Part shown: in pieces, positions 1 to 64,000 of the stretch
Position numbering within the stretch: the first letter of the stretch is position 1
Layout: each line of letters begins with the position of its first letter
DNA from: Owenia fusiformis
Lineage: Eukaryota > Annelida > Polychaeta > Sabellida > Oweniidae
DNA length: 64,000 bases
Assembly: GCA_903813345.2 (NCBI GenBank)
Contig: CAIIXF020000001.1
Span: 11,383,598 to 11,447,597, forward strand
Direction of reading: 5' to 3'
The notes under the pieces: model-generated
Told to the model about the DNA's origin: nothing
Seen by the model: only the letters and a program-made list of their open reading frames with translations
The model's database searches: none
Position numbers and translations under genes: made by a program

Positions 1-435
1 CAACCCCGACCCAAAAATGACGATGATGATGCTGATGATACGATAAGTAAGAAAATCCATAACAAAGTTGAATTTTTGAAAATCTGATGTCAATGTGATA
101 AACAGGTATACTAGATAGTACTAAGCTGTACCTATCTCAAGTTATCTAGATTATTGTTAACAAATATTAAAGACGTACCATTCATTTTCCAACATCTATT
201 TTGAAGTAACCAGATTTCTTTTTATGGACGACTATGTTATGTTTACTAACAGTGTCATGGAATCCAACGAAATACCAATACCTTGAGTGTGGCGTCATTG
301 AATTGAATTGCCATGGTGTTATTTGCCATGGTGTTATTTTTAGAAACATTCTATTGTACTTTTGCAGAAGTGAAATAAATTGCACATCATTTTCACACCC
401 CATTCTCTTATCGTCGTAGCACTGGAAGTTTACGA

Positions 436-1100
436 CGTTATACCAAGTATTTTTGGCGGGAGATTTGTAAGTACTCATTCATTTCATGGTCCTTTCCCTT
501 TCGTAGAAACATTGACCATACCATGCTGATATACCTCTAGTATCACTACGTCTCTACATTTTGTCTGAACACGATCTAGAACTTCTCAAACCATCTAGAA
601 AGCACGACAATTTCTTGAAAACATATGATAATTTTTCACGAAAATAATCATAGTTTCTAAAATTATAGCCTTATCATCTTGAAATATTGATAAAATTAAA
701 AATACAATTTTTACGTATCATCCAGACACTTCAGTTTCCCAAATTAATAAAAGAATTCCTAGATATTAAATTTTCTTTGAATATATACAACGTTCGAAGA
801 ATTAAATATCTACACTGAAATGACATATACTACCTTCTTCACGTTGTATACTTTCAAAGAAAAAAAGATAATCTTTCAAAAAATTGTCCTGGTTTCTAGA
901 AGGTTTGAGAGGTATATGTTTTTAAACAGAACTGACCCCAGGATCTAACAAATAAATGCTGGACTGTTAGCATTGTGAAAGGCTGCGCTCAACACCTGCA
1001 TGGTATGGTCAATGTTTCTAGAAATGGAGAGCCAAATTCTCTCAAAACGTCTAAATAAATGATTACTTACAAATCTCCCGCTGAAAATACTTGTATAACG
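436..1100. mobile_element. Long inverted-repeat (foldback) element, about 665 bp
   Basis: The first ~100 bases (CGTTATACCAAGTATTTTTG onward, including GGCGGGAGATTTGTAAGTA and ACATTGACCATACCATGC) recur as the reverse complement at 995-1100. The centre also pairs weakly (CTCAAACC..TCTAGAAA at 587 against its complement near 897). There is no transposase ORF. The outermost flanks both show CACTG about 15 bases further out, so the true ends may be near 420 and 1116. No convincing target duplication was found. It fits a non-autonomous DNA transposon; the superfamily is undetermined. Confidence 0.7.
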
Positions 1101-1366
1101 GCTACCTGGACAGTGTATGCAACATGATCTTAATGGTATGAAACTACTTTTTGCATTATCTCTGCTGAAACTAGAACTAAATATTGTTGAAATTACTGAC
1201 AGCCAATCCTGATGATCACCACCCTGCTAGGCCTGCTCTAAGGGTATTAGCACTAGTTAAGAAGGCTCATATTTTACTATCAATAGTGGAGGGTCTTGTG
1301 CAGTTGTGCCAAGACCATCACAGAAGCTGACTTGGCACTAGATAAGGTGGGCCATATTGGACATTA

Positions 1367-2947
1367 GGGAGGTTAAGATTAGCGTAAAAATATACGTGTA
1401 CCTATCCCTATCCGTATGTTTGTTACGGATACGTTTAGGTAATGCGTATTGCAAAATGAGTTTAAGATTAACGTAAAAGGCTACGAAACCGTATGCTACA
1501 ATTTATGATAAAATTAACTCCTAATCATAGAATAAAAACCATGCGATGGCTTATATGGCATATACCAGTACATCTCACCTCCAAGAACTGTTATATACTT
1601 CAGAGAGTGTGTGGTGTAGCTACTGTAGTTGGGAGGGGGTGATGCTTGAGGGTCCGCTAACCCCCCTATCACACCAAACTAGTTCTTACCCGTTCTTGCC
1701 AGTCCTACGAAAACGTCGTAAAACGGGCTCAATCTGACTGTGGTCGGGAAATATGTCTGAAATAATTAGCTTCTTCGTTCTTAAACAGTCTTCAATACGT
1801 CCATCTCGTTCGCAGTTCGTTCAGGTCGCACCACGTCGGTGTGCAACGTACTAGAACGCGTCCCTTAGTCTAGAAGGTCAACATGACCTGATAACAGAAC
1901 GGCATGGTCGCCATCGAATTTTGAATCGATTCAAAATTCTAAAATCACATTCCCGTCTGAGAACGTTCATAAAGTTCGTGAATAGACCTTAGAAAGTTGC
2001 AGCTACGTTCATTCCGTTCGCACACAGTTTAAAACCAGTTTTGGAGAACGCAGTGGCAACTTGTTTGGTGTGATAGCTATATTTTTGCTAACTCGTTCAT
2101 AAGCAGTGTTAAATACGTTCTTAATCAGTTTAAACCCGTTTGCAATTAGTTCTACCTCGTTCTAAACACGTCCTCAGACAGTTCAACTCGTTGTTAAAAC
2201 GTCCCTAGTAGGATTGAAGTACGACGGTTCCGTTCATTGTACGTCCAGCTCGTCGTTAGTACGTTTTCACTCGTTCTAATTGTAGAACGTGACGACCACG
2301 AGAACATTTTTAGCATTGTCTGAGTTCTAGAGGACCTACCGGTTCGAGTACGTTCGATGAAGTTTGTAAATAGATCCCAAACGGTTCTTAGTAGGTCCAG
2401 TCCGTTCGTACACAGTTGAAGCCCGTTTTCGAGAACGTAGTGAGAACTAGTTTGGTGTGATAGTAGGGTAATGGGGCAGTGACTTAAGCCGAAATGTTAA
2501 ATTTCTAGCATGATCTAGCAATGAGAGTGGCCAAATAGTAAAGTTAGACAATTAAAACCACGATATAATGGCTGATTTCATACATTTACAATAAGCAAAA
2601 CTGATGAAGGATTTGTAAATTCAACAATTTCATGCATCATCACATGGCATCGTTTATCGCATCAATGAATGTGTTCGACCACTTAATTTTTATGCAGATC
2701 GAATGAGAAATGTTTGGTGTTACTATTTTAAAGTTTAATGGATGATATTTGATGTAGAAATGACACAATTTGTTTGATTAGATAAAAACATACGTTTTCG
2801 AATTACCTATCCTTGGCCATTTTTAGGTAATTACGTATCGTAAACCCTGTAACTTAGGTAAAATACCGCTTAGTGTAATAACAAACTACGTATAGGTACC
2901 TGTACATGTATAGGTAAATGGGTTATTTACGCTAATCTTAAACTCCC
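1367..2947. mobile_element. TIR element with nested second element, about 1.6 kb
   Basis: The left end GGGAGGTTAAGATTAGCGTA is repeated inverted at the right end (TACGCTAATCTTAAACTCCC), with TA on each side as a possible target duplication. A second direct copy of the terminal motif (GAGTTTAAGATTAACGTAAA) lies at about 1457. Beyond the first ~27 bases the arms share only short TACCTATAC-like words. No transposase is visible. A different inverted-repeat unit (1661-2468) occupies the middle. Confidence 0.6.
1661..2468. mobile_element. Nested GTTC-rich inverted-repeat element
   Basis: The ends are CCCTATCACACCAAACTAGT and its inverse near 2440-2468. The last ~100 bases of the element (GTTCGTGAATAGACC to TTTGGTGTGATAG) are present twice in direct orientation, at about 1977-2078 and 2362-2463. 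The interior is dense in degenerate CGTTC/AGTTC words. A perfect 24-bp palindrome centred on ATCGAT lies at 1916-1939. It is non-coding. Confidence 0.55.
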
Positions 2948-3131
2948 TATTATCAGAGTTTGTACTTAGTTTTTAACAGTTGGTGATAATAGTAATAACC
3001 TCATTTCAGCGGGCAACATAGTGAAATCGATATGTTGCCCTTTGAAATGAGGCTATTGCTATATCGATTATACAATATCATATCGGAAATACAAAATAAG
3101 ACAAGAATATATTTTAAATCATCACAATATT

Positions 3132-3137
3132 TTTATT
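3132..3137 (-). terminator. Candidate AGPS poly(A) signal
   Basis: On the minus strand this reads AATAAA, about 245 bases beyond the AGPS stop codon. It is a plausible 3' end signal, but the region is AT-rich and chance occurrence is possible. Confidence 0.35.
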
Positions 3138-3381
3138 CGGAAATCCATGATTTAAGAAAAAATAAATTCAATTCTACAAAATATACAAATGGGTTTTGTA
3201 GATTTACACATTGTTACTTTACATTATATTCTTGATAAGATTAATTTGTAAATCATTGAATACAAAAATGGTATTGCAATATGACAAAATAAAAGAATGT
3301 CTCCCAAATCACTCATTTTTATGGCTAAAACATCTAAACCAGAATACTGCTCCATGTTAATCGTTTCATATGTTACAATTA

Positions 3382-13148
<9,767 letters not shown>

Positions 13149-13200
13149 TCGATAATAATTTCATGTTGTGTACGCATGTGCGAGTTTTAATTATTGTTTA
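13149..13200 (-). promoter_or_regulatory. Presumed AGPS promoter region
   Basis: Sequence immediately upstream of the AGPS start. It contains CGCATGTGCGAG (13173-13184), which resembles an imperfect NRF1-type site. No TATA box is evident. The call rests mainly on position. Confidence 0.25.
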
Positions 13201-13959
13201 GTAGACAGGCTATGTAAACAAATGCCAGTTAAATTAATCTAGATAAAGACACATTTTTATTGATTTTATATAAAACCTTCAAAGATGGAGGTTGGAGGTT
13301 ATATTTCTTGTTATATATCAAGTAATTGCACAAAACCCTATAATGGAACAAAACAAATTAGAAAAAGGCCAATTAATGCCCAAAAAGGCCCACTAATTGC
13401 AGGCGCCCTAAAAGTTTTTTGGCCCAAATTTTTCCTTTAGGTTCAGGGTCATTAAAACCATGGATAGCAAAAACTGGTAGGTGGAAACCTCTGCATGTTA
13501 ATGGAACACCTTGAAAATGGAACAGATTTTTAAAGTCCATTTTTAAAGCGCATAGACTTATATCAATTGAACATGAAGTAACTTAAACACCTTATGCTCT
13601 GGAGGGATAAATTGCTATTAATAACATACACTGGATCCTTTATTACACACAGTTGCTAGCTTATCAGAATGATTCTTAGTTATTGTTAATAACATATGGC
13701 ATGAGCATGTGCAAGATCAAAATTAATCTGACAATAAAAAGTAGTTCCTCACATCTGCTTGTGTTTCTGACTTCTTATGCAATAAAATATTTCTCGAATT
13801 GAAAAGTAAACCCATCCTTAGATACTGTTAGGAATAACAGAAACAAATATCAATTTCTCAATACAAATCAACATAACTACAGGGTGATCAATAAATAAGG
13901 TAAAAGTATCTGGTATTTTGTAAATATTGGTCCAAACATCCTGAAATTTGGTCAGAATA

Positions 13960-14164
13960 CTGTATAAGTGGTATTTAATCCGAGTGGTTAATTTTCCGAA
14001 TGGTCAAATTTCATCATTTTCCTAATTTTAATTTTCCTAATGACAAGAAACCTACCATTGGATAACATTATAAAGACAATATTTCCGACATTTAATTTTC
14101 CGAACCTGGCAAAAATTAGGAAATAGGCAAATTAAATGATTAGGCAAAATTACCACTTATACAG
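13960..14164. mobile_element. MITE inserted inside the mariner element
   Basis: The ends CTGTATAAGTGGTA..TACCACTTATACAG form an inverted repeat flanked by TA. The interior repeats TTTTCCTAAT/TTTTCCGAA words in both orientations. It lies inside the mariner boundaries and so is younger than that insertion. Confidence 0.6.
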
Positions 14165-14470
14165 TATACTTTTTACATTTCTAAATTAAAATATTTGAAT
14201 ATATAACTTCTGCCATATGATTGGTTAATATTATAGTTACCATGGCAACTGGAGTCGGGGGTACCCGGGGCAATTTTATTGCATCCAATTTGAACAAAAA
14301 ATAATAGAAGCATATCTTTTTCAAACTGAAAAGAAATAAATGTGGATGCCAGCATTTATTGTTTCTATAATACTTTGTTTTCATTGTTACATATTTTCTT
14401 GCAAATTTGATGTTTCATGTCACGGAAAAGATAAATATATAATGAAAACTGATGTGATCAAAGAAAGTCT

Positions 14471-14701
14471 TTGACACAGGTCAATGATGAAAAACAATAC
14501 CCACAGAAGAGATTTGATGAGAGCAAAGAGAAAGAAGCTAAGAGGCCCGCAAAACATTTCACATTGCACTGGGATAATGCTCCATCTCACAATGCTATTC
14601 TCACGTTACAAACCATTGAAGCACTGGGTTTTCCTCTGTTAGGTCATGTACTATACTCTCCTGACTTGTCCCCTTATGATTTTACCTTCATGGTGAGCTG
14701 A
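14471..14701 (+). pseudogene. Mariner transposase C-terminal fragment (D34D)
   Basis: The open fragment contains LHWDNAPSHNA and YSPDLSPYDF. Exactly 34 residues separate the Asp of WDNA from the Asp of SPYD, the D34D spacing of mariner transposases. The catalytic-domain start, the N-terminal helix-turn-helix region and the remaining C-terminus are missing or out of frame, so the protein is inactive. Only about 76 of an expected ~350 residues remain open. Confidence 0.8.
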
Positions 14702-16296
14702 AGAGGGAGTTGATGAAGTTTCTCATGGGAAGACCTGAAGTCAGCTATCTTGAAAATGTGCAGGCTATATAAAAATGGGTTTAAAAAGGTGTTCAAAGAC
14801 TGGAGTAGAAGACATGAACTACAGTATATGTTAAAAACAAAGGACATTAAGTAGAGTAGTTATGAAGTATAAAATAAGAATATGATATGCCATTTCAATT
14901 GTGATTTGAAATATATTTTCAAAAGTGCTTCGACTGAAAATTTAGTTTTTGATAGTTGCCCCGGGTCTTCATGCTTTCTGTTGCTATGGCAACCATAACT
15001 TCAACCAATGACATTACTTTGATCTGTAACTTAATATATCAATTCAATAATGTTTGAACATTATTCTGTGCAAGTTTTATGAGGATTGGGTAAAATCTGA
15101 AGAAATCCCAGATACTTTTACCTTATTTATTGTCATTGATCACCCTGTACAAGTACTCGTGTGATTAAACTAAATTCAATAAGACAACTCATTTCAAGTT
15201 CTGGTGACCCTAGGTGGTACCTGTCTCTAGTCCTTATTGGAGGTGAAGTAGATGGGGTGGGTGGGGGGGGGAGACTTGATGGATGATATATGTTACAGGA
15301 CCATCCCTTAATAAACACCCATTGTATAATGGATTAGAATAAATGTCAAGCAATAAATAAAATAAAAGCAAAGTAAAAGCCTTGTGGGTGGATAAATAAG
15401 AAATCTGGGGCTGAGTTGTATCCTGTATTGATAAGCATTTATTGAGGCACATTATGTTGTATCCCTTTTGAAATTGAAGCATGCATCTCAATGATTACAT
15501 GAAATGAAAATAAAGTGAATGTACTATTGGCACTATCAATCACATGCTCTGCAGTTCTTATTCACATCACACCTATACCTCAATGTATATGTAACTCAGC
15601 AAGATTTTTATGTTACTATGGAAACTTGTTGAAATTATATATCAGGACAAAAGCAATTTCTCTTGTAACGTAAGCAAATTCTCTTGTAACATAATTCTTG
15701 CTAATTGACTCTGTACAAATGACAGTTATTGCAGAGTTAAGATATCCACACATTTTATCATCTAGAAAGTAAAATATCAAATGTCATAGATGAGATAAAT
15801 TAAAGTTATAGTTGAGTTTATCAGACCATTCTAACCTTAGTCAATGACTGAAGGTGAAATAGAATATAAGAAAACAAATGCAAAAATATTTCTTTATACA
15901 CGAGAATATATTCAATACATCAATTTTATACAAAATTAGCACAAATGTCAAAAAGGTATACAAGTAGTGGCTTCGTAGAGAATTAGAATATACAAGATAA
16001 TTTGTAATTCTTATTGCACTCCATTTTATATCAATTTATAGTCCAATGAGGATTGGCCAATGAGGATGGACCAATATCAATACACACTTCATATGACCAC
16101 ATGTTAAAATACTTCATGATCAATAGTGACATCTATGAAGTGTGTTTTAACATGGTACATGGAGAAGTCCCCCCATGATTTTTTCTCGATTTTCTTAGAT
16201 GCATACTCCTTCAAAAAATTCAAAATGTGATTGAATACAATTCATTTTGATGAGATATTTAAAGAATTACTAAAATCAATAAGATGATACATACAG

Positions 16297-16325
16297 GGTA
16301 ACTAAAAAGCGTGTGTCAAACACCT
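16297..16325. mobile_element. Solo mariner-like terminal sequence
   Basis: TA followed by CAGGGTAACTAAAAAGCGTG resembles a Tc1/mariner tip. No matching inverted end was seen downstream, so it is probably a truncated copy. Confidence 0.3.
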
Positions 16326-17136
16326 AGCATTTAAAAACTAGCTACACCTCTAATACAGCAGAAATATGCACCTAATTTCAAAAAGTACCCGATATCATAC
16401 ATGGTCATTGAAATCAACTCAAATAAATAATAAATAGTACTATATAATACAATACATTGATTCACCTATCACAAAATTTTGTTTAAATCCAAACTTTGTT
16501 TGGGTTTAATCGACACAAAAAGAACTAAATGGGTCACCTACTACATGTACAAAAACAACATGTGTTAATATACATGTAGTTGTGTTACCATGGATAAAAT
16601 ATCATAAGTTCATGTTTTAAAAACTTAGATAAGATCAATACTGAATAGGGAGCAAGTTTACCATGTGTACATGCAGATTGTTTTTAGGGACATATTTTTA
16701 TTAAATTGAGGGGATCTGACATTTTATCACAACAAGGTATAGGAGTTAGGAAATTAGCTTAACTCCAGGAATCTTCTGTCAAAGTTTTTTTCTAATAACC
16801 CATCGTTTTTTCGGAAAAAGATATTGAGATTTCCAGTGATCTAAAGGTTTGCCCCTCCCGTGTACAGTAACTATTGGATTAGATTTTAGATGTAGAATGA
16901 TGGGGATAAAGTAAACATGGCCATAATGACATTTAAAGAACAATGATCGTCATAGCTACAGTTTAGCACACAGCCTCGAGAATTAGGTTACTGGCAAAAG
17001 TTATGTATGGAAGGGTTGTGTCAAGTTTGGGCTGTGTAGTAGACTGTATCATCTGAGCTTAGAGATGACTACTTCTACAATTAACTCTCAGTAAAGTGTT
17101 TAATAATCGATATACTTTCACCTTTTACAATACATT

Positions 17137-17225
17137 GACATCAGATACTCACCATACTGAAATACACTGACATCAGGTACTCATCCTGATATACAGTGAC
17201 ATCAGATACTCATATTGGAAAGGTA
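17137..17225 (+). repeat. Short minisatellite, GACATCAGATACTCA units
   Basis: Three units of roughly 35 bp carry TGACATCAGRTACTCA (CATTGACATCAGATACTCAC, CACTGACATCAGGTACTCAT, CAGTGACATCAGATACTCAT), followed by a decayed fourth (ATTGACATCACATTTAG). Confidence 0.65.
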
Positions 17226-19525
17226 TTGACATCACATTTAGATCATGATACAGACTAATTTGAAATGTACAACTGATTTCAATCAGACTGTATATTGATT
17301 TCAGAGTAGTAATTAATGTACTTAGTCAGGTATGAGTTGATGTCAATGGCCTGTAAACTAGTTCAATGACTCTACTAAAAAACATACTTCATATTCATGA
17401 TTGATTGTTACAGTAACTCAAGATTGTTTCATTTAATTCTTGACATTTTGTGAATGTGACTAACACCATCCTGCAAAACACATGTATATTGATATCAGTT
17501 TAATTTATATCGGTTTCTTTATACAAAATTGTGTTTTAAAGTATGATATTGTTACACCAGCTAATGTGTGGGCACATGTACAGATTATGCAAGCATTCAC
17601 TTTACAGTTTAAGGGATACAATTTTTCACAAATAAATAGTGAAATTGGCCCTATTCTACTAGCTACCTATAAATAATGTAAATGTATTTATATGCAGAAT
17701 TGTGAACTTTTTGAAACAAGAGGCACTAAACTAAATGCCACTGTTCAAAAGGTTGCAGTAATATGCACATTCTTCAACTTTTAGTTAAATTATATTCAGA
17801 GCTAACATGTACAGTATCTAGTACACATAGGTGCACCATCAGAAGAATAACTAAAATGGCACTAATATATTTTTGAGATTTGCACCTGTACACCCATCTT
17901 GCCTTCTAAGCTAACATAAACAGGCACCCATGTAACCTTTAGGGCTCTTTATCAATTTGCTATCATTATAGCCCTATTTTTGCTTCAGACTTAAGTAGGA
18001 GCAAATTTAATAGTAACAAAAATGCTAAGACGAGATCATACCAGAGTTTAGCTACTTCTGGATAAAGGAAATGATATAAATTAACTCGTGTGTATAAGAG
18101 CTGCTACTAAGCATAAAGACGAACCTGCCAATTTCACAGTTTTCCATCTCGATCATTCACTACAGTACAGTTATAGTGCAATTTTCATGGTAAAAATTCA
18201 TTTGATGAAGCAAATTACAATGTAGTGTTTTTTCATAGTCTGTACTATGCAATAAATAGATAATAAAATTATTAACAGATCTTATAATAAATTACAGGAA
18301 ATACACACGTTGGCAGGGTGAGATCTAGGTACAAAATACAATAAAGCATAAAATACAATAAGACAATGAAAATGTATTAATGATTATGACGCAAAGTTGT
18401 ATTCAATCTGTTTTGATGTGAAGTAACACCTTACAACTTAGTTGCAATATTATCCCATAAAGGAAGAAATGATGTGTATGATATGGAGAAAATTGTCAAC
18501 ATCAACATTTTTGGGATTATATCAGTTTTAAGAAATTTGATCTGATACAGGTAAAGAGTAATGTTTTTAAACATGTAAAATAGAGATGAAGTGACAACAT
18601 ATAAAGCATGATGCACATCAACATAAACCCAAGTCCCCCAATGAATAAATAATACATGTGAATATGAGTGTTGACAATGAAATGAAGAAAGCTATAAATA
18701 TTATCTTTGGTAATTTAAAAGGCATTTAAGTATGGATGTGATCACAATATTTTCTCAAAACATTGTAAAGACATATTATAACTGTCTTTGAGATCAGATC
18801 ATTGAAAGTGCAGATAGATATTTTCTAAATTATAATATACAATTATTTGGTTGTTTGCATGAGGTGCAATGCTAATTTGATATAAAGAATAAATGAGACT
18901 AAAATAATATATATCCTAGATGCCCTAATAAGACCTGATGAAGTTTGATGAATTCTTGTCAAGTTGAAGCTATCGTACGATGCAAGAAATGCATTACCTC
19001 ATTACAATAAGGTCTGCAATGAAGCCTTACATATATGCACTACTTCAGACATCAACTTGAAATCACCAATCTCCATTTGGTTATCCTTTATCATGGGCAA
19101 CCACTTAAATTCAGCTGTATCACCTTCAAAATGCTACATATAACATCTGCATTTGCAGCTGTAGCAAGGATAAAACACTAAAAGGTTATTATCACATTTG
19201 TCAGATCATCAAATACTACTGTATACTTGTCGAGGAAATACTGACTTTTTTGATTTTCGATGAGGACCACCAGATGACATGAAATCTTGAGATACAAATG
19301 AAAATGATCTGTTACTGCCGAAAAAAAGTTATGGTGCTTGAAACATTTCATTTTGTACAAACTTTTTGAATTTTGCCTTATAATATCCATGCAACCCTCA
19401 TAAGGAGTTTAAATCAATGTTTCAATATTCATTACGACTTCACTGACCATTCAAGCTGCAGATCTAAATAAGGATAATGTTGACAATACAGTAGATTCAC
19501 ATGATACGAGGCATTAACATGCAAA

Positions 19526-19616
19526 ATGTCACCACCTACCATTTGTTTCAGATGCTGAACTATGTCATGAAAAAGTTGGACACAATTCAATATGTCAACA
19601 CTCATGGTGGTGACAT
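19526..19616. mobile_element. ATGTCACCACC MITE family, copy 1
   Basis: It starts ATGTCACCACCTACCATTTG and ends TGGTGGTGACAT, an 11-bp inverted repeat, and is preceded by GCATTAACATGCAAA as in the other copies. About 91 bp, non-coding. Confidence 0.65.
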
Positions 19617-20410
19617 AGGCATAACATATTAATAATAGTTTTCATATGTAGTAAAGCATATAGACAATTACAGGGATGATTCTATTACTTCACATAAAGT
19701 GAATGATAATGAACAACAAATGCCACAAAAACTACACAAATACTATAAGGCAAAATATTTGCCACTATTGCACTTTGCCATTCATTTCAATAAATTCATG
19801 CAATCAAGGTCTGATATAAAAACAGCATGTTTTTTAATCCAATGCTATTTTTCTATCTGATCTATAATTCCAGACTCAATTTGAGCATACTTTTAATGTT
19901 ATACTAATTTGTGCCCTTGCCGTATCAATCATTTTTTACTGAATTATATCGCACATGTTTCTGGTAGACAATTGTACTTGTTAAAATTTTATAAATAATC
20001 CTAAAAATAATTATGTTCACTGTTATGGATTTATGAACATTAAATAATCGCCCATAATGATCACTTATCACTCGTTCAAAAGTGACTAATAAAAATTTAT
20101 GCAATTTATCATGGACAAATGACTAAAATAAATATCTATGTACATGTACGATCATTACAAATAAACGTGAACAGATTTCAGGATGTGCTAGCGTATAGCA
20201 CATACTGGCACCCATACATGTGGCAATCCCAATTGCTCTTCAGTCTTTCGAGACTATCTGGCTTGGTGGCATCGACTAGAGACAATGCTGTTTTTCACTC
20301 CATACTGTTTATGTCAATTTGTACCTGAATAGGCGGTGGGGGGCAGGCTTCCTAGATCACAACAACGAATCATAATATTGATTCATTACCAAGATCTAAC
20401 TCACAGATTT

Positions 20411-20440
20411 ACTCAATGAGTAAGTACAGACTCATTGAGT
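20411..20440 (-). other. Perfect 11-bp stem-loop in the SPSB 3' UTR
   Basis: ACTCAATGAGT, an 8-base loop, then ACTCATTGAGT: a perfect 11-bp stem about 85 bases past the SPSB stop codon. It may be an RNA element or chance; no known element was recognised. Confidence 0.5.
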
Positions 20441-20524
20441 CAGCACTCACTCGTTAAGCATCATCATTGTGTGAGTTAGTTACTTGGAGTTGTTGTTATC
20501 CAGAAACCCCTCGCCCCAGCCTAG

Positions 20525-21794
20525 TCATTGGTACAGCAGATAGTTCTTGATAGAAGTAGGCAAGGGTAAATTGTGTATTTCATGGAGGCGATTTTTCCCG
20601 AGCTGCTTGCGGATCACCCGCCTACTGATGTCCATAAGAGGGAGGGGTTCAGCTGGAAAACACAGAGAGAAAGAATTACATTAAAGTGAAAACATTATGT
20701 GTATCATCTCATTGTTATTTTGTTCACTTGTTTGCTAGCATAATTTCAGATCCTAGATATGAATCTGCTGTTATTAAGATATGTTTTTATCATTAACCTT
20801 TTATGAAAAAAGTATAATTATAGGTTTATTTCTAGACCTAGTGATAATTGAATTTTGCTCTCCATGTGAGCTTATTTGCATATGAGCCAAGAACTAATAA
20901 AGAATGCATCAGACATTTTCACTAACATAAGAAATACTCTTGATTCAAAATGTGGCTTTGCATTTACAGATATCTAAATCTTTTACTCACAAGAAGTTTA
21001 GAAACGATGTTTTAACTTATGAAATTTGAACATACTATTTGTACTTTTGTAACTGTATTTGAAAAAAATAATATTGATAAAAAATTCTTAAACTTACGAT
21101 CTAAGCCATTAATGTATCTCATTGTTATTTCACAATGGCCCCATACCGCACTAACTAGAGGGTAGAGTTTCTTGCCTTTGAGCCCCCTGAAGGCAATGCC
21201 CAGGAATTGTCCATCTACTATAAAGCTCATGGTGCCTTCATCCATATCAAGCACTATTCGAAATGAGTCTGGCACGACAAATGTCTCATCAGGATTCAAC
21301 AATGTTGGATAAGTTCTTCCTGGGGTTGTTTGCACGTCATGATATAACTTATTGCGGCCGAGGTCCCAACCCCAAGATTCTTTATTACTACCAACCAAGG
21401 ACTGATAGCCGACGCAATGTAAAGGAGCATCTATTGTGCCTACACCAACTACAGCATGTGTGCCTCTTTGTCTTGTACTCCAATGTACTTCCCAGACATG
21501 GAGGCCACGTGTGAAGCCATAACGGCCACGAATACAGTCTGTGCTTTGGGCAACTGGGTGCCTATGGAACGTCATCTTATCATCTTCTTTTACAAATATA
21601 TTTAGAGATCTATCATCTGTGTTCCATGAATGTTGTAGTTGCACTTCCCGTGGAGCGGGAGGCATATCTAGAAGCATGTCTAATCTCGCTGGCTTCTGGA
21701 AATCTGGATTGTACGCCAGCTCTCGCTGGAGTTTATTGTTATAGTTTGGTTCACGGGAGATGGTCTTTATCCCACCTGATACTTTCTGACCCAT
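20525..21794 (-). CDS. SPSB: SPRY domain/SOCS box protein, SPSB1/SPSB4 type
   Basis: Substrate receptor of Cullin-5/Elongin B-C ubiquitin ligases. Family members bind (D/E)-(I/L)-N-N-N peptides such as those in iNOS, Par-4 and VASA (known). Coding exons are 21098-21794 (continuing as 5' UTR to an acceptor at 21882) and 20525-20652, total 274 aa against 273 in human SPSB1. The product starts [11 protein letters not shown] as in SPSB1/4, which decides the start over in-frame ATGs at 21800 and 21812. The SPRY domain includes [44 protein letters not shown] and the VWG pocket in [10 protein letters not shown]. The second exon is the SOCS box, [16 protein letters not shown] (Elongin C contact) then [16 protein letters not shown] (Cul5 LPLP). 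Intact. It cannot be assigned to SPSB1 versus SPSB4 without a phylogeny; invertebrates probably have one ancestral gene. Confidence 0.96.
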
Positions 21795-23010
21795 ACTCAT
21801 TTGTGGTGGCATACACACGACACTAACCAATATAATAATACACACTTGGTGGTGACACAGGTAGTCTTATTGTTTTATGTTCCTGAAAGCAAAAAAAGAG
21901 ATATTTATCACATGGAAATCACAAAGAAAATGGAACAAAAGTGACAAGGGGCTAACTACTGAGTGTACTGAAACTACCTGATGTTTCCATTCCAATGTGA
22001 CAAAACAAAATCTAATAAAAAGAATGAGACTCATCACCATTGATTTTTTAACATTTTGTGGAAAGTGGGTTCAATCCAACTTGTATGACACTGCTCCTGG
22101 AGAACAAACCTGTATTAAAACTGTTATGTAGAATGTAGTAGAGAGATATTTACAAATGGTTAGAACTCAAGCTTATCAACGTATTTACGAGTATAATGTA
22201 ATATAACTAAAACTGAAAGAAAATACAGTTCATATATTTCTATTTTCCTTTGTATAATTCCATTGTCAGATTGAACATTATTGATTAGAAGTCAGATGAA
22301 TCCACATGTTTCCGAGTTATACTGGCAGAATAGTATTACTTTTTCATATTAGTCGTAATATTCCATGTTGCTATCATTGATTTTGCATCAGTTAAAATGA
22401 GACAGCTGCGTCAATAGGCGTCTTGCCACATAGCTTTTGTGGCATGACCGATATGAGTTCTCAACCTCAATTCCAACAAATATGGTTCTCACAGAATAAA
22501 CTTAGTTCATAAAAAATAATTATGGTTCCAATCAAGTCTCTATAAAACTAACCTGTTCTTATAGTTGAGTTCCATTCTTCATATGTTATATAGATTCTAT
22601 TTACATGTTATTGTTTGCTAACATTGAATTCAAACAAAAACATCCTTGTTTACTGAACTATAAATCCTTAGAGAAATTGGAATGGTGGCGATGTATTTCC
22701 TCCTTACATGTTAGGTGCCTTATTTATATAATGACCTCATATACATACAGTTGTATAAACTGTATACCATTGCTTCCAAATAGTCACTGTTCAGAGAACT
22801 CAACACAGATGGGGCAGACAGCTGTTTCTCCTATGATATAATTAACCAGATTGAACAAAGTGAACCAATATTGACTGCAATCAACTTATAGACATCTCTG
22901 ACGGTGGCTGGCACCAAAGTGTGGACGTAGAGAAGCCATTCAATTCACTTAGTCATGAAGGAGTTAATCATTCCAGTTGGAACAAAAAAATACATATCTT
23001 TTAAACTGTA

Positions 23011-23201
23011 TTAAAATTAGTGACTTTGAGGCATGTTTTCAATTTCAATGTGGGCACCATATAAGTGATAATAGCCCAAATTCTCTTGATAATTACACCT
23101 ATGACATAAGTGATGAGGATGAGGGATCTCCTACAGAGATGTTTGAGATTGATGCAGCTAATGACACAGCTAATGACACAGCTATACAGCTGCTATATTC
23201 A
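23011..23201 (+). other. Unrecognised open stretch, possible exon
   Basis: It is open between an AG (TTAAAATTAG) and a donor-like CAG|GTAATC. It encodes an acidic peptide with DISDEDEGSPTEMFEIDAAN and a 12-base tandem duplication (NDTA NDTA). No homology was recognised, and no flanking exons were identified. It could be a real exon, an exon relic or chance. Confidence 0.2.
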
Positions 23202-26200
23202 CAGGTAATCATATTGCATTTGCTATCATGGTTCAGGTAGAACATTACTTACCTTACCGGTCTATATTGCAATCAAGAATGAATGTCACACCTGCTACAG
23301 GTGAATGCAAATAAAAGTGACATTGTGGTGATGTCCCTATAGGGAACGACAGACTGTGTAATTATTATTAATTAACGGTTTGTATGTAACATCCTGATAT
23401 TATATATTACAGAGTTATCACAGACATGGCTTTTATTAGTCTCACAGACCTCAAATGAATAATCAGGATACAGTATATTCCTGGGACAGATGAATCCTAT
23501 GAAGATATAGCCATAAACATAATGTTGTATATAGGCCTATATATACATCATACTTTTCCTTAATCCTTGGAAAGATATTCCACCGTGCTCTTATCACTAT
23601 GTGTAAAACTTGGCCTGATTGAACTCCAGCAAATATTTTTTGAAGCCTAATCTTTATATTATACCATGAGTCAGGACATACTCCACTTAACCTGTTTAAA
23701 CTTAGAGTACCCTACTATCTAACCATGTGGCCATAATCCATTAATCCAAAAGTAATAATGCTATTAGAAATCTAGGCACATGGCACAAGCATTATACGAT
23801 TAAATCCCGAAAGACGAAAGGAGTATTGGAAAGTGTGGCACCAATGTCAGACGTTATCAAATCTATGTCGGAAAATCAATGGAGAAAGTGAAAGCAAAGA
23901 AAACCGACGAATTAAGATGAACTGTTGAATGAAACAGTTGAATGCACAGTTGAATGTTATCTTATCCAATATTCTCAAGCAATTTAGATACTAACACTTT
24001 TTAGACAAGCACTGTAAGTAACTTGACTTATGGGAGATTTTTTACATTTTGGAAGGGGTAACACATGTTATCTCCCATGTAAAAATATGATGACGCAAGA
24101 TAGTACACCGTGTTAGATAAAGTAAAATTGATATAACATGTACTTATTCAAGCTATAACATTGTAATGATTATCTTAAATCATGGTTTAGATAGTGTCAT
24201 ACTTTTTAACTAAATCAATTACTGTATTTTATTATACATATATAATAGTGCTATAATAGATAATAGATTTGAGAGCATATAAAAAGTACCACAGTAGCTT
24301 GGTCCACACAAAAAGAATTGATATAAATTACATGTTTACTAAGCATTTCATGGCTGATGATAGTTTAGTCAATGACGATACAGAACCTAAAGCAACTGAA
24401 TACCATTGTGATATTCTTGTTAACAGATGGAAGGACAAAGAGTCTAGATGTTCAAGACAACACCTACCAAATGACCTAAATCACAGTCCGTCTTTCTGTC
24501 TCTACAATGAATGAATTAATCACATATAATAAATGTATATTGCTTTCCCTGGATGACCTGATCTAAGTCAGCATTAAAAGCAATTTCTATTCTGAGAAAA
24601 TAATCTATTACTGATGAAATAGAATTTCAGCTTGGAGCATTTCTTTCGAGCCCACTCATCAATCTCAATGTTGTCTCAATATACAGAGTAGCATCTTATC
24701 TATATTAATGATGTGATTTATCATATAAAGTGCATGTATACACATGTATTTAACCATGAACAGAAACGTGCTTCACCAAATGTAAATATTTGTTAATATA
24801 GATTGCCGTTAATGTAACTTTTTCACTATCTTTAAAATGATATATCATCTTGACTGCACATATGCCTAGTTGAAGGTAAAGCAAAGTGTTTGATCTGTAT
24901 CTAATGACCTAAGAAATCAATTATACACCCATTCATGTGTTTATAGGCATTTAAGTGTTTAATGTGTACTAAATTGATTGATTATAGATGAGATTGACTC
25001 AAATCACAACATTGTAATGATGACAATAGATGTGGGCGACATGATATAGAATGAACTGGATTAAGAGGCCACTAACCTGTAATCTTTTTCAAACAATAGA
25101 GTACAAATGTTGAGGCTATACATATTTTAAGGACATAACATGATTAACACTATCTGATATTAAGAGTATAGTAAGTACATGAGACAGGAGAACAATTACT
25201 TCCTATGTTATACTTTGTCTGATATTCTTAGTTTGATTGTTGTTTGACATTTCCTGCCTTGTTTATACTAAAAACTGATGAACTTGCTTGTCATGGATAC
25301 TAATTAGATGTTTTGATCAAAAATATTCCTGATTAAATAAACATAAACATCACATTATTGATGGTTTACAATGCTCATTGCCCAGCCATTAAATATTGTT
25401 GCAAAATATATATTTATAGAATCTATGAGGATACAGAAATAAAAAGGAGTTAATAAATAAAAAAAAATTACGAAGCAAGAATAAAACTAAATAAATCTTA
25501 CCCTGGTCATTGTATGAGTGGAGTATACAATAAATCCGTATAAAATACAATGAAATCCAAAGCTGAAGTGTAATCCGAAGCATTTCCTGATTGAGCAAAT
25601 AATACTTGAGCAGATTTTTTATAAAATATTAATATGATTCTATCTACAGTAGGCTGTAATAGCTTTTGTCTTTAAATGTGATTCTCTATTACCCGCAGGT
25701 CCAATATATACTGTTGATCAAAGCAGTTCACCTAATTTGAAGTGATAATCAATAGAATGTATTCCCATACGTAGGTCACCTTAACTGGCCTACCCACATC
25801 AAACATTGCCTGAAGCCAGCCTTCACTACTTATTACTGACCTAGATATAAGGTCTCATCAGGCTAGTATACTCCAGATATCTACCCCTTATCAGTTATAC
25901 TTTTTACTACATCTGCTATTCTGCTTGGCCTCAGAGGCTGCCAAGGTGTAAATACTGCTCCAGACTGTAGTAGCATTCAGCATGATCATATCATTATTTA
26001 ACTCCATAAGACATAACATCTGCTATCCTTGACAGTAAAGAACATATAATAGCCGACTATTATTGCAAGCTGTTTAAGAAGGTGCTATGTGATAATAATG
26101 CATGTATTACTGAACATGTTTCAACTGCAAGTAAAATATAATTGGTAAATCCTACACAGAATATAGAACCGACCAATCGTATTGAGCAGATACAATGAGG

Positions 26201-26256
26201 ATTAATATTGCATCTTCTATGTAGTGATAATCAAGCTAAGGTAAAATAATACTTTC

Positions 26257-26596
26257 CATTAAATGCAGAAGTCAATCTGTATTGTACAGTATGAAGAACA
26301 AAAGTATGTAAAATGACTGCTCAAAGAGCAACTGTAATGGTTCAAAGACAGATGAAATTCAAAATTAAAGAGAAGAAACGTGATAACAGAACTGATGTTA
26401 TATGATACAGTATCCTTCAGCTTCATCTTTTTCAATATATCAAAAACCAAGACAATTTTATTCTCAACTGATTCAATTTGTGCAACGATAACTCCAGAAT
26501 TAGCAGTGTCTATACGATAAACATCCACCTTCTTTTGAGTCCCTTTGTCTAAAGGCTTTCTAAGACAATCACCTCCCTTTACAGGAGGAAACTGAA
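26257..26596 (-). other. Unrecognised open stretch, possible exon or exon relic
   Basis: On the minus strand a TTTCAG precedes an open frame reading FPPVKGGDCLRKPLDKG then VDVYRIDTANSGVIVAQIES and NKIVLVFDILKKMKLKDT. The first ~70 residues look protein-like; after that the frame is AT-driven to the stop. There is no recognised family and no clear donor. It lies in the presumed SPSB intron on the same strand, so an alternative exon is conceivable. Confidence 0.25.
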
Positions 26597-29500
26597 AGAT
26601 TACACACCAAGATGTATCAATGGTTAATAATACTGTCCTGGTATATTAATTTTTTGTTCCTTAGGAGAAAGGAAAAACTCACATATCCTAGAGGGTCTTT
26701 CCTTAACCCAATCCAATATTTCAGTAAACACTACTTTTACATTCAGAATGTGTGTATACTGAGTCACTAGAGATTGGGAGTCCAATTTCATTAATGCTCA
26801 AATAAGACATTCAGTGTTAAGATGATAAAATACCAGAAACACTTTCCTACTTAGTAATCAACTCCCAGATCGGTTAACGGCCTCGAATGTCTTAGCATTT
26901 AACTAGTTGTATTTTACATTGTATAATGTCAGTATGCATCAGTTACTTCTTCATGGTGCTCTGAATCCTAATTTATGGTTAATTCTTAAAAATGTCTAAC
27001 ACATCCTTTAAATGGTAATGAGGAATGATGAGTATTTTGACAAGACAGAAGTGCCAAATGCCAAGTCACCTGGCCACTCATAATTGTTACCAGCTTGAGA
27101 GGGTCTACAAGAAATTTGAACTAGAGTGAACAGACAAAGAAGACCACAAGTAGCATAAACAAAGAGATTCTGATGTTAATTATAAACACACATATGTGAG
27201 CAATATGATCTCGAAGATCATATAAATAGAAAACTAGATAAGATGCTACCAGTTTACATAATATTGCAAGGAAGAACTGATGCAAGGATCACAACTCGGT
27301 GGAACATAGAGACATAGGCTTGACTCAAAAGTTCAAGGTTACAAGTATATATAAACTCATTGCTATATCAATGAACTGACATGTGATGTATATTCAGTTA
27401 ATAACTTGATAAACATAATTAAGTCAGTCAGTCAACTTTTCAATCTAAGGCTTCTAACTGTGATTTTAATAGCAGTATTACTGAATAATGGTACTACTAA
27501 CACAAGTTCAATGACATTTAATAGATCATATAACTATGTCATCGTGACCTTTTTAATTTCTTATGCATCTTTGATAAATGATATATATAATACATATACA
27601 TATAATACAAGTGATTTGGAAAATGAAAAGTGGTTGAAAGAAGCATGTTTTTGAAATGTTGCCTGTAAAAGGGATCAGCTGTGTCTCATATATTTATTCC
27701 AGTGATTAACTAACAAAACATATTTGAGGAAGTCCAACTTTTATGACAGTCATTGTCGATGATAAAAGAGTACATCATGTATGTGACAACATATTGGGAT
27801 CATCCAGTACAAGTTAAAGCATTATTTCAAGTAACGATCACTAATGTTTATGAACTGCTCATGAAACAAAAATATAGCTAATGTCTAATAGATGATGTCA
27901 TTTTCGCCATCTTCGCAGTGATGTTATGCCAATCCTCTCTTTGCACATATGACCTATTTCAATTTCAAATATTTGAAAGAAAACAATTTTGTAATATCCA
28001 CAAAATGAAAAATTAAGAGCCAAACCAATCATCTTATATTGACTTGACACAACAAATTTTCTTATGGTATAGATATACCTAAAAGACATGTAACATGTAC
28101 TGACAGTGTGTTTTGATTCAAGATATTTAATTCGTACCTAGCAACACATCTTAGGTTGAAGCAGCTTGACACAGACAGACAGACATCAAGCAAAAATAAA
28201 GATAAAGATTATCCTGTCAAACATCCTAGGAGTTAACCTCTAACAGTCAAGATGCTATATCACTGATAGTTAACTTAAACAACATCTAACTTAGACCTTT
28301 CATAGAGAAATATGCGAAATGCAGGCTTGAACTATCACTTCCTTTAAAACAAGGAAAGAGGGGGTGGGGTGATATACAAAGCCACTAAAAATGATCCCAT
28401 TTTCCTGAAATGTAGGGAACTGTATCCTCAGGAGCAGTGAGAACTGAGTTTGATGAAATAAAAATTACAAACACAATGAAGATATATAGGAAGTACCTAA
28501 GCCGGATCAGTGAAAACATTCATCTGGATTTATTGCTCAGAATAATGCCAAATTGACTAGATAAAAGCACACAAATTGATGATAGAACCTGATTCAAATC
28601 CCATCTTTAATCAGTCTACGAGAAAATTATAGTGTATAGTATTGTTAGTGTTTTACACTAACTACGATCCAAAAAAAATATCGAGGTAAATCAGTATCCA
28701 TTAACTTGTGAAATTAAATGGAATAGGAGGTGTTCCAAATATAGTAAACATGCAATGTTTGATTAATCGCATTTCACTTAAATCAATACAATAAACTCAA
28801 TTTACTTTGATTTTCAATTTTAAGGTAACTAGGCTATCAGGGTTCCATATTTATGTCTATTGATTCCAAATACCTTTGTATACTGGTAAGGTCACTTTAG
28901 TTTCAGCAAGGACGTCACTTAACATTAACAAGTACATGATTCATAATTTACGATGTATTGAACTTATTTTGTGTTTTATCAATACTTGACAAAACATTAT
29001 GATGTCAAATATAAACTAGATATTTCCAGTTAAACTTTAATTATGATGAAATATATCAAGATCTTTCTCGACTATATGTACTTGATAGATCAATTACAGG
29101 TACATATTTTCTTTATAAAAAACTTACCTTTAAAGGGAAATGATTCCATGTTTTTCTTTGTTCTGTAAAGGACTAAAGATATACTGCCATATCCTCCTAA
29201 CCCTCTTATCCTGACAACACGTGGGTTAGGGTTATATATTAACTTTCTTTGTTTACATCAAATGCTTACTCTCACCACATGGTTATGTACATATTTGTGA
29301 AAACAAAGGAAACCTTCAAGTACTGTTAAAAGGAAGCCACAAAATTGATTCAAACAATTGGAGATTCAAAAATTATCAAAGTTTCAAAAAACATATCCTG
29401 GTTAAAAAATAGTGGTTTTAATTGCTAGTACATTGAAACATTTCAACCTTAATCATAAATATATTGATTTATGCATATGAAATATGACATATGTTTAGCG

Positions 29501-31403
29501 TGTGAACACATTGATTTGACCAACCGTTTTACTTGAAACAAAGGAATAACTAATTATTATAAAATTCTTTTCAAAATGACTCATCAATATCATATAAAAC
29601 CACAAAAACGAACCTATAGAAAAAATAATGAAATCAATGTTTTAACGTGGCTTATATTATAGGAAATTAAATTCAAACAAAGAGTCTGAACAAGTTCTAT
29701 ATTACCCCTATAACATTTGGTGTGTAATTATCAGACATATTAGAAATAATTGATTAGTGATATTTATTATGCATGTCACAAGGCCATGGAACATATGATA
29801 TTGCCATGCCTAACACAGCTGTTTCTCCTTTGTCCACATAACCATGATAACAATAGAAATAGTACACATGTGCATGATGAAAGTAATAATTATATTTTTT
29901 GAACTTAATTCCAAGTAATAACTCTCTGGTAGGAGACAGAATGAAACATATCTAGAAAAGTTTGAGTGTTGTGATCTGACCTTATTCCTAGTACAAGTTA
30001 ATAATATAGCATAGATAACCTTGTTTCTGATGATTTACTTGATGGATGTCATTGTCAGGATGTATACTAGGGATCTCAATTAAATCATACATTTTCAAAA
30101 TGATTTTTTTTAACTGAAGAATTTGAATGTTTTGGTCTGAGCCTCCCCCTTAAAAAAGGTTAATAAATTGATATATGTATAATAAATATTCAGTTTTATT
30201 CTTGGAAGGTACTTGGTACTGATTTTGGTCCATTTCAATATATAAAAACCAAATGAAGGTGATTTAAAAAGCAAAGCACTAATAAGCATAATTTAATGGC
30301 TATATCCCCATCCTTAATATAACATTACTTGTATTTGTTTATTTTGAAACTTTATCTTTAACATTGGCTATATGGAATAATATATTGTGATGAGATGTAA
30401 GCTCTAAACAATTCTCAGGGACTCAATTCTATTACCTTCTACAACCCTTATTCTTGTACCTCACAGGCTTACCTCAAATTCAGAGGCTATTGTGGTCTCA
30501 ATAGACAAACGCTCCTTAATTTACATGAAAGACCAGAGGCAACTTGGTCAGTACAATGATATATTTTGATATACTCTTAGAACAATTTTTGAGGAATCTA
30601 CTACTGTGTCCCGAACAAGTAAATATTTTAGTCTCACAAACCTATAAGTGTCTTGTCACTAATCAACCAAATAAAGGATATATAAAATTATGTATATATG
30701 TACTTACCTTGCATATGTTACAAAATATCTCAAATTGCTACATGATTATCTCAATACATATTCATACTGTGTCTCTTTTTTCCTCTTCCTATACAACTAA
30801 TAATCTGATAATCAACAATATATCCCTTTGCTCTGATCTATTTCACAATTTTGTTTTTTGTACTTTCTATGACTCTTATCGACTTCCTGTAGTTATATTC
30901 TGTTGACTATATACTCCTTGGTTCAAGTATTTGTTTAAATGTACATGTGATTCAACCTTACAGGGTTGAAGTGTACTTACTGACTTCGACTTGACTTTTT
31001 GTAAACAAAAATTTATAACATTTATAATTGCCTTAATAAATAACACAGATACTTACGTAAGGAAAACAACAAATACCTGGTGATAAAAACTATCTGAATA
31101 AGGATGTGAATTGCATAAACCATAGATAATGGGAAATGCAGAACTCTCAGATCCATGCCATTTTTCTTTGTTTGTAGAGGTTCTTGAACACAAAGATGTC
31201 TGCTGGTTTTCGTGAAAACTAAATGTTATAGAGTTCTAATTTCAAAGAGAAATATGTATTTATATCATAAACATATTTAAAATGAGAAAGCAGTAGAAAG
31301 AAGGGTAAATAAATCATTATCTTACTCATGGTCTTTGTCTTGAATCATTTCATTGATCGAATTTTTTTCAATTATGTTCCACTTTTGATATCTAAATACT
31401 CAC

Positions 31404-31620
31404 CCTATAAGTTATTGATGGTTCACACATGACGATCACCGTTTCCCTCTAAGCCTCGCCATAATTTATGTAAAATATCTAAAATATCTGTGAAGAGGAA
31501 GTATAGTTTTACACTCTTTCTTTGACCGAGATAAAATACCTTCTACCATAACAATATGGCGGGTTCCTTTAATGATCACGTGACCTGTACTCGTATACAC
31601 TGAACGAAATAATTATTTAT
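31404..31620 (-). promoter_or_regulatory. Candidate SPSB promoter and first non-coding exon
   Basis: On the minus strand the order is GGTCACGTGATC (E-box/USF type), CCGCCATATTG (matches the YY1 core, often just downstream of start sites), about 150 bases of sequence, then the donor GGTGAGTATTT at 31403. This layout fits a TATA-less promoter plus a short 5' UTR exon for SPSB. No transcript evidence is available from the sequence. Confidence 0.4.
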
Positions 31621-34600
31621 TACCGGGAAATTTAAATTGACATGCCATTGTGATCTAAGAGACTAAGATTCAAGGAAAACAACACAAAAAGCCTTAAATG
31701 TATACATGCATTGATACATTGTGTATCAGAAACATATACAAACAAATATTTTATGATAAGCCAGATAAACAATTTCATTTAAGTAGATCAACAACTTATT
31801 CAGATAAAGAGGTGTTATAAAGTGACGATAAATAAATCTGGTCCAAAGTCTCACAAGTCCTACTTATCAAATCACTCACATACCTATACTTTCCTTCTAT
31901 TAGTAAATAGTTAACACACATCTTCAAAAATGTAATCTTTAAATATCCTCTGAGACATATTGATTTATATTTTTAATGCTAGGTTGATCAAAATTCAGTT
32001 CTGTTCTGCCATTACTCCCACCATGGACTTTAAGATCCGCGCTCCAACTCATTTCTGTTTGACTTGCAGAAAAAATTAATTAAGTATTGTACTAAGTAGG
32101 CCCAAAGACATTCAATTTTCTATCTGGCTCTGGTAAGTTTTAGCTATAGAAAAACAAGTACTTAAAAAAGAACATTAGCTGTCATATTTGCTCCTTTAAC
32201 CCTAATGTCAAATTGAACCTGGGGTGGATCCAGGAAATTTTGAAAATCTAAGGTCCATTTTCTTGATAATTTGGCGTAAAATTAAAAAATAAGGCCAAAT
32301 ATATAGGGCCCCTAAAAAATGTTGGGCCCAAAAATTGTCTTACAACTGGGGACCCAAGCGGTAAAAGGAGGGACTCTGTCAAACAGAATGATGTACAAAC
32401 AGAAGGGCAAATTTGTTTTGTTTTGTATGGAACAAGTGCAGTATGAGAGTCACAATTCTTGATTTTCAAACATCTGGAAGGTTTTAAATTCAAAGGATAG
32501 GTATCGATATGGTGAACTGAATTCAACAATGTTTTTCTCTTAAACCAATTCTTGAAAACATTTTGTAAAAAAACACGGTCCTTTATGTAATGTTGACTGA
32601 CTGACAACAATTTAAAGCTAACATTTTTTTATATATATTTTTTATAACTGTTTTTGTTAACATTTTTTTGTTTTTTAGTGCAATTGTTTTTTGTTCCTTT
32701 CTACCAATTCTTGACAATGAAATGAAATGTCTTTCCGAACCTTGTTGAAACAAAATAGCATATACAACATTTTCTTTCATTATTATAGTTATACAAAGGA
32801 AATTTGGGTTGATTTAACAAAAAATATGCAAAAACTTAAAACAAAACCCCCCAAAATAGATAAAAATTAAGGAGATAAACCTTTTATTTCATCAACAAGA
32901 TGCTTTTTTAAAATCAATCATTCTTTTGTTCCAATGAGGTGTAGATAGATGTTTCATTTCATTCCGAACATATGATGCCAAGAACAAAAGAAGTGTCTGA
33001 TGTGTTTTCTAAAACAATATAGAAAAAAGGATATATATACAATTCAAATTATAATGTTACCATCCAAAAGATGGCCATTTAATTGACTGGTTTAAGAGAA
33101 ATGCATGTTCAAAAAGTTCACCATATCGATACCACTCCTTTATGGTGTTTTGTATATAGTTGGACTCTCCTGTTGTAGCTGATCTTGAAAAAAATTGTGA
33201 ATTTGAAGCAAGTTGAAAAATACCTTTTTGACCTTTTTTTACCTTGAGAAGGTCATTGGAGGTCGAATCTGAAATCTAAACTCATATTTGAACTTCTGAG
33301 AACTTGTAGATGACTTTGAAAAAATTGAAGTCAGTCTAAACAGTATTTGTGAAGTTATTGGAAGTGGAAGAATTAGTTACATGACATACACAGGTGGTGG
33401 TGAAATAACAAATTGCATTTGCATCCAACCACATTGGGTTAATATTTTTAATTTATGATGATAATAAACTGACAAAATCAATAGTCTTAGGATACAAATC
33501 TTTTCTAAAAATAACGAAACTTAATTTTTTTAAATCATCACCTCATTAGCAGTATGACTATGACAAGTTCTAAAATTGAAAAATCTTCTAGCACAATTTT
33601 TAAAAAAAGACAATAAATTATTTTTTGCTTGGACATTTTTTCAGCGTTCAATAATTACTGAAAAGAAGGTTTATGCACAACTCATTGATTGCTATGTGTA
33701 AGTTATATATCATTATGAATTAGCCCATTAATAGCCCATTAAGGTAGTTGTTTACTGTCTATAGATGGCTCCAGGTATAGCAGTGATGATTTGACGAGTG
33801 TTCAGCTTAAGGACATTAAATTTCTTTAATCATTAAGCTTTTCATGACCTATTAATATTATTAAAGATCAGCAATTTTAATTCAGAGAAATCCTAAATAT
33901 TACTTCACCTATTGGGTCAAAAGTTTTTTCTTTCTAATGTATGCTTTTTCAAATAAACACCAGACCTACAACTCTGGTACTGAATTACTTTTTTTTTAAC
34001 TATATTTTCATCTGTATTGCATATCTATCTCATGCATCATGCACATAGGGATAATAAGCCATATGTTTATGCAGGTCAAATGGTAAGTGTTGAATGGTTG
34101 TCAAGGTGACGATTCATGATGCAGACTGACACAAACAGAAGTGACAACTTGACCCTTGCAAAAGTTTCTTTGAAAATACATTCTTTTAAGGTACAGTATT
34201 TCATATATTTAAGTGATATTGTATAAAATATTTTTTTGCAATGTGTGAAATGAATTTAAGCCAGAGACTCGATGCATTGTGGCTGATTCATTCCACTCTG
34301 GTGTTGTTTCCTGAACTTAAAACTCGATGCTACACATCTTGTGCAAAGTTTGAAACAACACCTTAAAATAGTGATCCGTCCACGATGCTTAGAGTCCAGG
34401 GTTTAAATCCTTCAAAGTTTGAACTTTGACTATCAATGCACAGTACATGTAATAATATTCTATATTTTTATAGATCTTTTATTTTTCTTTATGAAAATAT
34501 TTCTTTAAAACATGTGGACATGATGAAAGTGCATAGCAATGTTTTTCCAAATAGTATATGTAGACTTTCATGAAGCCAGTATACACAGTAAATATTTCAC

Positions 34601-35828
34601 ATGAGCTCCTTCATCAGGCATTTTGATTCATGATCCTTCTTGGACTACTTCTCTTCAAGACACAGTCAGGGCGCACTAGAATACACTATTAAGGTCTAAA
34701 ATCCAAAAATTTCCAGGGAGCATGCCCCCGGACCCACTAGTTTTGTTACACTACATTACAGAATTGTTGTACTCTAAAAACCCTGAGTGAAATTTGAAAT
34801 GAATACCCTGTCAATGTACCAGATATCATGACATTGACCCCAAATGTCCTCAGGGTTTTCTCAACATAATGACATTAGCAATCACCATGATCAATGGAAT
34901 CATTCAATCAAAGAAGTAAACATTTCCAATTTTCCAATAACATATCTCAAGTATCATTATCACAATCAGGCATGCAATATTTGAATAATGAATATAAAGC
35001 AAGGTCTGAATGTTTTTATTGGATGCACTAGATGACTTGGAGTTGAAGTACTCACTACTGAATTCAAGACATAGGCTCATTTTTGTCCGCATATCGGAAA
35101 ATATATCCTTCAAAAATTCCTCTGAATGATTATAAACACTGGCTTCAAAATGATGGAGAAAAAAGTTATAAAGTATTTAGTAAAGTACTGTATGAAGTCT
35201 TTCTCAAAAATATTTTGTATCATATCATATGTAAGTATCATTTGGTATAAAATGGAATTCAGAAAAACTGATTCACCTGTTCATTATTGATCTTATTACA
35301 TGAATTAATTAATGAATAAAAACTCCTGTATCTGGAGTATATTGGACATTTCAAAGCATGAGAGCATGCGCTAGTCCATACACATTATGCACAAGGGTAG
35401 AGCCTGAGTACATTATCAGAATGGGTTAGTACATGCATGAATGCTTTTAAATCCAATAAAAAAAATTATACAGGGTTCCATGTTGCAATTTAAATACACT
35501 ATCACTCTTTTATAAAAAAAATGACAATGTCCAATTTTTTTATGAAACCATAATGCACTGTGAGGATGTTACTCTTTTACCAATAATGTCACTGCTCAGT
35601 TCATTATGAAACCACAATGCACTATAAAATGATATTTCTGCTCAGTTGACCATATACATGTACCTTCATTTATGTCCTTCAATTAATACACTGAAATACT
35701 CTAAGATGATTGGCCGAGAGACATATAATGACTACAAGCAATGCACTGTCTGACTGTGTATAAGTGTCTCCAATCTTCAGTATTCATATTCCTGAGTTTT
35801 AATGCTTATTGGTACGTAAGGATCTCCT
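31621..35828. other. Intergenic AT-rich sequence between SPSB and DDB2
   Basis: No conserved exon was recognised. It contains an inverted repeat: GGTATCGATATGGTGAAC..TTTCTCTTAAACCA at 32502-32550 recurs inverted at 33088-33135. The DDB2 3' UTR must occupy its right edge; an ATTAAA about 30 bases past the stop is the nearest weak signal. Confidence 0.5.
32502..33135. repeat. Inverted repeat with about 50-bp arms
   Basis: The left arm GGTATCGATATGGTGAAC continuing to TTTCTCTTAAACCA is repeated inverted at 33088-33135 (TGGTTTAAGAGAAATGC..GTTCACCATATCGATACC). The arms are about 540 bases apart. Possibly a decayed TIR element; the ends were not found. Confidence 0.45.
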
Positions 35829-38800
35829 TCATTTCTTCTTAGTCTTTGCTATTTTTGCTTTTACAGCAGCATCATCAGCTCTCGTTTGTTTATCCTTTTT
35901 TGTTTTTGTATTTTTGCTTCCTTTTGTCTTTCCACCTGAATTACCTGAATTGTCTGTAGATTCAGGCGCGCTTGTGTTATTTGCGTCATTGTTAGTGTTG
36001 AAATGAGTATTAAACTGGGACATCAGTTTTTCTTGCTTTTCTTCTACAAACTCTCGTCTGTTCCATAGTAAGATGTTGAAACCTGAAATTATATTATTTG
36101 CATAATTAAACAATATTATATAACTGTTATATGATACTATATTACTGAAAACTAGAAAATGACACCAAATATTTTAATTCCTTCATTCACAAAACCAACA
36201 ATGTGAACAATGTGGTATACATGAAGGTTTACCTTATGAGAACTTCTCATAGCTTTTATCATTTTTTGTCATATTTTGGTGGTCATTTTTGATTTAGTTG
36301 CAAAAGTAGGTCAAATTACAAAAGTACATCATATTACAAATATGTCATAGATAAATAATACTCTAATACATCCCAAATAATACAATATGCGGATAACTCA
36401 GAATAAGCACACCATGAAGGACATCCATTAAAACAATTTGCAAAATCTAGAGCCGAAAGCTGAAAGTCGCTTTACAATGTCAATACAAAGTCTGTGTAAA
36501 GACTCTTTGGACACCCAGTATATATTATCACACCTATGACATCATAATCAGATACACTAAAATCCAAGTATTCTAAATAATCAACAGTAGTGGTTTAATC
36601 CAAAATGTATATAACAACATCATAGTACAGGGGACCAACTCAAACCTCAATTGTAACCTTTGCTACCTTACAGAGTTCATTCAAGCATCGTAGCACCACT
36701 TTTAAATTAGTCATTTTGACATAACCTTTAGGAAACTCATGGGAGGTAGGGACTTGGGCTTACGGCTAGGCTCGAAATTTTACTTACTTAGGCAAAAGTA
36801 ATTTGACATGTTCCAAGTTGTCAGAGTCCTTGATGTCTAAATATGAAACTTGTCACTACTTCCTGATAGTAGACAGAGCTGTGGAACACATAATGAAGTT
36901 ATTTTTTCTTTCTGATAGAATTTTTTTAAAAAGAATAGTGAGGTTAAAATTCTGACCAAGGTAATTGCTTTGGTTGCATTCAATATCGCTGCCTAAATTC
37001 AACGATGAATGTTTAGATACAATAGGGGTATTGATTATTCTATTAGTATAGGCATTAAGTTAAAAATCTGGGTATTAATTTGGCTACAAACTGACAAAAT
37101 ATTAATGTTTTGGCTTATAAATTATCTGTGTATTAATAAGTGTGACTAGAGTAAGAATACATATACTATAGTATTTTGGTCTGTTTTGGTTAAATATAGC
37201 ACATCAGATGGTAAAAGGATTACAGTGGTACAGGAAAATACATTACATTCTAAACCAACTCAAACCAACGACACAAACATTCACAATCAAACCAACAAGC
37301 TGATCTTCTCAAACAACAAAATCAACGACAGAATATACAGCACAACCTGAGAGCAAGATGAACCAGGAATTCAAGCATAATAATGGACCCTGGAACACAG
37401 ATACTTGTGCCACTTTGATACTTCCATGAGCAATGTTTAAGAAGTCTTCTGGATTATCATTTGATATAGGTACTGTATACAAAACACCCAGTTCATTTGT
37501 GTTAAAATATTAAAATTTTATATATATATATATATTATATCTTTTTTTGTACTGTAATTAAAGGTATGGAATATGATAAATTATTATTTCATATATGAAG
37601 ATTATGAATTGTCACTGAAAACATTTTTGTTAAATCCGAATCAATTTTTCTGTGTGTTGATCAATCAAACCTGAAGATTAAGGAGGCTATTAAGCAATAA
37701 AGGACAAAAGTGAAATTTATTTGGAATATATATAATATTATACGCTCATATTCTAGATGCAAAACTTTGTAGATTCAACATGTCAGAAAAACATCAAATT
37801 ACAAGAGGCCATACATTTTATTAACATGTTATCAAAAATATACAAATGTTTTACATCTTGAAACATGAATATATTTTTCAATAACATATATTGCACTGCA
37901 GTATTTAATTGCTTATGTTTTAGGTTTGATTGACGCAAATGATGCATTTCATTAATTTACATTATCATATCTTCATTAATGTATATTATCAAATCTTCAT
38001 TATTAATTTACATTACCATACACATTTCCTCCTACATATGTTATTATCTTAATGCAGTTGGTCCTTTGATTGCTCATTTTTTTGGTTTTATGACGCAGAG
38101 AATGATCTTCGTTAATTTATACTGTACACCTACACTTCCTCAAAAAATCAAAATAAGCTGTTTTTCATGAAATATACCATTATATATTTGGCTATGTCTG
38201 CCATGTTCAGATAACTTCAGTACTCCACATGTGGTTGTATTGTATGTATTTAATATTATCAGGGTTGAAATATATGAAAATCATTCTAATTTGTAACACC
38301 CTCCCAAGGGACAAGCAAGTATACCCAATAAGGAGCATACAGGGCATAAATATCAAAATTAATATGCCAGAAGGGTCGGCCTCTCCAATTTGCATTCTCC
38401 AAACATACTTAACTCTTCTTAATTCTCCTAAGAAGGAAGGAACTTAGTGGATGATGTCTGGAGTCCTGTGTTTGGAGGATGTCCAATTTGTATGATATCT
38501 CTCCCCACAGGAATATAAATACTCCCCCCCCCTTTTCCAAATCTTAGAAGTATTACCAGAGTTGGGGTGTACTAGTATTAAGAGGGGACATCTTATCTCA
38601 TGTTTAATTCATTAAACACATATTATGATTTTGCAGGAAATAGCCAGGCTAAGTTTATAGTACTATGACACCACTAAAGAAAAGACAATTATTTACATTA
38701 ATGCTATATACACAGACAAATATTTAGATAAGTAATCTTTAATGTCATGACAACAGTTAATATAAAGGCGTAAAAGTGAACATAAATAACATTCTCATAA

Positions 38801-41800
38801 CAAGTGAATATAATATTCTATATTTGGCTTTACCCATCTCAATTCAACAAGGAGGGGTACAAAATATCATAGAACTCAATCAATTTATTGCATATACATG
38901 GTGACCCAAAAAATGCAACCCCCATTATTTTTCTTATTAGAAGGTTGATTGCTTTGAAATTTGGCACACAATGACTTCATTCAATGTGGGATCCTCAGGC
39001 AAAGTTTTAATAATCAGTCTTAGTTTGATAGAGTTATGGTCGTTCCAAAATATGCTCCAACATTGAATGAAGTCTTTCAGAGCAATTAAGCTTCATTTAA
39101 AGAAAATATTGAAGAAAATGGAGGGTTGCATTTTAAAAGTTGATAAACAATTGTCGAAACCATATGTTCTTTAACATGTAGATTTCAAATATGACATCAC
39201 TTTGTCAATGACTGAATTTTGAATATTTAATGACGCAAATCACAATTATTTCTACTCACAACTAGTATATAATGATAGTAAAAATAAATGAAAATGACTC
39301 ATTTAAACACATCATGTAATATTATTTTGACTTATACGTAAGCAAAACAATAAATTTTGTAATCGTGACCAATTTTATAATATCATCAGAAATTACAATA
39401 CATAGAAACCTTTCAGTGCCAACAGCAGTCAGATGTCTGTACCTAACAATAACATTTTTGCAAATGAAATAATTCAATTCGCAAAATGCAGTTATTTATA
39501 CGAGGGGTGATCAATAAGTAATGGACGCTTTTTTACACAGATACTTTTTATACATAAATACTCTAACTATAATGATGTCAATGTAAAATAAGGACTGGTG
39601 ATCAATGTCACTACCTTTTGATGAATTAACTGTTATTTTACTTGATTCAGATTAATGAAACTGGAAGTTTTGAAGTCCTAAGTGCAAGGGCAGGTAAAGC
39701 ATTCCTAGGTTTAAGAAGACTGCTTACAGGAAAGGTAAATATGGCAAAAATATGTTAAATGGTAAGTATAAAAATGCAAAAGTGCAAAATGCAAAAGTGC
39801 AAATTTTTTCCATGTTTTAAACAAGTTAAAGCACTTGACTTATGGTTTAAATGAGCATTCCATGTTAGCATTTTCTCAAAATGGTATCTATTATCATCAT
39901 ACATCTAAGTATCTTATATAATATTCCTGTATAATATCATAACCCTATGGTATCTTATGTTTTAACCATGTGGTATCTTATATCATGATATTGTGGTATC
40001 TTATATTTTATCCCTGTGGTATCATGACATGTGGTATCTTATATTTTATCCCTGTGGTATCATGACATGTGGTATCTTATATTTTAACCTTGTGGTATCT
40101 TATTTCATGACACTGTGGTATCTTATATTCTAACCATGTGGTATTTTATATCATGATAATGTGGTATCTTATATTTCTATCCTGTGGTATCATGACATGT
40201 GGTATCTTATATTCTAACCCTGTGGTATCTTATTTCATGACACTGTGGTATCTTATATTTTATCCCTGTGGTATCATGACATGTGGTATCTTATATTTCT
40301 ATCCTGTGGTAGGAAATCTTAATACCCTGTGGTAGGAGAAGATGGAGCCAAGGAGGAAGATGTGATTAAGGCTGAAGGAGAGCAGAAAGATATTGGTGCA
40401 TATGATGTTGTCGAGGAAATGCCTGAGATGTTATGCTTTTCATATGGGAATGCTGTTGAAAAGGACATTGGTATGAACATTGTTTGTATAAAGTAAAAGG
40501 AATACTCTTAGAAAACATATTCTTACACATCAATTTCTAATTTTTCCAGTTTCCTATGAGAGTTTTAACACCAAACTGGATTAGAAATAATTCAGTTCAA
40601 AAGTGGAGGTTATTCTTTAATCATTTTGAGTTTTCAAGTTCCCTCCACATAAACAACTTTTAATTCTAGGAAAATTTAGCAAAGAAGACCTTGCTAGATG
40701 TGTCCTATCGAACACCTGCTTTGACTTCATTCAGAGTGCTTGTTGTGCAGCAGAGTGAAAATTTAATGAACATATACTTCTGTGGCGGATTTACCAATCA
40801 TGAACTTTGTTGCTATGAAATGTCTAAGTTGTGCTGTTAACATGCTGTCTATGCAAATAAGGTACAGTAATATGTTTACAGGTTGATTTCAATGAAATGC
40901 ACATCTGCTTTATTGATAACTTGAATTCAATTTTGAATATGAATATGAACAGGTCAAATAATAACTTTATTTGCTTTGACGCAACAGATTATTATTAATG
41001 ACCATTTTCAAGACTTTAACCATTATGGCTTTAACTACAGATAACTTTGTCCAGCTTTTTCTAAGATTTTCCCAGAATACATGGTCTATATGATAAATTC
41101 TACATACATTGTGTGAAAATCAATAACGCAGATGCGAGTAAGTAGTTACCAGTTTCACCACCAGGTGGCTCATTCGGGCCAGATAACATGGCGGGTATAG
41201 GAGAAAGTTCCCTTCAACTTAACTTTAATTTCTTTCAGTGGTTCAATTTTCATATAACCCTTATGTATCTAATAGTTATGCAAATTAAAATATGTCCAGC
41301 AAAATAAAATGTTATCTGTCCAATACAAGAAAAGATATTTCACATTTGGTGCTTTTGTAACATGGGGTCTATAGGGAATCAACCCGAGCTAGAAATCACA
41401 TTTTCAAAAATCTTGAATTTTCAAAGTTGATTAACAATTTTCGGAATCATATTTCTAGCTGTTTTTTTTCATGTAGATTACAAATATGACATCACTTTGT
41501 CTGAATTTTGAATATTCAATGATGTAAAACAAGTTTATATCTACTCGCACCTAGTCTATTAGAAACAGTGATCTCCCCAGCATTTAAGTGTGTAGGCGCA
41601 ACACTCATCTAAAAATCTATTTGCACCCAATTGAAAAAAAATGAGAAAAATGAAAAATCAAGGCATATATTGGCCAATTTTGATCTGAATTGTGAAAATG
41701 AAAATTTTGGAACCACTAAGGAAAAAATCCTAAGGAGGAGGCTGAGAAATGCAACATACATGTATATACACATATTTCTATTCATTTTTTTTTCTTGTTA

Positions 41801-44800
41801 ATTGTGTCTGGTTTCTATGTATTTGTTTTGGTTGCTATCCATTTATAATATTATTATAAATATAACATATATAATATCAAAACAAATTTTGTAACAACCA
41901 TTAACAAAAATAATAAGTTTTTCTATTCATTATCTTTTACTGATTATTGTTTCTGATTTCTATGTGTTTGTTTTGGTTGCCACACTGACTAATATAATAA
42001 CATTTATATAATTTCAAACCATGAACATGATTTTCAACAGATGAAACAGCAAGGATTGGAACATCTAACAAGACATTAACAGGCAAAATGTCACCACCTG
42101 TCATTTATTACAGACACCAAACACTAAACACCAGATGCTGAACAATGACCACCAAACACCAAACAACGACCACAAAAAGGTTGTGGTGGTGACATGAAAA
42201 CTAAAACAAATTCTGTGCACATGATGAGGTGTTTGAATAAATATACAGGGTGTCCCGAAAGTATGGGCCCCCCTAGGCAGACATATACCAGTGTGGTCAT
42301 AGTATGTGTCATATATCATTTTAAAGCCTATCCAAAGTTACATTGATTCGCCAAGTATCATGGTTCAACTCTCAAATGTGAAAAAATTACAGGCATTTCA
42401 AAATTTAGTGTTTGGTCAAAATTAAGTTCAATTTTACACCAAAACACTAGTCAATGTGTCCTCCCGGGCCATCTTAATAGCAGCAATTATTTTCAGGTCG
42501 GATGGATATTGAGTGGGAAAAAGAGAACGGTGAGGGTAGATACTCTAAGGAAACTCTTCTAAAGTTCCTTAACAGGTTTTAAGAGGGTTATAAAATTCCA
42601 CACCCCTATTTCAAGGGCCTTTAAGGTCATATATGAAAATAATTGCTGCTGTGAACATGGCCAAGGGGGGACTCATTGACTAGTGATGTGGTGTAAAATT
42701 GAACTTTATTTTGACAAAACACTAACTTTTAAAATGACTGTAACTTTTTCCCATTTGGGAGTTAAACCATGATACTTGGCAAATCAATGTAACTTTGGAT
42801 AAGCTTTAAAATGATATATGACACATACTAGGAGGACACTGGAATATGTCTGCCTAGGGGGGGCCCCATACTTTCGAGACACCCTGTACATAATTCTGGC
42901 CATAAAGTTTTCTCGAGAAAATGTTCAGAGGAGGGAAATTAGTGCAACAGATTTCGGATAGCCATATGTTGGATTTTGGCTATTCTCTGAGGATTTAAAC
43001 GAAAAGCATGGGGTTGTGGGAAGATACTTAATGGAAAATACTCCAGGAGGTCAGGTTACTTAGTCAAGGGAGCCAAGCATATATTATCATCAATATTTTC
43101 ATAGATCTCAGTCATCAGACACCAATCAAAAACAAGACATTAACATGTCACCACCTGTCATTTGTTACAGACACCAAATCCTGACCACCACGTGCTAAAT
43201 GCCAAACACCAACCCCTGAACACTATCCACTAAAAAGTTGGAGACTTAAACAATACCTCTGTTGGTGACATAAAAATCATATTGTGAATAATATGGCAGA
43301 CAGTGAATGAAACACAAACATTTTACTCACCCATTCCGCATGCCAAACTGTCTCCTTGATGGTTAAACTTTGTCAACTAAAAATAACAATATGACGACAA
43401 TATAGCACAGTAATACAGCATGAATACAGGTTTATTTTTCTTTAATCAGGCCAGGCAGCTTAACCCGACCCCCCCCCCCCTCCTGGCCTCAAATTCTCTC
43501 AAAATCATACAATTTTCACAAATTCAGAGCAGTTTTTAAGTGATTTTGGGCCATAGTTGTCAAATGTGAACCCTCCTGGAACCCCCTTGGCAAAAGCTGG
43601 CTCTAGGACTGTCAATGAATTTATTTTCATAACCAATGATTGGAATTTGGAATAAACAACAATGTTGAAATGTGGCACACAACGATGTGATATATGTTTG
43701 AACATCATTAAGAATATTGCAATAATGTAAAATATTAAAAGAAGTATCTCAGATATTGTAGTGGAAAAAATGTTAATTGATTATTATGTTGGTCAGTTGA
43801 TTTGTTGTATCCTAGAAAATCTCCAGTTAAAATGTTTCATGCAACATGTGGAATAATTGGCAATAGTATGACATACGAGTAATTCCATTCATATTGTACT
43901 TACAGAAATAATACCAGGTGCTCCTGGGTCATGCAATTGGCATTTAACATCTCCTGTATCAGCATCAAATACATCGATGGTACGCTTCTCACCCTGTGTA
44001 TAACCTGGGAACTTGGGGTCAGGGTAGCGACCAACAATAATAAGGTCTTCTAGTGGATGCCACTGAGCCTAAAACAACAATATACAACCATGATATACAA
44101 GGATCACTTTGGTAAAAATATGTCTCAGAATTTGGAAATTGAAATGTACATGATTGTATAAATCTGTGACAAAGAATAATCTGTTGCATGCATTATAAAT
44201 GTAATTTTATCTTGCCAAATTAACTTACATACATGTTTACTGTATCTCTTCTTTGCCAGTTCTCTCGAAATGTGAACCAAATTCAAAATCTCTAAAATCT
44301 CAAATTCTCTAAAATCTCACAATAACTATATTTAATACCTTAATTGGGGTGATATGTCTAAATGCCCTGTGAGGGTGGCTAATGGTTGTTCCAAGGGTCC
44401 AACTAGGACCCCCATACACTCGGAGCTCATCATGTTGATCCGTACACAAAAGCCTCTTGCCATCTGTAGGACTAAAGTATGCTAAAAGAATAAGCAAAGT
44501 TACCTTTATAGGTGTGATATGCTGGAAGCCTCTATGAGGGTGTTGTATATTGGTTTCTAGGTGCCACTCAGGGGATCTGTATACTCTAATGTCACTGTAC
44601 TGGTCTGTAGTTAGTAACCTTGTACCATCAGATACACTGAAATATGCTGTCATAAACAAAATACTTAATGATCACCTGTAAACTGGATCTAATTTCACAT
44701 CAGGGCACTTCTAAATCTATATCAAATCATCAATTTACTTTTGTAAAAGAACGCTTTTCGCAGCTCAATTTCAATCATTTTTTGAAAAAGGCAGGTCTTC

Positions 44801-47800
44801 ACAAAATGGTTACTTGAAATAGCACACAAGAACATACCGATCAGCCTCAAGACAAATGATCACCTCAACTCATCACTGTATTGGGATGACCTGTTCTCAA
44901 ACTATTTGATGGGATACACTTACCAGAATTGACTCCCTTGCTGTGAGGAAGAACTTTGAGTACTGATGACCTATCTTTCACCATTCTGAGGTCCCACAGC
45001 TGAACAGTTTGGTCCATAGAGGCAGTACATAGCAACCAGTCCTCTCTTGGGCTGAACTCTACATGGGTTACCTTGTTCTTATGAAGTCTTGACTGCCAGA
45101 TCTTCAATAGGATAATGCGAGATATTAATGTTCATATTGTGCAATTCACAGTATCAGACTTAATAGAAGATAGAACTGGAAACTACCCTTGAATCAATGG
45201 TCACTGAACCTCTAAAAATGCATTTCAAAACCACTGGATATAGCCTGAGGTACACAAGTACAAAAGGTATCTTTGCAGAAATGGTCATGCTTATAAATTA
45301 AAAATTCTGTATCATTATGTGACCTTAGACGGAATGTGTTTAACTGGTGAAATCATTTATTTAGAGATATACTGTACTCCAACTAATATTTGACACTATT
45401 ATATTTCGCGTTTTTGGCATTTTGAAATTTCGCGGCGATCATATTTCGCTAATTTACAGTTTTTTAAAATTTCGTGGGTATTAATCTCCACGGATTTGTC
45501 ATACAGGATCACTCTTTCGACTTTGATATCAGCCATGGTAGTCCTTCACCCATTGATTTTGGCTTCTTATAAAGCCTTTTCGTTAGAATGTTCGTTTTAA
45601 TACAGTAATAACGATCTCTCTTTTAATTTCTCTTTTACAAAACTCAAAATGTCACGTTTTTACCTATTATCACCCAGCACTGGACGAAAATATTGTCAAC
45701 ATTGAAATCTCTGGGAATTTCCTTGGAATTATGCAACTATCAAATTTCAAATATAGTACCGCGTGACAATTACCGGGAGTACAGTAATTGATTTACCTTT
45801 TTGCCCTGAGTATTCATAAGAGTGACATTCCCTTTGTTATCGCCAGCAGATAGCACCTTCCTCTGTGAGTTTACATCCACTCCACAGAACCAATGGCTGC
45901 AACACAGAAACAATACAAAAAGATTATTACTTCGCTAACTTACATCAGTATTCCAGATTAGAGACCAGCATGTTAATGTCTAAATTATATCATAGACCAG
46001 TTGCATTACTATTTCCAAATAGGCGTACCTCATCAAATGAATAGATAATTGATAGTTTAACCTCATATGAAAAGTAAATAAAAAATGACATAATTTAAAA
46101 GCGCTAAAGCAGCCAAGCGCCGTTGAACTCACTCAAGGTCCATGGTATCAAGGAACACTTTGTTTTGTACACCCTCAAAATCATGTAGCTCTATCTTCCC
46201 ATCTATGGATGCTGTCAGCAAGCACTTTGGGTCATCAGGCCAGAACTTCATGGCTTGAATAGATCCCCCTGGACCTTTCTAGAATGTACCATAGAAGAAT
46301 TTTTGAATTTTGTGATTACTGGCTCAGATGGACAACATTTGAAAAAATTACTAATGTTTTAGCAATGGTATATATACAAATTATTAATGTTTTAGCAATG
46401 GTATATATACAAGGCATTAACATGCAAAATGTCCCACCGTATGCCACCTACCGAATACCATCCACAAAAAAGTTGGAGACTACACTATGACATAAAAATG
46501 AAAATCATTTTTATTTGTGAGCATATTAAGACTTTTTGTACTGTATACTAGCTACTGTATACTAACTAGAGGTGTCACGGTCCAAAAGAATTTGATTCAG
46601 TATGGAACGGTACAAATGGTCTCGGGACACCATACTTTCGGGACGGGGCAGGACATTAAAGAAAAATTATGCAATGTCTGATGATGGCAGTTTCAATTTT
46701 TCGACATCATATTCAGAATTAAAATCGAATGTAAAGCATCTGCGATGTGATCGGCATTTCACATAATCAGCACGGTGTACTATCACCAATTCGTTTACCT
46801 TGTGATATCAGAGTCCCAAAAAACTTCCAAACTGCCGACTTTTTCGGCTAGGATGCCGGCTCAATTTTTCAATTTCTTTTCTACATCCAGCATATTAAAC
46901 CTTTCTGTCCCATGTCCCGAACCGAAGCATCTGGTCCCAAATTCAGTCTAATATCGGGAAACCGTGACATCTCTAATACTAACCCCTTGAACAAATGTGT
47001 CCTGGTTGAGTTCATTGACATTCCATAGTATAATGTCACCACCTTTGGACCCTACAGCCAGCATGCTAGGATTGTTCGGGTGCCACTCTAGAGCAGTCAC
47101 ACGCCTGTCAAAAGGACTAGCTGTCCGATACAACTGCATGTCAGTCACGAGTTGAACTATGGAAGATTTTGCACTCTGGAATGAGAAGAAGGTAACTGAA
47201 CAGTGAGAATGATTTCAGAAAAAGTGCAAGATCTCTCTAGACATGTTTGCTTTTGGTTTTGATGAAGAAAGTATATTTACCAGTTAACTGTTTTAAGCCA
47301 GAGCCTGACTTTTGGTTAGTATTCTTTGCAATTTGTTTTATATTGATATTGATAAGTCTACATGATTCTAAACTCAATGTCAAAAATATAAAGGAGTGCA
47401 CCAATTATTAACAGGTATCATGCTTCTTGAGTCGATAACGACTTTCCACATGACATTCTTTTATGATGCAGCTGTATGATCAGATAAACAAAATACCTTT
47501 TTTAAATTGTTGAATTTTCCACCATGACCCATTCTGTTTGCGAATAAGTGCTGTATCACACTGTTGCAGCTTGCCTGGTATCTGGGGCTTGGTGTCGAGC
47601 ATGTGAACTGGTAGGTTGACTTTCTGGGATGCAAGGAACATGGAAACACAAGGTTGGATCCATGAGTGTTAATATCTAATGGTGACAGCGTACTGCCAGT
47701 GCTAGTAGATGCATCTGTGTCTGCATGCGATGGTTTTGTTACACATGATGTATTGTCATTTGTGATTGTCAAATTAGAGTTTTGATCCTTAGCTATTTGC

Positions 47801-47931
47801 CGTTTTCTCTTAGGTGGAGCTGAGGCCTTTAAAGAAGGGCTTTCTACATCTACATTTCTTTTTCGCCTGCTCGCACGGGTAGGTACTGATGGAACTGGAG
47901 TATTTTTGTCAGATGTTTTGCCTTTGGCCAT
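35829..47931 (-). CDS. DDB2: DNA damage-binding protein 2 (UV-lesion sensor, WD40)
   Basis: WD40 subunit of UV-DDB that finds UV photoproducts in chromatin and recruits CUL4-DDB1 for nucleotide excision repair (known). Exons: 47497-47931 (5' UTR to 47974), 46984-47175, 46133-46278, 45797-45896, 44924-45101, then 44504-44646 (6A) or 44339-44481 (6B), 43904-44068, 43331-43376, 35829-36082. All phases join; 552 aa with one copy of exon 6. Seen: NLS-like RRKRN and PPKRKRQ, a DDB1-binding helical segment ([12 protein letters not shown]), [28 protein letters not shown], the DWD/WDxR motif [32 protein letters not shown]. The last exon lies beyond a 7.2-kb intron; it completes MGFNILLWN (human MGYHILIW) and adds a Lys-rich tail of about 70 residues not in human DDB2. 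Start 47931 has a strong context (A at -3, G at +4). Confidence 0.95.
38897..39134. mobile_element. Short TIR element, mariner-like ends
   Basis: TA then CATGGTGACCCAAAAAATGC at the left. AATGCAACCCCCATT is mirrored at the right by AATGGAGGGTTGCATT. About 240 bp and non-coding. The outermost right end is eroded. Confidence 0.5.
39501..39550. mobile_element. Truncated mariner-like terminus
   Basis: TA followed by CGAGGGGTGATCAATAAGTA resembles mariner tips and the tip of the element at 13880. No opposite end was found before the 39.65-kb exon. Confidence 0.4.
39651..40758 (+). CDS. Unrecognised three-exon gene nested in a DDB2 intron
   Basis: Exons 39651-39693, 40336-40470 and 40670-40758 (stop TGA) join in frame through GT-AG introns (1-base then 2-base split codons at both junctions). 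They give a C-terminal ~88-residue sequence: [15 protein letters not shown], an acidic middle ([20 protein letters not shown]), [13 protein letters not shown], then [19 protein letters not shown] ending SACCAAE. The first exon has an acceptor (TTGATTCAG), so an upstream exon is missing from the model and the N-terminus is unknown. A second donor at 39735 would break the frame. No domain was recognised; GSFEV is only faintly like SelW/Rdx proteins. The gene is antisense within DDB2's last intron, and its intron 1 ends in a minisatellite touching the acceptor. It could be a small lineage-specific gene or a pseudogene. Confidence 0.45.
39885..40335 (+). repeat. Minisatellite ending at a splice acceptor
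   Basis: More than ten copies of CTGTGGTATCTTATATTTTA / CATGACATGTGGTATCTTAT units, with a basic repeat of about 38 bp composed of two half-units sharing TGTGGTATC. The last units read CCTGTGGTAGGAAATC and CCCTGTGGTAG. The final TAG is the acceptor of the exon starting at 40336. Confidence 0.85.
42088..42195. mobile_element. ATGTCACCACC MITE family, copy 2
   Basis: It starts ATGTCACCACCTGTCATTTA and ends GTGGTGGTGACAT, preceded by ACATTAACAGGCAAA. The interior holds CCAAACACTAAACACC-type repeats. Confidence 0.7.
42246..42886. mobile_element. Foldback mariner-type MITE, 641 bp
   Basis: TA flanks both ends. CAGGGTGTCCCGAAAGTATG.. at the left is mirrored by the right end ..CATACTTTCGAGACACCCTG. 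Pairing continues inward through CTAGGCAGACATAT, ATATGACACATACTA, AAATCAATGTAACTTTGGAT and CATTGACTAGTG, so each arm is about 230-250 bp and most of the element is palindromic. It is non-coding and lies in the last DDB2 intron. Confidence 0.85.
43145..43271. mobile_element. ATGTCACCACC MITE family, copy 3
   Basis: ATGTCACCACCTGTCATTTG at the start and GTTGGTGACAT at the end, with AAAAAGTTGGAGACTTAAAC inside. It lies about 60 bases from DDB2 exon 8. Confidence 0.65.
44339..44481 (-). CDS. DDB2: DDB2 exon 6B (FRH variant of the lesion hairpin)
   Basis: 143 nt, 2-base split codon at the start and phase 0 at the end, acceptor TTATTCTTTTAG, donor GTATTA. It encodes 48 residues from [16 protein letters not shown] through [11 protein letters not shown] to [13 protein letters not shown]. 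It is interchangeable in phase and length with 6A and shares 31 of 48 residues with it. The hairpin reads F-R-H where human DDB2 has F334-Q335-H336. Confidence 0.9.
44482..44503 (-). other. DDB2: 22-nt spacer (ultrashort intron) between DDB2 exons 6A and 6B
   Basis: On the gene strand it starts GTAACTTTG and ends TTATTCTTTTAG, with a donor, a pyrimidine tract and an AG. It is far below the size the animal spliceosome normally removes. It has no stop in the 6A frame, so retaining it gives VTLLILL and joins 6A to 6B in frame (143+22 = 165 = 55 codons). Confidence 0.9.
44504..44646 (-). CDS. DDB2: DDB2 exon 6A (FQH form of the lesion hairpin)
   Basis: 143 nt, acceptor TTTATGACAG, donor GTAACT. 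It encodes [16 protein letters not shown], then [11 protein letters not shown], then [13 protein letters not shown]. It keeps the F-Q-H triad that in human and zebrafish DDB2 inserts into DNA at the lesion (known from crystal structures). Residues 391-393 of the assembled protein. Confidence 0.93.
45370..45786. mobile_element. TIR element with TTTCGCG subrepeats in DDB2 intron 4
   Basis: The ends are TACTGTACTCC and GGAGTACAGTA. The left part holds four spaced ATATTTCGCG/AATTTCGCGG-like words about 25 bases apart. About 417 bp and non-coding. Its right end lies ~10 bases from the exon 4 donor. Confidence 0.5.
46429..46493. mobile_element. ATGTCACCACC MITE family, shortened copy 4
   Basis: Preceded by GGCATTAACATGCAAA as in copy 1. 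It starts ATGTCCCACC and contains AAAAAAGTTGGAGACTACAC and a terminal TATGACATAAAAATG. It is internally deleted and lies in DDB2 intron 2. Confidence 0.55.
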
Positions 47932-48600
47932 TTCGATTAAGCTGTAGGTATTGAGTTGATTCTGCAAGCCTGTTCTGAAAATAATAAAGTAATCATTTCA
48001 TTATCATGATCAAGGTCTATTGAATTTTGGATTCTATTTTTCTGATTTATTCAAAGCTGTAATACACGATCATAGTGACTTATTTTCAAAATTTAAATAG
48101 TTTATCCCACAGTTGGCTAATTTGTTCATACATGCAAATTCCCAATTGGGCTTTCTTGTGTTTAACTGCGCAAAGAATTTGATGCATAGTCTCTTATTCA
48201 ATGGATAGACTCATTCTCAAAATTCATTTCGTTCGTTGCGTACCTTCACTACCTAAGGCACAGGAGGCACGGATTGCACTGGACAAAAGGCTCGGAGATT
48301 GGGATAGACTCTCATTTGCATCACAAGCTAAAGAGATGGACAAGTGTCATCTCAGCGAGAATTTTGCATGACAAAAACAGCGACCATTTTGGGTCATTTT
48401 CACTGATGTCAGCCTTTTTAAAATCCATCTTTTAAGATGTTAAGACCTCTTGTCTTTTTTTTAATTTAATTTCTTATAATTTCGAGTGATGGGATACTAT
48501 AAGACTCTAGTAATACAGCTGTGCAAGTTCAAGTCACCAAAATAAATAAAACTTTATTGTTTTGAATTCCTGTTTCCAATCCTGGTACTGGTAGTTTATC

Positions 48601-49017
48601 CCGAGCGCAATCTTTTGCCTGTATGATTACAACTTGGGAGAATAATCTACGCCCCTTACACTAAAGATACCTACATAATGTACTTCAATAGATTCCTTGG
48701 TATTTTAGCATTCTTTTCATGTAGTTGAATCCACAATTGTGTGGGTATATCAGCAGAACGGGAACATTTTTCTTTTACATCAAGAGAGATTCCATCACTT
48801 TTAAAGATGGCGGTTGGATTTAAAAGGGGATTCCCTGTTTGACTGGCCCGGAAGTATCCCGGAAGTACCAATAAATTGTGGATTCAACTACACGGAAAGA
48901 ATGCTAAAATACCAAGGAATCTACATGTATTGAAGTACATTGCGTAGGTATCTTTAATGTAAGGGGCGTAGATAATTCTCCCAAGTTGTAATCATACAGG
49001 CAAAAGATTGCGCTCGG
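48601..49017. mobile_element. Foldback element with about 145-bp arms
   Basis: CCGAGCGCAATCTTTTGCCT.. at the left is mirrored at the right end (..CAAAAGATTGCGCTCGG). The arms match through GATTACAACTTGGGAGAAT, TACGCCCCTTACA, GATTCCTTGGTATTTTAGCA and GTTGAATCCACAAT. The loop of ~120 bases contains AAAGATGGCGGTTGG. It is non-coding and lies upstream of DDB2. Confidence 0.85.
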
Positions 49018-49187
49018 TCCAGGACTATAGTCCTGGCATGGGATAACTGTAAGTAAGTACGTTTCGAAAGAAATGTTGACTGAAGTCAATGTTTGAGATA
49101 TTCTATAGCGGTAAACACTATATATAAAGACTATACAGTGAAATACAAGAAAAGCAACTGATTAATCAACAAGATTCATATTTAAAA

Positions 49188-49224
49188 CATGGGCTTTCAA
49201 TCTGCTTCCAAGAGAAAGCCCATG
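49188..49224. repeat. Perfect 11-bp hairpin
   Basis: CATGGGCTTTC, a 15-base loop, then GAAAGCCCATG, directly abutting the TIR element at 49227. Confidence 0.8.
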
Positions 49225-49226
49225 AT

Positions 49227-49750
49227 CACCCCGGAATAGCCTGACTACGGTAAAGTCAGATACCGTTGTCACAAATGGCGGACATAACCGTCGCTTCAAT
49301 TAGATTTTCATGAATTGTATGTTTAATAGAGCACCTAGACTAAATTCCTTTAAGAACAACAATCAATCAAAGTGTCTTAATACTCATTGTACAGTTAATA
49401 ATGTTCTACCATCGAAATAAAGTATTTAATTTAACCGATCAAAATGAAATACGGGACAACGGACACTGTAATTACCATATGCCGTTGTCTTTCTAAATTA
49501 CTCAAATTCAGATTCCGTTGTCATTGACGATATCGAAGACGCTTTATTGTGGCGATTCACGACACAATTTGATCGAAAATGCGATTTCATATAATACATT
49601 ATGACAAGAGCTTATAAGCATGCAAAGAATTAGCGACGATAAAATCCCATGAAATGAGGACCAAGTGATTAAACAGTTGAAGCGACGGCTATGTCCGCCA
49701 TTTGTGACAACGGTATCTGACTTTACCGTAGTCAGGCTATTCCGGTGTGA
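49227..49750. mobile_element. TIR element with about 75-bp inverted ends
   Basis: CACCCCGGAATAGCCTGACT.. at the left is mirrored at the right end as ..GTCAGGCTATTCCGGTGTG. The arms run to CGTCGCTTCAA with few mismatches and include a YY1-like AAATGGCGGACAT. 524 bp, no ORF, no unambiguous target duplication. Confidence 0.85.
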
Positions 49751-50418
49751 TGTTTAGACAGGTGATTAGATCCTTAGACTTTAGCTTTTAAAAACCCCGC
49801 GAAAATTATTGTCAACAACTTACTAAAACCAAAATAAAAACAAATCGGTACTTCAAATACCTGTCTTTCAGCGTTCAAATACTTGAAAAATACTTTGGAA
49901 AATAAATTATGCCATTCAATTCGTTCTAAAGGTTCTACTAAATCTCAAATATAACTTTGGAGTAAAGGAGATAAAAATCGTGAAATAATATTTCCGTTAT
50001 CGCCCACTTATATAACGGGAGCATAAAGTAAATATATTCTTAATCGCTGTATCTTATCATCTTATTAACAAATTGTTAACATGTATATCGTAAATATAGG
50101 AATTAATATAAAATGTGTAGACATCAAACACAGAGACATCATTATCCTTTATTGAAAATACAATAACACACACTCATTATAGTTGCTGGGCGATAATAGG
50201 TGAATATCTGTGTGATTCCATGTCTTATATATTTCAATATATTCCATTGTAAATGTACTGTTTTAAAAGTCGAAGACAGCATTATATATAAAAGAAAAGT
50301 TAGTAGAACAGTTCGAGATTTAATATTGATTAAGTAGGTGGTAGTTCTTGGTTTTATTGACCTCTTTTTCTGTGATCATGGAAACCACTTACCTTCAACA
50401 GAGTCATACACACAGTTG

Positions 50419-53400
50419 ATGCAACTGCGACGTTTCCATAAGATTGTTGGCTCTCGTGGAATCCTTCACAAGAAATCTTCCACACCACTGCTCTTCCTAT
50501 GTCTTATTCTAAGTGGTGACATCCACCCAAACCCAGGTCCTGTTAAATTTCCCTGCGGTATGTGCCACAAAGCAGTTGCCAAGAATCATCGCGCCCTTGA
50601 ATGCGATGAATGTGGCACATGGGTACACATCAAATGTGGCAATGTTTCCCCTGCTGAGTACAATGTTTTTCTTGACGCGGGCAGTTTCACCTGGATCTGT
50701 CCTGGATGTGCCCTACCTAATTTTTCCAACAGCTTCTTCAATGACTCCACTCTTTCTCATTCCTCGGTAACAAACTCCTTCAGCGCTCTCTCTGATCTTG
50801 ACAATTCGTCATCATCATCTGATTCTACCGAATCAGAACCACCGAGGCTGACTGCACGAAAGAGGCGAAACCAGGTTCGCCTCATGTCTATCAACTTCCG
50901 CAGTCTAATTAGTCATGAGAAGCAACTACACCTTCAACAACTAATTGAAACTCACAAGCCAGATGTCATCATAGGCTGTGAGACTCACCTGGACAACACC
51001 ATCGACAGCAAATGGATATTTGGTCAAGACTACCTTAGCCCACCTCCACACAGGAAAGACCGAAAGAAAGGTGCTGGCGGTGTCCTTATCGCAGTCAAAA
51101 GTGACTTCATATCAGTCGAATATGAAGCGACAGCTGATTGCGAAATCATATGGTCCAAAGCATCTCTATCAAATGGGGACATACTGTTTGGATCCTTCTA
51201 TCGTCAACCAAACAACGATACTGGTGCTTTGGACTCGCTCCAAACATCCCTCGATAAACTTTATGCTAATGGTAATACACATATGAAAAACATCTTCCTA
51301 TGTGGTGACTTCAACTTACCAGACATCGATTGGGAGAAAGGAACTATAAGGCCTAATTCTCAATATTCTAATGATCTTAATGAGAAGATGATTACAATAA
51401 CTGATGATCATGGCCTAACCCAACTAGTCAAGGAACCAACTAGACAAAATAACATCCTTGACTTAGTATTCACTACATGCCCAAACCTCGCAGAAAGAAT
51501 CTCGGTGGTTCCGGGCATGAGTGATCACGAGGCAGTCCTATGTGATATAAACCTAAAAATGAAAATTCAGAAAAAGAAGCCTCGTAAGGTCCACATATAC
51601 AAGCGGGCAGAATGGACTGGACTTAAAGAGACTCTACGATCTAAGTTCAGCGAATTCAAAGAGAACTGTGAAAGTAGATCAGTTGAAGACAACTGGTCCT
51701 CCTTCAAATCTACATTAATATCGTCAATCAATGAGCATATTCCAAGTAAAACTCTAAGCGGGAAATTCAAAGTACCCTGGATTACCACCAGGATACTGAG
51801 AATGATCCGACAGAAACAAAGACGATATAATGTTGCCAAACGTTCAAATGAACCTCATCATTGGCATAAATACAAATCACTACGGAAATTAATCCATAGT
51901 GAAATTCGTAAAGAACATCAGCGCTACATCAACGATCTGCTTGACATTGATGAAAGCGAAATCATAAATGAGAATGTTCAGCACAAAGGCATTACCAAAC
52001 GCTTCTGGAGCTACATAAAGTCTAAACGCAAAGATGCATCAGGTATCAGCGTGCTGCGTAACAAAGATGGCGACGAAATAACAGACGCCGCCCAGAAAGC
52101 AAACATCCTCAATGACCAATACAATTCTGTATTCACAGATGAGGATGCCACTCTACCGACAATGGTACCTAGTCAAATTCCTGAAATGCCAAATATCAAA
52201 ATTTCGACAAAAGGAATTCACAAATTGCTAACTGGCCTAAATCCATCAAAAGCCACTGGACCCGATCTTATTCCGACTAGGGTCCTGAAGGAATGCAGTG
52301 ACAGCATATCACCATTCCTTCAAATAATTTTTCAACAGTCTATCGATGAAGGCTTAGTGCCTATGGACTGGAAACATGCCAATGTTACTGCTATCTACAA
52401 AAAGGGACGAAGAGATGAGGCTGTGAATTACAGGCCTGTATCTCTGACGTCAGTACCATGTAAAATAATGGAACATATTATATTCCATCATGTTATGGCC
52501 CACTTTGACCTCTATGAAATTCTAGTAAAATTCCAACATGGATTCAGGTCAAAACACTCATGTGAAACACAACTTGTCAATACAATAGAGAATATAGCTC
52601 GGGCCCTCGACAACAATAAACAAACAGACATGTTGGTATTAGACTTTTCCAAAGCGTTTGACACGGTGGCTCACGAACGCCTCTTGCTCAAACTCGACTA
52701 TTATGGAATTCGCAATAATAACTTGAACTGGTTCAGATCCTGGCTTGTGGGAAGATCACAACAGGTAGTGCTCGATGGTGAATCAAGTTCAAAAACTCCA
52801 GTAAAATCAGGAGTTCCTCAAGGAACAGTTCTTGGACCACTCTGTTTCCTTGTTTATATCAATGATATGGGCAATAACCTATCATCCTCAGCCAGTCTTA
52901 AGCTTTTTGCCGACGACAGCCTTTTATTCATGACAGTCGAAAGCAAGCAAGATGCATTAACACTACAGGAGAATCTTGATAAACTGGTCTCCTGGGCATC
53001 AACATGGCAAATGAAATTCCATCCATCAAAATGCTATGTGCTAAATATTCACAAAGGTAAATCCCCTATCATGCACAATTACACCATGCTAGGGGAAAAC
53101 CTTAAGTCGGTAACACACATCCCATACCTAGGAATTGACATCACAAATAACTTACGCTGGACTACACATATTCAAACTATTGTATCCAAAGCCAATAAGG
53201 TGCTTGGATTTCTCAGGCGCAACCTCCATCAATGCCCTGAAAAAGTGAAGGCTCAGGCATATAAGTCACTAGTCCGGCCTAATTTAGAGTATGCCAGCTC
53301 GGCATGGGATCCGTACCGACAAAAAGATATTGATATGTTGGAACAGGTACAGAGAAGAGCAGCCAGGTTTGTAACCAAATGTCACTCAAGGGAACCAGGC

Positions 53401-53727
53401 TGCGTCACCAAAGCTCTTCAAGACCTACAGTGGGAGCCACTGAAGGAGCGTCGAGAGGCTGCTAGAGTTTTCCTTTTCTACAAAGGAAAGCAGAACCTAG
53501 CAGCCATCGACGTGCCTCCATACTTCCGCCAACAGATCAATACCAACACTAGGTTGTATCATCCTTCTAAGTTCATACAACCATCAACTAGAACGGATGC
53601 ATACAAATTTAGCTATTTCCCTAGGACAATAACTAAATGGAACACTCTACCTGGTGACATCTTAGACTGTGATAGTCTAAGTAGTTTTAAATCATCATAC
53701 TATGCCTATGTCAATAACTGCAATTAA
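50419..53727 (+). CDS. LINE polyprotein: 2A-like leader, PHD finger, endonuclease, reverse transcriptase
   Basis: Copies element RNA into DNA at nicked target sites. The first in-frame ATG is 50419 (1102 aa); the frame is open from 50338. Order (numbered from that Met): basic then hydrophobic leader (LLFLCLILSG, about 24-33), GDIHPNPGP (33-41), a Cys4-His-Cys3 PHD finger (about 46-97: CGMC, CDEC, HIKC, CPGC), a Ser-rich linker, then an endonuclease domain with MSINFRSL, CETHLD, CGDFNLPDIDW and SDHEAV. The reverse transcriptase has NYRPVSLTSVPCK, HGFRSKHSCE, VLDFSKAFDTVAH, SGVPQGTVLGP and LFADDS. The C-terminus carries NLEYASSAWDPYR and VQRRAARFV, as in CR1/L2/Jockey-type elements. There is no RNase H and no stops. 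No separate ORF1 was found upstream. Confidence 0.93.
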   Translation: MQLRRFHKIVGSRGILHKKSSTPLLFLCLILSGDIHPNPGPVKFPCGMCHKAVAKNHRALECDECGTWVHIKCGNVSPAEYNVFLDAGSFTWICPGCALPNFSNSFFNDSTLSHSSVTNSFSALSDLDNSSSSSDSTESEPPRLTARKRRNQVRLMSINFRSLISHEKQLHLQQLIETHKPDVIIGCETHLDNTIDSKWIFGQDYLSPPPHRKDRKKGAGGVLIAVKSDFISVEYEATADCEIIWSKASLSNGDILFGSFYRQPNNDTGALDSLQTSLDKLYANGNTHMKNIFLCGDFNLPDIDWEKGTIRPNSQYSNDLNEKMITITDDHGLTQLVKEPTRQNNILDLVFTTCPNLAERISVVPGMSDHEAVLCDINLKMKIQKKKPRKVHIYKRAEWTGLKETLRSKFSEFKENCESRSVEDNWSSFKSTLISSINEHIPSKTLSGKFKVPWITTRILRMIRQKQRRYNVAKRSNEPHHWHKYKSLRKLIHSEIRKEHQRYINDLLDIDESEIINENVQHKGITKRFWSYIKSKRKDASGISVLRNKDGDEITDAAQKANILNDQYNSVFTDEDATLPTMVPSQIPEMPNIKISTKGIHKLLTGLNPSKATGPDLIPTRVLKECSDSISPFLQIIFQQSIDEGLVPMDWKHANVTAIYKKGRRDEAVNYRPVSLTSVPCKIMEHIIFHHVMAHFDLYEILVKFQHGFRSKHSCETQLVNTIENIARALDNNKQTDMLVLDFSKAFDTVAHERLLLKLDYYGIRNNNLNWFRSWLVGRSQQVVLDGESSSKTPVKSGVPQGTVLGPLCFLVYINDMGNNLSSSASLKLFADDSLLFMTVESKQDALTLQENLDKLVSWASTWQMKFHPSKCYVLNIHKGKSPIMHNYTMLGENLKSVTHIPYLGIDITNNLRWTTHIQTIVSKANKVLGFLRRNLHQCPEKVKAQAYKSLVRPNLEYASSAWDPYRQKDIDMLEQVQRRAARFVTKCHSREPGCVTKALQDLQWEPLKERREAARVFLFYKGKQNLAAIDVPPYFRQQINTNTRLYHPSKFIQPSTRTDAYKFSYFPRTITKWNTLPGDILDCDSLSSFKSSYYAYVNNCN
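50515..50541 (+). other. 2A-like ribosome-skipping motif at the LINE N-terminus
   Basis: Encodes GDIHPNPGP, matching 2A D-x-E-x-NPGP except for His in place of Glu. It follows a hydrophobic leader. 2A-like motifs at this position are known in APE-type LINEs of several invertebrates. Whether the His form skips is not shown by sequence. Confidence 0.6.
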
Positions 53728-53975
53728 ATAGGTGTGTTTTTAATATAGATCTATGTTTTAATGTAAAGGGTCCCCAGTGCACAGCAACAAGCCTGCACTA
53801 CTGGTAAAGAGGGGTGATGTCAACGCGGTTAGCCTGACAGTCTCCCCAGGTAAAATGAGTTGTAAACCATAGATCTATTTTTAAATGTTAAGGTTTTAAA
53901 TTATATTCTATTCAAATTCTATCACTGTTAAATTATATATCTGCTTTATATGGGCTTATTAGCCTTTTGCGGATT

Positions 53976-54000
53976 ATTGACATAGACATAGACATAGACT
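53976..54000 (+). repeat. LINE 3' tail, GACATA tandem repeats
   Basis: TTGACATAGACATAGACATA followed by GACTC: about three 6-bp units marking the 3' end of the retrotransposon. Confidence 0.8.
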
Positions 54001-54865
54001 CTTTCATCCAAATTCTTTTCAATTTTCATCAAGCTAAAAAATAGAAAAGTCAAGTAAAAGAAATAAAAATAAACTAAAGATCTATGAGATGGATCAAAAT
54101 TGAATCCATAGTCTGTAGGTCCATAGTCTATAGTTGACTCCTAGTCTCTTAAACCTTTGTCTAAGGATGAATATGCACTGTTTGTTTATACTCAAATGTT
54201 CGAGGTGCTTTTGGAAGTAGGAATTTCGGGAGATGCACCTGTAGGGTCTTATTTATAAATCTTATTTATAAATCTGATGTAGAAGGTGATGTAAGTCAAA
54301 ATTCCAATAGTCCAACTCATCAGAGCCGGGGCATCTTCATCTAGAGTTTCGGAAGACAGGTCTAAGTACATGTAAGCTTAGACCCCAAGGAAGATTGGAA
54401 GTGCAAGCCAGAGTTCCAACTCAATAATTTTTAATCTCCAAGTGATGCGATATTGCCAATCATGCCTGTATATTTCTACGGCTTCAGGTAGAAAGAATGA
54501 TATTTTCCAACAAAGCTGGCGTCATTATTGTTTAACATTTACATGGCTAAAAATTCACAATCAGCATTCAAAATTTAAATAAGTGGCCACTAATTAAGCC
54601 ACCAATGACCTCAATTACTTCTTGTGTGTTTTGAATTTTTTGTTTGGTAATAAGACCAAAACTTGTGATTCAAATTTTGAAGTGAGAAATACCGACTCCA
54701 GAACTGATGCTAGATTTGTTGGAGGGTATCAGTGTATGAATCACATTCAACCTAGATATGAAATCGCTTGTACGTGTAAAGACCCACCCGATTGTCATAT
54801 TTTATAAAACGAAATTACATTTCAGGAACCTAAACTATTGGCAGGTGCTCAGCTGTACACTGACT
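54001..54865 (+). other. LINE-ZNG1 interval and presumed ZNG1 promoter/5' UTR
   Basis: No conserved coding sequence. Acceptor-like ACATTTCAG (about 54825) and TTGGCAG (about 54844) precede the ZNG1 start, so ZNG1 may have an upstream non-coding exon. Promoter elements are not evident. Confidence 0.35.
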
Positions 54866-57800
54866 ATGGACATTGAATCGTCAGATGATGAGGTGCCAGA
54901 TTTGGTACCTGCAAGTACAGTTGTTGAAGAAGAAGGAGAGATCCCAAATAGCAAGAAAGTACCTGTTACCATCATAACTGGTTTCCTTGGTGAGTATTGA
55001 TGTTACTGATTGTAACAAATAGATGAAAAAACATTTATTTCACTTGGATATTTTAACCTTTTACTACCAAGACGTTGATACTAGCTTTAATTGAATATTT
55101 TAACATTGCAGAAAATGTTTAACTAATAGGATATCAAGTATCTATTTGTAAATTGTATGAATTCCTTCCTGCAGATCTCATTATTGCCTTTGGCTTTGTA
55201 CATGTATTCCTCTATCCCATATTTATCCAGGGATTGTTTGAAGGTCTCCCAGGGCTCACTCTATGAGTCTGAACACTTGTGAATATTAAATTCCACTCAT
55301 AATAATACTTTGACTGCTAAAGGAGTTTTCCTTACTTCTAAGCAATGATACTTCAGTTGCAATGTTATGTTCCTATATCTAGCGGAATAAAATCAACTGG
55401 TCTTTATCAAAATTAACCTGGCAATTACCAATGGATCAGCCCTTAGCTCAAACTCTGGTCAAGAAATCAATGTACAGATGTAGTAGTAATATTATTATAT
55501 ACATGTACATGTTCATGTACTCATCTGTTTACAGGAGCTGGGAAAACAACACTGCTGAACTACATTCTGACAGAACAGCATGGCAAGAAAATTGCAGTCA
55601 TTCTTAATGAATTTGGAGAAGGTATCTATTTTGATCACATTTGCTTTTCCTGGCAAAAAGCTTGACCCCATCACTTCAATGACCACACAACCAGCAATCA
55701 ACAATATTCTATCAATGGTGTGATAAAAATGCACCATCTTAAAATATTTATTTTATATTTATATTTCATCATCTCAATCCTGCTTCACCCCTGGAAATGA
55801 GTCAGAGTTTTCAGTACAAGTATCATTTTTAAAAGCTCAAAGGGAAACATTTGAAAAAACCTATACCCTATAAACCATATTTTGTCAATTAAGTGACAAA
55901 ATGCTTAGCTTGTTAAGAGGTTTTTTGTGTGTTTTGCTGATATTTTGATATATTACAAATTGTAGGCACATCTATGGAGAAATCTATGTCTGTTGGGCAA
56001 GAGGGGGAACTGTTTGAGGAATGGCTTGAGTTGAGGAATGGCTGCCTATGCTGCTCTGTTAAGTAAGTAACCTTCAATAAAACCTCAATTTTGAGGAATC
56101 AATGTGAGTGCTACTATAGAAAACAGGTCAAATTTTAGATAGATAAGATGTCACAACTGTAATTTATGTTTGAATTGAGTTACTAGTATTTTTTTATCAA
56201 AACGCATGTGTCATTCATTTTTGTCCCATTGATGAATTGTCAGTGCAAGAAAAATGAATTAATAACTACTTTTAATAAGTGAAACCTGTCAGTTATAGTT
56301 CTTGGTTTTTAGGGACAATGGGGTTCAAGCTATTGAGAACCTGATGAAAAAGAAAGGAAAGTTTGACTACATTCTTTTAGAAACCACAGGCTTGGCAGAT
56401 CCAGGTAAGTGTTATACTTTATCTCATTGTGTAACGGATGGCTTGTAATTAAATGCCTCAGTCACATTTGATCTACAGCAACCATATGGCAGCTGTAGCT
56501 TACCAAAATCGAGAGAAATATGCAGCATAAAATATAGGGATAAGCAGTATGATGCAGATTTTCTTATCGATTTTGTGGAGCTACAACTGCCATTGAGCAA
56601 ATGTGGCTGAGGTTTTAGTACCCTATCCAAAAGTTTGATTGTCTGTTTAAAAGAGAGCTTCATGTACACTCTGAGTTGGAGATGATCCATTAATTAGATT
56701 TAACCAATCAGAATACTGAGAATACAGGTCATAAAAGTCTATATCATATGATCAATATAAAAAAGGTAATTCATAAGATGCTCCAAACAATAGGTAAAAC
56801 TACATGTTTATGTGGCCAAAAGGATAAGGTATATGGTCTATATTGCGGTCTCATATTTTCGTAATGTCAAATAAACTCATTACTTTGCTCCTAATTTCTG
56901 GCCCTATCAAGATAAACTAATATATCAGGGATCTCTGATAGACCCCTCGCCCTCCCCTTCCTTAAAGGCTAACAGCTGTAACTCTCATACTAAACAGCCC
57001 TAAAAGTGTTTTCTTTCATAATGATTTGTAACTTATACAACCAATCTTTTTGACATTAACCTTCTTACTATAATTACTGAAGCTTCAAAATCTGAACTTG
57101 TCATATTGCTTGCTAGACAAGGATATTTTTTCAAGCTTTGATAAACATTGTGACATTGGTACTTGAATTTTGGTGAGAGGTTAGTATTAGACACTTTCGT
57201 TTCATGTTGGATTATGATTTGGGATAGGTGTTTGTATTCCTTATGACTAGTGTACTTTTCTGTTGGTACTTGCTGTTGTTTACCAAAGTCTGGTTATGGT
57301 GCAAGTAATTGGTTAACATAAATGAAAAACATTTTGGGTTTACTTTTTGCAGCCCTTTAATATGCATTGAAAGGCTTGATAATATAAATAAGTTTATTTT
57401 CTATTTTAAGGACCGATTGCATCCATGTTCTGGATTGATGAAGAACTATGCAGTGACCTTTTCTTAGATGGTAAGTTTTCTGCACTTCTGAATTTCTGCT
57501 CGACACAAGAAAATTTGTCATAAGGAGGTGGCGCCATCTATACTGTGGATGCATGCAATAACAAGCTGAATATCATTGATTATTTTGACTACAAAAGATG
57601 GCAGCTGTGATCATTCGCCTTATTTACTAGAGCTTATTATATTGGCCACCTGTCTTCATATTCTCAACGGGCTGCTGGCTGAAGTGGGAGGATTTTTTGC
57701 ATTCAAATGTTCTAGTCTGCTCACACCTGTTTTGTATTTTGTAACTCCAGCTTAATAATAATCTGTATTTCTTTTCATTTCTATAGCCCACATATTGTAT

Positions 57801-60800
57801 ATCTTGGCAACACATTTTGGAATCTGCTTTGGAATATTGGTACTTGAATGATGAGAGAGGGGGTATTAGAGACTGCTTCTTTTCACATTGGATTATAATT
57901 TGGGATAGTTGGGGTTTGTTTCTTTATGACTGGTGTACACTTAGATGTTTTCCTTTCTTGCTAACCAATATTTGGTATTTTCTAATTGGCACTTGCACAT
58001 ACATATTTTTCTTTACTACTACCAAGACCATAGGCCCCGGGAACATGTATAAAATAGCGAGTCGATTCTGTATTACTACTTCTTCTTTTAGGTGGTTATC
58101 CCCAACCAGAATCTTACTGCATTAAGGTCCGATTCGCGAATTTTAAGCTTTGCCAGCTTACCAATTATCACTCAAAAGTAGGATCGATACTTCGTTCAAC
58201 TTTTGTGTGTATTAATAAATTTTTATACTGTCTATCTCTAGCTTTAAATCACCTGTTAATTCGAAATCATTCCCTTTCGAATTTTGTCCAGACCCGCAGC
58301 CATCTTGTTTTTGTCATAGCTGGTTGGGGTGTCACTCCGGTAAATACAACTTGCGGTGTTTTTAATACTTTAAAAACGAAGCCATGCCAACTTCTATGGT
58401 GTGTATAGTAGGTTTAAATGTATGCATTGTGGCCATTTGAGGTATGTATGTAAAGCTGAGGCTAAGTACTTTCAATTTTTTCAATATTTTTCAGTGATTT
58501 ACAGGAGTGACACCTTGGTTTAAGCATAATGACAAAGTTAAGTAACGTTATATCAAACTACATTTTTACTATAATTAAGCTTTTCGTGTATTCAGTCAAT
58601 ACTGAAATTATTTACCTTTAATATATATTTATCAAACAGTTCCAATCTGTAACACATGAGTATAATTATAACTTGAAGTTAGTGATTATTTTATCTGTTT
58701 TTATTCAACTTCCGGCAGGGTCCCCTCAGATTTCGAAGCACAGATTTTGCTAACCGATGCTCGAAATAATGCAATGAAATAGGGTGCAAGTTCGCATATC
58801 TGTGATGATTCATACCGTAAGTTACTATTTAGTAGTTTATCTTACTTTAGAATCATATAAAACCCAATGAAAAGCGATAATCTTTGCACAATTAACCATC
58901 GAAAGTTGGCATATTCATAATTGCTGGTTGGGGATAACCACCTAAAAGAAGTATAATACAGATGTCGACTCGCTATTTTATACATGTTCCCGGGGCCTAT
59001 GACCAAGACCAATAAGTTTTATTGAGTCTTTTTACATTTGTATGGATCTTTCATGGGTTGTGTGTGAGGAATTAGATTATGGGTAGCTTTCAGTCAACAA
59101 AAAATATAATTGGAAAGCACAAGGACCAGTGCCCAGATAACAAAGAAATAATATAAATAATCCAACTTATATCCTTGTAATTAGTTCATAATTCAGTACA
59201 TTCTTTGTAGAATCATACTACAACTATGCAAAACATCTCTCATCGAAAATTGCTTATCCAAAAAGCCCATTAATCTCTTATAAGCAGATTCAAGTAGCAC
59301 ATCATTAGAACAAGGATATAAATTCTTTATTTAACCAAACCAAACAAACTGATGGTAATTTGTGAACCTATCCCTTCTCTTACAAACTCAATATTTCAGG
59401 CTTCTTTTGATTTATTTTAAAGGTTAAAATTATCATGTGGTAAAAAGTTGCACATTATGTCATTGGATAATGTTTAATATGTAATTCATATAAAGAGTAA
59501 AAATTGCATTTCATGCACATTTCTTTAAATTGCTCAAGTTATCTCATTCAAATGTTTTTGTATGCTCTACAGATGTACAGTTAAATTAAATCACATACAA
59601 CTACAAAGACATACTTTTACAATAAAAAACAAACGAGTCAATAAACACAAGATTAAAGGCTGATATTTATCATAAAACAGAAAATGGCTAGGAGACTTTG
59701 TCTCAGTTTTCTTGTGTTTATTTTGACAGCTGTAAAGTTTGCATTAGGAATCTGTAATGTTTACAACAGACTGACACTTTCTCTAGGAGAATGTGACCAA
59801 TATGCTTCTGTTTTCAACACATTGGTTTAAATTGTCACTGGAGATCCTCTATACATATCTGTGTTGATACCTCTAATTGTAATGAAAACTGTCATTGTTA
59901 TATAATCTAAAGTGTGCATTGTGGAGCTGCATGTATATAGTTCAGGGAATTTGGGAAATTTTGTCCCATAGATGAAATTTCCCCTGCCCCGAAATTCCCC
60001 AGTCATACTTTTTACATTTACCCATCATATCTTTATAATTAGATAGTGAACACTATATGTTTTAGCAATTATTTAAATTATTTCTTTGCTGAACAGGGAA
60101 TTGAAAGCTACATACCTTTGTCAAACAGTTCGTAACTGATCAACTGAGAGATCTTCTTGCTAAGATTTTGTCTTAGATACATTATGTTTGTGCTAGGCCC
60201 CTGGGTGCAGTTTGCTTAGATGTGAAACTGGAAGTGACTTATACTTCAATTTATTTCTAAGTAGAATAAACAGCTCCTGGTGTAGGACTTGATATAGATC
60301 TCTCTAAGCCCAACAATCAAACAGTTCAACACTTTCATTTCAAAAGTAAGATTCTGGCATTTATTTTCATTGATAACAAATCTAGCAAATTGCTTATCTG
60401 CAAACGTTGTGAAAGAAAGTAAACTGATATGCTAATAAAATAACACCAGCCAATTTGTAGCTCTCTATCATTTATTTAACTCCAAACTTAAATAAACTTT
60501 CCTCATGGAACATATGTGTTTTACCAAACCAGGGAGCAAGTTTCACTTAGAAAAATATACCATTGAAATTCCAATCTGAAACTTTTTGAAAGTGTTTGAT
60601 AATAAGATTAAGCAAGATTCTAAAGAATGAAACTATTGGTCAAGTTAGCGTCTCTTTTTTAAGAAACAAAAAAGATCAATACTTGTAAGACTTGGTAGTT
60701 ATCGAGGGCATCAAGCCCTTTACAGCAGAGACACCTATATGTAGTAGCCAAGCCATGCAATGTGCAGCGCCATTTGTAGCTCATTCAAATATTCATCCAT

Positions 60801-61210
60801 CCCATCTTGAGATTCTTAAACTTATTTATTATTTTTTCAGGTATAGTCACAGTAGTTGATGCCAAATACTGTCTGCAGGTATGTAAGAACAATATTTGAC
60901 TGTATTCTAAGAAAAAACATGAAAATATTTATTAATTTATTTTCATTTTGTTGCATTTTGAAAATCTAAAAGCCATGCATAATGCAATTAATTAACATAA
61001 TTGTAAAAAAAGATAAATATTTATTTACAATAGTATATTATGTTGAATTATATTTATTTCCATTTTAAATACAAACACACTAGCAGTAATGTATTTACTA
61101 TTTATGTGCTCTGATTACACATTATGATGTTCCTTGTTAAAAAACCTATTTCATATTTTCTAGCACTTAGAAAAAACAACAGAGCCAGGATCAATCAATG
61201 AAGCTGTCAA
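54866..61210 (+). CDS. ZNG1: Zinc-regulated GTPase metalloprotein activator 1 (COBW/CBWD), 5' part
   Basis: COG0523-family GTPase; the vertebrate protein delivers zinc to methionine aminopeptidase METAP1 (known). Exons: 54866-54989, 55535-55621, 55966-56062, 56313-56404, 57411-57470, 60841-60878, 61164-61210, all phase-consistent. They encode the first ~181 residues; the rest lies beyond the window. Seen: acidic N-terminus with VPDLVPA (vertebrate CPELVP motif), [20 protein letters not shown] (Walker A, split by intron 1), [26 protein letters not shown] then the metal-binding [36 protein letters not shown]. The last donor (AA|GTAAGT) has no matching downstream exon before 64000. Human lineage copies are multiplied (CBWD1-6); here one copy is seen. 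Intron 5 contains a hAT-like element and a sequence duplication. Confidence 0.95.
57157..57260 (+). repeat. Direct repeat copy 1 flanking ZNG1 exon 5
   Basis: TTGGTACTTGAATTTTGGTG.. through GGATTATGATTTGGGATAG to TTATGACTAGTGTAC matches 57837-57940 with scattered changes. It lies in intron 4, about 150 bases before exon 5. Confidence 0.75.
57837..57940 (+). repeat. Direct repeat copy 2 flanking ZNG1 exon 5
   Basis: TTGGTACTTGAATGATGAGA.. through GGATTATAATTTGGGATAG to TTATGACTGGTGTAC, the partner of 57157-57260, now in intron 5. The 680-bp spacing spans exon 5, implying a tandem duplication of the segment. Confidence 0.75.
58029..59001. mobile_element. hAT-like non-autonomous transposon, 8-bp target duplication
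   Basis: The ends CATAGGCCCCGGGAACATGT.. and the inverse form terminal repeats of about 80 bp (through AAAATAGCGAGTCGA, TTCTTTTAGGTGGTTATCCC). Perfect 8-bp direct repeats ACCAAGAC flank both sides (58021-58028, 59002-59009). 973 bp, no transposase. The 8-bp duplication is the hAT-superfamily hallmark. Confidence 0.88.
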
Positions 61211-64000
61211 GTAAGTGCCCGATTTCCAAACATTTCAAAACTTTTTGGTGCGCATAGTTTTCTCTGGAAGCTCTACACATTTTGCAAAAAGTTCAAGTTA
61301 CTTTAGTCAACATTTTGCAATGTAACACACAATGACAGCTATTTCTGTTGATCATATTGAGTCATCCTATAATTCCTATTGTATATTATATGCGTTACAC
61401 TTCTTCATGATATATTTGCAAGTCAACCAACATTTGCAATTTGACCTAATTTTCAACATGATCCATTTCCAAAATGACCACCAAAATATGACAAAATAGA
61501 AAGTCAAAAATAAGTTTTTGAAAATTATACTTTCACGCATACCAAATTGTTGGTAATATGTGAATGAAGGAATATGCATTAATTTTCAACATGATAGAGG
61601 GTAGGTTAGTGATATTGTAAATTGTGAAATGATAAATGTTAAACCCTTCGCTTATGCTTAATCATCATCATCTAAAATTATTGGCTCAAAGTTTCTTCAA
61701 GTCAGTGAGGAATCTTTTGATAGCACATGTCAACCTTCCATAAAACATGGCCATTGTTCACATCTCATTATTGCACAAACTTTAAAACAATTATTTTAAT
61801 TTTTTTCCTCTGCAGTATTATTTGAGTGACAAAACCAAACTGAAATATTGATAACATCTAGCTTTAAGTTCACCTAATCAGTTACGCATGATTCACGCCA
61901 CTTCTTAATGGTTTAGCTACCATAACCCTATTGATGCTGCATTTACTGTCTATCCCCACATGAAAACAGAACTCAGTCTTTTTACCTACAGAGGGTAAAC
62001 ATATACAGTTTCTTCTCGCGTAATTTAGGATGTTTTGTTATTTTGAACGACTCTTCTATTTTATCCTACCCCTAGTGTGTCAATCTTGTACACCCACGTT
62101 GAGGTTTTGTGTGGGATCTTAACACATGGGATTAAATGATACGAACCAGTAAATACTCACGACTGGTGATTCATTGTCATATGTATTTCTAATTTTGTTA
62201 AAAAATTGTCTTGACACCATGTCATCCCTTGGCTTGTTTCTTGATGGTTATCATAATCATCAAAATTGAATTCTATAATTTGAACAATAATGAGTCCTAG
62301 CACAGGAAATTGTATGTTTTGTAGCTGTTAGTGTTCTATCCTAATTACATTGGCACATGGGAACTGTTGTCTTTTAACGGCCTTTAACTACCCCATCTTG
62401 TTTGTCTTTCCTCGGCCTAAAGTAGTTAATAGTGGGTGGTTATTGGTGAAACATACTCCAACACTTTCTAATTGAAATATTGTGTTGCCAACAAGAAATA
62501 TTTGCTTTGAAGCAACCTGAGAGAAGTAGACACAGTTTGGTTTCAAAGAGAGGCCATCCGTCTGCTCTTTCAAATTGAAAAAGAGGCTGGATATTCTGTG
62601 TTCTTTTTAAACCATTGTTTTCAAATTAATTGGGTACTTTAACTGTCCTTTGAGATGTTTGCTCAATGTATCCTCAGGAAAGTAAAAATGCAGAGGAGCA
62701 AATTTGTGGCCTGAAGTTTGTTCTTTACTTTTGATCATTGGATCCTCCTCAGCAAATCATCACAATTATCACTTTACCATGACAGAATATGTAAGTCATC
62801 GGAAGACAGGCCTCATAACAAATACAGAAGAGCACATAATTATGTGAAACAATGATAAATAATGATTTATCTAATTTACTTGATCAGAATTTATTATGCA
62901 AATAAAAAATAGTAACCTCTGAAAAATAAACATCACATCCTCATTTTTCTAAGAGGTCTCTGAGAGGTTCAAAAATGTGATCAGTACCACATCAATACAT
63001 CTCTTTGAATATGATAGTTAAATTCAGTTAAAATTGAATTCAAGCAATTTAAAAAAAACTTTTAGTCCTCCTAGTGGTATAAGTACCATTACTATCATCT
63101 GACAGTTATGAGGCAGGGCCAAAGTATTTGCCAGTGTAGTGTGTTTCTACATGTGGAGGGATAAATAGGATAAAGATGAGAGAGTTAATATGTAACAATT
63201 GACAAAACAGACCACACACAAAGTCAACATCTTACAACTAATTGCCCGAGTCAATTCGTTTTCACAAATCCCCCATTTGTTGAAAAAACTGCATTTACTT
63301 CAGTGCACATTATTTTAGTTTAAATGAAATTGAAGTTTAATCCTAGGTTGCTCAGCAGTTTCACCATCATTTTACATAACAATAGGAGAGTTAAAAGTCA
63401 AATATTTAGTTTTTATTTTCTCAGGCAAATATCAAATATCTATCGAGAAAGATTACAAAAAAGTCCAGAATAGATACTAACTGTTTGAAATGGTGTTGGT
63501 TTGCCATTCATTTGTCTACCCGATACTTAATGCTCCAAGCGAAGGGCGCAAACAAATATGTTGTCGGTTGGTAGAAAAACAAAATTATAGACAGGTAGCT
63601 TAGGCACGAGACTAAATTAACTAATTCTACACTATTGATATGTTAGGCAGGATGGGTGGGCTATGCTCCACTGCCATGAGTACACATCACCCATAGAGTC
63701 ACAGCCTAGTGTCGTCTGCCTATCCCCAAGCAGACGGATTTTATTAAATTACCCAAAATCCTTTGCATCACCAAAATGGATGAAACTGCTAAATCAGAAA
63801 TCATATAAAATAACCTCTTTTTACAATGTATTTTCTAATCTTATTTGATTCTGAAGCTGAAATTAAGTCTTGAATCCGCAGTTGGTAGAGTTTGAATACT
63901 GTTGAAGTTGCTCTGTGTAATTCCATCCATGTGTGTACACACCTTTACCCAAGGCACCATCTTCTAATTAGCTGTAAAATAATTAAACCAAGTATACAAA
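61211..64000 (+). other. ZNG1 intron 7, incomplete
   Basis: No exon matching the conserved next ZNG1 segment (R/KQVALADAI...INKTD) was found, so the intron extends past the window. Nothing else was recognised; the small hairpin GTCTGC..GCAGAC near 63.72 kb is probably incidental. Confidence 0.6.

Follow-up and report, generated by a model that had tools for sequence, protein, structure and literature searches.

Two copies of the DDB2 wedge exon, 22 nt apart and probably mutually exclusive, in the annelid Owenia fusiformis

The window analysed here (a 64,000-nt stretch of Owenia fusiformis contig CAIIXF020000001.1, whose positions are used throughout) carries on its minus strand an ortholog of DDB2 in which the exon that encodes the DNA-probing wedge is present twice in tandem, as copies 6A and 6B with a spacer of 22 nt between them. 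The sequence comparisons described below give good support to both copies of the wedge exon being under selection, and the best reading of the pair, which we consider probable, is that they are mutually exclusive exons. DDB2 directly contacts UV lesions in chromatin (PMC12606344, PMC8629891), and if exactly one copy is used in each message, two damage-reading proteins would be made from one gene.

Exons 2–7 of this gene were joined and used as the query against solved protein chains, and the query matched DDB2 chains, with E values of 4.4e-103 for chains that we take to be from zebrafish and about 1e-100 for chains that we take to be human. From this propeller-wide homology and the wedge residues (below), we conclude that the gene holding 6A and 6B is DDB2. 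Its recognised parts, listed in the direction of transcription, are the following:

47497–47931, minus strand: coding part of DDB2 exon 1, within an open frame at 47464–47997, 145 codons in phase
46984–47175, minus strand: DDB2 exon 2, aligned to DDB2 chains
46133–46278, minus strand: DDB2 exon 3, aligned to DDB2 chains
45797–45896, minus strand: DDB2 exon 4, aligned to DDB2 chains
44924–45101, minus strand: DDB2 exon 5, with donor CTG/GTAAGT
44504–44646, minus strand: exon 6A, wedge F-Q-H, with acceptor TTTATGACAG and donor AAG/GTAACT
44482–44503, minus strand: the 22-nt spacer, GTAACTTTGCTTATTCTTTTAG, in which the 6A donor and the 6B acceptor stand back to back
44339–44481, minus strand: exon 6B, wedge F-R-H, with acceptor TTATTCTTTTAG and the weak donor AAG/GTATTA
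43904–44068, minus strand: DDB2 exon 7, aligned to DDB2 chains
43329–43376, minus strand: likely part of exon 8, a weak tblastn match (E 0.014) with approximate ends

The coding start in exon 1 is probably the ATG of MAKGKTSDK; this exon ends in the donor AAG/GTATTT, and a Pfam search with its coding part gave no match. The exon 8 candidate was found with the human DDB2 tail as the query, and its end overlaps a donor-like GTGAGT. Rfam, run on the window at gathering thresholds, gave no match. About 3 kb beyond the last recognised DDB2 exon piece there is a tandem array at 39948–40311 (periods near 23, 38 and 84 nt, core TGTGGTATCTTATATTT), and the segments 42149–42346 on the plus strand and 42784–42924 on the minus strand have a translated peptide of 14 residues in common and seem to be a single repeat present in both orientations.

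The initial annotation had described two 143-nt copies in identical phases, both flanked by an AG and a GT of their own, and recomputation reproduced this description: the coordinates and lengths are exact, the acceptors lie at 44646 (6A) and 44481 (6B) and the donors at 44504 and 44339, the spacer is 22 nt, and the donor of exon 5 (44924) and the acceptor of exon 7 (44068) were found at the positions claimed for them. The copies are identical at 31 of 48 residues, also as claimed, when the split first codon is counted, and in an ungapped comparison 84 of their 143 bases are equal. A whole-genome DNA search with the 308 nt that span both copies and the spacer, in which only the best candidates were scored, matched this place only. 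A separate genome search for paralogs or retrocopies that might reveal a spliced form, again with scoring limited to the best candidates, stayed within the DDB2 locus: at E <= 10 it gave three matches, one to 6A, one to 6B and one to exon 7 together with some of the intron before it.

Inclusion of a single copy keeps the reading frame, as had been proposed, since exons 2–5 followed by one of the copies, be it 6A or 6B, and then by exon 7 are open over 308 residues, and the joining of both copies without the spacer, or the omission of both, leads to a stop in exon 7. This frame logic had been offered as a reason for exclusive use, and here the claim stands in part: double splicing and double skipping do break the frame, but the 308-nt block of 6A, spacer and 6B, if retained whole, is open and in phase (a 120-codon open stretch), and exons 2–5 with this block and exon 7 give an open model of 363 residues. 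The frame survives spacer retention because 308 nt and 143 nt have the same remainder, 2, on division by three; whole-block retention had also been named as a case in the initial annotation, outside this argument. Frame alone is therefore no proof of exclusive choice, and we rejected it as such.

The open block is what favours a different explanation, in which the 308 nt are one exon, always or in part of the messages, with the spacer translated as VTLLILL and a 55-residue repeat that is maybe an extra blade; selection on both copies (below) would also be expected in that case. An open, in-phase 22-mer is, however, expected about one time in four by chance (a rough estimate), and a good donor and a good acceptor lie exactly at the ends of the copies, where a translated linker would give no reason to keep them over so much divergence. 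Exon 6 corresponds to about one propeller blade by WD40 anatomy, and the same anatomy places the junction of PIK and AYFSP in the innermost strand of the blade. The linker would add seven residues at that junction, likely within the strand, and so would probably not yield a clean blade repeat. Taking these points together, we consider a single translated exon unlikely.

The splice sites were scored with a matrix in which exon bases are included, and acceptor and donor reach 6.3 and 7.8 bits for 6A and 6.0 and 3.1 bits for 6B; the other DDB2 sites give 1.5–10.2 bits (five acceptors) and 4.5–10.8 bits (six donors). Of the GTs in the window 1.5% score at least as high as the 6A donor, and of the AGs 6.4% score at least as high as the 6B acceptor; assuming independence, the chance of finding such a donor and such an acceptor exactly at the ends of the spacer is about 3e-6. 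The 6B donor is the lowest of the eight scored in the gene and is matched or exceeded by 15.6% of window GTs; 6B might therefore be rare.

An intron of 22 nt had been called too short for normal splicing, and the measurements agree: it is far shorter than the six ordinary introns of this DDB2 gene (236–705 nt) and than the smallest (about 126 nt) of 35 introns of myosin estimated from exon matches in this genome, and it lies under the donor-to-branch-point threshold of about 50 nt described in PMC7969005. The myosin control used 77 of 93 exon matches (12 of the 16 omitted form a repeated-exon array, below), and an intron as short as 22 nt could go unnoticed within one match. Since the whole intron is 22 nt, any branch point inside it is less than 50 nt from the donor. 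The spacer was also compared with the ends of the other introns. Its score of 7 against the end of intron 5 was reached by 926 of 2000 shuffles and is not significant, and with scores of 6–8 for the five other intron ends there is no support for homology to the end of intron 5. Because the spacer is not detectably like that end, its intronic origin is without support from homology. This point and the weak 6B donor count against the mutually exclusive reading.

Differences between the copies are spread over the codon positions more unevenly than by chance, with 15, 12 and 32 mismatches at positions 1, 2 and 3 (Fisher p = 1.5e-5). Synonymous sites have reached saturation, at 32 differences over 31.5 sites, and pN stands at 0.24. 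The gap between 6A and 6B (31 of 48 residues identical) is about equal to that between human and zebrafish DDB2 over the same segment (30 of 48). The two copies are similarly close to the vertebrate proteins: 6A is identical to human at 30 of 47 residues and to zebrafish at 29 of 48, and 6B to human at 27 of 47 and to zebrafish at 27 of 48. Among the 30 residues common to human and zebrafish DDB2, 26 are kept in 6A and 24 in 6B. Neutral drift was simulated with a simple substitution model, 4000 runs per level, starting from 6A itself in place of an ancestor, and runs that stayed open and kept at least 24 of these residues made up 0.9% of the total at 0.15 substitutions per site and 0.025% at 0.25; at 0.4, 0.6, 0.8 and 1.2 not one run among the 4000 of each level did so. 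Synonymous saturation implies far more than 0.4 substitutions per site between the copies, a figure for the pair that leaves the share of each copy unspecified. Both 6A and 6B thus look selected as protein.

These values also bear on whether one copy might be a dead relic or the pair an artefact of assembly. The weak 6B donor would fit a relic, as would the alteration in 6B of Q335 and five other residues that are the same in human and zebrafish, where 6A alters four. Against this, both copies are open, non-synonymous change is low despite saturated synonymous sites, and 6B keeps four of five published DNA contacts (below) besides its 24 of 30 conserved residues. As 59 of 143 bases differ between 6A and 6B, the pair is not a misassembled repeat. 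We regard relic and artefact alike as very improbable. Relatives were also sought in two sequence collections: none of 29 candidate stretches was confirmed in viral_contigs, and in genome_contigs one of 70 was, a stretch of a bacterial MAG record that we rejected as a chance match, with only 13 residues alike and stops around it.

By alignment count, exon 6 spans A294 to K341 in human numbering, and in this count Q308 lands on a residue named in the structural literature. The DNA contacts given for this stretch in PMC12606344 are Q308, R332, F334, Q335 and H336, and the DDB2 wedge is also described in PMC8629891; in the accessible parts of these two structural papers DDB2 has one three-residue wedge. 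That exon 6 carries the F334-Q335-H336 wedge, as the initial annotation had it, is borne out by the human numbering and by both papers, and the alignment likewise confirmed F-Q-H in 6A and F-R-H in 6B. All five published contact residues are kept in 6A; 6B keeps the equivalents of human Q308, R332, F334 and H336, with Arg in place of Q335. Both copies have T338, the residue that is altered in a risk variant for eye cancer in horses (PMC7762027). An Arg at the tip could bring more charge, more non-specific grip or a different preference for the orphan bases. Two wedges that have been kept for so long, one with Arg for Gln, amount to a natural experiment on the function of the tip.

If 6A and 6B are mutually exclusive exons, as we think probable, their history and use could be as follows. 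Exon 6 would have been duplicated in tandem long ago and both copies then kept; exon 5 would join either 6A or 6B, and the chosen copy would join exon 7. Splicing of 6A to 6B would be blocked, as 22 nt appear too short to hold U1 at the 6A donor and U2/U2AF at the 6B acceptor at once. Candidate branch points for 6B are adenines of the spacer, in GTAAC, about 18 nt from the acceptor and also the 6A donor, or in CTTAT, about 9 nt from the acceptor; alternatively, the branch point could lie inside exon 6A. With so short a spacer and branch candidates there or in 6A, choosing one copy would therefore put the other out of use. Were the spacer nonetheless removed, the frame would break (computed above), and the message would then probably be degraded.

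This last step could in principle be the main function of the pair, namely an off switch in which spacer removal or double skipping yields frame-broken messages that are degraded, so that the level of DDB2 is tuned. Both of these joins do break the frame in exon 7, which fits such a role, but a 22-nt intron is far under the introns measured here, and the DDB2 residues kept in both copies would be left unexplained. We think there is little chance that this is the principal role of the pair.

Under mutually exclusive use, the two predicted proteins would differ at the wedge tip, where the equivalent of human residue 335 is Gln or Arg, and in the surrounding loops, and the isoforms should therefore bind lesions with different affinity, preference or dwell time. 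It is plausible that they read lesions differently. A fuller proposal is that one gene makes two UV sensors whose different wedge tips read different lesions or chromatin states, and that the switch is the 22-nt element, with a 6A donor that overlaps the 6B branch site, so that each choice would destroy the other; in this complete form the proposal is speculative, and we offer it as a tentative possibility only. Developmental and adult-tissue transcriptomes of Owenia fusiformis have been published (PMC9977687), and the main claim is therefore testable now.

Tandem mutually exclusive exons are of a known kind. They are described for the metazoan muscle myosin heavy chain (PMC3912159), and in human clusters of such exons joint splicing breaks the frame in 60% (PMC5740500). 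As in these systems, the DDB2 copies are adjacent and homologous, equal in length and phase, and equipped with their own splice sites, and, as in that 60% of human clusters, joining both breaks the frame. Unlike these systems, the Owenia gene encodes a DNA-repair sensor, the spacer is 22 nt and the pair is known from genomic sequence. The proposed distance limit for exclusion, from donor to branch point, is given as about 50 nt in PMC7969005, with 41 nt in rat Tpm1 and 25–41 nt in human OGDH; 22 nt is below each of these values. The DDB2 pair resembles alpha-tropomyosin and OGDH exons 4a/4b in having little room between the first donor and the second branch point; in those genes, however, the intron is longer and its branch point lies well away from the acceptor, whereas a total intron length of 22 nt in Owenia DDB2 forces the branch site to overlap the donor, to crowd the acceptor or to sit inside 6A. 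The pair would thus carry exclusion by shortage of space to an extreme. With vertebrate DDB2 (XPE) the gene has in common its propeller-wide homology and, in 6A, the F-Q-H wedge, but in the aligned vertebrate chains the segment exists in one version, with F-Q-H, and Owenia has two, one of them with F-R-H. A literature search for mutually exclusive exons in DDB2, mostly over titles and the beginnings of abstracts, found no earlier report, and a search on DDB2 isoforms gave no match; in the available text of PMC9858704, on human tumours, "mutually exclusive exons" occurs only in a list of splicing types. The kind of arrangement is known, and what is added is a probable pair in DDB2, where these searches found none, with 22-nt spacing.

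Elsewhere in the Owenia genome, the muscle myosin heavy chain gene has 12 tandem copies of a motor exon with TYSGLFCVVINPY (G000:C9:37986009-37994334), whose match edges are 164–1788 nt apart; from its sequence it is probably a large mutually exclusive array. By exon numbering, we take it to lie just before the P-loop exon and to be neither cluster 1 nor cluster 2 of PMC3912159. When the muscle myosin was compared with PDB chains, those of vertebrates, squid and scallop gave similar scores; a COX1 search of the genome gave no match. Given these tandem copies in myosin, such exons seem at home in the Owenia genome, although in myosin the copies stand far apart, unlike the DDB2 pair with its 22 nt. 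Of four primers printed for Owenia in PMC8111721, three have a single exact match each in the genome, the two reverse ones after removal of the presumed adapter: the syt1 primers converge in one locus, about 32 kb apart, with the reverse site in what looks like a synaptotagmin exon, and the elav1 reverse primer falls on another contig. The elav1 forward primer had no match within one mismatch, perhaps because it spans a junction. These matches fit Owenia fusiformis or a very close relative. Three other features of the window were recognised. On the plus strand, 50338–53724 is open over 1129 codons and has a PHD finger, an endonuclease domain and a reverse transcriptase domain; it is therefore identified as a non-LTR retrotransposon. 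On the minus strand there is a SPRY-domain frame at 21015–21866 and a FAD_binding_4 exon at 7283–7525, the latter presumably from a gene for alkylglycerone-phosphate synthase, which it looks like.
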